Shown: positions 1 through 64,000 of the stretch, in pieces
Layout of the letters: each line of letters begins with the position of its first letter
Numbering within the stretch: the first letter of the stretch is position 1
Made by a program: the position numbers and the translations under genes
Notes under the pieces: model-generated
Seen by the model: the letters and a program-made list of their open reading frames with translations, nothing else
Databases searched by the model: none
What the model was told of the DNA's origin: nothing
Source of the DNA: Actinomycetota bacterium
GTDB lineage: Bacteria; Actinomycetota; Acidimicrobiia; Acidimicrobiales; JAMCPD01
NCBI GenBank assembly: GCA_023379935.1
Contig: JAMCPD010000003.1
Coordinates: 60,276-124,275, forward strand
Reading direction: 5' to 3'
Length of the DNA stretch: 64,000 nt

Positions 1-1
1 T

Positions 2-1327
2 AGAGCACCTCAAAATCGTTGGGGGAGCGGTTCTTTGCAAGAACTTAACCATATACCGATAGTCGACTCAATCACAAAGTTGTCTCTCACATCAACAACA
101 ACCGCTTCAATCCCGGATACCATAACCAATGCTATATCGGTTGCACTAACTCCCCATCGCGGTCCTGTTTTTGTGGATATACCGCTTGATGTTCTTTTCG
201 ACGAAGCCGAGGCTGAGATACCGTTGCAGTCGTCATCTGTGATTGCACCTCAACCAGATGAAGCTGATCTGAAAAAGGTGGCTGTTTTGTTGGCAAAAGC
301 TTCAAAACCAGCCATTATCGCCGGTTCGGATATATGGTGGGGGAAAGCATGGGAAGCCTTGCAAAATCTGGTGGAACTCCTGCGTATCCCTACCTTTACA
401 AACGGTCAAGCCAGAGGTTGCCTAACTTCAGACCATGAACTTTATTTTTCACGTACAAGATACAAACTAAAGGAGTCCGACATAGTGGTGGTAGTCGGTA
501 CACCACTTGATTTCAGACTTTCTTTCGGGCAGTTTGGAGATGGAGAGGTGATACACATTATGGACAGCCCACCGGCAAACCATCCTCTTGGTGTAAGGCT
601 GAACACCAGCTTAATTGGAGATTTGAAACACATCCTAACTGAGTTGAGCAACCATCTGCCTGAACAGGTAAAAGATCACGAAACATGGATTGATGAGTTG
701 CGAAGCGAAGAAGATGCTATCAGGCAAGACGAACATGCCCAAATGACTGCCGCTTTCTCAGCAAAACCCATTCACCCAATTGCTCTGTATGGAGAGTTGA
801 ATAAATACCTGGATAAGGATGCAGTTGTAATAGGCGACGGCGGAGACTTTGTTTCTTGGGCGGGAAAGTTGATTAACTCATATCAACCCGGCTGTTGGAT
901 GGATCCCGGCCCTTATGGATGTTTAGGTACCGGATTGGGCTATGCAACGGCAGCGAGGATAGCACACCCCGATCGCCAAGTAGTACTTTTGGCTGGAGAC
1001 GGCGCCTTCGGTTTTTCCGCCATAGAGTTAGATACCCTGGTACGCCACAAGATTGCTGTTGTCATTATAGTGGGTAACAACGGGATATGGGGACTGGAAA
1101 AACACCCTATGAAAATGCTCTATGGATATGACGTAGCCGCTGACCTACAACCTGAATGCCATTACGACAAGCTTGGGATAGCGTTGGGAGGAGGCGGCGA
1201 AACCATATCATCATTAAAAGAGTTCGGCCCTGCAATAAAACGTGCCTTTAGCGCCAAAGTGCCTTACGTGTTGAATATCTTGCTTGACCCCCAAGTTGCA
1301 TACCCACGTACGTCCAGTCTGGCTTGA
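2..1327 (+). CDS. Thiamine-pyrophosphate-dependent enzyme, acetolactate synthase-like (5' end outside window)
   Basis: Frame stays open to the window edge (RAPQNRWGSGSLQELNHIPIVD...). TPP-binding region GPYGCLGTGLGYATAARIAHPDRQVVLLAGDGAFGF...NNGIWG. Confidence 0.85.
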   Translation, partial: RAPQNRWGSGSLQELNHIPIVDSITKLSLTSTTTASIPDTITNAISVALTPHRGPVFVDIPLDVLFDEAEAEIPLQSSSVIAPQPDEADLKKVAVLLAKASKPAIIAGSDIWWGKAWEALQNLVELLRIPTFTNGQARGCLTSDHELYFSRTRYKLKESDIVVVVGTPLDFRLSFGQFGDGEVIHIMDSPPANHPLGVRLNTSLIGDLKHILTELSNHLPEQVKDHETWIDELRSEEDAIRQDEHAQMTAAFSAKPIHPIALYGELNKYLDKDAVVIGDGGDFVSWAGKLINSYQPGCWMDPGPYGCLGTGLGYATAARIAHPDRQVVLLAGDGAFGFSAIELDTLVRHKIAVVIIVGNNGIWGLEKHPMKMLYGYDVAADLQPECHYDKLGIALGGGGETISSLKEFGPAIKRAFSAKVPYVLNILLDPQVAYPRTSSLA

Positions 1328-1717
1328 ACTCCGCTCGTTGTGAGCAAAAGTATGCCCACACGACTTGGCGACACAGTTTGAGGCTGACCATATACGAGAT
1401 CCGTTCCTTGATCAATATGATCTAAGTGTTATCTTTCGAATCTGTAACGGTCGTCGGGTAATACATTAATCGTACAATGTGAGAAGATATTTTCTAAAAC
1501 AGCTGCTGGCCCCGTCTCCAACCTCATATCTCTCAGGCCGGCTGCTCGTGTCAGCCGGTAGTATGATACAACTGGCCAACTGGTATTACCACCTTGTCAA
1601 CGCCGACTTTTTAAACTTCATCCCAGCCGGTGATACTTGAACATCTGTTCTTATGCCGAATGGTAAAAAATATGTAACTCAAGAAGACGCGGATAACGTA
1701 GTATAATAACTTAGTAG

Positions 1718-2121
<404 letters not shown>

Positions 2122-2168
2122 CGTTGTACTTCAAACGTGAATCCAAGCCACATGAGCATACCGACCGA

Positions 2169-2990
2169 CTACACATCCTTGTGTGTCACTACAAAAAGGC
2201 CGGCGGAAAGAAAAACCACCGCATAGCCAAAAAGAACAAGAGCACCGTCCCATTGGGGCAAGAAGGAGAAAATTGTCGAGTGCGTTGAATTGCCGAAAAG
2301 GTTTCCCGCTCCTATGAAACTCATAAACGCATGGTAAGGTAACCATTTCCCCGCCGGAGCGGTTCGCGGTATCGCGGATATAATATTCTCTATTATGAAC
2401 CACCAAGCGAGCACTAAAACCGTTGCCCCAAGCTGATTTGTTATCAAAGATCCAAGTCCAACCCCTATTACTCCAAGCAGCCCCGCCGCTAAAATCAGGA
2501 TAAGAACCTCCAACCCAACTCTCGAACTAAATATCGCCTTTATCCAAGTGTTCCATGTACTGTAGGATTTCTTGCCCATTGAAAACCAGATCATCAAACT
2601 TCCCAAAACACCAATCAGCATAACAACTGCTCCTAGAAGAAAGGAGGTAACTGCCTTTGTTATGAGCAACTGCCAACGTTTCGGAACAAGCAATAAGCTC
2701 ATCGACACCGTATTGTGTCTGTATTCACCCGCCATCACTGTTATCCCGAACAGCACTAAGAATACCATCCAGAATGTGTCGCTGATCAAAAAGGTCTGAA
2801 CAAGTTTTGGCGTAACCGCGACAACAGAACCGTTGACAGAAGTACCCAATGCAATCATAAAGGCAATTCCCAATGCAAGTAGAAAAGCTACTAACCACAT
2901 CATAACCAAAAATGCTCCAAGCAACACAAAAAATGACCGGGTGCTTTTGAACTTCACAAACTCAGATCTCATTAATCTTTGAAACTTCAT
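2169..2990 (-). CDS. ABC-2 type transporter permease
   Basis: Six hydrophobic segments, MAGEYRHNTVSMSLLLVPKRW; directly downstream of an ABC ATPase. Confidence 0.85.
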   Translation of the reverse strand: MKFQRLMRSEFVKFKSTRSFFVLLGAFLVMMWLVAFLLALGIAFMIALGTSVNGSVVAVTPKLVQTFLISDTFWMVFLVLFGITVMAGEYRHNTVSMSLLLVPKRWQLLITKAVTSFLLGAVVMLIGVLGSLMIWFSMGKKSYSTWNTWIKAIFSSRVGLEVLILILAAGLLGVIGVGLGSLITNQLGATVLVLAWWFIIENIISAIPRTAPAGKWLPYHAFMSFIGAGNLFGNSTHSTIFSFLPQWDGALVLFGYAVVFLSAGLFVVTHKDV

Positions 2991-3967
2991 TGTGAAAACC
3001 TCTTGGTTGGCAGTGACGATGTCAAGTCTAAAAACACGTCTTCAAGACTTGAGCGCTGTTCAACAAGCTCACTCAGAACAATCCCGTTATCAGCTGCCAA
3101 CTGCCCAACCTTCAAAGCATTGATCCCCTCGTCCTTTCCTGTAACAAGTACAGTTTGTTGTGCCAAAACCTCTATATTGACACCAAAAGGCTCCAACACC
3201 TTTACCAGCTTGTCTATCTGGGGAGAAGTAACCCTGAGCGATGTAGTAGTTCTGGACAACAACTCCCCTACAGGCGCTTGGGCGACAAGACGACCCTGAG
3301 AAATAACGACTACATCATCTACCAACTGAGCTATTTCAGCCAAGACATGACTTGAAATAAAGACGGTATTACCACCTGACACATAGGAGCGTAAAAACTG
3401 GCGCAACCAGTGAATACCTTGCGGATCAAGCCCATTGGCCGGTTCATCGAGTATCAAGATCGGAGGGTTTCCCATCAAAGCGGCGGCTAAACTTAATCGT
3501 TGGCGCATACCAAAGGAAAAGGTTTTAACCCGAGACTTGGCCACGTCGTAGAGCCCAACCAAATTGAGTACTTCATCTATCCGTGTATACGAAAAGCCCA
3601 TACAAGCGGCCGAAATCTTGAGAGAATCTCTAGCCTTTCGTGCAGGATGAAACGGGGGGTTTTCAATAACAGCACCCACTACAGCCAAGGGGGTGTCCAG
3701 TTGTTTATATTCCTGTCCATAAACCGTAGCAGTACCGCTGCTGGGTGAGAGTAGTCCGAGTATGACCTTTAGCGCAGTCGTCTTGCCGGCACCATTCGGA
3801 CCTAAAAAGCCGGTAACTTTCCCGCCGTATACTTGAAAACTTAAATCATGAACAGCCAACTTAGAGCCATAACGCTTAGTTAAGTGGTTTGCCTCTATCA
3901 CCGGTATTGCCGGTTTTGGAACAGATCCCGGCATTGGCGGTCTTATAGTTGATGGTGGAACGGTCAC
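2987..3967 (-). CDS. ABC transporter ATP-binding protein
   Basis: Walker A GPNGAGKTT, signature SFGMRQRLSLAAALMGNPPILILDEP. Confidence 0.95.
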   Translation of the reverse strand: MTVPPSTIRPPMPGSVPKPAIPVIEANHLTKRYGSKLAVHDLSFQVYGGKVTGFLGPNGAGKTTALKVILGLLSPSSGTATVYGQEYKQLDTPLAVVGAVIENPPFHPARKARDSLKISAACMGFSYTRIDEVLNLVGLYDVAKSRVKTFSFGMRQRLSLAAALMGNPPILILDEPANGLDPQGIHWLRQFLRSYVSGGNTVFISSHVLAEIAQLVDDVVVISQGRLVAQAPVGELLSRTTTSLRVTSPQIDKLVKVLEPFGVNIEVLAQQTVLVTGKDEGINALKVGQLAADNGIVLSELVEQRSSLEDVFLDLTSSLPTKRFSQ

Positions 3968-4062
3968 GTTTCAAAGGTTAGCACCCGAATCTGGTCCGTG
4001 CTGAAAAGTTAATTTATAATAAACTTGATATACTTAGTCATATTTAGTTATACTTATTATTT

Positions 4063-4767
4063 ATGGAAAAGAAGATTGGAAAAGACACTACTGAAAATAT
4101 TACGGAAGATATCCCGACTGACATCTTGGAAAACGCCTCTCCGGAAGCGGTTATAGCTTGGGCGATTGAAAGGTTTGGTGAAAAACTGGTGATCGTAAAC
4201 TCCTTTGCCGACTGCATCCTGATTGATATGGCAGTGAAGATAAATCCTAGCGTTCAAGTTTTGTTTTTGGATACTGGGTTTCATTTTCAAGAAACTCTTG
4301 ACTATCTACAGTCGGTCAAAGATCGTTACAACCTTAATCTCAACATCACAACTGCAAACATCCACCCGTCTAAGTGGCCATGCGGAACGACAAGGTGTTG
4401 TGAGTTCAGAAAGGTCAACCCGTTAAAAGAGGCACTTTCGGACAAGTCTGCCTGGATAACTGGAATTAAGCGGGTAGACAATGAAAATAGGCGCCAGACA
4501 CCGGTAGTTCATTTTGACAAAATATTCAATCTAGTCAAAATCAACCCGTTGGTCACATGGACAGATGCGGATATTGCAATCTATGAAACCGAACACAATC
4601 TTTTGGTGCATCCGTTAAAAGCCAAGGGATATCTTTCAATTGGTTGTGCCCCAACTACCACTCCCGTGCTTCTAGGTGACGACCCGAGGTCTGGCAGATG
4701 GAGAGGTGATGAAAAAACTGAATGCGGACTACACTTAACTCCGACACGGATACAATCTACAGGCTAA
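4063..4767 (+). CDS. cysH: Phosphoadenylyl-/adenylyl-sulfate reductase
   Basis: WPCGTTRCCEFRKVNPL, YLSIGCAPTTTPV, RSGRWRGDEKTECGLH; first gene of a cysH-cysD-cysN cluster. Confidence 0.93.
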   Translation: MEKKIGKDTTENITEDIPTDILENASPEAVIAWAIERFGEKLVIVNSFADCILIDMAVKINPSVQVLFLDTGFHFQETLDYLQSVKDRYNLNLNITTANIHPSKWPCGTTRCCEFRKVNPLKEALSDKSAWITGIKRVDNENRRQTPVVHFDKIFNLVKINPLVTWTDADIAIYETEHNLLVHPLKAKGYLSIGCAPTTTPVLLGDDPRSGRWRGDEKTECGLHLTPTRIQSTG

Positions 4768-4789
4768 TATCACTACAAGGTAGCACTGC

Positions 4790-5713
4790 ATGGAACAGAT
4801 AAAGGCACAATCTCAAAATAATATCTCTAACTTGAAAGCCCTGGAGGATGAGGCTGTATTCATCATGCGTGAAGTAGCCGCTGAGTGCGAACGACCTGTT
4901 CTGCTGTTTAGCGGAGGAAAGGACTCTGCGGTACTGTTGAGGCTGGCTGAAAAAGCATTCAGGCCCGGTGGATTTCCCTTTCCAATCATGCACATAGACA
5001 CGGGACACAACTTTGAAGAGGTTATCAACTTCAGAGACAAGCGAGCAAGAGAACTCGGCGAAAAGCTTATAGTAGCGAGCGTACAAGACACCATTGACAA
5101 AGGAAGGGCGGTTGAGCATGCTCCGGGCGCATCCCGTAATCGCATCCAGAGTATAACCTTGATGGATGCCGTAGCTGAATGGAAGTTTGATGCACTAATC
5201 GGTGGGGCAAGAAGGGACGAAGATAAAGCCCGAGCCAAAGAACGCGTACTGTCGCTCAGAGACCGTTTTGGACACTGGGACCCCCGGAATCAACGCCCCG
5301 AACTGTGGAACCTCTACCATGCCAAAGTCCGATCCGGCGAACATCTACGAGCCTTCCCCCTATCGAACTGGACAGAGTTGGACGTATGGAACTATATAGC
5401 ACAAGAAAAACTTGGGCTGCCGCCTATTTACTTTGCGCACAAGCGGCTGGTCTTTTATAAAGACAGTGCGCTGATGGCTGTAACACCTTTTCTTCAACCC
5501 ACAAAAGAGGAAAAGGCTTTCATGAAGACCGTACGGTTTAGAACAGTTGGTGATGCTACTTGTACTGCCGCCATATCTTCACATGCTGTTACTGTGCAAG
5601 AGGTTATAAATGAAATTTCATCCGCTTCCGTTTCTGAACGGGGTTCAAGTCGCGTTGATGACCATTTTTCTGAACACTCAATGGAGGATCGTAAAAAGGA
5701 AGGGTATTTTTAG
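4790..5713 (+). CDS. cysD: Sulfate adenylyltransferase subunit 2
   Basis: FSGGKDSAVLLRLAEKAF (PP-loop), FPLSNWTELDVWNYI, FRTVGDATCTAA. Confidence 0.97.
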   Translation: MEQIKAQSQNNISNLKALEDEAVFIMREVAAECERPVLLFSGGKDSAVLLRLAEKAFRPGGFPFPIMHIDTGHNFEEVINFRDKRARELGEKLIVASVQDTIDKGRAVEHAPGASRNRIQSITLMDAVAEWKFDALIGGARRDEDKARAKERVLSLRDRFGHWDPRNQRPELWNLYHAKVRSGEHLRAFPLSNWTELDVWNYIAQEKLGLPPIYFAHKRLVFYKDSALMAVTPFLQPTKEEKAFMKTVRFRTVGDATCTAAISSHAVTVQEVINEISSASVSERGSSRVDDHFSEHSMEDRKKEGYF

Positions 5714-7111
5714 GTGACAGAGCAACAAACTTGTGTACATTTCGCCGCGATAGGATCAGTTGACGACGGTAAGAGTACCCTGATTGGACGCCTGTTGCAT
5801 GACACCAATCAACTGGCCACCGATCAACTGGAAGCTCTGGGCAATGCAGCAAGAAGGCGGGGAATGGAAGGAATGGAGTTGGCATTCACAACGGACGGAT
5901 TGAGGGCGGAGCGCGAACAAGGTATAACCATTGATGTCGCCTATCGCCACTTTTACACCAAAAAGCACCACTTCATCATAGCCGACTGCCCCGGCCACAC
6001 CCACTACACGCGTAACATGGCTACAGGAACCTCGAACGCAGCGTTGGCTCTCGTACTTGTTGACATTACCGGAGGACTAAAGACCCAGACCCGCCATCAT
6101 GTAGTTTTGGCGACCCTTTTTGGTGTAAAAAGCTTTATACTATGTGTTAATAAAATGGACTTGGTTTCCTGGTCAAAAACTGCTTATGTGCAGCTTACAG
6201 ATCAGTTTGCCCAGCTTACGAGAGGTTTGGGGATACCCAATGTGAGGGCGGTTCCCGTATCTGCTCTTTTGGGTGACAATGTTGTTGCACCGGTTACCAC
6301 AAAGGATGCAAACTGGTATGACGGGTCAACATTGCTTCATACACTGGATGAAGCAAGTACAGAACTGGCAAACGACGAAGCCGATATGTCCTTAAATAAG
6401 CCATGGCGACTCCCTGTACAGTGGGTAATACGTCCAAAACAGGTCGAGGCTTCAAAACAGACTTCTTTTGACCAACCCCACCTCGGCAGTCTAAATCGCT
6501 ATAACGGTAGTCTCACTTCCAACAACACCCATAGTGATAACGGATATAAGGGCACTTTAACAAATGGCAACAGGGGCTACACCGGCATGCTGACCGGAGG
6601 CACTCTGCACAACGGAGATGAAGTGGTAGTACTGCCTTCAAAACGTCGCACCATTTTAAGTAATGTTGAAACTTTTGACGGATCCCTTCTTAGTGCCAAT
6701 GCTCCAAATGTGATTACAGTGCAGTTGGCGGATGAGTTGGATGTCAGCCGGGGAGACCTGCTGGCTCCCGTGGCGCAACCTCCACATGTCTCTCATGAGT
6801 TCGGCGCTACTTTATGCTGGTTTTCCCCAAAACCACTTGACCACAACACCCACTGGCTCATCAAACATACGACACGCACAACAAAAGCTGTCGTTGAAAG
6901 TATAGAGGGTAAGCTAGACCTCACCGATAAGGGAACATCTTTAATAACAGCAAGCCACTTGGATGAAAATGATATCGGCAAAGTACGTATTGTCACAGCA
7001 GTCGCACTGGCATATGACGCTTACAGTATCAATAAAATGACCGGTAGCTTTATCTTGATTGACGAGCTAACCCAGTCATGTGTAGCAGCCGGAATGATCG
7101 ACGAACCATGA
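5714..7111 (+). CDS. cysN: Sulfate adenylyltransferase subunit 1 (GTPase)
   Basis: GSVDDGKSTLIGRLL, DCPGHTHYTRNMATG, CVNKMDLV; GTG start directly after cysD. Confidence 0.97.
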   Translation: MTEQQTCVHFAAIGSVDDGKSTLIGRLLHDTNQLATDQLEALGNAARRRGMEGMELAFTTDGLRAEREQGITIDVAYRHFYTKKHHFIIADCPGHTHYTRNMATGTSNAALALVLVDITGGLKTQTRHHVVLATLFGVKSFILCVNKMDLVSWSKTAYVQLTDQFAQLTRGLGIPNVRAVPVSALLGDNVVAPVTTKDANWYDGSTLLHTLDEASTELANDEADMSLNKPWRLPVQWVIRPKQVEASKQTSFDQPHLGSLNRYNGSLTSNNTHSDNGYKGTLTNGNRGYTGMLTGGTLHNGDEVVVLPSKRRTILSNVETFDGSLLSANAPNVITVQLADELDVSRGDLLAPVAQPPHVSHEFGATLCWFSPKPLDHNTHWLIKHTTRTTKAVVESIEGKLDLTDKGTSLITASHLDENDIGKVRIVTAVALAYDAYSINKMTGSFILIDELTQSCVAAGMIDEP

Positions 7112-7158
7112 TCAACAACAGATCATAACTGGGCGGAGAAGATGTGGATTGAACGCTG

Positions 7159-7821
7159 ATGAACCCCAAAGACATTGAACCAACCGGATATCTTTATCCG
7201 GTTAACCTTGATTTACGAGGTCGTCCATGTCTGGTGGTCGGTGGGGGCAGAATCGCTACTAAGAAGGTAGAAAAGCTGCTCTTCTACAAGGCATCGATAA
7301 CGGTCATAGCGCCGGAGATTGCGCCGAAAATTTCCAATCTTGTCGGCATAACTATCCATAGACGAGCTTACGAACCGGGGGACATAGCCAACTACTGGTT
7401 GGCTATAGTTGCCACAGGCAACAAGGCGATAAACAAAGCGGTATTTGAAGACGGCAAAAAATACAAAGTCTGGGTTAACAGCTCAGATGATCCTAAGTCT
7501 TGTTCACTTACTCTACCTGCCGTCTTACAACGCGGTGTAGTTAGTATAGCCGTATCTACCTCTATGTACAGCCCCGCACTTGCCCGTTGGTTGAAACAAG
7601 AGGTATCCAATCTTGTCGGCCCCGAATACGATACCTTAGCTCTACTATTATCCAAGGCCCGTTCAGAATTGAAAGCCAACAACGTAGCGTGTGACTTTAC
7701 CGATTGGAAGTCTCTCATAGACAGCAAACTGCCACAACTTATAAAAGAGTCCCGAATTGAAAAGGCTGAGCAACTGATAAAAGAGTGGGTTGTAAGTCAA
7801 CTGGGTAAGTCAACTGGGTAA
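7159..7821 (+). CDS. Precorrin-2 dehydrogenase / sirohydrochlorin ferrochelatase-like (CysG N-terminal / Met8 type)
   Basis: LYPVNLDLRGRPCLVVGGGRIATKKVEKLL; SLTLPAVLQRGVVSIAVSTSMYSPALARWLKQE. Confidence 0.9.
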   Translation: MNPKDIEPTGYLYPVNLDLRGRPCLVVGGGRIATKKVEKLLFYKASITVIAPEIAPKISNLVGITIHRRAYEPGDIANYWLAIVATGNKAINKAVFEDGKKYKVWVNSSDDPKSCSLTLPAVLQRGVVSIAVSTSMYSPALARWLKQEVSNLVGPEYDTLALLLSKARSELKANNVACDFTDWKSLIDSKLPQLIKESRIEKAEQLIKEWVVSQLGKSTG

Positions 7822-7834
7822 GTCAACCGGGTAA
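7792..7834 (+). repeat. 13-bp tandem repeat (gtaagtcaactgg, 3 copies plus partial) spanning the stop codon
   Basis: gtaagtcaactgg|gtaagtcaactgg|gtaagtcaaccgg|gtaa read directly. Confidence 0.95.
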
Positions 7835-7889
7835 ACGCCGATAACAGCGTATTGCATAAAACTCCTTTTACTGCCGAGTAAACCTGAAC

Positions 7890-8157
7890 ATCTAAAATGG
7901 ACCCGGCAATTTTTAAGGAGTTTTTTTGTATAACCTTGCCCCAAATACACCCGCTGCAACTACACCAACAGCCAACGCTATCAACATAGCCAACCAACCG
8001 GAAGCCAGCTTATTGGAGGGCAGCGATTTAAAAAAGATGGCAGGGTTGACACCATAAAGACCGGTATTCCATATATCATGATGCCATCTTGTCCACTGAT
8101 TGGATTGCGATGCTTTACCCGATGGAGCTTTACCGGGTGTCTTCCATGCAAAAAGGT
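7890..8157 (-). repeat. 268-bp direct repeat copy 1: duplicate of the 3' end of the subtilase-like gene at 9468-13022
   Basis: Matches 9445-9712 at a constant offset of 1555 with only three mismatches seen. Confidence 0.95.
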
Positions 8158-8288
8158 TAGGGTATTTACCGAATTGCTCGGACCCAAGCTGAAAGCAAAT
8201 CTTCTAATTCTGCCAAGACTTCACTTATTTGCTTCAGACAGTAATTCGTTAACTAAGACCAGGTATCATCAGTTGATGACATAACTTG

Positions 8289-8305
8289 AAGTTTATGTTA
8301 AACTT
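8289..8305. promoter_or_regulatory. Inverted repeat AAGTTTA-TGT-TAAACTT, putative TA operator
   Basis: Perfect 7-bp arms 5 bp upstream of the antitoxin ATG at 8311. Confidence 0.6.
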
Positions 8306-8310
8306 ATACC

Positions 8311-8613
8311 ATGAAGAGAATAACAGCAAAAGAGTTGCGAGACAACCTTGGCCAAATTGTTATTAGAGTCAGAAGAGGTGAACCAATAAGAGTAACTTAC
8401 CGCTCAAAACCGGCATTTATCCTTTACCCGGAAAATGCATATGAGTCCGTTAAACAAGGGAGCCAAGAGGCAATGAAGCAGTTTCTTAGTGAGACAATTA
8501 AACTCAGCAAATCAAAGAACAGGTCAATCTTCGACCAAAACGAGAATGTCAAAGATCTATATCATAAAATGCTTGACAACGATGTGAAATATCGGGAATC
8601 ATCCAACAATTGA
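8311..8613 (+). CDS. Phd/YefM-type antitoxin
   Basis: MKRITAKELRDNLGQIVIRVRRGEPIRVTYRSKPAFILYP; 4-bp overlap with a PIN-domain ORF. Confidence 0.85.
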   Translation: MKRITAKELRDNLGQIVIRVRRGEPIRVTYRSKPAFILYPENAYESVKQGSQEAMKQFLSETIKLSKSKNRSIFDQNENVKDLYHKMLDNDVKYRESSNN

Positions 8614-8978
8614 GTACATTTTTAGACACGAATGTTTTACTAGAAGTCCTGTTGCCGGATAGACCGAAAGCAAAAATTGCAGCAAAGTGCGCACAACGAG
8701 AATCAGTTGTGTCTCCGTTAACGGCACACCTTTACGTGTATTTCGGGAAAAAAGAAGGTTTTCCGTTAGATTCGCTAATGCGGAATCTAACACTATTGAA
8801 ATTCACAGATCTTGGTGATGCCGAGGTGCGATGGGCTGTAGCAAACTGCCAAGGCGATGATTTTGAGGATGCCCTCCAGGTGGCATGTGCTGTTACGTAC
8901 GGTTGTGAAGTATTTGTAACTCTAGACAAGTCCTTGGCCCAGAGATACAGAAGGTTTATAGACGTGAAGGTAGTTTGA
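8610..8978 (+). CDS. PIN-domain toxin (VapC-like)
   Basis: STFLDTNVLLEVLLPDRP...DDFEDALQVACAVTYGCEVFVTLDKSLA; TTG start. Confidence 0.85.
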   Translation: MSTFLDTNVLLEVLLPDRPKAKIAAKCAQRESVVSPLTAHLYVYFGKKEGFPLDSLMRNLTLLKFTDLGDAEVRWAVANCQGDDFEDALQVACAVTYGCEVFVTLDKSLAQRYRRFIDVKVV

Positions 8979-9444
8979 GCGGTTAGATATCTTTAACGCA
9001 TTTCCCCTTGTGAGAAAAATACTATATAGCTCACCCACCTTGTGCCGTTGTTGACACAACAACGATAGGTAAGAGATTAGGCGCCTGCGCAAAAACGAAG
9101 AACTTGGTAGCGGCGATGCGCACCTGAACATCACTCCTATCCCTGATCATCACGTATTCCAGTGCGGACGGGGATGGTCACCATTTTATCCTCAATTCAA
9201 GCCCCAGCGACCAAACGTGTGCTTGCATCACTGCTTCAACATTGTTATACCAGAAGTAAGTAATGTTCCTATGTCAATCGCGAGTGAAATTATTTCCAAA
9301 ACCAACAGCGCCATAATTGGAGATTCAAGAAAATCTCACTCAATAGCTCCGCTCTATAGCGAAGAATTCAAAGCAATCTTGGATGCGATCGCGACAGCGG
9401 GGAAGATTAGAAATCAATTTGAACACCTATTCGCCAAAGGCGGG

Positions 9445-9712
9445 ATCTAAAATAGATCCGGCAATTTTTAAGGAGTTTTTTTGTATAACCTTGCCCCAAA
9501 TACACCCGCTGCAACTACACCAACAGCCAACGCTATCAACATAGCCAACCAACCGGAAGCCAGCTTATTGGAGGGCAGCGATTTAAAAAAGATGGCAGGG
9601 TTGACACCATAAAGACCGGTATTCCATATATCATGATGCCATCTTGTCCACTGATTGGATTGCGATGCTTTACCCGATGGAGCTTTACCGGGTGTCTTCC
9701 ATACAAAAAGGT
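9445..9712 (-). repeat. 268-bp direct repeat copy 2 (within the 3' end of the subtilase-like gene)
   Basis: See 7890-8157. Confidence 0.95.
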
Positions 9713-12700
9713 ATCCTTCTCTGGTCACAAGCGTCAGATCGATATGACCATTACCCAGTAAATCTGCAGATGTAGGAGAAAAAATAGACCACCCACCTGT
9801 AAACTTGGGGAAACCGGCAGCCTGGCGACCGTTTGGCAGGAAAGCCATCAGGCTTTCCGAATCTCCGCCACCCACAATCGCATTTTGCCCTGAAGAAGTA
9901 ACATCTGTGATAATCGGCGCACCGAGAAAATCAAGTCCCTGGGCAAGAGAGGGAAACCCCGGCAAGGCTGATCCTCCCTTTGCCGGAAACGCAAGCTCAT
10001 AGTTTTTTATTCCATATCCGCTTCCCGATAGAGTCTCTGCCGCAACCAAGGTAGGAGCGTCGGTCATTGCTTGAGCAAAGATCAACTTTGACCCAAACTG
10101 TCCAAAAGCTCCTGAGCTTGTAAAAGGGAAGTCCACATTAGACGGAAGCTGACCTTTTAGAACAGCAAGCGGATTGGAGTTGGTTTTGATTATGCCTCCT
10201 AGGGTGGAGGAAAAAGAACCGTATTTTTGAACAATTTTGCCGCCTCCGTTGATCAAATATGGTGGTGACCATATGGGACCTGCCTCAATATAGTCCTTCC
10301 CCTGCGGATTGTTGTTGACGTTTGCCGCAACCGGCTCATCTGTTCCTTCTGTAACAAACTCCATAGCGGTACCATAACCTTCCAGTATGCCTGGCAGTCG
10401 AACCGGCCATCCCGGCAATGGCTTGCCGTCGGCTTGGAATGCATATATCCAACCGTAGGGTAAAAGCTGCGGGCCGGAAGTATTAGGTATCTCGGTAAAC
10501 TGGCTTCTTTCAACTATGTCGGGAGGTTTGTTCTTACCTTGCAGATAGGCAATTGTCGGTGTTGACTCCAGTTTGTGATCCGCCTCCCATGTATACTCGC
10601 CAGGAAGGACGGTGTTGTTTGGTCTATGCACCGCGACGGGCCAACCGGGCAGGGCAGCTCCATCAGGCTGCCAAGCATATATCTTCCCGTCCCAAGATGC
10701 CTGTATGATATCCAAGCGATTGGCAGAACCCAACGGAAACAGCACAGGCGCAGCCAACGCACCACACACCGGCAACCTAACATGAGGCAACTCCGGCCTG
10801 GGTATGGGGGGAGATTTGAGACCGCCACACACACTTTGGGGCCAACCTGGGCGTAACTTACCGTAGCGATTAAACACATAGACCTTGCCGTCCATGGTCG
10901 TGGCAACTACAGACAACTTACCATTGTTGTATAAACTCCCAACTGCCACATCAGACAGTATCGGCTCATAACCCGGATTGATACCTTTATGCGGGCCAAT
11001 TACATGCACTGCTTCTGTGTGCACCGGCCAACCGGGCAGTTCGGCTCGGGTAACGGGATTGATTGCATCTATCTGCCCGGAAGAAGTTCCAAAAACTATA
11101 TCTTGAACGCCCCCTGCGCTGGATTGCAGGTTGACCAGTGCGGGCTGGCTCTCACCGGAGGAACCAATCTGATATGGGAACCCTTTCAGCCAAGTAGGAT
11201 CATAAACCACCTCCACAACTCTTCTGCTGATTCCAACTAAGGAGGTTGTCATTGGTGCAGGCTGTAAACAAGGCAGACATGGCCCTCCTGAAGTAGTGAG
11301 CGTCGCTTCTACACGTAAGGTTACATTATACTGATTGGCAGTGTGTAAAAACTTGCTGTTTGACATTGAAAATGGTTTAGACCAAAAAGACTTAGGTATT
11401 AAAGAGGTCTTCAAAACCGCAAGCCTTCCCGTAAAAGCCCCGACTCCGCTTCCGCCACCTATGTTGAACCAGGATGTAGGTTGGTCCCCAAGCCCCGCTT
11501 GAACTACCCATTTGAAAGACTGGCCTGGCAGCTCAGCATGAATGCTGCCCGTAACGGTTAATTCAGAAGTAGTGACGGGGTTCACAATGCGATACCAGTC
11601 GGGCGAAGCAATACTGACAACGGGGGGAATCTGGTCCTGAGCAATCGCCTCCATTGCTGCATAGACGTTTGGAATTCCATATCCATACTGCGGATTCCAT
11701 TTTCGCCCCGGTGTTCCCGGCCACGGAAGGTTCGGATTGGTCACCGAGGTTGCGGTATCTGCTAAGATCTGAACGGCTTCCGCCCCACTGAGCGGGCGGG
11801 AAATGAGATGCTCACGGTATGCCTTCTGCCCGAAAGACAACACCAACCCTATGATTCCCCCCAATGTAGGTGTGGATTCAGAGGTAGATCCACCGGCGCT
11901 CAGCACCGTAAGAAAGTTATGCGGACCAAAAGAGGTTAAATCCGAACGGGTATAAACGATAGGCATACCGGATGCAACAGTTGCGCCAAGGCCGTTGGAT
12001 GTCCTAACTCCCCCATTGCCCGGCAACACGTGAGGCCAGAACATACCTCCTTGATGATCCATAGAATCAAAGTCATTGGAAGCTTCCACCATTACAACTC
12101 CCCGTTTATGGAGGGTATTGATAACTTGAGCCATGAACGGTGAGTAACCGAGATCAGCCGTAACGGAAACTATCACCTTAGCACCCTGGTTCGCGGCAAA
12201 CAGCCAGGCTTTCGCCAGTTCTGTTGTGGTGTCAATGGCTTCATCACCCGCTTTAACCGGCATAATCATACATCTCGGGCACATGGCATGCAGTACCGTC
12301 ATCTGATCATCCGAGTGAGAATAAGCGGCATCTACGGTAGCGGGATCGTTTTGATTATCATAAAAGTCCCAACCCGAAATATCATTGGGATAACCGGAAT
12401 GGTCATGATTCATATTATTGGAAAAAGCCGCAATCAAATCTTCCGGATCTATATATCCATTGTGGTTGACATCATGCACTCTTGGATCAGATGACCATTC
12501 ATTAGCGTTTATAACTCCATCATGATCCAGATCGTAGTTTGCAAAATTATTGGAATAAACCAAGGAGCAGTTTTCACGCTTACCGTTTACCGTCATAACT
12601 GCTGTTGAAACTGTTTCTCCGACACAAGGAACAGGCAGCTCATGCCAGTTCACATATATGTTGTTAACCAAACTCTTAGCTTCACCTAAATGCCAGTTAA

Positions 12701-13022
12701 TGCCACCTTCTATATAGGCAATCAAGATATGTGAACTTCCGGTGGTAAAACGTGACCAAGCAGCAGTTAAGTTCATACCGCCGGGACCCCAACGTGGGTT
12801 GAGGGGTGCTGGCGGCTGGAATGAACCAGAGGATGCCTGAGGTGATTTTAGAATCGTCTTTGTCGTGTTAGGACCGCCAACTCCACTCGTCTTTGTGGCG
12901 CTGGTCACGATAACCCCTGAACTGCTAAGTCCGACAACAATGGACAACACGATAAAAACTGTGAGCGGGACCGCAAAACTGAAGACATCTACAAATCTAA
13001 GCAATATTTTTGACAAACTCAT
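9468..13022 (-). CDS. Secreted S8/subtilase-like protein with FG-GAP/VCBS-like repeats and C-terminal membrane anchor
   Basis: N-terminal hydrophobic segment; IAYIEGGINW, GWDFYDNQNDPA...SHSDDQ, GGSTSESTPTLGGIIGL in S8 order; EF-hand-like DLDHDGVINANEW and DVNHNGYIDPEDL; repeated GWP/GFP blade motifs; C-terminal GWLAMLIALAVGVVAAGVFGARLYKK. Confidence 0.8.
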   Translation of the reverse strand: MSLSKILLRFVDVFSFAVPLTVFIVLSIVVGLSSSGVIVTSATKTSGVGGPNTTKTILKSPQASSGSFQPPAPLNPRWGPGGMNLTAAWSRFTTGSSHILIAYIEGGINWHLGEAKSLVNNIYVNWHELPVPCVGETVSTAVMTVNGKRENCSLVYSNNFANYDLDHDGVINANEWSSDPRVHDVNHNGYIDPEDLIAAFSNNMNHDHSGYPNDISGWDFYDNQNDPATVDAAYSHSDDQMTVLHAMCPRCMIMPVKAGDEAIDTTTELAKAWLFAANQGAKVIVSVTADLGYSPFMAQVINTLHKRGVVMVEASNDFDSMDHQGGMFWPHVLPGNGGVRTSNGLGATVASGMPIVYTRSDLTSFGPHNFLTVLSAGGSTSESTPTLGGIIGLVLSFGQKAYREHLISRPLSGAEAVQILADTATSVTNPNLPWPGTPGRKWNPQYGYGIPNVYAAMEAIAQDQIPPVVSIASPDWYRIVNPVTTSELTVTGSIHAELPGQSFKWVVQAGLGDQPTSWFNIGGGSGVGAFTGRLAVLKTSLIPKSFWSKPFSMSNSKFLHTANQYNVTLRVEATLTTSGGPCLPCLQPAPMTTSLVGISRRVVEVVYDPTWLKGFPYQIGSSGESQPALVNLQSSAGGVQDIVFGTSSGQIDAINPVTRAELPGWPVHTEAVHVIGPHKGINPGYEPILSDVAVGSLYNNGKLSVVATTMDGKVYVFNRYGKLRPGWPQSVCGGLKSPPIPRPELPHVRLPVCGALAAPVLFPLGSANRLDIIQASWDGKIYAWQPDGAALPGWPVAVHRPNNTVLPGEYTWEADHKLESTPTIAYLQGKNKPPDIVERSQFTEIPNTSGPQLLPYGWIYAFQADGKPLPGWPVRLPGILEGYGTAMEFVTEGTDEPVAANVNNNPQGKDYIEAGPIWSPPYLINGGGKIVQKYGSFSSTLGGIIKTNSNPLAVLKGQLPSNVDFPFTSSGAFGQFGSKLIFAQAMTDAPTLVAAETLSGSGYGIKNYELAFPAKGGSALPGFPSLAQGLDFLGAPIITDVTSSGQNAIVGGGDSESLMAFLPNGRQAAGFPKFTGGWSIFSPTSADLLGNGHIDLTLVTREGYLFVWKTPGKAPSGKASQSNQWTRWHHDIWNTGLYGVNPAIFFKSLPSNKLASGWLAMLIALAVGVVAAGVFGARLYKKTP

Positions 13023-13141
13023 AAGAACTGGATACTACCATAACTTCGGCGTAAAGATAAAACAGCAGTATATCCGACTGATCAGAATAGTCCAAAGATG
13101 AATACACCCAAGAACAGATAATTTTCGATAAACTGTTTCCA

Positions 13142-14815
13142 ATGGTAACAAGACGCAGTTTTCTCTCCCAAGCAAGTTCAGCTATTGCGCTGGCCGGTCT
13201 CGGTATGGCTGGGGTGGGAGTTGAAGGATGTTCAAATGAGCCAAGCTTTATTTACACGGTTGCCCCAAAAAATATAGCCATAGCCGGATTGAACAACATA
13301 AACGTGGCTAATATCGAAAGTTTACAGCCCGATGATCAGTTAGCTTTTACAGCTTTACAGGGGCTGGCCAACAAGTATAGGCCTCAGGTCTACTTGACAG
13401 GCATACTGGGCAGCAGTGTTAGAGCGGACGAGGAATGGCTGGTGAATGCCGTACCTTTCAAAGCAGAACAGTTATCGGTTGATCAACTCCTGAAACTGTA
13501 TACCAAGGTTGCCAACGGCCTTGTAGTTTGGGACCCAAAACTGCCTGTCCACACTCAAAACCTGGCAACTACACTTGCCGGCGTACAAGGACTGATCCCT
13601 GTATCACCTAAACTATCCGCTAAGTTAACGCGCGCTCCTTATAACCTGCAGGTGCATATAGATTTGCGAACAAAACATTTCACCGGGAACCAAACTGCCT
13701 ACCGCTGGGCACTTTCGCGTATGAAAGCCGGAACTTTGTATGTTCCAGGACCCCTTTCGTGGATTGGCAATATACGCTCTGACAACACTTCGACAGATCC
13801 AGCCCTTAGGGACTGGATTGTGGCAAAACAGGGCTTTGCGTTCGAGGACTATCCTGACAACGAGCTGAAATTCCTTACCACCATACTAAACGCTTTTCCA
13901 ACGGAACCGGTTGTTTTCGGCTACCTGTTTTACGATGACGCTTTATACAAAAAAACCGGTCTCGCGCTAGACGAATTTATTTCAGTAAATGCCATCTCAG
14001 CTGACAACAAAGCGCTTATTGCAAGCGATTCCGCCACCAACCTGACTGTGCACTCTTCATTTGCAGAGCGTCAGCAAAAGATACCGTGGGACGACACCCC
14101 GCATCAGCCTAAACCCGGTATTACTTATATCACCTTCTGCGTTTCAGATGGCGACAATGTGGGATATGATCTTCAGCGTCTCAGAGTATCGTGGTGGGAC
14201 GACCCTCTTAGAGGATCCATCCCGATGGGATTTTCCATATCTGCCTGGCTTCCCGTACTTGCACCGTTGGTCTATCAGTATTACGTAAAAACAATGTCAG
14301 CTCAGGAAACTTTAATAGCCGGTCCTTCCGGAGCCGGGTATGCATACCCATCCGCTATGCCTGATCTCACATCTTACTTGAAACGCACAAAATACCTGAT
14401 GTCGTTGGCTGGTTTAGGCGGTGTGTGGATTTTAGATAATAAAGATATGAGATCGCCTTCACTAGCCACGGTAAAACAGTATATTGATCTCCTTTCACCC
14501 TCGGTTATACTTACCGATTACAGCGGTATTCCCGGGCCGGGGGCTAATCCTCCCGCTATATCACTGCTGAAAGGTGTTCCTGTGGCTCATGCAACTTGGG
14601 CTTCCTCTGTTGCGGGAGGAGTAATCGGCATACATGCAACCGTGGCTGGCCAACCCCCCATTGGCGCAGGCGGTAACCATTTTATCTTTTGCGCCATGAA
14701 CACATGGAGTACCAGTTATGCCGATGCACATCAAATTATGGCCAAACTGGGACCCGGTTTTGAAGCAGTACTCCTTGACCAGTTCTGTGGGTTGGTCAAG
14801 GCAGCATTAGGCTGA
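13142..14815 (+). CDS. GxGYxYP-type putative glycoside hydrolase family protein, Tat/lipoprotein signal
   Basis: MVTRRSFLSQASSAIALAGLGMAGVGVEGC signal; GPSGAGYAYPSAMPD motif; ITFCVSDGDNVGYDLQRLRVSWW. Confidence 0.8.
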   Translation: MVTRRSFLSQASSAIALAGLGMAGVGVEGCSNEPSFIYTVAPKNIAIAGLNNINVANIESLQPDDQLAFTALQGLANKYRPQVYLTGILGSSVRADEEWLVNAVPFKAEQLSVDQLLKLYTKVANGLVVWDPKLPVHTQNLATTLAGVQGLIPVSPKLSAKLTRAPYNLQVHIDLRTKHFTGNQTAYRWALSRMKAGTLYVPGPLSWIGNIRSDNTSTDPALRDWIVAKQGFAFEDYPDNELKFLTTILNAFPTEPVVFGYLFYDDALYKKTGLALDEFISVNAISADNKALIASDSATNLTVHSSFAERQQKIPWDDTPHQPKPGITYITFCVSDGDNVGYDLQRLRVSWWDDPLRGSIPMGFSISAWLPVLAPLVYQYYVKTMSAQETLIAGPSGAGYAYPSAMPDLTSYLKRTKYLMSLAGLGGVWILDNKDMRSPSLATVKQYIDLLSPSVILTDYSGIPGPGANPPAISLLKGVPVAHATWASSVAGGVIGIHATVAGQPPIGAGGNHFIFCAMNTWSTSYADAHQIMAKLGPGFEAVLLDQFCGLVKAALG

Positions 14816-14864
14816 ACGGCTTTTTATTTCAATTAAGCCGTGGATAATTAAGCGCCGTAGATAA

Positions 14865-15731
14865 TTAAGCAGCAGATCCCATAGAGGTTAGAAGGTTGTC
14901 CAACAGACCGGAGGGCAACGCAACACTGCTTATCTGATTCACGCTCATCTCCATTGCTATGATTGAAGACACGAGATTACCCTTGGCAAATGAAGCTATG
15001 TCAATTGCAACTGTATATGAAGAAACCGAACTGGAGGAAGAAGCACCTGAAGAGGGTGGTTTAATCGTAAAAGCAACCGTAAAACCGGCACTTTTACTGC
15101 CTACGGCAGGCACATTCAACGATGATGAACTGGTATGTGTAATAGGTGGTGGCGTAGGACCGCTTGTTGTTATCTTTTTGAAACACGACAGACCCTTCCC
15201 TTGCCCTATGGCAGTTACTATTTGAGAAGCAGCTGAAGAATCGGTGGTAAAAGTTGTCCACCCGGCCAAACGATAAAGAGATGGCGGTGTGGTAGATGGC
15301 GTAGAACTCCCCGGTGCCGAAGATGGCGGAGATGTCCCGAAACTATCTGAAGGAATGGCAGTAGTAGGGATGGGCAGTCTTATCGCAGAAAAGATACAGG
15401 AATCAAGCGCATCATAACTTGCTTGGCTGTGAGTCCCCGTCCCCTGCTTTACCCATCCTGATGGAAATTTATAACTGTCCAGTGCTGAGCCTACTCTTGC
15501 GCCCAGTGCTGCTTGAGAAGATGAGGGCTTTGATGTCGGAACAGTGGTAGTGGTGGAAAGCTTGGGGGTAGTAGAAGCGGTCGTTGTCGTAGTTGACTTT
15601 GACTTTGACTTTGATGTGGTGGGACTAGAACTACATGCTGCCAACAATGCCGCCATTGCAAGAACCAATACGACTGCTTTTACTGATTTTGTTTTTTTGA
15701 ATTTATACATTAAAGAGTTAGTATAGTTCAT
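14865..15731 (-). CDS. Putative Ser/Thr-rich lipoprotein
   Basis: LVLAMAALLAACSSS lipobox followed by a low-complexity S/T/K region. Confidence 0.75.
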   Translation of the reverse strand: MNYTNSLMYKFKKTKSVKAVVLVLAMAALLAACSSSPTTSKSKSKSTTTTTASTTPKLSTTTTVPTSKPSSSQAALGARVGSALDSYKFPSGWVKQGTGTHSQASYDALDSCIFSAIRLPIPTTAIPSDSFGTSPPSSAPGSSTPSTTPPSLYRLAGWTTFTTDSSAASQIVTAIGQGKGLSCFKKITTSGPTPPPITHTSSSSLNVPAVGSKSAGFTVAFTIKPPSSGASSSSSVSSYTVAIDIASFAKGNLVSSIIAMEMSVNQISSVALPSGLLDNLLTSMGSAA

Positions 15732-15866
15732 TTATTTTCAAGTGAATGCCAATATATGATATTTTTTATTATTTTTTGCTTTATCACTGCTTTGAACACA
15801 ACCCGGGAATTGTAATGTTTTCCCCATCTTGCGATATTGCCGGGAAAAAGCTAACTTGGCAACCAG

Positions 15867-17117
15867 ATGAGAAAAGCTTTATCCACACCAAACAGGTATT
15901 TTGGCCCAAGATGGAAAAAACTGCTGTTTGTTATGGGTCCGGGAATTATTGTAATGCTTGCAGATACAGATGTCGGATCCATAACAACTGCCGCTCAAAG
16001 CGGTGCCGAATGGAAATATCGGTTGTTGTTAATACAACTTATCTTTATCCCAATACTCTATATTGTGCAAGAACTCACGGTCAGACTGGGTATATTCACA
16101 GGGAAAGGTCATGGCCAGTTGATACGGGAGAAGTTTGGCATACAAATGGCTTGGATATCCATTGCGGGTCTGACCATCTCAGTTGTAGGCGCATTATTTA
16201 CAGAGTTTGCCGGGATTGTCGGGGTAGGAGAGCTGTTTGGCATCCCAAGGGTATTTAGCCTACTGATGACAGTCGCATTTCTCCTCTTGATAGCCTGGAC
16301 CGGAAGCTACCGCCAAGTAGAAAAGGTTGCAATTGCACTCGGCCTTTTTGAACTGGTTTTCTTCGGTATTGCAATAGCTGCACATCCGCATATGGGTGCA
16401 CTGGCAAGAGAAAGTATAAACATGCCTTTTGGAAACTCATCTTATATGTATCTGATAGCTGCAAACATCGGCGCAATAATCATGCCTTGGATGATTTTTT
16501 ATCAACAATCAGCGATAGCAGATAAAGGACTACAACCGGAAAGCTACCGCGAAGCCCGTTTGGACACTGCCATCGGGGCTGTAATAACCCAGTTGATTAT
16601 GATTGCAGTACTGATAGCTGTGGCGGCAACCATAGGTCAAAAAAAATCCTCCGGCACCCTGGTTACGGTAGGGGAAATTTCCAGAGCCATAACCCCGTTT
16701 CTGGGAAAAGACTTTGGGCACCTGCTGTTTGGAGTAGGAGTTTTAGGTGCGGCAATGGTTGCTGCAATAGTCGTATCATTGGCAATTGCCTGGGGTTTTG
16801 GGGAGGTAACCAACTACAAACACTCTTTGGAGCACCGCCCTTTAGAAGCGCCGTGGTTCTATCTTATTTACAGCCTTGCCGTTATCGGAGGAGCGCTCGT
16901 CGTATTAATCGTCCATAACCTGGTATCCCTTATCATCCTGGTGGAAGTAGTAAACGCACTACTCCTTCCGCTGGTGTTGGGCTTTTTGGTTATGTTGGCC
17001 ATAAAAGCTTTGCCAAAAGAACATAGAATCAGTGGTTGGTATAGGTGGATGGTGGTGGCTATCGTAGCGATCACCGCAACTCTTGGTGTTTATGCCGCCT
17101 TGATAGGCCTGATTTAA
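15867..17117 (+). CDS. NRAMP-superfamily divalent metal transporter, divergent
   Basis: GPGIIVMLADTDVGSITTAAQSGAEW...; GAIIMPWMIFYQQS; about 11 hydrophobic segments. Confidence 0.85.
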   Translation: MRKALSTPNRYFGPRWKKLLFVMGPGIIVMLADTDVGSITTAAQSGAEWKYRLLLIQLIFIPILYIVQELTVRLGIFTGKGHGQLIREKFGIQMAWISIAGLTISVVGALFTEFAGIVGVGELFGIPRVFSLLMTVAFLLLIAWTGSYRQVEKVAIALGLFELVFFGIAIAAHPHMGALARESINMPFGNSSYMYLIAANIGAIIMPWMIFYQQSAIADKGLQPESYREARLDTAIGAVITQLIMIAVLIAVAATIGQKKSSGTLVTVGEISRAITPFLGKDFGHLLFGVGVLGAAMVAAIVVSLAIAWGFGEVTNYKHSLEHRPLEAPWFYLIYSLAVIGGALVVLIVHNLVSLIILVEVVNALLLPLVLGFLVMLAIKALPKEHRISGWYRWMVVAIVAITATLGVYAALIGLI

Positions 17118-17135
17118 TGATATAAACTTTATCTC

Positions 17136-17582
17136 ATGAGTGAAACAGGTAAATCAAGCAAAAAGCAGTCGAACATCTTAACCAATGCATCAAAAACACT
17201 GTTAAAACGTCCTGTAATAGCTCATATATCAACGGTGACACCTGAAAATAAACCTCATGTCACACCTGTATGGATTGATGTCGAAGGTGATTATATCGTA
17301 ATCAACACCGCTGAAGGCCGCAGGAAATCAAACAACCTCCGCCACAATTCAGCTGTCGCAATTTCTGTTACCGCTCCTGATGATCCCTACAATGCGGTAG
17401 TTCTCCAAGGGGCGGTAGTCGAGATTACGCCCGAAGGAGCCGATGCGCACATTGACTCATTGGCACAAAAATACCTTGGTAAGTCCACCTATCCATTTCG
17501 CCAACCAGGAGAAAAAAGAGTACGCCTGATCATACAGCCTGAACATATTGCAACCCAACCTCAAGATGAAACCCCAGGATAA
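17136..17582 (+). CDS. Pyridoxamine 5'-phosphate oxidase / F420-dependent family protein
   Basis: LLKRPVIAHISTVTPENKPHVTPVWIDVEGDYIVINTAEGRRKSNNLRHNSAVAISV. Confidence 0.88.
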   Translation: MSETGKSSKKQSNILTNASKTLLKRPVIAHISTVTPENKPHVTPVWIDVEGDYIVINTAEGRRKSNNLRHNSAVAISVTAPDDPYNAVVLQGAVVEITPEGADAHIDSLAQKYLGKSTYPFRQPGEKRVRLIIQPEHIATQPQDETPG

Positions 17583-17615
17583 ACTCTGGCAGGATAAATT
17601 CCGGCAAGTTCTGCA

Positions 17616-18734
17616 GTGATAATCGGCGTTCCACTTGAAGTAAAGCCCGGTGAAAACAGAGTTGGAATTACTCCAGAAGGTATACGGGAACTAACAGCCC
17701 ATGGACATCGTGTCATCATAGAAAAAGGAGCGGGGGAAGGTTCATCAATAAGAGACAGCGACTTTGTTGCGGGAGGAGCAGAAATAGGCAATGCAGATAC
17801 CGCTTGGAGCGCCGAGTTGGTATTAAAAGTTAAAGAACCTCAGGAAGAGGAGTTGGGCTATCTCCGCCCAGAGTTAACACTGTTCACCTATCTTCATCTT
17901 GCAACCTATCCAAAGTTGACTAAAGCACTGCTTGATGCCAAAACTGTGGCAATCGGATATGAGACGGTTCAACTTCCCTCAACTGATTTGCCACTCCTTA
18001 CGCCAATGAGTGAAGTTGCTGGACGACTTGCTCCTCAGATAGGAGCACACTGGCTGGAAAAGGGATCCGGCGGAAGAGGTGTCTTACTTGGCGGAGCCCC
18101 GGGAGTGCGCCCTGCAAGAGTTGTAATTATCGGAGCCGGAAACGTAGGTTGGAACGCCGCATGGATAGCACAGGGAATGGAGGCCGAGGTATTTCTGATA
18201 GATAAAAATGTTGACAGGTTGCGTTTTGTAGATCAAATTCACAAAGGCAGGATCATGACCCTTACCTCAAACCGCGGGATAGTTGAAGATTCAGTTGCCC
18301 AAGCTGATCTGTTGATTGGTGCCGTACTTGTTCCGGGAGGGAAGGCTCCGACTGTCGTAACCGAAGAGATGATAAAGACAATGAAGCCGGGCTCTGTGAT
18401 TATAGACGTAGCAATTGATCAGGGAGGTTGTGTAGAAACAATGCACGAGACCACCCATGAATCTCCGGTTTTCGAGCTTGATGGCGTACTGCACTATGGC
18501 GTAGGAAACATACCCGCTGCGGTTCCCAACACTTCCACCTACGCCCTTAGCAATGTAACTGTTCACTATGTGGTGGAACTGGCAAAGTATGGACCTGAGG
18601 GAACAGGACAAGCTGCATACAAAAATCCCGCCATTAAAAGCGGTATAAATACCGCCAAAGGCCATCTAACCAATTCAATGGTCGGCCAAGCGCTCGGAAT
18701 TGCAACTGTCGACCCTTTGGTTGCTTTAGAATAA
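17616..18734 (+). CDS. ald: Alanine dehydrogenase
   Basis: MIIGVPLEVKPGENRVGITPEGIRELTAHGHRVIIEKGAGEGSSI...MKPGSVIIDVAIDQGGCVET. Confidence 0.97.
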   Translation: MIIGVPLEVKPGENRVGITPEGIRELTAHGHRVIIEKGAGEGSSIRDSDFVAGGAEIGNADTAWSAELVLKVKEPQEEELGYLRPELTLFTYLHLATYPKLTKALLDAKTVAIGYETVQLPSTDLPLLTPMSEVAGRLAPQIGAHWLEKGSGGRGVLLGGAPGVRPARVVIIGAGNVGWNAAWIAQGMEAEVFLIDKNVDRLRFVDQIHKGRIMTLTSNRGIVEDSVAQADLLIGAVLVPGGKAPTVVTEEMIKTMKPGSVIIDVAIDQGGCVETMHETTHESPVFELDGVLHYGVGNIPAAVPNTSTYALSNVTVHYVVELAKYGPEGTGQAAYKNPAIKSGINTAKGHLTNSMVGQALGIATVDPLVALE

Positions 18735-18736
18735 GT

Positions 18737-18775
18737 GTCTCCAGGCATGAATGTGGGTCAAATTTAGGGATCTGA
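18737..18775 (+). repeat. 39-bp direct repeat copy 1, IS-end-like
   Basis: gtctccaggcatgaatgtgggtcaaatttagggatctga, identical to 20175-20213. Confidence 0.95.
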
Positions 18776-19412
18776 TCCCACCTGTGTCAGGAAACTTGAC
18801 TTTGACACCCATTTTGCAAAAAAGTGGCTGTAACCCCTGGTCATAATGGGGTTATTGAGTCCGTCGGCTGATCAATATCCTTGCGGATAAGGGCTTCGTT
18901 TGGTTGATCCGATAATTTTCCTGATCTCTTTGAGGGTAAGGAACTTGTGGTCCCTCACAATCAGGAAAGATGTCGTATTATAATGTTTCTAAAGGACATC
19001 GCTGTGGACGCGTCATCGAGAGATTATAAACACCCAAGTTCTGTTGGCGCGAAAGCGCTATGGACGAGTAGGTGGCCGACCTGCCCTGGAGTTGTTTGCG
19101 TTAAATCCCCAAAAACCCATTCCACACATCGAACATATACCGGTGTCTTCGGAGAACCCGCAGATGGGCTCAGCTTTTCCTAGAGCCGTTGTTGAAGTTC
19201 TGGCAACATGTGGATGAATATATCATCCCGAGGCTCCACGGCTGGAGCACCAGCCGCTCGTGTGTCACTAAAAGACACTTGAAGAGGAACGGCACGCTAT
19301 CTTGAATAGTTCTACTAAATTAAACACAAATCAAACAAGTGTGGTAGCTTAAGAAGATAGATGCTTCAAATGAGAGTTCAACAAAAAATGGGACAACCTC
19401 GCCCCAGCGGAG

Positions 19413-19418
19413 TATAAT
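19413..19418 (+). promoter_or_regulatory. -10 box (TATAAT) of the DUF433 gene; near-leaderless transcript
   Basis: TATAAT 10 nt upstream of the ATG at 19428. Confidence 0.5.
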
Positions 19419-19427
19419 GATTCTCAG

Positions 19428-19661
19428 ATGACCCGCTTGGAAAGAATTACCCGCGATCCTGAGATATGCCATGGAAAGCCCGTCGTTCGTGGATTGCGCT
19501 ATCCTGTCGAAACCCTGTTGGAGCTTTTGGCCTCCGGAATGTCAAACGAAGAGATTCTTGCCGATTATCCCGATCTTGAACGTGATGACCTTCTGGCAGC
19601 GATCGAATGGGGGGCTCTCACCTCGTCAATGCATCGCGCCGTGCCTCTTGACGTAGCGTGA
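19428..19661 (+). CDS. DUF433 family antitoxin
   Basis: RITRDPEICHGKPVVRGLRYPVETLLELLASGMSNEEILADYPDLERDDLLAAIEWG. Confidence 0.92.
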   Translation: MTRLERITRDPEICHGKPVVRGLRYPVETLLELLASGMSNEEILADYPDLERDDLLAAIEWGALTSSMHRAVPLDVA

Positions 19662-19996
19662 GATTCTTAGTAGACGCTCAAATCCCGACTCGTTTGGCTG
19701 ACTTTCTTAATTCTGAAGGCCACGACGCCCTTCACACATCGCACCTTTCGACGGAAAATAGGATGTCGGACAGGGAAATTCGAATTCAAGCCGACAATGA
19801 AGACCGAGTGGTTGTAACAAAGGACGGCGATTTCCGGGACACCCATCTGATCATAGGCTCCCCCGGAAGGCTCCTGCTCGTTCTAACTGGTAATATCTCA
19901 AACGTGCGCCTTTTTGAAATCTTCCGGACGAACTTGCCGGGCATCCTGAGGCGATGGAGGAGGCCCATTTCGCTGAGATCTCCTCAACCGAGCTAA
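19658..19996 (+). CDS. DUF5615 PIN-like toxin
   Basis: MRFLVDAQIPTRLADFLNSEGHDALHTSHL...DNEDRVVVTKDGDF; 4-bp overlap with DUF433. Confidence 0.9.
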   Translation: MRFLVDAQIPTRLADFLNSEGHDALHTSHLSTENRMSDREIRIQADNEDRVVVTKDGDFRDTHLIIGSPGRLLLVLTGNISNVRLFEIFRTNLPGILRRWRRPISLRSPQPS

Positions 19997-20174
19997 TAGT
20001 CCATGCGGATAGATGAGTGCGTGAAGCGGGTGTGTCGGCCATTACAATCCGTATACGCCACTTAAGATCTGCGGAGAAACAAGTATTGACGCGAACCAAA
20101 CTGTCGCCTAGGTGGTCGGAAGGCGTCTACCATCATTCTCCATTGACCGCGTATCCTTGATAGTATATTTTTGA

Positions 20175-20213
20175 GTCTCCAGGCATGAATGTGGGTCAAA
20201 TTTAGGGATCTGA
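20175..20213 (+). repeat. 39-bp direct repeat copy 2
   Basis: Identical to 18737-18775. Confidence 0.95.
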
Positions 20214-20295
20214 GCCCTATAATTCTTTCATGAGGCAGTACGTGTTCAATTGGTCCAAGTGTCAGCATAATCAAACCCGGTAATGGTCAGGATTG

Positions 20296-20472
20296 ATGAC
20301 TTATTTTGACCTTAGAATTACAAATGCACATGCAGAAGGGATAAATTCACGGATTCAAGCAATTAAAGTAAAAGCAAACCGATACCGTAACCAAGACCAC
20401 TTCAAAACCGCAATACTTTTTCATTTAGGAGGACTTGATCTCTATCCAGTTACCCACAGAGTTGTCGGATGA
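20296..20472 (+). pseudogene. ISL3-family transposase C-terminal fragment
   Basis: Translation MTYFDLRITNAHAEGINSRIQAIKVKANRYRNQDHFKTAILFHLGGLDLYPVTHRVVG* has the ISL3 C-terminal signature (NAxAEGxNSxIQAIK...ILFHxGGLDLYP). Confidence 0.85.
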
Positions 20473-20637
20473 GCCAAAAATAAGTATATGCAAATTCGCT
20501 GCTTTATGATCCTTTTCTCCATCCATCAGCCGCATTCAAACGTGAGAAGCACGCAGTTCACTACTTAATCGTATCTGACTTTTAAAAAATGAGGAGACTG
20601 AAACCCCTCCCCACAAATAATCTGCTATAGTGATAGC

Positions 20638-21885
20638 TTGATCCGGATGGAAAAGACGGAACTTTTCGATTACCAAGCTGAACAACTCCTGAAACGCAAG
20701 GCGCCTCTTGCATCCCAACTACGACCCGCTACTCTGGCTGACATGGTGGGGCAACAACATTTAATATCTCCAGGCGCTCTACTTAGAAGTCTGATAGAAA
20801 ACGACAAACTTGCATCAACTATTCTATGGGGACCTCCCGGTAGCGGGAAAACCACCCTTGCCAAGGTAATAGCCAATGAGACATCCAAAAAATTTATTTC
20901 GCTTGTTGCCACCAGTTCCGGTGTGAAGGAGGTGCGCGAAGCCGTCGAAGATGCCAAGGCCAGGCTCGGTGCTTATTCGCAAGGAACTATTCTCTTTATA
21001 GACGAAGTTCACCGTTTCAACAAAGCACAACAGGATGTTTTGTTGCCTGATATCGAAAGCGGGTTGATTACCCTGGTGGCTGCCACCACCGAAAATCCTT
21101 TCTTCTCACTTATTGCTCCCTTGATGAGCCGGTCAACTCTTTTTAGGTTAGAGCCGTTGTCCAAACATGAAATACTTGTTTTATTGCACCGCGGCCTTAG
21201 AGCACTTGGGTGCACAGCCAATTCGGAAGCACTTGACATCATAACCTCATTTTCCAACGGCGATGCGCGTCGCGCTCTTACGATCCTTGAAATGTCGTGG
21301 GCGTTGGCAACCAGCCAAGCGCTCCAACTACCGCAGTCCAAACCGGTAGTTAACATCACTCCTCACCAGGTATCGGAGGCGACTGCTCAAAGATCGTTTC
21401 GCTACGGTCTGGATGAACATTATGATATGGCTTCCGCTCTTATAAAGTCCATAAGGGGATCGGATTCAAATGCCGGCATTTACTGGCTGGCGCGCATCTT
21501 AGCCGGCGGAGGTGATCCTAGGTTTATAGCGCGTCGTCTGGTGATACTTGCCAGTGAGGATATCGGTATGGCTGACCCGCTTGCGCTGGGCATTGCTGTC
21601 GCCGGTAGTAATGCCGTTGAGTTTGTAGGGATGCCTGAAGCTGCTTTAAACCTTGCTCAAGTGGTTGTATATCTATCTAAAGCCCCAAAATCCAACTCAG
21701 TCGCCAAGGCTATCTGGGATGCTCAAGCCACCGTAGCCGACAATCCACCCGAAGATGTTCCGATGCATTTACGCGACAGCCATTACAAGGGAGCGAGCAA
21801 ACTCGGACATGGAGTTGGCTATATATATCCACATGATGATCCAAGAGGTTGGACGGAACAACAGTACATGCCCGACAAAACATAA
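20638..21885 (+). CDS. rarA: Replication-associated recombination protein A (AAA ATPase)
   Basis: PLASQLRPATLADMVGQQHLI, GPPGSGKTTLAKVIA, FIDEVHRFNKAQQDVLLP. Confidence 0.95.
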   Translation: MIRMEKTELFDYQAEQLLKRKAPLASQLRPATLADMVGQQHLISPGALLRSLIENDKLASTILWGPPGSGKTTLAKVIANETSKKFISLVATSSGVKEVREAVEDAKARLGAYSQGTILFIDEVHRFNKAQQDVLLPDIESGLITLVAATTENPFFSLIAPLMSRSTLFRLEPLSKHEILVLLHRGLRALGCTANSEALDIITSFSNGDARRALTILEMSWALATSQALQLPQSKPVVNITPHQVSEATAQRSFRYGLDEHYDMASALIKSIRGSDSNAGIYWLARILAGGGDPRFIARRLVILASEDIGMADPLALGIAVAGSNAVEFVGMPEAALNLAQVVVYLSKAPKSNSVAKAIWDAQATVADNPPEDVPMHLRDSHYKGASKLGHGVGYIYPHDDPRGWTEQQYMPDKT

Positions 21886-21922
21886 CTAGCCGCGTTCCTT
21901 TTTTCTTTGAAATGTCCTAGTA

Positions 21923-23146
21923 TTGGTTGACGATATGAATAAAACAACCCCAACCAGGCACATCCAGCAACCTCGGGCTAAACATCGAAGACGCTGGCTT
22001 AAGCGGTTTCTTGTCACCGCTATAGTTTTGATATCTTTACTGCTGGTAGCGGCTGTAGCAGGTTATGCCTATGTACGCAGCCATTATGATCAAATTCACA
22101 AAATATCCGTCCCGCATCTCATACCTCAGGCGTCGGGCAAACCATTCAATGTTTTGCTGATCGGTTCTGACGGACAAGCGGGTTTGGTGGGCCCCGCACA
22201 ACCCGGGCAGTCCCAAAACAACAAAACAGCAGTCGGAGGACACCGCGCGGACGTTATGATGATTGCCCATGTTGTTCCGGCTACCAAGCAGGCATCTCTG
22301 TTGTCCATACCGTATGATTTTTTTGCTCCAATAGCCGGAACGGGAGGGCAGTCAAATAAAATAAGCGATGCTTTGAACAGTGGTCCCGGCGCTTTGATAC
22401 AAACCATCGAAAACGATCTCAACATACCTATAAACCACTTTGTGGAGGTAAACTTCGCCGGGTTGGCCAACATAGTAAATGCTCTGGGCGGCATAAGGGT
22501 GGACTTTCCCTATCCATCCAAGGACACTATGTCCGGACTGTTGATACCCCAAGCCGGATGCCAACTTCTAAACGGTCAACAAGCTCTGGCAATGGTTAGA
22601 AGCAGGTTCTTCTCATACTACCAAAACGGCCAGTGGAATTACGATCCAACTGCAGGATTCGGACGGATCCATCGCGAACACACCTTCATTCGTGCCGCAA
22701 TAACACAGGCTGAAAGCACAGTGTTGACCAACCCCCTTCGACTGAACTCCTTTGCCAATGCAACAGTGAACTCTTTGACAATTGACCGTAGCCTCAGTCT
22801 AAGTGAACTTATAGGTTTAGCTTGGTCGTATCGCTCCTTTTCTCTGTCAAGTCTAAATACGTATACGCTGCCAACTCAAATCGTCAACAACTATGAAAGC
22901 TATGGCGATGTTCTCTTTCCCGTGGCGGGATTAGATGAGAGCGTGATAGCGAAGTTTCTGGGTAACCAACCTCCATCTACCGCCTCAACTACCAACAACC
23001 CATACTCCTCTCAACCTCCATCGTCGCAAGGTTCATCCTCCCCCTCCACCGAAAACACCATACCGGTACCACAACTGCCACCCGGTGGGGGCGGATCAAT
23101 TGTACAAGACAGACACGCTCCTTACTGGGACCCTACTGCTTGTTAA
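21923..23146 (+). CDS. LytR-CpsA-Psr (LCP) family protein
   Basis: TM segment, FNVLLIGSDGQ, HRADVMMIAHV, MVRSRFFSYYQ; start may be the ATG at 21935. Confidence 0.88.
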   Translation: MVDDMNKTTPTRHIQQPRAKHRRRWLKRFLVTAIVLISLLLVAAVAGYAYVRSHYDQIHKISVPHLIPQASGKPFNVLLIGSDGQAGLVGPAQPGQSQNNKTAVGGHRADVMMIAHVVPATKQASLLSIPYDFFAPIAGTGGQSNKISDALNSGPGALIQTIENDLNIPINHFVEVNFAGLANIVNALGGIRVDFPYPSKDTMSGLLIPQAGCQLLNGQQALAMVRSRFFSYYQNGQWNYDPTAGFGRIHREHTFIRAAITQAESTVLTNPLRLNSFANATVNSLTIDRSLSLSELIGLAWSYRSFSLSSLNTYTLPTQIVNNYESYGDVLFPVAGLDESVIAKFLGNQPPSTASTTNNPYSSQPPSSQGSSSPSTENTIPVPQLPPGGGGSIVQDRHAPYWDPTAC

Positions 23147-23643
23147 TGCTGTTGGGTGTCTTGTTTTAAATGAGCGGTATTTTCCGCTACTTTTATTACC
23201 GCTACGACAAACTCAAAGGATACTCTTGTAAATATCATCTCAAGAGGAAGCCCTATCACTAAGATTAACACAGCAAGAATAACTCCGGCAGGGGGCCCTT
23301 TTGCAACCATAATTACAAGGTAGACAAGAGCCAGCAATATCTCCAGCGCCCACACAACAACTAGCAGTACAGCCGCTATTTTTGGAAAAATAAAGTTGTC
23401 GAACGATAGATCAAACATTGAAGTTAAAAATCCCTTGCTACCCATCGGCAAATAAGCATGTGCTGGCGACTGAGGATAAGCGGCTCCATAATTTCCCGCA
23501 AACTGAGCGGAGGGGGGGCCAACAAAGCCCGAAGGCTGTGAACCGTACTTTTGCGAATAACCGGGATCAGGATGAGCCTCCGGTGGATACCACTTGCCAT
23601 CTGCTGCCTGCCACCATCCCGGCCCTTGTGAAACGTCACTCAT
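23143..23643 (-). CDS. DUF2510 + DUF4282 domain membrane protein
   Basis: GPGWWQAADGKWYPPE (DUF2510-like) and FLTSMFDLSFDNFIFPKIA...RVSFEFVVAVIKVAEN (DUF4282-like). Confidence 0.8.
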   Translation of the reverse strand: MSDVSQGPGWWQAADGKWYPPEAHPDPGYSQKYGSQPSGFVGPPSAQFAGNYGAAYPQSPAHAYLPMGSKGFLTSMFDLSFDNFIFPKIAAVLLVVVWALEILLALVYLVIMVAKGPPAGVILAVLILVIGLPLEMIFTRVSFEFVVAVIKVAENTAHLKQDTQQH

Positions 23644-23701
23644 TTTATCCTCCTTTATATACTCGTATTTTTATATTTCCGGATTTTTTATATTTCCGGC
23701 A

Positions 23702-24952
23702 CTAATCGTCGCTAAGACGACCTTGTAGATAATCATCATAAGCAGTCAGATCCAATAAACCATGTCCGGAGTAGCCAAACAGTATGACCTTTTCAACACC
23801 GTCACGACGGGCGGCAATCGCTTCATCTATGACAGCCCTGATTGCATGAGCTGTCTCCGGAGCCGGAATCGTCCCTTGTGTGCGAGCAAAGGCAACGGCA
23901 GCATCGAACACCTTATTCTGATGATAAGCTACCGCTTCAATCCGTTTCTCTCTGACCAGATTGCAGATTATGGGGGCATCACCATGGTAACGTAAGCCAC
24001 CGGCATGAATAGAAGGCGGAATAAAATCATGTCCCAGTGTATACATTGACAACAGGGGCGTAAGGCCTGCCGTATCACCGAAATCGTAATCAAACTTACC
24101 GGCGGTGAGTGTTGGACAAGCGGAAGGTTCTGCCGCTATCAGACGCACTTTCGGATCCTCTACAAAGGGAAGCGCTATGCCTCCAAAGTTAGAACCTCCG
24201 CCACAACACCCTATCACCATATCGGGGCGTTCTTCTCCCGCCAGCCTAAGCTGCTCTTTTGCTTCCAACCCGATTACTGTTTGATGAAGCAACACATGGT
24301 TTAATACCGATCCTAATGAGTAATGGGTATCTTCACGACCCGCAGCATCCGCTACGGCATCACTAATAGCAGCTCCAAGTGACCCGGGATGGGTGGGGTC
24401 ATTCACCGGGGATGGTACAACATTGGCACCCCAAGTCTCTATAAGTATACGCCTGTAGGGCTTTTGTTCATAAGAGGCTCTCACCATGTAAACCATACAT
24501 TCCAAATCAAACAAACATGCCGCAAAAGCTAAAGCACTCCCCCACTGACCCGCTCCGGTTTCGGTGCTAAGCCGTTTTATACCGTCTGTTTTATTATAAA
24601 AAGCTTGTGGCACGGCTGTATTGGGTTTGTGAGATCCTGCAGGTGAAACCGATTCATCTTTAAAGTAAATTCTGGCCGGAGTATCAAGTGCGGTTTCCAA
24701 CCTATGTGCACGCACCAGTGGGGTGGGTCTCCACAAACGCAAAATATCAACCACCTCACCAGGTATATCTATCCACGGATCTGTTGAAACCTCTTGAGCA
24801 ATAAGCGCCATAGGAAACAGCGGGGCTAAATCATCCGGCCCGATTGGTTGACGAGTAGCGGGGTGAAGCGGAGGATCCAGCGGAGTAGGTAAAGTGGGCA
24901 ATATGTTAAACCATGCTTGTGGTATTTGATCAGGTGAAAGTGTCCAACGCAT
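23702..24952 (-). CDS. TrpB-like pyridoxal-phosphate enzyme (TrpB2 type); start set at MRWTLSPDQ
   Basis: [13 protein letters not shown]-like, [44 protein letters not shown] extends to 25141, but that part would overlap the divergent gene. Confidence 0.88.
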
Positions 24953-25046
24953 ATTGAGGGAAAAGTTTACTACTTTAACAAAACCCTTGCAAATGCAGTT
25001 CGTTGAATTTTTGCAAATACCGGTTTTAGATGTTAACCTGAAGTAG

Positions 25047-25853
25047 GTGTATTCACTACCGAGTAACTCTTCGCCAAAAACATCTTCCATCGCCTCGAGG
25101 TTCCGATCAGTGGCAGGATGGGGTGGCGCCATTTTGTCCACAGTTGGGTTTATCCATTACATGCCAAGCATTTGCGTACTCGGACAATGGACATCGCTCA
25201 GATCACTCAAATACCTACCCGGTACCGCTATCTACTGGCGTACCCGGTTGATTTCGAACTGCATAGCACTTACATTCGATGACGGTCCGTCTTTGGACAC
25301 AACACCCAGCACCCTTGACCTGCTTGACGAGCTTGGACTGAAGGCAACCTTCTTCGTACTGGGTGAACAGGTAAGTCAGCATGGCGATCTGGTTTTGGAG
25401 ATAGTACGGCGGGGACACTCGATAGCGCTCCATGGCTATAGCCACGAACCACACCAGCTGCATTCTCCAAAATGGATCCGCAACGATCTCTCCGAGGCCA
25501 TAGCTGAGCTTAGCAAGCTTGGAATATCGTCTCGCTGGTATCGCCCTACTTATGGACAGCTTACGATGTACACACTCATAGAATGCCACCGGCAAGGGCT
25601 TCAGGTTGTTTTGTGGTCGGTATGGGGACGTGAGTGGACATCGCACAATAGCGATAAAGTATTGGGGAAAATCATCCCGCATCTCCATCCCGGCGAAATC
25701 ATACTCTTACATGATAACGATGTAAGTTGTCCCTACGGGACAGCAGCCAAAATCCACGCTATACTGCCCTTATTGGCTGACGAGCTCCATAGGCGTAAGC
25801 TACGCACGGCTACTCTTGATGACCTGTACGACGCAAAACGAGATTTTATATGA
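25047..25853 (+). CDS. Polysaccharide deacetylase (NodB-type)
   Basis: [34 protein letters not shown]...[10 protein letters not shown]...RPTYGQ...ILLHDND. True start uncertain. Confidence 0.92.
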
Positions 25854-26995
25854 ACGGAAATGCTTACACATCACAACCTTCTTGCGCCTTGATACTTTCA
25901 GGCTCAATGGGCAAGGGACACGACTCTGTAGCGGAAGCATGCTTTGCTACATTGAGCAAATCCTATGCACATGTGGAAATACTGGACTGCTTGAAACTTC
26001 TTGGGCGTAGCCGAGCTGCCATAAGCGAGACTGTATACAGAATGCTTCTTGCTGTCCCTACGGTATACGATGGCTTCTACTTCTCCCATATACGAAGTAA
26101 TAGTGTATTTACAGGCTTTTTGGAGCGGGCATCGGCAAAAAGTCTACTGCCACACCTTAATCGTAAAATACTAAACACCAATCCTGATCTAATAGTTTCG
26201 GTGTTTCCCACTGGAGCGGGTGCACTGGGTAAACTGCGAAACAACTTCCCAAACATACCAATGGTGGTTATCGCAACAGATGCAACAGTTCATGCTATGT
26301 GGATTCATGACGGAATTGATCGCTATATAGTGGGATCTGAACTTGCCGCAGGAACTCTCAGGCAACATCGGCCAAGGGCGGATGTTGTGGTGTTACCTCC
26401 ACCGGTCAGACCTGTATTTTACGCTGCACCGGAACGTGAGAAGGCACGCCAAGCCCTTGGTATAAAAATAAGAGACGGCGGTATGCGGTGCATACTGGTA
26501 ATGGCAGGAGGGTGGGGACTCGGGAAGCTGGACAAGATAACAGCCATGCTTGCTGAAGAAGGTTTTACGGTACTTGCCGTAGCAGGCACCAACCGGAAGC
26601 TTTATCGTCGTCTTGTAACGCTTTCCAATCGGTGGAATGTCAATGACGGGCAGAAAATCATACCTTTTAAATATACCAACAGGATACCCGAACTGATGGC
26701 GGCAAGTGACATTGTTGTGACATCACCGGGACAGACCTGCCACGAAGCCAGGGTGATAGGACGCCCACTCGTATTGCTTGATACCGTTCCCGGACACGGA
26801 CGCGAAAACCTGCTTTTGGAGTTAGAACGCGGAAACGCGCTCGCATGTAAAAACTCACCAAAATCGGTTATAGATACTATTCACGCCACCATAGACGGGG
26901 TAGCCGGCAAGATATCACCTTGGCCAATATCAGAACAAATCCAGTGGGATGAGTTATTTTTAAAGGCTATCGCAGACCTAAACATCAAGAAATAG
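25850..26995 (+). CDS. MGDG synthase-like / GT28 glycosyltransferase
   Basis: ALILSGSMGKGHDSVAEACF; VMAGGWGLGKLDKI; DIVVTSPGQTCHEARVIGRPLVLLDTVPGHGRENL. Confidence 0.85.
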   Translation: MNGNAYTSQPSCALILSGSMGKGHDSVAEACFATLSKSYAHVEILDCLKLLGRSRAAISETVYRMLLAVPTVYDGFYFSHIRSNSVFTGFLERASAKSLLPHLNRKILNTNPDLIVSVFPTGAGALGKLRNNFPNIPMVVIATDATVHAMWIHDGIDRYIVGSELAAGTLRQHRPRADVVVLPPPVRPVFYAAPEREKARQALGIKIRDGGMRCILVMAGGWGLGKLDKITAMLAEEGFTVLAVAGTNRKLYRRLVTLSNRWNVNDGQKIIPFKYTNRIPELMAASDIVVTSPGQTCHEARVIGRPLVLLDTVPGHGRENLLLELERGNALACKNSPKSVIDTIHATIDGVAGKISPWPISEQIQWDELFLKAIADLNIKK

Positions 26996-27015
26996 TTGTC
27001 TTGTTTCGTAAAAAC

Positions 27016-30000
27016 TTAGGAGTACCACCCCACTACATCAACTGCAACGTTCACATCTCCGCTAAAGTTGTATATCTCTATATCACCAGAAGGGTTTAAC
27101 CCAACTGTGACAAAGTTGGGTATGCTCTGGCCCGCCACAAAGTTCAGGTTTGAAGAGGCCAAACATGCAGGAGCTGGTTCATCTCCCGGACATACACTCA
27201 AATAACTCGGGACACTTGACCCAATTGCCGTGACGTTTAGTACCACAGCTGTCGCTCCTTTTGGAACAGGGGTTTCCCCTGAAGAGAGATAGGGGCTTTG
27301 ATACCCTGCTACCTGGACTTGGATACCGCTTTTAGCCGGTATTGGAGAAGCACCGTAAAAATCACACTGGTTCTCAATTATAGAGGTAGTGTTGGCAGCC
27401 CTTGTATCGCATATTCTATAAGGTGAACTGGCACTTGTAAAGGTTGACCCTTCACCGCCCGGAGCAGATATCCAACCAGAGACATCAACCGCTATATTGA
27501 CTTGCCCCGAGAAGTTGTATATCTCTATGTCACCGGTAGAAGAAAGCCCCACCACCACAGAGTTGGGTATGTTTTGTCCCGCCACAAAGTTCAGGTTTGA
27601 AGAGGCCAAACATGCAGAAGAGGCTTCACCGCCCGGACACACACTCAAGTAACTTGGGGAGGTTCCTCCGATGGCTGTAACGTTTAGCACTACAGCGGTA
27701 GCACCTTTTGGAACAGGGGTTTCCCCTGAAGGTAAATAGGGGCTGTTGTATCCTGCTACCTGAACTTGGATACCGCTTTTAGCCGGTATTGGAGAAGCAC
27801 CGTTTGTATCACACTGGTTCTCAATTATAGAGGTAGTGTTGGCAGCCCTTGTATCGCATATTCTATAAGGAGAGGAAAGAGAGTTGAAGGAACCTTGACC
27901 TTGAATTGAAACTGTACCCACATAGCCTTCTACGTCAACCGCCACATTTACACTTCCTGCGAAGTTGTATATCTCTATATCACCGGCAGAAGAACCGGAG
28001 GTCGGCAGTCCTACCTGGACCAGGTTTGGTATGCTCTGGCCCGCCACAAAGTTCAGGTTTGAAGAGGCCAAACATGCAGAAGAGGCTTCACCGCCCGGAC
28101 ACACACTCAAATAACTCGGGACACTACCTCCAATTGCCGTGACGTTTAGCACTACAGCGGTAGCACCTTTTGGAACAGGGGTTTCCCCTGAAGGTAAATA
28201 GGGGCTGTTGTATCCTGCTACCTGAACTTGGATACCGCTTTTAGCCGGTATTGGAGAAGCACCGTTTGTATCACACTGGTTCTCAATTATAGAGGTAGTG
28301 TTGGCAGCCCTTGTATCGCATATTCTATAAGGAGATAGAGGGGTATAGCCGGGAGAAACAAGATAATCAAAATTAACTCCGCTTGAAGTACCGCCTTGTG
28401 TTGTCAAGGTAACGGAAACTGTACCGCCGGTTGGCGGCCCGACAGGCGAAGTAGCGCTACAAGAGGTTGTGGAAGAACAAGAGACGCTTGTTGCCGCGTT
28501 TGCCGATCCAAAATCAACTGTTGTTCCTCCTGTGACAGTTGAAAAGTTGGTACCGGTGAGGGTAACAACTGTCCCACCTGCGGCTGACCCAAAAGTCGGG
28601 GAAATTGAAGAAACCGTTGGAGCTGGTATATAAGTAAAGTTAATACCGCTTGTGGTTCCGCTTGGAGTTGTCAGGGTAACAGATACAGTTCCTGTTCCAG
28701 AAGGTGATACGGCACTACAAGAGGAAGTGGAAGAACAAGAGACGCTTGTAGCGGGATTGGCTGGTCCAAAATCAACTGTTGTGCCGCCTGTGACAGTTGA
28801 AAAGTTCGTGCCATCAAGCGTCACAATTGTCCCGCCGGCTTGAGGTCCTGAGGTCGGTGATATGGAGGTAAGGGTTGGAGTCGGCATGTAGGAAAAATTG
28901 ATACCGTTTGTGGTTCCACTTGAAGTTGTCAGGGTAACAGAGACTGTCCCTGTTCCAGAAGGTGACACGGCGGTACATGAGGTGGTTGAAGAACAAGAGA
29001 CGCTTGTAGCGGGATTGGCTGGTCCAAAATCAACTGTTGTGCCGCCGGATGCTGTTGAAAAGCCGGTACCGGTGAGTGTCACACTTGTTCCGCCTGATGG
29101 AGGTCCGGAAGTCGGTGAAATCGAGGAAAGCGTTGGAGCTGATGTGTAGGTATAGTTGATGCCGTTTGTAGTTCCACTTAAAGTTGTCAGGGTAACAGAG
29201 ACTGTCCCTGTTCCCGAAGGTGACAAAGCGGTACAGGTGGTTGTAGAAGAACAAGAGACAGACGGTGCGGGATTTGTCGATCCAAAGTCAACCGTTGTAC
29301 CGCCGGATGCTGTTGAAAAGCCGGTACCGTCAAGTGTCACACTTGTTCCGCCTGCGGTTGGCCCTGAAGTCGGAGAGATGGAGGTTAGGGTCGGAGCTGA
29401 CATGTAGGTAAAATAGATCCCATTTGAAGTTCCGCCTTGAGTTGTCAGGGTAACAGAGACTGTCCCGCTTCCAGAAGGTGATACAGCGGTACAGGTGGTT
29501 GTAGATGAACAAGAGACTGATGTAGCGGGATTGGCTGATCCAAAGTCAACGGTCGTAGCGCCTGATGAAGTGTCAAAGCCGGCACCGGTGAGCGTCACAG
29601 TTGTGCCACCTGATGGGGATCCGGAAGTCGGTGAAATCGAGGAAAGCGTTGGAGCCGTCGAAAGAATCACTATATAACGGTTGGTATTGCCTACCGCCTC
29701 ACAGAGGTTAGCTGAGGAACTGATTGATACACACAAGATAGAGTTCACGGCGGTAACTGTTGAAGGAAAGGTCTGAGTCGACCAGCTCGTGCCGTTGTAG
29801 CCGATAACAGTATTACCCGCTGCCTCACAAAAACTGGACGATGTACACGATACGCTGTTGAGAGTGGTCCCCGAAGGAAGAGTCTGGAGGGCTGACCAGG
29901 AGGTGCCGTTGTAGGATATAGCGATTCCGGGTCCGACCGCCTCACAAAAACTGGCTGATGTGCACGATACGCTGGCGAGCGAAGTGATCCCCGTTGGCAA

Positions 30001-32487
30001 AGTCTGGGTTGACCATGTGCTGCCGTTGTAGGATATAGCGATGCCGGTATAAGTGCGAGTCGAGCTGTTGTAGTTATACCCTACCGCCTCACAAAAACTG
30101 GACGATGTACACGATACGCCGTTGAGGTAAGTAACACTTGAGGGAAGAGTCTGGAGGGCTGACCAGGAGGTGCCGTTGTAGGATATAGCAATACCGGTAT
30201 AAGTGTTGGTCGAACTGTTGTAGTTATATCCTACCGCCTCACAAAAACTGGACGATGTGCACGATACACTGGCGAGCGAAGTGATCCCCGAAGGAAGAGC
30301 TTGTGAGAGCCACGTACTGCCGTTGTAGGATATAGCGGCATCTGTTCCCACCGCCTCACAGAAACCCGGCACACACGATACGCCATAAAGACCGGTAACT
30401 CCCGACGGGAGAGTTTGCGTCAACCATGTACTGCCGTTGTAGGTAAATACAAAGCCGGGTCCTACCGCCTCACAAAAGCTTTGAGATGTACATGATACAC
30501 TGGCGAGCGAAGTAAGCCCCGAGGGAAGTATCTGTGTTGACCAGGTAGTTCCGTTGTAACTGGCGGCAGTGTTCCACCCTACCGCCTCACAGAAACCCGG
30601 CACACACGATAGGCTATTGAGAGAAGATACCCCTTGGGGAAGAGCTTGGGTTGTCCAAGCAGTTCCATTGTAGCCAACGGCAGTACCGGTTCCTACCGCC
30701 TCACAGAAGCTGGACGATGTGCATGATACACTATAAAGACCGACAACCCCTGAAGGAAGGATCTGGGTTGACCAACTACTCCCGTTATAGGAAATGGCGA
30801 TGTTCCCTACCGCCTCACAAAAACTGGCTGATGTGCATGATACGCTGGCGAGGTAAGAGACTGCTTGGGGAATAGTCTGTGCAGACCAGCTACCTCCGTT
30901 GTAGGAGAGGGCTATGTTCCCTACCGCCTCACAAAAACTGGCTGATAGACACGATATGCTGTGAAGGTAAGTAACTCCAAGCGGAAGGTTTTGTTCAGAC
31001 CATGTTCCGCTGTTATAGACGAAGGCAATGCCGGTAGAGGTGCCGGTAGAGTTGTTGTAGTACCACCCTACCGCCTCACAAACGCTAGTAGAAAGACACG
31101 CGACACCGCTCAGGGAAGATGCCCCTGGTGGCAGGGACTGGGTTGACCAGCTGGTGCCGTTGTAAACGACGGCAATGGAAGTTTGAGTGCCGGTCGCACT
31201 GTTGTAGTTGTATCCCACTCCCTCGCAGAAGCTGGATGAGGGACAGGAAACGCTGTTCAGGTAAGAGACTCCCTGCGGGAGGGATTGATACACCCAGCTC
31301 GTGCCGTTATAGCCAAGTGCAGTATTTCCTACCGCTTCACAAGAGTTGGATGAGGAACACGTTATGCCGTTGAGATAAGATACTCCTTGCGGGAGAGTCT
31401 CAGATACCCAACTGGTGCCGTTATAAGCAACAACGGTGTTTCCCGCTGCTTCACAAAAGGTGGTTGATTCACAGGATACTCCATAAAGGTGCTGAGCTCC
31501 TTGCGGGAGAGTCTGGGTTGACCAAGTACCGTTGTATCCAATAGCGACACCAGTCCCTGTTGCCTCGCAAAAACTGGACGATGTACATGATACGCTAAGA
31601 AGGCCCGCGACCCCTGGTGGCAAAGACTGGGTTGACCAGCTCGTACCGTTGTAAACGACAGCAGTACTGGTCGCCACCGCCTCACAGAAACTGGATGAGG
31701 GACATGATACGCTAAGAAGACCCGAGACCCCTGAAGGGAGGGACTGGGTTGACCAGCTGGTGCCGTTGTAAACGACAGCACTGTTTCCTACCGCTTCACA
31801 AAAACCGGTAGTTACACACGAAACGCTGTTGAGGGTGACCCCAGAAGGAAGGGACTGGGTTGACCAAGTGCCTCCCTGGTAAACAACGGCGGTGGTTCCC
31901 CCTGTTGCCTCACAGAAACTGGACGATGTGCACGATACACTAAGAAGACCCGAGACCCCAGAAGGAAGGGGTTGGGTTGACCAAGTACCGCTCTTGTAGA
32001 CAATGGCGGTATTCCCTACTGCCTCACAGGAACTGGTAGTTACACACGAGATGCCGCCAAGGGAAGACACTCCCGAAGGAAGCAATGCCGTACTATTTGA
32101 CCATGTTATTCCCCCATCAGTTGTTTGATAAACTGCCGGTCCGCCCACGCTATTGACACCTACAGCAAAACAGACAGATGAACTCGGACATGATACAGAG
32201 TTAAACTGTCCAGCTGGTGAAAGATACTCCTGCTGTGTCTGCCAGTAAAGAGAGCCGGATGTAGACGCATATGCACTAGCCGCCAACCCAACAAGTGCCG
32301 CTAAACTGATAGCAATCGAACTTATCGTCATGCAGATACGTAGCGGGAGCCCTATTTTAGACTTCAACACTTGAATCCCTACAGGATGATTATTGCTTGA
32401 AACCATTTGCGAACTCCTCCTTATAATTTTCAAATTCAAATGAAAGTAAATAACGGATATTACGTTCATGCTAGAGTAATCGCACAA
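27016..32487 (-). CDS. Giant secreted repeat protein: about 21 SVSC..FCEAVG repeats, 5 IPT/TIG domains, 3 C-terminal YRICDTR domains
   Basis: Signal peptide then tandem LxSVSCTSSSFCEAVG..YNGTSWSTQ units; APTLSSISPTSGSPSGGTTVTLTGAGF TIG units; three YRICDTRAANTTSIIENQC...VAVDVEGY units. Confidence 0.9.
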   Translation of the reverse strand: MCDYSSMNVISVIYFHLNLKIIRRSSQMVSSNNHPVGIQVLKSKIGLPLRICMTISSIAISLAALVGLAASAYASTSGSLYWQTQQEYLSPAGQFNSVSCPSSSVCFAVGVNSVGGPAVYQTTDGGITWSNSTALLPSGVSSLGGISCVTTSSCEAVGNTAIVYKSGTWSTQPLPSGVSGLLSVSCTSSSFCEATGGTTAVVYQGGTWSTQSLPSGVTLNSVSCVTTGFCEAVGNSAVVYNGTSWSTQSLPSGVSGLLSVSCPSSSFCEAVATSTAVVYNGTSWSTQSLPPGVAGLLSVSCTSSSFCEATGTGVAIGYNGTWSTQTLPQGAQHLYGVSCESTTFCEAAGNTVVAYNGTSWVSETLPQGVSYLNGITCSSSNSCEAVGNTALGYNGTSWVYQSLPQGVSYLNSVSCPSSSFCEGVGYNYNSATGTQTSIAVVYNGTSWSTQSLPPGASSLSGVACLSTSVCEAVGWYYNNSTGTSTGIAFVYNSGTWSEQNLPLGVTYLHSISCLSASFCEAVGNIALSYNGGSWSAQTIPQAVSYLASVSCTSASFCEAVGNIAISYNGSSWSTQILPSGVVGLYSVSCTSSSFCEAVGTGTAVGYNGTAWTTQALPQGVSSLNSLSCVPGFCEAVGWNTAASYNGTTWSTQILPSGLTSLASVSCTSQSFCEAVGPGFVFTYNGSTWLTQTLPSGVTGLYGVSCVPGFCEAVGTDAAISYNGSTWLSQALPSGITSLASVSCTSSSFCEAVGYNYNSSTNTYTGIAISYNGTSWSALQTLPSSVTYLNGVSCTSSSFCEAVGYNYNSSTRTYTGIAISYNGSTWSTQTLPTGITSLASVSCTSASFCEAVGPGIAISYNGTSWSALQTLPSGTTLNSVSCTSSSFCEAAGNTVIGYNGTSWSTQTFPSTVTAVNSILCVSISSSANLCEAVGNTNRYIVILSTAPTLSSISPTSGSPSGGTTVTLTGAGFDTSSGATTVDFGSANPATSVSCSSTTTCTAVSPSGSGTVSVTLTTQGGTSNGIYFTYMSAPTLTSISPTSGPTAGGTSVTLDGTGFSTASGGTTVDFGSTNPAPSVSCSSTTTCTALSPSGTGTVSVTLTTLSGTTNGINYTYTSAPTLSSISPTSGPPSGGTSVTLTGTGFSTASGGTTVDFGPANPATSVSCSSTTSCTAVSPSGTGTVSVTLTTSSGTTNGINFSYMPTPTLTSISPTSGPQAGGTIVTLDGTNFSTVTGGTTVDFGPANPATSVSCSSTSSCSAVSPSGTGTVSVTLTTPSGTTSGINFTYIPAPTVSSISPTFGSAAGGTVVTLTGTNFSTVTGGTTVDFGSANAATSVSCSSTTSCSATSPVGPPTGGTVSVTLTTQGGTSSGVNFDYLVSPGYTPLSPYRICDTRAANTTSIIENQCDTNGASPIPAKSGIQVQVAGYNSPYLPSGETPVPKGATAVVLNVTAIGGSVPSYLSVCPGGEASSACLASSNLNFVAGQSIPNLVQVGLPTSGSSAGDIEIYNFAGSVNVAVDVEGYVGTVSIQGQGSFNSLSSPYRICDTRAANTTSIIENQCDTNGASPIPAKSGIQVQVAGYNSPYLPSGETPVPKGATAVVLNVTAIGGTSPSYLSVCPGGEASSACLASSNLNFVAGQNIPNSVVVGLSSTGDIEIYNFSGQVNIAVDVSGWISAPGGEGSTFTSASSPYRICDTRAANTTSIIENQCDFYGASPIPAKSGIQVQVAGYQSPYLSSGETPVPKGATAVVLNVTAIGSSVPSYLSVCPGDEPAPACLASSNLNFVAGQSIPNFVTVGLNPSGDIEIYNFSGDVNVAVDVVGWYS
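27050..28340 (-). repeat. Three near-identical repeats, about 450 bp each, encoding the C-terminal domains
   Basis: Anchor gcatattctataagg at about 27411, 27859 and 28319; gttgtatatctctatatcacc recurring at about 27066, 27514 and 27964. Confidence 0.85.
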
Positions 32488-32652
32488 TCTTGATTAATTG
32501 TTTCACCGAAACAAATTTTTAAACTTAGAACCAACAATCAAAGCAGCCCGGTGCATGAAACCTCACACCAGAACAGCGGGATAACCGCATAGTCGGATAA
32601 CTCGCGGATTAATGAAGAGTTAACATTGAAACGGACCTTTCAATCCTGGATC

Positions 32653-33822
32653 TTAAATCCTCTCGATCAAAGTTCCCGTTCCCAACCCCCCGCCACAGCA
32701 CATAGTAATCAAAGCCAGCTTGCTTCCTGTGCGCTCCAACTCATACAGAGCTTTTGTTAGTAATACCACACCCGTACTGCCAAGCGCATGACCGAGTGCA
32801 ATCGCCCCGCCGCAGGGATTAACCCTCTCTGGGTCCGCTTTAAACTCCTGCATCCAGGCAAGCACAACTGATGCAAAAGCCTCATTATTTTCAAATACAT
32901 CCACATCTGAAATCGTCAAGTCGTTGCGCTTTAGCAGGCGATGTGTAGCTGCAATAGGGCCGGTGAGCATGATAACCGGGTCGGTCGCAACAAGACAGGA
33001 ATCGACAATTCTTGCTCTGGGAGTAAGGCGGTGGCTGACAGCATAGTCACGATTACAAAGGAGCATAGCACTGGCCCCATCGGTTATCTGCGACGATGTA
33101 CCCGCAGTATGGATACCGCCGTCCAGAACTGGTTTTAGTGCTTGCAACCCTTCAAAAGTCGTATCCCGTAAACCCTCATCACGGGTAATACGCTTAGTTT
33201 TCTCCGTTGGCTTTCCATTTTCATCAAGTTCCGGTGCATCAACCGGAATAATCTGGGTATCGAATCGCCCCTCATCCCATGCGCGTTTAGCACGTTCTTG
33301 AGATACCACTCCAAAGTTGTCGGTATCAAAGCGGCTGATATTCCAGAGTTTGGCAATACGCTCAGCTGCCTCAAACTGCGTGGTTGCTTCATATCTCTTG
33401 CGATACTGAGCTGACATTGGTTTTCCTATTCCTTGAGATATGTTGGACCCAAGCGGAACACGACTCATTATCTCCACTCCGCATGAAACTGCTACATCGA
33501 AAAGTCCGGCACCAATATGAGCTGCGGCAACGCTGGTTGCCTGTTGGGATGATCCGCATTGGCTGTCCAGCGTAGTAGAAGGTACTGTTTCAGGCAGCCC
33601 TGCGGAAAGCCACCCATTGCGGGTAACGTTGAAGGACTGCATGCCGGCTTGGCTTATGCAACCGCCAAAGACTTGACCTACATCAGTAGGATCAATATTA
33701 CTCCGAACAAAAAGGCTCGACTGCACCAGACCTAAAAGGTCAGCGGAGTGACATGTGGATAGACCACCGCCACGCTTGCCTAACGGTGTTCTTACCGCAT
33801 CAATAATTAAAACTTCATCCAA
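32653..33822 (-). CDS. Thiolase / acetyl-CoA acetyltransferase
   Basis: DSQCGSSQQA, NPCGGAIALGHALGSTGVVLL, MCCGGGLGTG. Confidence 0.95.
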   Translation of the reverse strand: MDEVLIIDAVRTPLGKRGGGLSTCHSADLLGLVQSSLFVRSNIDPTDVGQVFGGCISQAGMQSFNVTRNGWLSAGLPETVPSTTLDSQCGSSQQATSVAAAHIGAGLFDVAVSCGVEIMSRVPLGSNISQGIGKPMSAQYRKRYEATTQFEAAERIAKLWNISRFDTDNFGVVSQERAKRAWDEGRFDTQIIPVDAPELDENGKPTEKTKRITRDEGLRDTTFEGLQALKPVLDGGIHTAGTSSQITDGASAMLLCNRDYAVSHRLTPRARIVDSCLVATDPVIMLTGPIAATHRLLKRNDLTISDVDVFENNEAFASVVLAWMQEFKADPERVNPCGGAIALGHALGSTGVVLLTKALYELERTGSKLALITMCCGGGLGTGTLIERI

Positions 33823-34010
33823 GACACTTCTCCTTTTCTAAAATATGAATAACTGCAGAATATTTTTAATATAGCCTGGATTTATAAACTCTGCCACATA
33901 TCGTAGCCAGTTATCTACCATCATCTACGGGACCTTACGGCCTTGTTTCCCTGGTCTTTTACTATTGGTCTTTGTGGACTACGCACAGTGGGTCTGCTCG
34001 GATTGTTCGG

Positions 34011-34100
34011 CGGTTGGCTGCACGTGTAATCCACGATAGGAAAGTCCCGTCCCGATTCATCGCGCATGACCAGCCGGAACACCTGCGGGTTGTCGGAGAA
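34011..34100 (-). pseudogene. Fragment of a second SIR2-type gene 3' end
   Basis: Minus-strand SDNPQVFRLVMRDESGRDFPIVDYTCSQP parallels SDNPQVRRLVVCDKSGRDFPIVDYTISQP in the intact gene (34341-34430). Confidence 0.8.
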
Positions 34101-34281
34101 GCCGGTAAGGGTTGTAGTCCTTCAGGAATGTCTCAAGAAGTACCCGTGCCCCAACAAGGTTATTGAAGATCTCTGCATTCAAAAGCTCGTCTCTCAGTCT
34201 CGAGTTAAACGATTCGTATCTACCGTTCTGCCAGGGTGATCCAGGGTCGCTACGGTATGGGGAACCCCCACATCGTGACAT
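34101..34281 (-). mobile_element. IS3-family transposase (OrfB) C-terminal fragment
   Basis: SDPGSPWQNGRYESFNSRLRDELLNAEIFNNLVGARVLLETFLKDYNPYR. Confidence 0.85.
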
Positions 34282-35771
34282 CAGCGTCTGGGGTGACCGC
34301 TCGGCACAAGGGTCAGGTGGTTGCTTGGGTCGATACTCGTCGGTTGGCTAATCGTGTAATCCACGATAGGAAAGTCCCGCCCCGACTTGTCGCACACGAC
34401 CAGCCGTCGCACCTGGGGGTTGTCGGAGAGTAGGCGCAGCAATGTGGGTACCTGGGTCTGATCGATCTCTTCCTCTCGCTCCTTTACTAGATCTACGAGT
34501 GGCACCCGAATCTCCTCTTCTCCGGCAGTGCCCTTGATGCTTTTAAGATCAGGGTACCTATGATGGCCAATGCCAGCAGCAGATGCCTGGCAATTGCCGC
34601 TACCACACTTGCCCCAATCAACACTCACCTGACCTTGGAGATCAGCATCGCTCCAGTCACGTAGGCTCCGGTCACGTAGGCTCTTCACGACTGCCTCCGC
34701 TTGTTCGTTACGGTACCATTTAGCGAACTCCTCGACACAAAGTCGTCCATGAAAATGAAGCGACTCCCCTGAGGTGATACCCAAGTGCTTAAGACGATCC
34801 TCGATCTTTGTAGAACAAGGATCGACGATAAATATCTTGACATCCTTCCCTGCAAGCGTTTCGGTAAGCATTCCACTTACAACTTGGTCCTCGGGCGGAA
34901 CGGAGTAGCCGATCACGATCAGCCGCTTGGCCTCTGCGAGGGCCGTTCGCGCCCTACCCCATATCTCACGAACGACGAGGTTCGTGAGATATGAAGATTT
35001 GATAGCCGTTGGTGGCACGATGAAGGGTACACGTCCAGGTAGCGCCCGCTGCCGAGCTTCCTCGTCATCGGGCGGAGGAACGCCAAATGTTGGAGGCACC
35101 CACCAGCGCTGCAGGGTAACCCCGGTCTCATCGTCTGGGCTCCAGTACCATGAGAGGGAGCCGTGTAGCTTGAGAAGTCGCAGGCTCCGGGCCACCTGGT
35201 GAGGGTCTCGACGAAGCGAAGCGGGAAGGTCCTTGAACTGGTCATCCGGCGTCCATCCGGAAGGTAGGGGCGGTAGACGATCCACGATGTCGTGGCTCGT
35301 CACGGGTCGTCCAATCCCGCCACCAGTTCGGTCAGTCAGGCAGTGTCCGTCCACCGCGCACTCGATCACATTGTCATAATTAAAATTGATTACCGTAGCC
35401 TGGCGCACATGGAGCACGCTAATCAAATCATCAAGCCAGACAGGAGATTCCTCCCGAAGAGCCAAGTTTTGCTGATCTCGTATCACACTGGCAATTGCTT
35501 TGCTCATCCGTACGAAGAGACTTCTCGCGGCAAGGTTCTCCTCCACCGAGCAGTAGGGCTGATCTTCGCCTATCTGCGACAGCCATGACTCGAAGTTGGT
35601 GCCTTCTTTGAAACGTAGGGACTCAGGAACACCAGCCTTGTCGAGAGCGAGCTGCTTACGAGCAAGTTGTCCGAGTTTTGGTGTCAGAGGGAACTCGGAG
35701 GAGACGGCGTTCGAGAACCCTGCCCCCAACAGAACGACATCTCGTGTATCTTGCTGTTGTCCAAAGCACAT
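34281..35771 (-). CDS. SIR2-like domain protein, probable defence NADase
   Basis: VVLLGAGFSNAVSSEFPLTPKL; VINFNYDNVIE; LRLLKLHGSLSWYW; RLIVIGYSVPPEDQVV; next to Mrr and other restriction-modification remnants. Confidence 0.85.
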   Translation of the reverse strand: MCFGQQQDTRDVVLLGAGFSNAVSSEFPLTPKLGQLARKQLALDKAGVPESLRFKEGTNFESWLSQIGEDQPYCSVEENLAARSLFVRMSKAIASVIRDQQNLALREESPVWLDDLISVLHVRQATVINFNYDNVIECAVDGHCLTDRTGGGIGRPVTSHDIVDRLPPLPSGWTPDDQFKDLPASLRRDPHQVARSLRLLKLHGSLSWYWSPDDETGVTLQRWWVPPTFGVPPPDDEEARQRALPGRVPFIVPPTAIKSSYLTNLVVREIWGRARTALAEAKRLIVIGYSVPPEDQVVSGMLTETLAGKDVKIFIVDPCSTKIEDRLKHLGITSGESLHFHGRLCVEEFAKWYRNEQAEAVVKSLRDRSLRDWSDADLQGQVSVDWGKCGSGNCQASAAGIGHHRYPDLKSIKGTAGEEEIRVPLVDLVKEREEEIDQTQVPTLLRLLSDNPQVRRLVVCDKSGRDFPIVDYTISQPTSIDPSNHLTLVPSGHPRR

Positions 35772-35836
35772 ATCAGTTTCTGCTATCGCTCATTCATTCT
35801 TTCGTCCACAACTCCACCAACCCATCTACAAGTGCA

Positions 35837-35946
35837 GTCTGCTGCAAACCGTTTACGATACGTCGGTGAGTGCAGAATGCCGTAGACGTAATTAAACACG
35901 TCATCTGGGGTCACCTGGTCGCCGTAGCGCTGCCGGTAGCGTTCCA
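35837..35946 (-). pseudogene. Type ISP restriction-modification C-terminal domain relic
   Basis: Minus-strand translation ERYRQRYGDQVTPDDVFNYVYGILHSPTYRKRFAAD resembles the type ISP specificity-domain end (..DIFxYVYGxLHSPxYRxRFAADL). Confidence 0.75.
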
Positions 35947-35991
35947 GGGGTCAAGTGCAAGATGGCGTCCCGACATTCGTAGCCGGTGCCG

Positions 35992-36186
35992 TCACCAGTG
36001 TCGGGCATTGCGCTCGCCTGTATTTATGTAGGCGCTCAGATTTTCGGAGATGAAGCGGTAGAAGAGCATACCAAGGACATAGGTCTTGAAATCCCAGCCG
36101 TCGACGCTGCCACGTAGGTCATTTGCGATTCGCCAGATCGTCTTATGTAGCTCGGTGCGCTGTGATTCTTTTGTGTTCGGGCTCAT
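35992..36186 (-). pseudogene. HsdM N-terminal fragment (type I restriction-modification methylase), truncated
   Basis: ELHKTIWRIANDLRGSVDGWDFKTYVLGMLFYRFISENLSAYIN, then the similarity stops. Confidence 0.88.
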
Positions 36187-37082
36187 TCGAAAAAATCCTC
36201 ATCTATATCGACAATTTGCAGCGTCCGCTTGACCTGGACTCCCACTTGATAACGGATCATCAACTCAGCAAGGCGAGGTCCATCGATGAGCACGACCCGT
36301 GGTGTTGATAGACCTTTGACAAATTCCATCGCTTTAGGACTGAACCGGGCGGTTGTGATGAAGACGCCTTGGTTTGCCTGCTGGCCTTGGAGTGCGCCGA
36401 CGAAGGATTGTACGTCCGGGCGATTCACGGAAGTATCCAACGAGTAACGCTTGGCCTGAATGTAGACGCGACTGAGACCAAGAATGTCCTGGTCGATGAT
36501 GCCGTCAATACCACCGTCGTTCGACAGTTGAGTTCTTGTTGCACGAGCATCGGCACCCCCATAGCCCATCGCGACAAGCAGGTCGAGGACTGCTTGCTCG
36601 AAGAAGCCGGGGTTCTGAGAATGCAAGCGATCCAGAAGATCCCTGGCTACTTCGCTGTTTATATCCGCGATACCTTGTTCGAGGCGTTCGTAAGGGTCAA
36701 GTTCATCAGGAGCAGGTGCGCTTGCGGCCTCGGGCACATGCTTCTTTTGTCCATCGTCATAGCCCGCAATGAGTCGTAAATCCGCTTGCGTCAGTCCACC
36801 GGGGTGATCTTCTAACAGTGACCGACCCGACTCCGTAATTTTGTAATGGGCGCGCGAGATAGGCATGAGGGCATTTGCATTCTTGAGGTGGGTGATCGCC
36901 CAACTAATTCGATTCTCATACCGGAGATCTCCAGAGTTGAGGACTTCGGCCCGCTGATCCCCAGTGAGTCCAACATTGCTAGCAACGAGACCATACAAAT
37001 CTCTGCGACTCTTGATCTCGCCATCTGAAAGTATCTTCAGAACCGGAATCATGAACTGCTGCCATGTTGGCATCGCGGTCAT
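36183..37082 (-). CDS. mrr: Mrr restriction endonuclease
   Basis: Winged-helix N-terminus, then FEQAVLDLLVAMGYGG...LSNDGGIDGIIDQDILGLSRVYIQAKRY (Mrr_cat); 4-bp overlap with hsdM fragment. Confidence 0.93.
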   Translation of the reverse strand: MTAMPTWQQFMIPVLKILSDGEIKSRRDLYGLVASNVGLTGDQRAEVLNSGDLRYENRISWAITHLKNANALMPISRAHYKITESGRSLLEDHPGGLTQADLRLIAGYDDGQKKHVPEAASAPAPDELDPYERLEQGIADINSEVARDLLDRLHSQNPGFFEQAVLDLLVAMGYGGADARATRTQLSNDGGIDGIIDQDILGLSRVYIQAKRYSLDTSVNRPDVQSFVGALQGQQANQGVFITTARFSPKAMEFVKGLSTPRVVLIDGPRLAELMIRYQVGVQVKRTLQIVDIDEDFFE

Positions 37083-37561
37083 CGCAAGCGCATCCTGACC
37101 ACTACAGTATTCAGAGTCCTAACGGTTATCAGGCAGGTCGCTTTCTTGATATCCACGAAGTTATCACATCGCGAATGAATATTCCGAAACTCTCTATCAC
37201 TCATTACAGCAACTCCTTAGCAACTCGTTCAATCATAATATCACCTTCGCTTACGTGCCGTCCAGGATGTACCTATCAAGTGGATTGACAGTGGGGTGTC
37301 CCCATTTCCCTATCCACCTCGTGTGTAAGTAAACCACCCATCAGGATACCAGCTTAAGGTCATGTTGTCGAGATGGCAGTATGTGGTCTTTGGCAACAGA
37401 GCCTCTTCGTCTGTTGGAGTCGGACAGGCTGCCAGGATTGGATGAAGAGGTCACCAAGCGGGTGAATGATCTGCGAGGGAGCTTTAATTGCGTGAGGGCA
37501 CGCCACAAGAGAGCAAAACTAAGAGTGTTTCAAATATCCCATCTGACCAGCACTTATTTGG

Positions 37562-37635
37562 TGGGCGCTAGAGGACTCGAACCTCTGACCTGCTGGTTGT
37601 AAGCCAGCTGCTCTACCAGTCTGAGCTAAACGCCC
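37562..37635 (-). tRNA. tRNA-Val (UAC)
   Basis: Minus strand GGGCGTTTAGCTCAGACTGGTAGAGCAGCTGGCTTACAACCAGCAGGTCAGAGGTTCGAGTCCTCTAGCGCCCA; acceptor GGGCGTT/AGCGCCC, anticodon loop CTTACAA. Confidence 0.93.
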
Positions 37636-37760
37636 ATTCATGTTGATTTTGCCAATCTTGTTGCTTTTGCCAATTTGGGCGACATTAGCAAAAGCTAGAG
37701 CAATTATACTTGAAAGTGACTTGCTTGATACTTAAAAGTTATCAAAAATTATAGATACTT

Positions 37761-38630
37761 ATGGAAACAACTAAACAAATCACAACGAAAGACGGTGCTC
37801 ACATAGCAGTTTACGATCTTGGCGGCATAGGACAGAAAGGGCAAATACAACCCTTTGATAAGCCACCCCTTTTGTTCGCACATCCAACCGGCATGTGCGG
37901 CATGATGTTCGAGCCTCTTGCACGGCGGCTGAATAAATACTTTCACTGTATAACATTCGATCTTAGATCTCACGGCGATTCTATACCACCAAAGGGATGG
38001 GACTACAACTGGGACGGGTTCGCTTTGGACATACTCGGTATTATAGATGCGCTCTCACTATTCCAACCATACGCAGTTGGGCATTCATGCGGAGGTGCCT
38101 CTTTGCTGTCGGCGGAACAAACCCGTCCCGGAACATTCAAAGCATTATGGTGTTTCGAGCCTATTATCTTCCCCTTTGATGAAGTATTTCCTCCTCATTA
38201 TGACAACCAGCTATCCATTTCAGCCAAAAAGCGCCGTACAACCTTCAACTCTGAACAGGAGGCTTTTGCCAACTACTCCTCCAAACCTCCTTTTTCTACG
38301 TTTGACACTGATGTACTGCATGCATATATCAACCATGGCTTTGTTGATACTCCACACGGCAAAATTAAACTTAAATGTAATCCGTTGGACGAATCAGAAA
38401 TATATGCGCATGCAGTCAGCCACAACACCTATAGCAAACTTTGGCAAGTGCGAGCGCCTGTAACACTGGTATGTGGAGAAAATACCGATGTTTTTAAAGC
38501 AGATGTACTGCAACTGCTGGCAGACCGACTACAACATAGCAGGGTTGAGGTTATGAAGAATGTGGGACATTTCGGCCCGTTTGAAGACACTCAAGCGACC
38601 GCACAGTCAATACTGTCAGCTTTCGGATAA
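37761..38630 (+). CDS. Alpha/beta hydrolase
   Basis: LLFAHPTGMCGMMFEPLARRL; FDLRSHGDS; AVGHSCGGASLL; NVGHFGPFED. Confidence 0.92.
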   Translation: METTKQITTKDGAHIAVYDLGGIGQKGQIQPFDKPPLLFAHPTGMCGMMFEPLARRLNKYFHCITFDLRSHGDSIPPKGWDYNWDGFALDILGIIDALSLFQPYAVGHSCGGASLLSAEQTRPGTFKALWCFEPIIFPFDEVFPPHYDNQLSISAKKRRTTFNSEQEAFANYSSKPPFSTFDTDVLHAYINHGFVDTPHGKIKLKCNPLDESEIYAHAVSHNTYSKLWQVRAPVTLVCGENTDVFKADVLQLLADRLQHSRVEVMKNVGHFGPFEDTQATAQSILSAFG

Positions 38631-38672
38631 TATCATACCATTTGTCGTACCTATAGGCTAACCTTATGGTTT

Positions 38673-39557
38673 ATGAGTTTTGCAGTGCCAAAATCCTTAT
38701 CGCCGTCGAAAATTGCCACTTTCAAAAGTTGCCCTTTAGCATTCAAGTTTTCTGCCATAGATCACATACCAGAACCACTAAAACCATGGACCGTAAGGGG
38801 GACATTAATACACCTGGCATTGGAAGGTCTGTTCTGGAACACCGGCCCGGGAGAACGTAGCTTACAAGCTGCACTGTACTATCTTGATGCAGCTTGGGAC
38901 AAACTGTTGCAAGACGAAGACATTGTCGCCTGTGTCAACCGGGAATTCGGTGAAAAGCATCAAGATTTTTTTGCTGGCGCAAAAAAGCTCATAACACTCT
39001 ACTTTGAACTGGAAGATCCGAACAAAGTAAATGTTTTGGGAGTTGAGATCATCTTGGAAGCGATGTCAACTAAGTCATCCCTAAAATCCACGACACCTTT
39101 TCCCGCCGTTACATCCGATTCACCTACTGAGGGCACAGCGGTATCTACAGATACATTCGTAGAACAAGTACTGCTAAGAGGTATCGTTGACCGGCTTGAA
39201 CGAAATTCAAACGACCAGATGGTGATAACCGACTACAAAACCGGGCGTGCCCCCATAGTCGGACACGAACAGTCGTCTTTGGAACAAACCCTTATCTATG
39301 CGCTGTTATGTAAAGAAGTATTTGGTGAATGCCCAAAAACAGTTCAACTAATTTATATAGCTGAAGGCACGATTATATCACGAGAGGTAAAAGAGCAGTC
39401 TCTGCGCGGAGTGCATAAAGGAGCAATGGCTGTCTGGGAAGCCATTACCACGGCATGTGACAGGGAGGACTTTCGCCCCAGAACTTCTAGGCTATGTCAA
39501 GTGTGCTCATTCTCCTCTTCATGTCCCGCATATGCAGCTAAAATCTGTGAACAATGA
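38673..39557 (+). CDS. RecB-family PD-(D/E)XK exonuclease with C-terminal Fe-S-type cysteines
   Basis: LSPSKIATFKSCPLAFKF; IVDRLERNSNDQMVITDYKTG; CQVCSFSSSCPAY. Confidence 0.92.
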   Translation: MSFAVPKSLSPSKIATFKSCPLAFKFSAIDHIPEPLKPWTVRGTLIHLALEGLFWNTGPGERSLQAALYYLDAAWDKLLQDEDIVACVNREFGEKHQDFFAGAKKLITLYFELEDPNKVNVLGVEIILEAMSTKSSLKSTTPFPAVTSDSPTEGTAVSTDTFVEQVLLRGIVDRLERNSNDQMVITDYKTGRAPIVGHEQSSLEQTLIYALLCKEVFGECPKTVQLIYIAEGTIISREVKEQSLRGVHKGAMAVWEAITTACDREDFRPRTSRLCQVCSFSSSCPAYAAKICEQ

Positions 39558-40099
39558 AAACAGTTAAAAACCTGCTGGCAGAAGCGCTACAGAGTATGGA
39601 CAACAGAATAGATACCTCCTTTGATCGGTTGCGTGGCAATAAAATAGCAGATCGCCTATTTTATACCGCATCCGCTTTGGGCGATCACGGTCTCATATGG
39701 ACACAACTTGCAGCAGTTCGATACCTGCGAGCAACCAAACGCATAGACCGGAAGATCGCCGTACGCGCAGTGGCGGTTGCCGGAGTTGAATCATTTCTTG
39801 TTAACATAGTCATGAAGTCAATATTCCAACGTAAACGTCCTGTAGACAACACAACCCACCCACTGCCGCTACGCACCCCATTGACCAGCAGCTTCCCGAG
39901 CGGGCATTCAACTGCCGCTATGTGTTCAAGCGTCCTGCTCGCTCAAGGCGACTCATGGTGGCCGTTTTATTACATAATAGCGGTTATCGTAGCAGTTAGC
40001 CGCATTTACGTACGTAAACACCACCCGTCAGATGTGTTGGGCGGAGCCATTATCGGCGTTATACTGGGAGTACTCGGGCGTAAAATACATCCGCTCTAA
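39554..40099 (+). CDS. PAP2-family phosphatase
   Basis: KSIFQRKRP...SSFPSGHSTAA...SRIYVRKHHPSDVLGG. Confidence 0.95.
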   Translation: MKTVKNLLAEALQSMDNRIDTSFDRLRGNKIADRLFYTASALGDHGLIWTQLAAVRYLRATKRIDRKIAVRAVAVAGVESFLVNIVMKSIFQRKRPVDNTTHPLPLRTPLTSSFPSGHSTAAMCSSVLLAQGDSWWPFYYIIAVIVAVSRIYVRKHHPSDVLGGAIIGVILGVLGRKIHPL

Positions 40100-40189
40100 A
40101 CTTAGCCAGTTCCGATCCCAACGAAAACCTAATAGAAAACTATGCCCCTGAGGCGAAGTAGTGTATAAAAATATGCTAGACAAGTAGTT

Positions 40190-40798
40190 ATGAACAGTAA
40201 TTTACAGTTTGAACTAACATGGGACTATCGTTGCCCATTTGCCAGAAATGCCTCTGAACATGTCATAGCGGCCAAAAGTGCCGGAGCGAAGTGGGATATT
40301 ACCTTTGTACCGTTTTCTCTTACTCAGGCACACTTGGATGATGATCAGATCAATGTCTGGGATGACCCCAACTACTCTGCAGATCGCCTAGCTGTTGAAG
40401 TCGGAATCGTAGTACAAAAACTGATACCCGAATCTTTCGAAAAGGTCCATCTTGAGCTGTTTGCTACCCGCCATGATCATGCAAAGGACTTAACGGATGT
40501 CAATGTTATTCGTTCTGTACTCAGCTCTCAAGGGGTGGATGAAGCTTTGGTGTTTGATGCCATAGAGGATGGGTGGCCAAGAGAACAGTTCCGTAAAAGC
40601 CATCAAGAAGCGGTAGATCATTACGGAGTATTCGGTGTACCAACCTTTATAACAGGTGAACAAGCTGGGTTTGTAAGGCTTATGACCCGACCATTTGGTG
40701 ACAGCGAAGCCGCACGTTCCAATATAGAACGTATCTTAGACTTGCTTAGAAATCACAGCGAAATTAATGAGTTTAAACGCACTAAAATAGAGCTGTAA
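40190..40798 (+). CDS. DsbA/HCCA-isomerase family thioredoxin-fold protein
   Basis: LTWDYRCPFARNASEHV; YGVFGVPTFITGEQAGF. Confidence 0.85.
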   Translation: MNSNLQFELTWDYRCPFARNASEHVIAAKSAGAKWDITFVPFSLTQAHLDDDQINVWDDPNYSADRLAVEVGIVVQKLIPESFEKVHLELFATRHDHAKDLTDVNVIRSVLSSQGVDEALVFDAIEDGWPREQFRKSHQEAVDHYGVFGVPTFITGEQAGFVRLMTRPFGDSEAARSNIERILDLLRNHSEINEFKRTKIEL

Positions 40799-40851
40799 AA
40801 TAGAGCTTTTACAGATGTGGGTTAATCTTGCTGGCATTAATCTTGCTGGCA

Positions 40852-41751
40852 TTAATCCTGCTGGGAAAACTGCACTACCGCTATTGCCAGCATTATCAAA
40901 GATATTGCGGCGATTATCCCAAGCTCCAATAGCGTCGGAACACGCCATCCATTCCAGGTCACACCGGCATCTAGGAGACGGGTCATAATGGTTGGAGCAT
41001 GAATATGGTGAAATACCGCCCTGCGCATAGGATCCACAGCGTAGCTCAGCGGATCGATTTTCGTTAAATCAGACAACCACCTTGGCAGTCCCGATAAAGG
41101 AAATACGGCTCCGGCAAGAAAAAACATCGGCATTACCAACAACTGCATAACCACCTGAAAAGACTCGATCTTGCGTATACGGGCAGCTATAGCTACACCA
41201 AAAGCAGTCAGACAAAAGGCAGTCAAAGCCAGCTCCCCCAAAAGGGTTAACATTAAGGTCGGCGCATAGGGCACACCTACCCCTCCGGCTAACAACATGA
41301 CTATAACGCCCTGGAAGGTAGCTACGCTGGCACCCCCTAAGCACTTCCCAACCACCAACGACCACCTTCCAACCGGTGCTACAAGCATTTCACGCAGAAA
41401 CCCGAACTCGCGATCCCAAACTATCGATACCGCTGAAAAGATGGCGGTAAACAAAATCGTCATACCTAAAACACCCGGAAACATAAAAGTGCGAAAGTTG
41501 AAGCTTGATCCATGCCCGGAAATTACAGGAGACAACCCTGTGCCCAGCACAAACAGGAAGAACAGCGGTTGTGCAAGGGAGGTGACCATACGAATACGAT
41601 TGCGGAAAAACCGTATGAGCTCTCTTTTCCAGATCATCAACACCGCGCGTATATCATCACGACTGCCTGCTCTTGCAACTCTAACCGGTGCAACTGCAAT
41701 TACAGCACTATTTCCTTCTACACTTTGGGCTTTCACCGTCTCTTTCATCAA
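40852..41751 (-). CDS. ABC-2 type permease (DrrB-like)
   Basis: FRTFMFPGVLGMTILFTAIFSAVSIVWDREFGFLREMLVAPV. Confidence 0.92.
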   Translation of the reverse strand: MMKETVKAQSVEGNSAVIAVAPVRVARAGSRDDIRAVLMIWKRELIRFFRNRIRMVTSLAQPLFFLFVLGTGLSPVISGHGSSFNFRTFMFPGVLGMTILFTAIFSAVSIVWDREFGFLREMLVAPVGRWSLVVGKCLGGASVATFQGVIVMLLAGGVGVPYAPTLMLTLLGELALTAFCLTAFGVAIAARIRKIESFQVVMQLLVMPMFFLAGAVFPLSGLPRWLSDLTKIDPLSYAVDPMRRAVFHHIHAPTIMTRLLDAGVTWNGWRVPTLLELGIIAAISLIMLAIAVVQFSQQD

Positions 41752-42773
41752 CGCCTCCTTCTGAGCCAGGGGTTCGATGCCATTTTTTCAGATACGGAAG
41801 CTTCGGCATCCCTGATAGTGCGTCCCGTGTAGTTCATGAATACATCGTCTAAAGTAGGCCTTGTAATGCTAACAGAGTTGATCGTCATCCCAAGTCCGTC
41901 AAACAACCGGGGGACAAACCTCTCCCCCTCTTCAACGTATACGACAACAAGACCTTCACTCATGGTCGCTTCAAGTCCAAAATGCTCCCTCAGCAGGGAT
42001 ATCGCAGACTCGTTGTCCTGGGTGCCAATCCCGACACGATCAGCTCCAACGCTGGCTTTGAGCCTTTCGGGAGTATCGATTGCCACTATTTCACCATCAT
42101 CAATAATGGCAATACGATCGCAGTTCTCCGCTTCGTCCATATAGTGTGTTGTAAGAAACATTGTAATCTCTTCGGACTTGCGCAAACTTTCTATATACTC
42201 CCATATGTGAGTGCGCGTTTGAGGATCGAGACCTATGGTTGGCTCGTCCAAGAACAGCACCCTAGGCGAGTGTAAGAGCCCCCTTATAATTTCAAGACGT
42301 CGCTTCATCCCCCCCGAATAGGTTCCGACTATTGAGTTACGACGTTGTTCAAGCCCCACCATCTCGAAGAGGGCATCCATTCTTTCTTTTAAACCCTCTT
42401 TGGGAACTCCGTAAAGTTCAGCATGAAAACGGAGATTTTCCTCGGCGGTCAAATAGTCGTCCAAAGTCGTATCTTGAAAGACCAAACCTATATTTCTGCG
42501 TACGTCAGCTTTGGCCTGGAGCACATCAAAGCCCGCCACAATCGCTTTTCCCGCGGTAGGTTTTACCAGCGTGCAGAGCATGCTTATAGTTGTTGATTTT
42601 CCTGCGCCGTTTGGCCCTAAAAATCCGAATGTTTCCCCCTGTAGAACTTGGAAACTGACGCCTTTGACTGCCTCTACATCACCATAAGACTTCGCAAGTG
42701 CATCTACTCCTATGGCAACGCCTACTTCATTACCGTTTTTTATACTATCAACCTTGGTCATACTATTATTCAC
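41748..42773 (-). CDS. ABC transporter ATP-binding protein (DrrA-like)
   Basis: GPNGAGKSTTISML; TYSGGMKRRLEIIRGLLHSPRVLFLDEPTIGLDPQTR. Confidence 0.95.
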   Translation of the reverse strand: MNNSMTKVDSIKNGNEVGVAIGVDALAKSYGDVEAVKGVSFQVLQGETFGFLGPNGAGKSTTISMLCTLVKPTAGKAIVAGFDVLQAKADVRRNIGLVFQDTTLDDYLTAEENLRFHAELYGVPKEGLKERMDALFEMVGLEQRRNSIVGTYSGGMKRRLEIIRGLLHSPRVLFLDEPTIGLDPQTRTHIWEYIESLRKSEEITMFLTTHYMDEAENCDRIAIIDDGEIVAIDTPERLKASVGADRVGIGTQDNESAISLLREHFGLEATMSEGLVVVYVEEGERFVPRLFDGLGMTINSVSITRPTLDDVFMNYTGRTIRDAEASVSEKMASNPWLRRRR

Positions 42774-42968
42774 CTTCTACCGCATGAGGTATTATGAGCT
42801 GTATTATAACCTATACGTTAACGTTAATAGTAACAGCTTAAAAGTAAAACTTGAAAACGACTCTGAGCAACATAGAAGATATTTAAATGTTAATACAGTT
42901 GGGGAAGTTCTGGCAACAATGCCAAACTATGCCTAAAATACATCTATTATGAACAGCAAAAACTACGG

Positions 42969-43976
42969 TTGGCAGCAGATATGAGCAGGTATGGTATTTC
43001 AATACCCCTTTCCAATACAGCATTTTCAGATCAACAAAAGCTTATCTCCACCCTTAGTGATCTTGGATACAGCGATATATGGTCGGTCGAAGCAGAGGGC
43101 ATGGATGCATTTACCCCACTTGCACTTGGCTCATACTGGGGACCTAAACTACGTTTGGGAACAGCGGTAATATCGGTTTTCACAAGGGGCCCCGCTCTTA
43201 TTGCCATGAGCGCAGCTTCTATGGCGGAAATAGCACCCGGACGTTTTGTGCTTGGTATCGGCAGTTCATCTGATGTAATAGTTCAAAACTGGAACAGTAT
43301 AAAGTTTGAACGTCCCTGGAGCAGAGTACGAGATACTCTCCGCTTCTTACGGCTGGCTTTTACAGGCGAAAAAGTGACAGAGGAGTTTGACACCTTTTCC
43401 GTAAGGGGATTTCGTTTGGGGAGACCCCTTTCAAATCCGCCCCCCATACTTCTGGGAGCACTGCGACCTAGAATGCTAAAACTGGCAGGCGAAGAGGCCG
43501 ATGGCGTAATACTTAACTGGCTTTCTCCATCCGATACCGCAAAGGTAGTCGCTGAGTTCAACAAGGCGGTAGGAAACAGCGGAGAGGGACAAAAACGGGA
43601 GATAGTAACCAGAATATTTGTATGTCCATCCACCGATAGCAAACTAGTCTACCAACAAGGGCGCTATGCTCTTGGCGGATATTTGAATGTGGATGTTTAC
43701 GCGGATTTTCACCGCTGGCTTGGACGCGGCGAATATTTGCAGCCAATGTGGCAAGCATGGGAAAAAGGCGAGCGAAAAAGAGCTGTCGAAGCAGTCCCAA
43801 ATGAGGTAATCGATGATTTAATAGTACACGGATCACCAAAGGAGTGCAGAGAAAAGATCAACCGGTATATAGAAAATGGTGCCACTACGGTAGTCTTGGC
43901 GGTGCTTCCTTTTTGTGAAGACGAATCGAAAGCCGTTGAAGATCTCGCCCCGGTTAATAACGACAAAACCTTTTAG
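42969..43976 (+). CDS. LLM-class F420-dependent oxidoreductase
   Basis: LGTAVISVFTRGPALIAMSAASMAEIAPGRFVLGIGSSSDVIVQNWNSI. Confidence 0.92.
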   Translation: MAADMSRYGISIPLSNTAFSDQQKLISTLSDLGYSDIWSVEAEGMDAFTPLALGSYWGPKLRLGTAVISVFTRGPALIAMSAASMAEIAPGRFVLGIGSSSDVIVQNWNSIKFERPWSRVRDTLRFLRLAFTGEKVTEEFDTFSVRGFRLGRPLSNPPPILLGALRPRMLKLAGEEADGVILNWLSPSDTAKVVAEFNKAVGNSGEGQKREIVTRIFVCPSTDSKLVYQQGRYALGGYLNVDVYADFHRWLGRGEYLQPMWQAWEKGERKRAVEAVPNEVIDDLIVHGSPKECREKINRYIENGATTVVLAVLPFCEDESKAVEDLAPVNNDKTF

Positions 43977-44058
43977 GAAAAGCTTTCTGGCGCATGATTT
44001 ACATGAAATTTGTAATAATTTATAAAACTCATCTTGAAATGTGCTATAATTAAAATCC

Positions 44059-44934
44059 ATGTTGGGCGGAAAAATACTGTTGGCTACCGCAAGTGCGGGC
44101 ATAGCGGTGCTTGTAATTATTGTCCTCATCGTTATAGTGTTGATACTTCTCAAAGCCTGCCTGGTAGTGGTACGTGAATATGAGCGGGTAGTCTTGTTTA
44201 GATTCGGGCGTGTAATGAGTTATGCCAAAGGGCCGGGGCTTATTGTAAGGTTTCCCGCTATTGACAAAATAACAAGGGTGAATTTGAGGGTTGAAGTTGT
44301 GGACATACCCCCTCAAGCTGTTATCACTTCCGACAACGTCACAGTCCAGGTTGACGCTGTAGTTTACTTCCAGGTAATAGACCCCATAAGAGCAACAATA
44401 GGGGTAGACAGTTTCAGAATTGCCTGCCAACGCGTGGCAATGACCGGTTTGCGATCCATCATAGGTCGCCACGAGTTAGACAATATTTTAGCCCACCGTG
44501 ATTCAATTAATGATGAACTCAAAACCAAGATCGCTCAATCAACGAGCAGTTGGGGTGTACAGGTACATCAAATAGAGATACGAGACATTACTCTTTCCCC
44601 CGAACTGTTGCGCGCCATGGCGCGACAAGCAGAAGCCGAACGCGAAAGGCGAGCTAAAGTAATATCAGCCAGAGGAGAACTTGAGGCAAGCAAGGAACTG
44701 GCGGAAGCTGCTCAAAAGCTTTATGCAAGCCCGGGTGCTTTACAGCTTAGAACACTGCAAACCCTAACCGAAGTAGCTGCAGAGCATAACTCGACGCTGG
44801 TGCTTCCCATACCAATTGAACTGCTTGGCAGTATGAATCAAGGACAAGGCTTACCGCACTTAGCATCACAAACTGCACCGGACAATCCGGATCAATTACA
44901 AATTATGCCGGAAAACCCGCCGATCCAAGATTAA
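44059..44934 (+). CDS. SPFH/band 7 protein (slipin type)
   Basis: VVREYERVVLFRFGRVMSYAKGPGL...RVEVVDIPPQAVITSDNVTVQVDAVVYF...RQAEAERERRAKVISARGE. Confidence 0.95.
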   Translation: MLGGKILLATASAGIAVLVIIVLIVIVLILLKACLVVVREYERVVLFRFGRVMSYAKGPGLIVRFPAIDKITRVNLRVEVVDIPPQAVITSDNVTVQVDAVVYFQVIDPIRATIGVDSFRIACQRVAMTGLRSIIGRHELDNILAHRDSINDELKTKIAQSTSSWGVQVHQIEIRDITLSPELLRAMARQAEAERERRAKVISARGELEASKELAEAAQKLYASPGALQLRTLQTLTEVAAEHNSTLVLPIPIELLGSMNQGQGLPHLASQTAPDNPDQLQIMPENPPIQD

Positions 44935-45006
44935 CAACAAGAATCATAAAATAGCAGGTCTCGCTGGATTAAAGTAGTTGTCATACCGTCATGTCACTAT
45001 TGGGGT

Positions 45007-45216
45007 ATGGAACTACAACTTTCACTATTTGATATCAACACCATACAGAGTGACCAAACGGGATATATCAACGACTATACGTTTATAACCGGAGACTACT
45101 ACAACCGCAAGCGTCACTTATCTCCACAAACATGCGAAATAGGAAAACGCGGAGTTAAAGAGGCAAGGGCTATATTAAATGCCATAAAGTTAACTTCAAA
45201 GCAGCAAAACTACTAA
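45007..45216 (+). CDS. Small hypothetical protein, 69 aa
   Basis: ORF between two co-directional genes; MELQLSLFDINTIQSDQTGYINDYTFITGDYYNRKRHLSPQTCEIGKRGVKEARAILNAIK. Confidence 0.55.
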   Translation: MELQLSLFDINTIQSDQTGYINDYTFITGDYYNRKRHLSPQTCEIGKRGVKEARAILNAIKLTSKQQNY

Positions 45217-45227
45217 TCTGGTTTAAC

Positions 45228-46067
45228 ATGTCAAACTTAGCTGAGCGTTTAGGATATAAACCGGATGACCGCCTCTTGATCATCAACTGTGATGACCTGG
45301 GGTTCTGCCATTCATCTAATATAGGTGTGTATGAATCCATGAGAAACGGCGTAGCTACCACCGCGACTTTGATGGTGCCATGCCCTTGGGCAAGAGAGGC
45401 GGCCGCAAACTATCGCGGTGATGATGTCGGGGTACATTTAACCCTTAACTCCGAGTGGGATGTATACAGATGGGCCTCACTCAGTCATTCACCGTCGTTA
45501 TTAGACGGAGACGGCGGACTGCCCCGTACCATAGTGGATGTGTGGGAACATGCTGATATAGACGAGGTGCGCCGTGAGTGCAAAACACAAATAGAACGGG
45601 CCATTTACTGGGGATTTGATGTAACCCACATAGATTCGCATATGGGCACACTGCAACTGAAACCTGAGTTTTTCGACATCTACTTAGAGATGGCCGTAGA
45701 GTTTTCTCTGCCCATGAGGCTGTCGGGGCCTGGAACTGAGTGGCTAATAGGTTTCCCCTTTCGTCAACTTGCCCAAGAGGCGGGAGTAATCTTCCCTGAT
45801 AACTTTATCTTTGCTCCCACGATGGGAAGCAGGCCATGGATATTACAGGCATTGGATACTTTAGAGCCCGGGGTTACCGAAGCATATCTCCATCCTGCCG
45901 TCGACAGTCCGGAACTACGTGCCGCCGCCCCAGACTTCCAAGCCCGGGTTGATGATTACAACCTTGTTGCACTCGACAACTCTTTCAAACAAAAACTACA
46001 GGATCTTAACATAACCTTAATTGGCTACAGACCACTGCGAGAATTAATGCGTAGCCAGAAAGCATAG
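45228..46067 (+). CDS. ChbG/HpnK (YdjC-like) carbohydrate deacetylase
   Basis: LIINCDDLGFCHSSNIGVYESM; VGVHLTLNSEWD; THIDSHMGTLQL. Confidence 0.93.
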   Translation: MSNLAERLGYKPDDRLLIINCDDLGFCHSSNIGVYESMRNGVATTATLMVPCPWAREAAANYRGDDVGVHLTLNSEWDVYRWASLSHSPSLLDGDGGLPRTIVDVWEHADIDEVRRECKTQIERAIYWGFDVTHIDSHMGTLQLKPEFFDIYLEMAVEFSLPMRLSGPGTEWLIGFPFRQLAQEAGVIFPDNFIFAPTMGSRPWILQALDTLEPGVTEAYLHPAVDSPELRAAAPDFQARVDDYNLVALDNSFKQKLQDLNITLIGYRPLRELMRSQKA

Positions 46068-46096
46068 GACGTGCGATATACGGTGGTAATTGCAAA

Positions 46097-46771
46097 ATGA
46101 GGTTTCGTCATACAACCCCAGATACAATAGTTAATAGTTTTCACCAACTTTACTATCAAACGCCTGAAAAAACTTGGGACAATACTTACTGGCTGGGTGT
46201 ACCTGCAGAAAAATGTCCACTTGACTTGTGGATATACCAAGAGATAATCTATGAGACAAAGCCGGATCTTATAGTAGAAACAGGTACACGTTTTGGGGGA
46301 TCTGCTTTATTTTTAGCCTCAATATGTGATCTGGTTGGTAAGGGCAAAGTCGTGACTATAGACATAACCGACGAACACCCACAGCCTAGCCATAAACGAA
46401 TTACCTATCTAAAAGGATCCTCCGTGTCGTCTGATATCATCAACAAGGTAGGTTTATTGGTTAAAGATGAACTATCGGTTATGGTAATACTTGATTCAGA
46501 CCATAGCGCTAAGCATGTTTTGGAAGAGTTACAACTTTACTCACCCTTTGTAACAGTTGGAGGATATTTGATACTGGAAGATACCAATATAAACGGACAC
46601 CCGGTGGCAGCAGACTTTGGGCCTGGACCTATGGAGGCGTTGGATGAATTCTTGTCTCAGGGGGATGACTTTTTGGTAGATACCGATAAGGAAAAGTTTT
46701 TTATGACATTCAACCCAAGAGGCTTTCTAAAGCGGATCAAACCATCAGTCACCGATATGAATGTAGACTGA
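46097..46771 (+). CDS. CmcI-like cephalosporin hydroxylase/methyltransferase family protein
   Basis: CPLDLWIYQEIIYETKPDLIVETGTRFGGSALFLASI...MVILDSDHSAKHVLEEL...YLILEDTNING. Confidence 0.88.
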   Translation: MRFRHTTPDTIVNSFHQLYYQTPEKTWDNTYWLGVPAEKCPLDLWIYQEIIYETKPDLIVETGTRFGGSALFLASICDLVGKGKVVTIDITDEHPQPSHKRITYLKGSSVSSDIINKVGLLVKDELSVMVILDSDHSAKHVLEELQLYSPFVTVGGYLILEDTNINGHPVAADFGPGPMEALDEFLSQGDDFLVDTDKEKFFMTFNPRGFLKRIKPSVTDMNVD

Positions 46772-46780
46772 ATACAGGTT

Positions 46781-46856
46781 GCCCTCGTAGCTCAACGGAC
46801 AGAGCGGTTGCCTTCTAAGCAATAGGTTGCAGGTTCGAGTCCTGCCGGGGGCGCCA
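46781..46856 (+). tRNA. tRNA-Arg (UCU), CCA encoded
   Basis: GCCCTCG...CGGGGGC acceptor, loop CTTCTAA, GGTTCGAGTCC, terminal GCCA. Confidence 0.95.
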
Positions 46857-47038
46857 GATAAGTGGCTCTTCGGATATAAGAACGGTTCAGTACTTCATAC
46901 GACATATATAAAGGTAGCTTTAGCCCGAGCTTACTCTCACGCGGGTAGCTGATCCGTAACCATTCACGCACTCGACGGTCCGACTCATTGGGTCAGGCGG
47001 ATGATCGCGAAGCGGGGAGTTCGGTATCGATGGTGGGA

Positions 47039-47428
47039 TCAGATGCGCATCGGTGTCGCTGTTTTCCAGGGTGCACAAGCGAACAGAGCAGTCAAGACAG
47101 CCATCGCGTCGACGATGTGTTTGGCAGCCTCGAGATGTAGAAGCGTTCCCTGGCTAGGCGTTTCGTGCCTTCGGCTGTCCGGAACGACCCAGAAATCTTC
47201 TGCGGAGTTGGCCATCTGCAGATCAGACTCGGCTTGGTTGTTGGAGAATGGAACACGGAGGTCATTCGCAAACAGCGTGACCTCTGGCAACAGGTCGCGT
47301 AGCGCCAAGACATAGCCAGTCATAGAGGTTGCACAAGCATATGAGAAAGGACCTACACTAGGATACTCATTCAACCAACCCAAAAGTAAATACAAGTGGG
47401 TCAACTTTAGTTTGCTGAAGTGGGTCAA
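47039..47428 (-). pseudogene. IS66-family transposase relic (frameshifted)
   Basis: NDLRVPFSNNQAESDLQMA in one frame continues as QKISGSFRTAEGTKRLARERFYIS in another (ORF 47092-47313). Confidence 0.85.
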
Positions 47429-47719
47429 AATTAGGTTGCTGCTAACAGGAACTCTTTACCACCTATTCCAGTAACTCTTTACCAGTCCGCTCAATGCATA
47501 ATATCACCTTCGTTTACGGTTGTCAAGAATGTATTTAGCCGTTGGATTGATGGGAACCAGACATGTACTTTGCCGACACGTCTTGTAAAGTGATTCCGAA
47601 GAGCTCTTGTGAGCCGTGGGGTGTTATCTGGCCAAATTAACCTGCTGGCGGACAGGTCTATCGCACCCATTCTCGCCCACGAGAGTTACCGCTCAAATGT
47701 TACTGAGCATTATAGCCAC

Positions 47720-48148
47720 TTATCTCAGCGGATTGATCCAGGTAACCCTATCAGCGAAGAGTGCAAAGTCGCTGTCAGCCGAGACAATCGGTAACCCGTG
47801 CTCTATCGCAATCGCAGCCAAATGGGCATCGGCAATCAAATTACCTGATAATTTGAAACCTGTAACCAACCCGCCAAATACTTCTATGTGTCGATCGGTC
47901 GGGACTGGATGCCATACTAGATCAGCTGCCGCCCAGGCGTATACGTAATCCAAGGCATTATCCGGACTCAACGGATTGCGCATTGCTCGCGGATTGGTGA
48001 CAATCCGGACGAACCCTGCTAATGATTCCCAGGGCATGCCTATCCGCGTTGATCCGTTCAGCGCTGACTCGAGCCATGTACGCACCGTGCTGTGCTCGGA
48101 AGACATCTCATCGACGGCATATATCAGAATATTGGTATCAATGAGCAT
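47720..48148 (-). CDS. vapC: PIN-domain toxin VapC
   Basis: MLIDTNILIYAVDEMSSEH...GNLIADAHLAAIAIEHGLPIVSADSDFALF. Confidence 0.93.
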   Translation of the reverse strand: MLIDTNILIYAVDEMSSEHSTVRTWLESALNGSTRIGMPWESLAGFVRIVTNPRAMRNPLSPDNALDYVYAWAAADLVWHPVPTDRHIEVFGGLVTGFKLSGNLIADAHLAAIAIEHGLPIVSADSDFALFADRVTWINPLR

Positions 48149-48378
48149 CAGCGACGCGTGGATCCTTCAAGGAGATCAAGTACCTCTGCAGTATTACGGA
48201 TGTCGATCAGTGCACCAAGAGGGGCTGTCCGCTGTTTGAACGGATGGCGGGAACTCTCCGCCACGCAGGCTCGGCGAATAAGGTCGTTCACCGCCTTGGA
48301 AACTCCTATGCCCTTGTCACGGCGGAGTTTGTCAATTATCGCCGCATTGTCACTGTCGAAAGTCACTGTGGTTCTCAT
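48148..48378 (-). CDS. vapB: VapB-type antitoxin
   Basis: MRTTVTFDSDNAAIIDKLRRDKGIGVSKAVNDLIRRAC; abuts VapC. Confidence 0.85.
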   Translation of the reverse strand: MRTTVTFDSDNAAIIDKLRRDKGIGVSKAVNDLIRRACVAESSRHPFKQRTAPLGALIDIRNTAEVLDLLEGSTRR

Positions 48379-48385
48379 GATCTCA

Positions 48386-48407
48386 TTATAGCATATGTAT
48401 GCTGTAA
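48386..48407. promoter_or_regulatory. Inverted repeat TTATAGCATA-TG-TATGCTGTAA, putative vapBC operator
   Basis: 10-bp arms with one mismatch, directly upstream of vapB. Confidence 0.55.
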
Positions 48408-49156
48408 TGTAAACACTATGATGCAATCATCAGTACCACAGAGAGGACATCCTGCTGGATGTAGCTCTGCTGCCGGAAAGGGTGCTGCCCTGGCCACTTA
48501 CCGCACCTGCATGAATCAGCGACGCGCATATCCACCGAGAACCGTGGCGGCGCGGTATCTGACCACGCAACCCGGTGGATGGCGTGTGGTAAAAGAGCTC
48601 TTAACTTGTGGTCAGTATCGAAATCAGGTAATATCGAAGCAGGTCAAGCCCAATTGTGAAGACCTCGCAATTGTGATGTCGCGAGACATACGCTAGGCGT
48701 CAAAGTGGTTCTACGCACATGCATGAGAAATTGAATGAGTGTTATTTGTCAGGTATTGCGAGGAAGTATGTTTCAAGGCTTGGTTTTGGACAAGGTAGGA
48801 TATAAGAAATCATTCTTGGGAAATATGAGAAATATTCCGATTGCGTGAATTATTGAAGCTGTGACTCAAGTGTTAAGCGATGGTAATAGTTGAAAGTAGA
48901 TCCCAGTTTGGTTTGCCAGCATATAAAAGTGACCTAATTCTGTAGTGTTTGAAGCTTCTAAAGCCAAATGAAACTCGTTTTATACGTTTAATTGTCAATG
49001 GCCGTGCAGTTTTGCATGTCCGCCACCGTGCAATTTTTTGACCGCATGTATGCAGTTTTGCATGTCCGTTAACAATCTGGACACAAAGTGCAGAGGCAAT
49101 CTTGGGGTAGGTCAAGAACGGTGGTGCTCACTAAATGCAACCACCAATCAAAAATG

Positions 49157-49477
49157 TTACAATTTACGGACCTTTACCGCCGTGCCGTAAGCACATATCT
49201 CAGTCCAATTCCCACCCATCTCGGAAGTATCGAAGCGCATAGCCAGGACTGCATCGGCGCCCCTGGCTTGGGCTTCCATGACCATCCTCCCAATCACCTC
49301 TTCACGGCTGGCGACTAAATTCTTGGTCATTCCTTTGAGCTCTCCACCGAACATGGATTTAAGTCCGGATCCAAACTGCGAGCCGACATTCCTGCTTCGT
49401 ACAGTTAAACCGAACACCTCTCCCAGCACTTCAGTAACCGCATATCCGGGAAGATCATTCATAGTGGAAATAATCAT
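49157..49477 (-). CDS. YbjQ/UPF0145 family protein
   Basis: LPGYAVTEVLGEVFGLTVRSRNVG...EARGADAVLAMRFDTSEMG-like motif. Confidence 0.9.
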   Translation of the reverse strand: MIISTMNDLPGYAVTEVLGEVFGLTVRSRNVGSQFGSGLKSMFGGELKGMTKNLVASREEVIGRMVMEAQARGADAVLAMRFDTSEMGGNWTEICAYGTAVKVRKL

Positions 49478-49521
49478 ACATTCTCCTTCATTTTTTAAGT
49501 CATTCCTCCATGATCAATTAA

Positions 49522-49821
49522 TTATCGATACTCAAAAGAAGCTAACGCTACCTGTTGGACCTGATAGTTAGCGTCCTCGGTCAATAAAGTTACAATAGGT
49601 TCTGGCGTAAAGGTGGACGTACCTAGGGCTAGTTTGACATCCAGACTGCCATAACGCGCCAAATAAAAGTAAGCGCTCATAGTAATGTGACCGTCAGGAT
49701 TAAATATCAAATCAACTAGCTCCACATCGGACATTTTGTTCAACTGTCCTGTAGTGGACTGAGTAGCGCTATCCGAATCGACTAACTCTGCATCGGACAT
49801 TTTGCGTAAGTGCTTATCCAT
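49522..49821 (-). CDS. Small variant leucine-rich/HEAT-like repeat protein
   Basis: HITMSAYFYLARYGSLDVKLALGTSTFTPEPIVTLLTEDANYQVQQVALAS; internal KMSDAELVD / KMSDVELVD duplication. Confidence 0.5.
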   Translation of the reverse strand: MDKHLRKMSDAELVDSDSATQSTTGQLNKMSDVELVDLIFNPDGHITMSAYFYLARYGSLDVKLALGTSTFTPEPIVTLLTEDANYQVQQVALASFEYR

Positions 49822-49908
49822 TTTATCCTTGTCATGTCGTACTGTGAACTGTTTCTTATAACGTTACCATATTGTTGGCTATAAATACAGTATGCTATCA
49901 TACTTGCT

Positions 49909-50487
49909 ATGGAGGTTACACCGTTACCAACCACCCAAGAAGAGCTATACGAATTATTGAAAAGTACGACAGTTGGCGGCAAGCGGTTTGTTATCAATAT
50001 TAATGAAGGAGGGCAAATCCGATCAGTCGTTCTGATAGATGCCAAAGAGTTGTCTTCTATTGAAGAGACTTTATCGCTGATGGAAGACGCAGATGAGATC
50101 AAACGAATCAAGAATGGAGATTTAGCGGTTCACACCGGAGATTTCCTAAGTGAAAATGAGATTATTGAAGAGTTTCAAAAACTTGGACATCCAACAAATA
50201 TACAGAGAAGTTATGCTCAATGGCATTTAGTCATTGCCAGGCAAGTAAGAAATACGGTTTTTTCCTTTAATTTCACTGAGATACAAGATCTATTAAAGTT
50301 TTTGTTTAATGATTTGCTTAGCCAACACGAAAAACTCGGCTCCAGGCTATTGGCGGATCTATCCGGACTCGCGACAGTTCGTCATGGAGAGTTTCGTATT
50401 ATCTATCGCCTTGACAATACACAAAAGGTCCTTAGGGTAATAGAGGTTCAAAAAAATCCCGATTATCAATATGTTGAGCCGCGTTGA
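49909..50487 (+). CDS. Fused Phd-type antitoxin and RelE-type toxin (single ORF)
   Basis: N-terminus Phd-like (FVININEGGQIRSVVLIDAKELSSIEETLSLMEDADEIKRIKNGD); C-terminus RelE-like (WHLVIARQVRNTVF...LGSRLLADLSGLATVRHGEFRIIYRLDNTQKVLRVIEVQKNPDYQY). Confidence 0.85.
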   Translation: MEVTPLPTTQEELYELLKSTTVGGKRFVININEGGQIRSVVLIDAKELSSIEETLSLMEDADEIKRIKNGDLAVHTGDFLSENEIIEEFQKLGHPTNIQRSYAQWHLVIARQVRNTVFSFNFTEIQDLLKFLFNDLLSQHEKLGSRLLADLSGLATVRHGEFRIIYRLDNTQKVLRVIEVQKNPDYQYVEPR

Positions 50488-50495
50488 GCCTGCAA

Positions 50496-51416
50496 TCACC
50501 GTGAAGGATGGCAAAGATACAGCCCACTTGGCAACACGTTTGGTCGGTGAACAGCATCCTGAAGTACTTCCACCACGGTGCGTGTCGCTGCTGACGGCAG
50601 TTCCCGTTTTTGATACACAATACCCACCACCCGCCTGGGTAGCATATTAACCTTTATCAACCTCCAACGGTCACTTATGATAGGCGGAAGACCGGTTATG
50701 GGTAGTATGGCAGGCCCATACCCCGCAAATGCCAGTGAAGCTATTAACCTTACCCCATCAACCTCCAATTTCGGATGCAACTTTACACCGGTTTGTTTGC
50801 TCGCTTGGTCTATTTCATGTCTGTAGCCTGTATTTCTCAGGGGAAGCAAGAGTGGCAGGTCGGATAACTCCGACAACTCCACCGATTCTCTATTTGACAA
50901 AGGGTTATCTACCGGTATTGCCAAACATAGGTCTTCTTCAAAAAATTCTACAGTGGTTAGCTCTTTGTTTGAAATTGGAAGGTCTAATATGGCAAAATCC
51001 ACTTGACCAACAAGCAGGTAAGACTCTAAGACAGTGGATGTCCCTTCTATAATGACCAGTTTAATTTTAGGATAATATTTGTTTATTGTTTCCATCAATT
51101 CCGGAACTACCCATCGTGCTGTAGTGCCGATTATTCCTACTTTGACCGTTCCGCTTACCTCTTTGGTAAAGGCTGCCAGGTCTGAATGCAACGCATCAAT
51201 TTCATTCATAATCCGTTGCGCCCTGGCGGCTACTATCTCCCCCTCTTGAGTGAGGGCAATCAAGTCTCTATTAATTAAAGTAACGCCAAGCTCACGTTCC
51301 AATTTTGCAATATGACTTGAAATATTGGATTGTACGGTACCTAAAACATCCGCGGCAGATGTAAAGCCACCATGATCGACAATAGTAAGTAGTATTTTTA
51401 ACTGTTTTAACTCCAC
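50496..51416 (-). CDS. LysR-family transcriptional regulator
   Basis: MELKQLKILLTIVDHGGFTSAADVLGTVQSNISSHIAKLERELGVTLINR. Confidence 0.96.
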   Translation of the reverse strand: MELKQLKILLTIVDHGGFTSAADVLGTVQSNISSHIAKLERELGVTLINRDLIALTQEGEIVAARAQRIMNEIDALHSDLAAFTKEVSGTVKVGIIGTTARWVVPELMETINKYYPKIKLVIIEGTSTVLESYLLVGQVDFAILDLPISNKELTTVEFFEEDLCLAIPVDNPLSNRESVELSELSDLPLLLPLRNTGYRHEIDQASKQTGVKLHPKLEVDGVRLIASLAFAGYGPAILPITGLPPIISDRWRLIKVNMLPRRVVGIVYQKRELPSAATRTVVEVLQDAVHRPNVLPSGLYLCHPSR

Positions 51417-51529
51417 TGTTTTAACTCCATTTGATATGCTTATACGACTTTATGTGCATATAGTTGCAGTTTTTAATTTTAAATTTATAACTATCTGTAA
51501 ATAAGATTAGCATTATCTTTATTAGCTGT

Positions 51530-51558
51530 TTGACATATAGCGCCAGTTGATGCATACT
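51530..51558 (+). promoter_or_regulatory. Sigma70-like promoter for the 6C RNA (TTGACA-17-CATACT)
   Basis: TTGACA 51530-51535, CATACT 51553-51558, 10 nt before hairpin 1. Confidence 0.6.
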
Positions 51559-51564
51559 TATTAC

Positions 51565-51654
51565 TGTGGACATAAGGAGGTTTCCTACCCCCTCCCTCCC
51601 TATGTCCCGTTATAGGGGCCAGTGCCCTCCCCCCCCTGCTGGCCCCTTTTTTTT
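51565..51654 (+). ncRNA. 6C RNA (actinobacterial two-hairpin sRNA with C-rich loops)
   Basis: Hairpin 1 GGACATA..TATGTCC with loop ACCCCCTCCCTCCC; hairpin 2 GGGGCCAG..CTGGCCCC with loop CCCTCCCCCCCC followed by T8. Confidence 0.85.
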
Positions 51655-51668
51655 GGCCCCTTTTTTTT
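51615..51668 (+). terminator. Rho-independent terminator with tandemly duplicated tail (GGCCCCTTTTTTTT x2)
   Basis: GGGGCCAG..CTGGCCCCTTTTTTTT then a second GGCCCCTTTTTTTT. Confidence 0.9.
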
Positions 51669-51732
51669 GGCCTGTTCTTTTTAAAGTTTCTCTTCGTAAA
51701 ACTTCTCTTTTCGTAAAGACTTAGAGTAGTTT

Positions 51733-53139
51733 TTGCTTGTGAGAATGTTGAACGGCAAGCGTATGAGACTGTGGCGTATGAAGGTAGCTATCTGGATGGG
51801 ACTTGGGTTCGCTAAAACAACGAAGGCCCTCGGATTGGGACAAGGAGAGCAGCTGGGCGGTCGTGTTTGTCTGTATGTTTATCCGATGGCTATTCATGAT
51901 TTAGCGAAAGGCAAAAAGACGGCTCTCATAAGTGGGACCAACGGTAAAACCACTACAACCTCATTGCTACGTGCTGCTTTAGCTTTACCGGCTATATCAA
52001 ACGAGAACGGATCAGGCCAGATTAACGTAATAAGCAATACCGGTGGAGCAAACTTGCCAAGCGGCATTACGACAGCTCTTTTTTCTGCACACGCCGAAGA
52101 CTCATTCTGTGTTTTTGAGGTGGATGAGAGTTATTTAGGCGAGGTAGCTCGCGCCGTACTGCCAAAAGTCATAGTTTTGTTAAACTTAAGTCGAGATCAG
52201 CTTGATCGTGTCAGTGAGGTAAAAATGCTTGCCGAAAAGTGGAAAACCGCTCTTGAACTGGAATGTTTAGCCAATGTTCACCTGGTTGTGAATGCCGATG
52301 ATCCGATGGTTGTATGGGCCGTAGGTAACCGAGGTGGGGGTGAGCTGGTTACTTGGGTGGGCGGCGGTGCAACCTGGTCGGCTGACGCTACAACTTGTCC
52401 TAACTGCGGTGGATATATCCGAAGAGATACCTCAAACTCCTGGTTTTGCGAATGTGATTTAAAACAACCTGAATATGACTGGTGGCTGGAAGACAACGGC
52501 AGTTTTTGTGTTGAGAAAAACAATAAGGACAAAATACCAATTCTTCTTGATCTGCCGGGTAGTTTCAATCGTTCCAATGCTCTAATGGCGACAGTTGCGG
52601 CAACTTTTTTTGGCATAAAAAAAGAGGATGCATTTGAAGCGATGCGGAATGTAACCGAAGTTGCCGGCAGATATAAAAAAGTCAAGTTTTCCCGTGGCAA
52701 TATTACATTCAGGCTCAGATTGTTGCTTGCAAAAAACCCTGCGGGATGGTGTGAAATATTTGATATTCTCGATCCTTCTTCTCCAGTGGTGGTTATGGCC
52801 ATTAACGCTAAAATTGCAGACGGGCAGGATACTTCCTGGCTTTGGGATGTTCCTTTTGAGATTATTGGAAAACGATATGTTGTTAGCAGTGGCGAGCGGG
52901 GATGGGATTTGGGGGTACGCTTAAAATATGCACAGGTAGAGCACAAAGTAGTAACAGATTTATCAGATGCCTTAAGCCACGCCGTTGATACCGCTATTCA
53001 AAGAACAGAAAGCCGCGGCGGTAAACAGTGCATAAAGATGGACTATGTGGCCAACTATACCGCCTTTCAATCACTGCAAAAAGTTATGTCGTCGGATAAG
53101 TCATATTCAAAAGTACTCCGGAAAGTTCGACCATTATGA
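51733..53139 (+). CDS. murT: Lipid II isoglutaminyl synthase subunit MurT (Mur ligase family)
   Basis: ALISGTNGKTTTTSLLRAAL; CPNCGGYIRRDTSNSWFCECDLKQPEYDW; followed by gatD. Confidence 0.95.
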   Translation: MLVRMLNGKRMRLWRMKVAIWMGLGFAKTTKALGLGQGEQLGGRVCLYVYPMAIHDLAKGKKTALISGTNGKTTTTSLLRAALALPAISNENGSGQINVISNTGGANLPSGITTALFSAHAEDSFCVFEVDESYLGEVARAVLPKVIVLLNLSRDQLDRVSEVKMLAEKWKTALELECLANVHLVVNADDPMVVWAVGNRGGGELVTWVGGGATWSADATTCPNCGGYIRRDTSNSWFCECDLKQPEYDWWLEDNGSFCVEKNNKDKIPILLDLPGSFNRSNALMATVAATFFGIKKEDAFEAMRNVTEVAGRYKKVKFSRGNITFRLRLLLAKNPAGWCEIFDILDPSSPVVVMAINAKIADGQDTSWLWDVPFEIIGKRYVVSSGERGWDLGVRLKYAQVEHKVVTDLSDALSHAVDTAIQRTESRGGKQCIKMDYVANYTAFQSLQKVMSSDKSYSKVLRKVRPL

Positions 53140-53846
53140 AGGCTGATATACAGATTGTAAATGTCTATCCTGACCTGTTGGGTACTTATGGTGATCGAGG
53201 AAACAGTATAATTCTGGCTAAGCGCCTGTCATGGAGAGGAGTTAAATCTCAAATTATAGATATATGCTTTGATCAACCTCTCCCCAAAGATGCACAAATC
53301 TACTGTTTGGGTGGCGGTGAGGATGTCGCCCAGGTTTCAGCCGCCAAACAACTGTCCGAATCATCCAACTTCGACTATGCGATAAAACAAGGAGCCGTAC
53401 TGTTGGCGGTGTGTGCCGGATTTCAAATAATAGGAGGCAGCTTTCCAGATCTCAATGGATCTGCTTGCAAGGGGATAGGAATACTGGATGCCAACACATT
53501 CAAGAATTCTTCTAAAAGAAGCTCCCGTGCAGTTGGAGAAGTAGTGGCCGATCCGTCGGCGGGTCTTGGGCTTGCAACCCTGATTGGTTTTGAAAACCAT
53601 TCCGGACTGACCAGGTTGGGTAACAGAACTACCCCCCTTGGTAGCGTACGAAAAGGAGTGGGGAACGGTTATGCAAAGCTTGAGGGTGCCATCGACGGAC
53701 ACGTGGTGGGCACCTACCTGCATGGTCCGGTTTTAGCGCGCAACCCTACCCTGGCTGATATGTTGCTCTCCTGGGTTGTAGACGACCCACTGCCTGAGCT
53801 CGATGACTCTGAGATAGATCAGCTGCGCGCACATATACGTAATTGA
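53136..53846 (+). CDS. gatD: Lipid II isoglutaminyl synthase glutaminase subunit GatD
   Basis: NVYPDLLGTYGDRGNSIILAKRLSWRG; VLLAVCAGFQIIGG; GTYLHGPVLARNPTLADMLL. Confidence 0.95.
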   Translation: MKADIQIVNVYPDLLGTYGDRGNSIILAKRLSWRGVKSQIIDICFDQPLPKDAQIYCLGGGEDVAQVSAAKQLSESSNFDYAIKQGAVLLAVCAGFQIIGGSFPDLNGSACKGIGILDANTFKNSSKRSSRAVGEVVADPSAGLGLATLIGFENHSGLTRLGNRTTPLGSVRKGVGNGYAKLEGAIDGHVVGTYLHGPVLARNPTLADMLLSWVVDDPLPELDDSEIDQLRAHIRN

Positions 53847-53993
53847 CCGAGATAATCTCCTTGAAACTCCCCAACTTGAAAGCCGTGGGGGAGGAGATAT
53901 TTTAACCGCAAGAATCGACATTGGTCTATCGCGCTAATGCTGGTCGAGAAACTTGTTGACAAAAATACATGGTCTTAGTAGAATGTTCGATCA

Positions 53994-55457
53994 GTGTATA
54001 ATGGACTTGTTCGTTCGGGGATAACTGTTGTTGTCGGAATGGTGCTTCTGGCAACCTGCGGTAGCGGATCCTCGCGGATAAGTACACCTCATACGCCAAC
54101 GGGTATACACAAGATTCGCCATATAGTAGTTATCTTTCAAGAGAACCGCTCTTTTGATTCTTACTTCGGAACTTACCCTGGGGCAACAGGCATCCCCATG
54201 GCAAACGGAATACCCACTGTGTGCGTTCCCAATCCCGCCAACGGCCAGTGCGTCAAACCTTATCTGGATCATGCCGACATGAACGGGGGCGGACCTCATA
54301 ACGATGTCAACAGCATTGCAGACGTAAACGGCGGAAATATGAACGGGTTTATAGCTCAAGCTGAAAAGGGCAGAAAGGGCTGTCTTATTCCCACCAATCC
54401 CGCCTGCACCAACTCTGCAACTCCTGATGTAATGGGATACCATAATGGTGCCGACATACCTAACTACTGGGCATATGCACATAATTTTGTACTTCAGGAC
54501 CATATGTTCGAATCTGTCCATTCCTGGAGTTTTCCCTCGCACCTTTATCTCATATCAGGGTGGTCGGCTACCTGTTCCAACCCGGCCGACCCTATGAGTT
54601 GCTCCAGTGCAGTTGATCCGCGCCTCGCATCGGCCCAAGATCCCACTCCTTATGCCTGGACAGAACTTACCTGGCTCCTGCACCGTTATCATGTAAGCTG
54701 GGGGTGGTACCTGGACAAAGGGGCACAACCACTCGGGTTTGGCGGCCATCATGGGAAAAATAGAAAAACAGCCGGAATTAAAAGGAGTAAAGGGCCTAAA
54801 CCGGCCAAGTCAATGGCTGGTGTGCCAAAGATATGGAATGTACTACCCGGGTTTACTGATGTATACCAAGATAACCAGCAAGCCAATATTCGCCTCCTGA
54901 CCAACTTCTTCATCGCGGCTAAGGCCGGCAAACTCCCCCAGGTTTCCTGGATCTTGCCAAATGCCTATGACAGCGAGCACCCGCCCGCTTTGGTCAGTGT
55001 AGGACAGTCCTATGTAACTAATATAGTAAATGCTGTAATGAAGAGTCCCGACTGGAACTCTACGGCCATCTTTATTACTTGGGATGATTGGGGCGGATTT
55101 TATGACAATGTCGTCCCGCCGCAAGTTGACACCTTGGGCTATGGCATAAGAGTGCCGGGACTGGTCATAAGTGCTTATGCAAAACCCGGTTACATAGATC
55201 ACCAGACTTTGAGTTTTGACGCATACTTAAAGTTCATTGAAGATGATTTTATGGGCGGAGCACGGTTAAACCCAAAGACGGACGGGCGAGCTGACCCGCG
55301 TCCTGATGTGAGAGAAAATGCCCCGATACTTGGCAACCTGGTCAACGATTTTAACTTTAACCAAAAACCGCTGCCGCCTTTGATACTCCCTACAGATCCT
55401 AAGACTGCCTTGGTGTGTCCTTTAGGTGGTTCTCCAGGCGTGAATGGTGGTTGTTGA
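53994..55457 (+). CDS. Secreted phospholipase C / acid phosphatase-type phosphoesterase
   Basis: IRHIVVIFQENRSFDSYFGTYPGA; HSWSFPSHLYLISGWSATC; TAIFITWDDWGGFYDNVVPPQVD. Confidence 0.93.
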   Translation: MYNGLVRSGITVVVGMVLLATCGSGSSRISTPHTPTGIHKIRHIVVIFQENRSFDSYFGTYPGATGIPMANGIPTVCVPNPANGQCVKPYLDHADMNGGGPHNDVNSIADVNGGNMNGFIAQAEKGRKGCLIPTNPACTNSATPDVMGYHNGADIPNYWAYAHNFVLQDHMFESVHSWSFPSHLYLISGWSATCSNPADPMSCSSAVDPRLASAQDPTPYAWTELTWLLHRYHVSWGWYLDKGAQPLGFGGHHGKNRKTAGIKRSKGPKPAKSMAGVPKIWNVLPGFTDVYQDNQQANIRLLTNFFIAAKAGKLPQVSWILPNAYDSEHPPALVSVGQSYVTNIVNAVMKSPDWNSTAIFITWDDWGGFYDNVVPPQVDTLGYGIRVPGLVISAYAKPGYIDHQTLSFDAYLKFIEDDFMGGARLNPKTDGRADPRPDVRENAPILGNLVNDFNFNQKPLPPLILPTDPKTALVCPLGGSPGVNGGC

Positions 55458-57747
55458 TCAAGTTCAATGCGCTGCCCGCCTTGAACCACTCAATATGAGC
55501 TTGTGCCATCGTGTGAGAACAAGAGAACTCTTCGCTTGTGTTGTCTGCATGGACAATACGGCAGTTTACCGGCTTGTCGGGAGCTAAATCGGCAAGATCA
55601 AGAGTTGAAATTCTGTCTTTTTCGCCTATTTTGTCATAGGTGGCGGAATCAACAAAGGTTAGGGGGAGCACCCCTTGGGTTTTGAGGTTTGTTTCGTGTA
55701 TACGGGCAAATGATTTTGCAATCACCACCACACAACCCATATATCTGGGCTCCATGGCAGCATGCTCTCGCGAAGAGCCTTCACCGTAGTTGTTGTCACC
55801 TATGACTGTCCATCTCCACTTTGCGGCTTTGTAATGACGGGCAATACTCGGATAAGGTTCAACGACATTGTGTATAAGGCAGAATCCGGTTCCCACCTCA
55901 CCGCTATAGGCATTTGTTACTCCCGAGAAAAGGTTTCCGGAGATGTTTTCTAAATGTCCCCTGTATTTGAGCCATTCGCCTGCGGGCGATATCTGATCGG
56001 TTGTGCATTTGCCCTTGGCTTTTAAAAGTATGGGCAGTTTTGTGAAGTTGTTTCCATCCCAAGGCTCAAACGGTTCCAACAACTGCAGTCGTTGGCTGGC
56101 CGGATCAACTTTGACAGTAATGCTCTGGGGATCGTCCGATGGTGGAATAAATCCCGCAGGGGTTGCAGAAAAGCCTTTCGCCGGCAGTTCTTCACCGGCG
56201 GGAGGAATTAATTTTACTCCATCAATCGTGTCTTTTAACGGGTTGAAATCCAATCTTCCGAAAAGAGCATAGGCGACAACAATCTCAGGGGAAGCTATAA
56301 AAGCCAGAGTTTGCGGGTTGCCGTCGTTGCGCTTCGGAAAGTTTCGATTATAAGAAGTGAGTATAGAGTTGGGTGTCGAAGGCTCTATGTCACTGCGCTT
56401 CCACTGTCCTATGCAAGGTCCGCAAGCGTTTGCCAACACCGTAGCACCAATTGCCTCTAGGTCTTTCAACAACCCGTCTCGTTGTATGGTATCATGCACC
56501 TTTTGCGAACCTGGAGTAATCAACAACGGTGTTTTGACTTTTAACCCGTTTTTTACCGCTTGAGCTGCCAGCACAGCAGCCTTGCTTATGTCCTCATAGG
56601 AAGAGTTGGTGCAGGAACCAACCAGGCAGTAGGAGAGGGTAAGCGGCCACTTCTCGGCTTTGGCTTCTTCACCGATTTTCGAGGTTGGCCGAACTCTGTC
56701 CGGTGTATGAGGTCCGGAAATTTGAGGTTCAAGAGTCGACAAGTCTATCTCTATAACCTGATCAAAGAAGTCTTCGGGTCTTTCTTCTACTTCGGGATCG
56801 ACTTGGAGATCACCCGCTATTTGATCCGAAGATTCTGCTATTTCAGCCCTACCGGTTGCGCTCAGGTAGGAAGCCGTGTGGTGGTCATAGGGGAAGAGCG
56901 AACAGGTGGCTCCGACCTCAGCCCCCATATTACATATAGTGGCTTTACCGGTCGCACTGATACTCTTTGTACCGGGGCCGAAATACTCAATTATCGCTCC
57001 GGTGCCGCCGGCGACTGTGAGAATATCGGCAACCTTCAAAATCACGTCTTTTGGTGCCGTCCAACCGTTCATTCCGTCATTAAGTAGTCCCTTGAGATGA
57101 ACTCCTATCAGTTTTGGCCAACGCAGGTTAAAACCTGTACCAACCATGACATCCACCGCATCGGCACCTCCAACACCAATAGCTATCATGGATAACCCGC
57201 CCGCATTTGGAGTATGGCTGTCAGTTCCAACGAGCATTCCACCGGGGAACGCATACTGTTCAAGTACTACTTGGTGGATTATGCCGCTTCCCGGTGACCA
57301 ATACCCTATTCCATAACGCTCAGACGCACTCTTTAAAAACTCATAAACTTCCATGTTTGCCTCTAATGCACGTGCTAAATCCTGATCTGCTCCTACTTGG
57401 GCTTGAATCAAATGATCACAGTGGACCGAACTTGAAACCGCCACCGCATCCATCCCTGCAGTCATAAACTGTAAGAGAGCCATTTGGGCAGTGGCATCCT
57501 GCATCGCTACGCGATCGGGATACAAGGTGGCGTAAGAGTGTTGCCGTATTGGTATCTGAACTTCGGCTGGACGATCTCCACCTGATTCGGTATAAGGTGA
57601 TCTAAGGTGGGCAAAGAGAATCTTTTCCGCCAACGTCAATGGCCTGGCCAGCTGTTTGCGCATTGTCATGGTGGTGTCAGCAATCAACTTGTGTACATTT
57701 CTGACAAGCCCTATATCAGTCGTAGATTGTGTGTTGTTTGATGTCAT
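55399..57747 (-). CDS. acn: Aconitate hydratase
   Basis: VGTDSHTPNAGGLSMIAIGVGGADAVDVM; VGSCTNSSYEDI; NACGPCIGQW; GDNNYGEGSSREHAAMEPRYMG. Confidence 0.97.
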   Translation of the reverse strand: MTSNNTQSTTDIGLVRNVHKLIADTTMTMRKQLARPLTLAEKILFAHLRSPYTESGGDRPAEVQIPIRQHSYATLYPDRVAMQDATAQMALLQFMTAGMDAVAVSSSVHCDHLIQAQVGADQDLARALEANMEVYEFLKSASERYGIGYWSPGSGIIHQVVLEQYAFPGGMLVGTDSHTPNAGGLSMIAIGVGGADAVDVMVGTGFNLRWPKLIGVHLKGLLNDGMNGWTAPKDVILKVADILTVAGGTGAIIEYFGPGTKSISATGKATICNMGAEVGATCSLFPYDHHTASYLSATGRAEIAESSDQIAGDLQVDPEVEERPEDFFDQVIEIDLSTLEPQISGPHTPDRVRPTSKIGEEAKAEKWPLTLSYCLVGSCTNSSYEDISKAAVLAAQAVKNGLKVKTPLLITPGSQKVHDTIQRDGLLKDLEAIGATVLANACGPCIGQWKRSDIEPSTPNSILTSYNRNFPKRNDGNPQTLAFIASPEIVVAYALFGRLDFNPLKDTIDGVKLIPPAGEELPAKGFSATPAGFIPPSDDPQSITVKVDPASQRLQLLEPFEPWDGNNFTKLPILLKAKGKCTTDQISPAGEWLKYRGHLENISGNLFSGVTNAYSGEVGTGFCLIHNVVEPYPSIARHYKAAKWRWTVIGDNNYGEGSSREHAAMEPRYMGCVVVIAKSFARIHETNLKTQGVLPLTFVDSATYDKIGEKDRISTLDLADLAPDKPVNCRIVHADNTSEEFSCSHTMAQAHIEWFKAGSALNLINNHHSRLENHLKDTPRQS

Positions 57748-57969
57748 AACTACAAATCTACATCTAATTCATACTTTTTATCCAATACCGACCCGAGGAA
57801 TCAAGGTTATCCTGCAAGGTACGGTCAAGGTTTTCGCCAAAGCCGGTGTCAAACTCCCCATAAGGGTCTTCGTCAAGGTGTGTCTGACATACTTAGCATA
57901 ACAGTCGAATTGACTGGTTAATAACGGTAATAAACATAAAAAAAGAAGAAACGTAAAAGGAGAATAAAC

Positions 57970-58422
57970 ATGGGTAATATGGTAACTTTAATAGGAAATT
58001 TAACAAAAGATCCTGAGATTCGGTTCACTCGTGACGGCCAAGCCGTAACCACTATCGGGCTGGCAATCAGTCACAGATGGCAGAACCGTCAAAACAACTC
58101 TTGGGAAGAAGACACATCTTTTGTTGATATTGTCTGTTGGAGAGAGACGGCGGAAAACGTTGCGGCAAGCATGCCCAAGGGTTGCAGGGTGATTGTTGTA
58201 GGTCGCCTTGAACAACGATCCTGGGAAAATGAGGAAGGAGAGAAGCGTTACAAAATAGAAGTCATCGCAGAAGAGATAGGTCCTTCACTCAAATGGGCTA
58301 AAGCCCAAGTATCTAAGGCCCAAAAACAAGACAACTTAGATGACAATCCTAATGGATCCGGCAATATTGAGCCAGGCAGCGAACAGATTGAGGAGGATGA
58401 CCGTGAACTTGCAGAAGTGTAA
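57970..58422 (+). CDS. ssb: Single-stranded DNA-binding protein
   Basis: MGNMVTLIGNLTKDPEIRFTRDGQAVTTIGLAISHRWQN...FVDIVCWRETAENVAASMPKGCRVIVVGRLEQRSWENEEGEKRYKIEVIAEEIGPSLKWA. Confidence 0.96.
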   Translation: MGNMVTLIGNLTKDPEIRFTRDGQAVTTIGLAISHRWQNRQNNSWEEDTSFVDIVCWRETAENVAASMPKGCRVIVVGRLEQRSWENEEGEKRYKIEVIAEEIGPSLKWAKAQVSKAQKQDNLDDNPNGSGNIEPGSEQIEEDDRELAEV

Positions 58423-58606
58423 AGTGTGTGCCAAATGCGGTTGTGGAGAGGCATCGAAAAATAGATATTTGGATATCGGTCCGCGAAGTTCACACAGCTT
58501 GGATAACTGGGGTAAGGAGTGGCTTGTACTGCGGGCAAGGCTGCTTGGGGAACTACATAACTCCAAGTCATTGGATGTAGGCCATGTCAGAGATGCTAAG
58601 AGTTAG
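58397..58606 (+). CDS. Small Cys-containing hypothetical protein overlapping the ssb 3' end
   Basis: MTVNLQKCKVCAKCGCGEASKNRYLDIGPRSSHSLDNWGKEWLVLRARLLGELHNSK. Confidence 0.5.
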   Translation: MTVNLQKCKVCAKCGCGEASKNRYLDIGPRSSHSLDNWGKEWLVLRARLLGELHNSKSLDVGHVRDAKS

Positions 58607-58615
58607 GAGACGCTA

Positions 58616-58900
58616 ATGGCAGTGTTATACGTCAAAAGTTCCCCGGATATTGGAGAAGTAACAGAAGATGATCCACAACCAATCGGTAAAGCTGCCTCAT
58701 TGTCATCAGTGATATCGCTCGATAAACAGGAGGTGTTTTGGATATGCGGAGTGCTGGCGCAAGTAGGCCGCAGTCTGGTAGACAACTCTTTGATGGACAC
58801 TGCTTTTTGCTTGGATGCTGTTTTCGAACTACTTGAAGAACGCTTGTTCAGAGAGGAGGTGGACCTATACGAACTGGATAAATTAACTACATACCAATAG
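58616..58900 (+). CDS. Hypothetical protein, 94 aa
   Basis: ORF closely following the previous one, same strand. Confidence 0.5.
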   Translation: MAVLYVKSSPDIGEVTEDDPQPIGKAASLSSVISLDKQEVFWICGVLAQVGRSLVDNSLMDTAFCLDAVFELLEERLFREEVDLYELDKLTTYQ

Positions 58901-59470
58901 CATAAGCTGATATGTGCCCGGGTTGAACTCCTTCTTACATCTTTTCGTAGCCCGGGCACAAGCTCGCGATTTGCCTTCAAAACGGAACAGAAAGAGCCAA
59001 TCCTGAAAAGAGTATTGCCGACGGAATGGTTCAGATTGATATCAAACCAGCAATATTTATTTCTCACCCAGGGCTACTACTGCGTTTAGCCGCCACTGGA
59101 CTATTATCCTATCTCCTGGGATTTTTAGGTATCAGTTGCTTTCAAAGATAGCGGAGAATCTCCTTCACTCAGGGAATATCCATCTGTTTTAGCTGCTAAC
59201 ACTCAACTGGTCTTCTTGCTCTAAATCCATGTATGTCATGCATATAGCGGATATTTTGAAGCTATGGAAAGACGCGCCAACTGCTAAGAACAATACATTT
59301 TAAATTTACATAATCAACCCAATTAATTGTATACTTACATAATCATGCTTATTTCAACGTGTGGTTCAATGTATAAACGGCGAATATAAATAGTTTAAAA
59401 AATGTGCTCATAGATAATATAAGGAGAGGGCCGTGTTATTTGAAAGTCAATACTATTGTAAAAAAATATA

Positions 59471-62400
59471 GTGTTAGCAGCCAGAAGAAGGACAGTTGGA
59501 TCACGGTGGGCTCTGGCACCGCTCGCGGTGTTGGCCCTGCTTTCTCTCGGCTCTGTGGCGCTCGGCGCAGCACCCGCCTCGGCGGCATCCTCGGGCACCT
59601 CATGGTCAGCTCCAACAACTATCGATACAACCATCAGCCCCTCCAATTCCCTCAATTCCGTCTCATGTCCATCTGCAACCTTTTGTGTGGCGGTGGACGG
59701 AAATGGCAACGCCCTAACCTACAACGGCACGAGCTGGTCGTCTCCCACAAACATTGACGGCACCAACCAGCTCCATTCTGTCTCGTGTGTATCTGCAAGT
59801 TTTTGTATGGCAGTGGGAGGTGGCAACGTCCTCACCTACAACGGTACGAGCTGGTCGGCTCCCACAAACATTGACGGCACCAATTGGCTCTATTCCGTCT
59901 CGTGTGTATCTACAAGCTTTTGTATGGCTGTGGATAGCAATGGCAACGCGCTCACCTACAACGGCACGAGCTGGACGAGTTCACAAATTGGCACCAATTC
60001 CATCGGTTCCGTCTCGTGTGTATCTACAAGCTTTTGTGCGGCAGTGGGAGGTGTCAACGCCCTCACCTACAACGGCACAAGCTGGTCTACTCCGAATTAT
60101 ATTGACGTGCCTGGGTTCAGTTCCGTCTCGTGTGTATCTACAAGCTTTTGTGTGGCGGTGGATGGGCGTGGCAACGCCCTAACCTACAACGGCACGAGCT
60201 GGTCGGCTCCTGCCAGTATTGACGGCACCAATTCCCTCAGTTCCGTCTCGTGTGTATCTGCAAGCTTTTGTGCGGCGGTAGACTGGGGTGGCAACGCCCT
60301 CACCTACGGTAGCGGAAGCTTTGTCCCAGCGATCACCTCCATCACTCCGCCGACAGGTCCGATAGTAGGTGGAACACTCGTGACAATAAACGGCTTGGCT
60401 TTCACCGGTGTCACCTCTGTCAACTTTGGTGGCAAGCCTGCAAAGTCCTTCACCGTCAACTCCTCCACCATGATTACAGCGATCACCCCCGCTACAAGCT
60501 CCGTCGGGCCGGTAGCGGTATCCCTCGGATCAAACAGCACAACGGCAGTGTCGACGACCCCAGATACGATCTTCACCTACATTCCCAATCTCAACTACAA
60601 CTGGTACACCAACCAAGCATGCCAGAGCACCGGTTGGAGCTATGGCATCCTTTACTGCGGCGGAGGCTCGGTTATCCATAGCCCGAGGACGGTTCTCATC
60701 TTGTGGGGAACCCAGTGGTGTGGCACAAACCCGATTGGGATCGACGCCTCAGGTCAACTAACTACCTGCACCCCCGACACGACACCGGACACATCGCTGG
60801 TGCCACAGACCGTCATTCAGGTCCAGCACATGCTGTCGCTGCTGCCGCGAAGTCCATGGGCCAACATCCTCGCTGATTATTACGATGCCGGGGGCTTCGT
60901 GAGTAATAACATTGAGTTCTTCGGGACGGTCGTCTACGCAAACGATACCTATCCCGGACCGCAGGGAACCGCGACGCTCGCCGCTGTTGCTGCCGCCGCG
61001 AATAAAGATCTTGGGGACAATAACATCGGCGGAACAGTCGATATCGTGCTGTATTCGCCGAATGTGAGCAATACTAACACGAGCTTGCAGAATTCCTGCG
61101 GTGACCACATAACCCAGATCTCTGGGGAACCGGTGATTGCGCCGATACCCACTTCTATGTGCTCTGCTGCTTTTGTTGAGAGCGGTAAGCCGGATCCTTT
61201 TGCTAAGATCGGTCTGCCAAACTTTGCCACATTGGCTGTGTCACACGAGGTGGCAGAGGTGATCACAGACCCTGGACTTGGAGGTAATGGCTGGATAATT
61301 AACTACCCGGGGGAGAGCGGCGGAGGAGAGATCGCTGACTACTGCGAAACAAACATGACCACGTACGACACGTACCTTGATGGAGTCGACGTAGCACAGC
61401 TCTATGACCCGGTTACGAAACGCTGCAGCGCTAGCAATTTTTTCAGTACGCCTCCCGCACCAGGGGTGAGTGTTACCACCCATAACGGCTCAGAAGTCCT
61501 CTTGGTTACCCTTGCGAGCTCCGCAAACACCTTCCCACCTGTGCTCGGCTCTCTGGTCAAGGAGTACGAGCGCAACCCTCAGGGCAACTGGGTCCCGATC
61601 CTCACTGCAGTAGCGTCTGGAACGCAGGGATACCTTCCACTTCCTGCGAGCGGGGAGACGATCTGCGTAAAGTATGCCGACCTTGTAGGAGGTGGCAGCA
61701 CGCCGATGTCTCCTTGTTCCGCTGGGTCCGTGGTACCAAACGTGCAGCTACTGTCGTACCCTCAATGGAAAGCAGCCATAGGTCTTGGAGGTTCGGGGAG
61801 TTCTGTACCCAAACCGCGAACGACGGGTGCTACGAGTTCCACCAGCAGCCAAGCCGATGGATCGGCCATGGTGAACGACGGGAGCAATATCTCGGTCTCA
61901 GCGGAAGGAATTGGTACGATCACGGAGCAGGATGCCAGCTCTGATCCCGTAAGCGCGGTTCCTTCCCTTGGTCCGGCGAGCTACTTTAGCGTGTCGACAT
62001 CCCCGGGTAGCGTGTTCAGCCTCGCCTACGTAGAGGTGTGCGGGCTGTCGCCTTCTGCAGGAAGCATTGAGTACTACAGCAACGGTATCTGGCAATTCGC
62101 CTCGAACTTCGACTTGAGCTCGGGAGACGGCTGCGGTGTATTGCAGGTGGACACCTCTTCGTCCCCGTCACTCGCGCAGTTGGAGGGAGGTGGTGTCGAG
62201 TTCGCCTCGGGGAACGCACAAACCCCCCCCGTCGGTGGTGTCTTTGAGCCCCACATCGGGCCAGGAGTCCGGGGGATCAACAGTAACTATCACTGGGACA
62301 GGCTTTACGGGTGCCTCCGCGGTCGACTTTGGGACTTCACCTGCGACAAATGTTGTGGTGGTGTCGGACTCGGAGATCACGGCCGTCTCACCGGCAGGAC

Positions 62401-63692
62401 CCATGGGTGGAGGCCCTGTGCCTGTGACTGTGACGACTCCGGCAGGTACGACAACCGCCGGTGTTAGCGCCCAGTACCTCTACACCCAACAGGGCCCCTA
62501 CACCCCTGTCGCGCCATACCGAATCTGCGATACCCGAACCGGAAACAGCACGCCCTGTACAGGGCAGATATTGGTAAGCGGAGGCAGCCTCGATGTCCAA
62601 GTGGCAGGTACCGAACCGCCAGGGTCCACGGTGGGTGGCGTGCCGAGCGACGCTACGGCAGCTGTGCTGAATGTCACCGCCGTCGGCCCGACCAACTCAG
62701 GCTACTTGACCGTGTATCCAACAGGGACTACTCGGGCGTTCGCCTCGAGCTTGAACTTTGTGGCCGGCCAGACTGTCGCGAACCTCGTCACAGTGGCGCT
62801 CGGGGTGAACGGCCAGGTAACAGTCTTTAACTCCATGGGCATGACAAACGTCGTAGTCGACGTGGAGGGCTACATAAGCGCATCTTCGGGGTCAAACTAC
62901 ACGCCAATCACACCGCTTAGGATATGTGATACCAGGACCTCCAACCCCTCTTCGCTCACCGGCGCCTTCGCACAGTGCAATGCCAAGACCCTCGCTGCAA
63001 AGGTTCCCCTCGCCGTACAGGTAACAGGACTCGGCTCAATCCCTGCCTCTGCGAGCGGAGTCGTCATGAACGTTACAGTCACCAGCCCTCATGCCTCGGG
63101 GTATCTGACTGTCTACCCGGCAGGCGAATCACCCCCATTGGCAAGCAATGTGGACTTCTCTGCCGGTCAAACGATCCCGAACGGAGCGGCAGTTAAGCTT
63201 CCCGCGTCGGGCGCAATCGACATCGTGTCGAACACCTCCACAAACGTCATCCTCGATGTGGAGGGGTACTACTCCACCTCGGGATCCACCTATATTCCCA
63301 TAGCCCCTGAACGCATCGCCGACACCCGCTGCTCGGCCACCCCGACACCCTCCTACTGCCAGGCAGAGCAGCTCCCTCCCCAGAACCAGGGGCTTAGTGC
63401 CGTCGGCACAGGTGGGATGATCTCGCTTGTGACAGGGGGCATCAACTCGATACCTTTGAGCGCTACCGCGGTGGTGCTGAACGTTACGGTCACCTCCACG
63501 GCCTCCAGTTCGTTCCTCACGGTTTACCCGGCAGGCTCTACCCGGCCAACAGCGTCGAGCCTCAACTGGGTGAAGGGAGCAACGGTGGCGAACGTCGTGA
63601 TAGCACCGGTCGGCTCGAACGGCACCGTCGAAATCTACAACTACTCAGGCTCAACCGATGTCGTGGTCGACATAGAGGGCTACTACAGCTGA
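59471..63692 (+). pseudogene. Large secreted repeat protein (SVSC repeats, IPT/TIG, HEVAEVITDP domain, IPT/TIG, three YRICDTR-type domains) split by a frameshift at about 62223-62230
   Basis: ORFs 59471-62467 and 62136-63692 join in sense at C8. Same architecture as 27016-32487. Confidence 0.85.
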
Positions 63693-63922
63693 ACGCAGAC
63701 CACGACAGGAGACACGAAGAAAGGGAGGAACCAGTAGTTCGTGGCACTAATAACTTAACATATAGGGCTATGCCTAGTAAAATTAAACTAAGGCTAAACT
63801 ACGAAGGTTGTTGTGTCACTAACTACAATTCAAAAGTCTTTGATATTGACAGATGAGCAAAAGGGGAAACTGGACCTACCCCCTAATTCCGTACATACGA
63901 ACCTAAAAAATAAAGGAGAATA

Positions 63923-64000
63923 TGTATATGGAAAACAAAAAGAAAATCAAGCCTTTCTTTTTTGAGTGAGTTCAAAGCTGATGCCGTAAAGCTTGTCAAT
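63923..64000 (+). mobile_element. Start of an IS3-type transposase OrfA, apparently frameshifted at a T run (truncated by window)
   Basis: MENKKKIKPFFF then, one frame over, LSEFKADAVKLVN (IS3 OrfA-like FKADAVKLV). Confidence 0.6.

Follow-up and report, generated by a model that had tools for sequence, protein, structure and literature searches.

A fused RelB-RelE gene at a conserved locus in one bacterial order, probably a retired toxin-antitoxin pair

Introduction

The closest described relatives of the gene presented here are two toxin-antitoxin (TA) pairs of Mycobacterium tuberculosis, RelBE1 (Rv1247c-Rv1246c, 9G12) and RelBE2 (Rv2865-Rv2866, 3G5O). RelE1 is a demonstrated active toxin whose toxicity requires R60, R65, R85 and Y89 (PMC12620021), and the DNA binding of the antitoxin YefM requires R10 and R31 (PMC4803016). 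RelBE1 and RelBE2 are each encoded by two genes, whereas the gene described below, with the same families in the same order and with the same folds, encodes one polypeptide, which keeps the equivalents of R60 and R65 of RelBE1 but lacks those of R85, Y89 and the antitoxin residues R10 and R31.

Fused TA genes are already known. EzeT of Escherichia coli (PMC4803016) carries, as here, an N-terminal antitoxin domain, in its case cis-acting, tethered to a C-terminal toxin, but the toxin is a zeta-type kinase that is active after removal of the N-terminus. CapRel (PMC9712102) also holds toxin and antitoxin in a single chain, but belongs to the toxic small alarmone synthetase family and is a proven phage sensor. 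Slr1999 of Synechocystis, a HicA-HicB protein (PMC4963859), is likewise a conventional two-gene TA that became fused; its toxin family is different and it was reported without a fused homologue elsewhere, whereas the present fusion has at least seven. Within the RelE/ParE superfamily, PMC11980606 tabulates 195 fusions, including YefM-YoeB (e.g. that of Mycobacterium shinjukuense), given there as five prokaryotic cases and predicted to dimerise and bind operators; these share with the present protein an N-terminal Phd/YefM-type antitoxin and a C-terminal RelE-superfamily toxin, but the toxin is YoeB and not of the RelE1/2 type, and Table 2 of that work holds no RelB-RelE1/2 antitoxin-toxin fusion. 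No paper describing the fused clade was found within the limited set of literature searched. The RelB-RelE fusion is a further variant of such single-chain systems.

Domain organization of the fused protein

The gene lies in a 64,000-nucleotide stretch of Actinomycetota DNA, hereafter the window. It spans 49909-50487 on the forward strand and encodes 192 amino acids from an ATG start to a TGA stop, uninterrupted by other stops or frame changes, confirming the one continuous antitoxin-toxin frame of the initial annotation, which the homologues described below share. Residues 1-91 (49909-50181) form the RelB/Phd-YefM antitoxin part, consisting of an N-terminal segment (1-44) followed by toxin-binding helices at about 59-91; the AlphaFold2 model places helices at 45-58, 61-76 and 82-91. 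A linker of about residues 92-103 (50182-50217) leads to the RelE part, residues 104-192 (50218-50484).

Single-sequence phmmer searches of the PDB matched residues 129-183 to RelE 9g12_A (6.5e-6), residues 128-185 to Rv2866 (2.9e-4) and residues 2-87 to RelB 9g12_C (9.4e-4), together with a weak match of residues 1-91 to Rv2865 (0.26). With a profile built from the eight fused homologues the same structures were recovered far more strongly: 1.6e-14 for RelE 9g12_A, 2.1e-12 for RelB 9g12_C, 1.1e-11 for Rv2865 (3g5o_A) and 2.4e-9 for Rv2866. The AlphaFold2 model (pLDDT 82.5, pTM 0.74) gave RelE1 (9g12) and RelE2 (3g5o) as top Foldseek matches and also recovered RelB1 (9g12_C). The RelE fold of the C-terminal half, whose absence had been named as a possible refutation, is hence found by HMM/profile searches and by structure comparison alike, and the proposed Phd/RelB-type antitoxin followed by RelE is right, being more exactly of the RelBE1/2 type. 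The halves match both partners of a single TA pair, that of M. tuberculosis RelBE1/RelBE2, in operon order. In Pfam both stay below the cut-offs, with 21.2 bits against 23 for ParE_toxin and 13.4 against 29.8 for PhdYefM, which is perhaps why the fused genes of this clade have gone unnamed.

By homology, with a RelB/Phd-YefM-type domain and a RelE fold, the protein belongs to the RelBE1/2-type proteins; with both domains in one polypeptide, in its homologues too, it is a fused TA mono-gene module. A functional type II RelBE system consists of two separate proteins, and here there is one 192-aa frame.

Homologues and origin of the fusion

Among 397 genomes of the order, 143 contain matches at E<=1e-5, in most cases with the halves separate or an in-frame stop present. 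Selection by open frame, not by motif, left eight distinct proteins with both domains in one open frame, distributed over seven families: that of the window (G000) and those of genomes G033, G039, G044, G060, G083, G123 and G241. The seven further homologues are 22-27% identical and come from six other families of the order. Outside the order, 396 genomes of the class yielded no fused copy at E<=1e-16; the matches there are to separate halves or carry an in-frame stop.

These homologues bear directly on whether two ordinary genes were united by an assembly or sequencing error, or in a decaying pseudogene. The assembly is a draft of 25 contigs, and no other genome from the family of the window was found for comparison; a family search for more relatives gave just one or two genomes each for the families of G060, G033 and G044. 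However, a sequencing error joining two genes, the refutation foreseen in the initial annotation, is excluded because fused homologues occur in six other families; seven other distinct fused proteins exist, five of their genomes share flanking LysR or MurT genes, the codons of a related pair are constrained (see below) and the fused proteins form a single clade. An artefact or pseudogene is therefore an extremely improbable explanation, rejected on the homologues, the shared locus and the codon constraint.

In a tree of 46 RelB+RelE pairs the eight fused proteins form one clade among the two-gene systems, with support of 0.86, and of 0.81 once the tail was removed from the alignment. In several two-gene cases (e.g. 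loci L039, L040 and L041) the two genes share a reading frame and are separated by a single stop, so that loss of that stop codon would suffice for fusion. We propose that the fusion arose once, in one bacterial order, out of a RelBE1/2-type module of two genes, probably when genes that already shared a frame lost the stop codon separating them, and that its inheritance has since been mostly vertical, at one fixed place in the chromosome. In a tree of the neighbouring MurT/GatD genes the window groups with G036 and G097, apart from the other fused genomes; the deep support of this tree is weak, so some transfer between lineages may have occurred.

Chromosomal neighbourhood

Six genomes, that of the window included, draw on a common set of parts comprising YqgE, the fusion, a GNAT acetyltransferase, a LysR-type regulator, MurT, GatD and aconitase. 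In the window the fusion is followed by the convergent LysR-type gene identified by Pfam (50496-51416, reverse strand), a gene whose product we take to be a MurT-type ligase (51733-53139, forward), a GatD-type glutamine amidotransferase gene matching Pfam GATase_3 (53136-53846, forward), a phosphoesterase gene and, presumably, aconitase (55399-57747, reverse). The order is fusion-LysR-MurT/GatD-aconitase in G060, fusion-MurT-GatD-aconitase in G033, fusion-GNAT-LysR-MurT/GatD in G044 and G039, and fusion-GNAT-LysR in G123, with YqgE upstream of the fusion in G039, G044 and G123. In G083 and G241 the shared neighbours were not seen within the stretches read.

G046 and G090, which belong to the same family as G123, show YqgE-GNAT-LysR-MurT with YqgE adjoining GNAT and no fusion between them; no convincing remnant of the fusion was found there, in G097 or at the other fusion-free loci. 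The shared neighbourhood points to an old gene that was inherited with its surroundings, some lineages having lost (or gained) it.

In G123 and G039 the fusion frame overlaps the start of the GNAT frame by 4 bases (L066 at 7473 and L096 at about 8244, in reverse-complement coordinates), which suggests that in these two genomes the fusion is translationally coupled to the acetyltransferase gene. A search for operator-like repeats 5' of the fusion yielded only one 14-nt direct repeat, and scans for promoters and terminators near the gene came close to chance. Between YbjQ and the fusion, the window has a 99-aa frame at 49522-49821 (reverse) with no Pfam match.

Other elements of the window are recorded here for completeness. 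At 47720-48426 (reverse), about 1.5 kb from the fusion, a PIN-domain toxin gene (Pfam PIN) follows a small same-strand frame with no Pfam match, likely a VapBC-type pair. A likely second TA pair consists of a PhdYefM antitoxin match above the Pfam cut-off at 8311-8487 (forward; G000:C3:68586-68762) and a PIN-toxin-like frame just 3' of it at 8610-8978 (forward). The frame at 47039-47428 (reverse) resembles by eye the end of an IS66-type transposase, with no Pfam match, and lies near a tRNA-Arg (46781-46856). Two long frames rich in short-motif repeats (e.g. VSCxSxSFCxAVG), at 27016-32487 (reverse) and 59471-62467 (forward), probably encode surface proteins.

Loss of catalytic and DNA-contact residues

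Concerning the toxin side, the R85 column was set by the spacing of RelE1 (20 residues from R65 to R85, 4 from R85 to Y89). An Arg occupies it in 38/38 two-gene toxins vs 0/8 fused ones, a difference with p=3.8e-9 in a Fisher test that ignores ancestry, so that the losses counted here and below may represent one or few events. The Y89 equivalent is present in 36/38 two-gene toxins vs 1/8 fused, the G060 homologue stopping short of this position, whereas equivalents of R60 and R65 are kept in six and seven of the eight fused proteins, respectively. In the window protein R158 corresponds to R60 and R163 to R65, with N183 at the R85 position and Q187 at that of Y89. The catalytic R60/R65/R85/Y89 set of a functional type II RelBE toxin is thus broken, nearly throughout the clade. 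A 'complete RelE toxin', as initially annotated, is too strong a description, since the fold is recovered but the usual C-terminal catalytic tail is not kept.

The antitoxin side shows a parallel pattern. Arg or Lys is found at the equivalent of YefM R10 in 37/38 two-gene antitoxins vs 0/8 fused, and at that of R31 in 38/39 vs 1/8; the window protein has Q10 and I31, and therefore not the DNA-contact residues of a functional type II system. A reduced charge of the toxin half, which would be a sign of lost RNA binding, was looked for and not seen: the fused toxin halves are still basic, their charge being unchanged.

It had been proposed that cleavage of the linker would free an active toxin. 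Such release by proteolysis would need an active toxin half and is not supported: R85 and Y89 are replaced (by N183 and Q187 here) nearly clade-wide, and these residues argue against an active toxin but do not exclude it. With catalytic and DNA-contact residues gone, neither toxin release nor classical autoregulation would be expected. A wider form of this idea is a working single-chain TA in the manner of EzeT or CapRel, in which RelE is inhibited in cis and freed by proteolysis, a phage protein or stress. Fused TAs that behave so exist (PMC4803016; PMC9712102), the basic charge is retained and so are most R60/R65 equivalents, so that residual or altered RNase activity may persist, and the window protein has K182 and Y186 just one residue off the R85 and Y89 positions, where, the tail alignment being short and divergent, they could substitute for them. 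We nevertheless regard this reading as unlikely: R85 is absent from all eight fused proteins and Y89 from seven, one of which ends before it, PADLOC matched the fusion to no defence-system family, and the gene sits at a fixed syntenic position amid housekeeping genes in six genomes.

Selection on the fused gene

Selection was assessed in one same-genus pair, G033/G083 (57% identical), the window's own lineage having no close relative. Of the third codon positions 63% have changed, and of the second positions 21%. The antitoxin part has a dN of 0.19, the toxin part one of 0.26 and the linker one of about 1; since synonymous sites are mostly saturated, no whole-gene dN/dS ratio is claimed. In this pair both domains are under purifying selection and the linker is free. 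Across the fused clade mean identity is 47% in the RelE core and 35% in the toxin-binding helices, falling to 22% in the N-terminal part, 17% in the tail and 13% in the linker, whose length and sequence vary freely in the alignment.

The better conservation of the toxin-binding helices relative to the N-terminal part would suit an anti-addiction or decoy protein that titrates the RelE toxins or RelB antitoxins which related two-gene modules produce, and such modules are abundant in the order, also in the fusion-bearing genomes G033, G044 and G241. But in the window's genome the fusion is the sole RelE/ParE-family match, so that the cell holds no such toxin of its own to neutralise, and a decoy would have to act on incoming toxins, as is possible; we consider this role improbable.

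A probable non-toxic role

The account that we favour, as the probable one, is that of an old, vertically inherited, self-neutralised RelB-RelE protein whose active site has decayed and which serves a non-toxic role, perhaps in RNA or ribosome binding. Fusion removes the usual switch of a TA pair, because the antitoxin can no longer be degraded on its own as a free protein, and the antitoxin half probably covers the toxin half permanently. A toxin that is covered at all times would be expected to lose its tail, and the pair its autoregulation; under lasting neutralisation the catalytic C-terminal tail would have gone from the toxin and the DNA-contact residues from the antitoxin. The fused protein would then lack toxicity, and would probably neither poison the cell nor repress its own promoter, but have another task. 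Constraint on both domains means that some function remains. The retained fold, charge and most of the R60/R65 equivalents make non-cleaving RNA or ribosome binding the leading guess for it. In its full form, a RelBE pair fused once, disarmed in both catalysis and DNA binding, and now a vertically inherited, non-toxic RNA or ribosome binder at a conserved locus, the proposal is more tentative, a plausible candidate rather than the expected outcome.

Significance

It has long been asked what role chromosomal TA genes play and whether they can be tamed and become genes like any other. A single clade here shows, side by side, a fusion, a fixed syntenic position, lost toxin and DNA-binding residues and ongoing purifying selection, and comparison material is at hand in two-gene relatives that keep the residues and in an empty site within one family (G046 and G090 vs G123). 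This combination opens the domestication of a RelBE module to direct testing, the fused gene probably being a former toxin pair that was retained for a different task.
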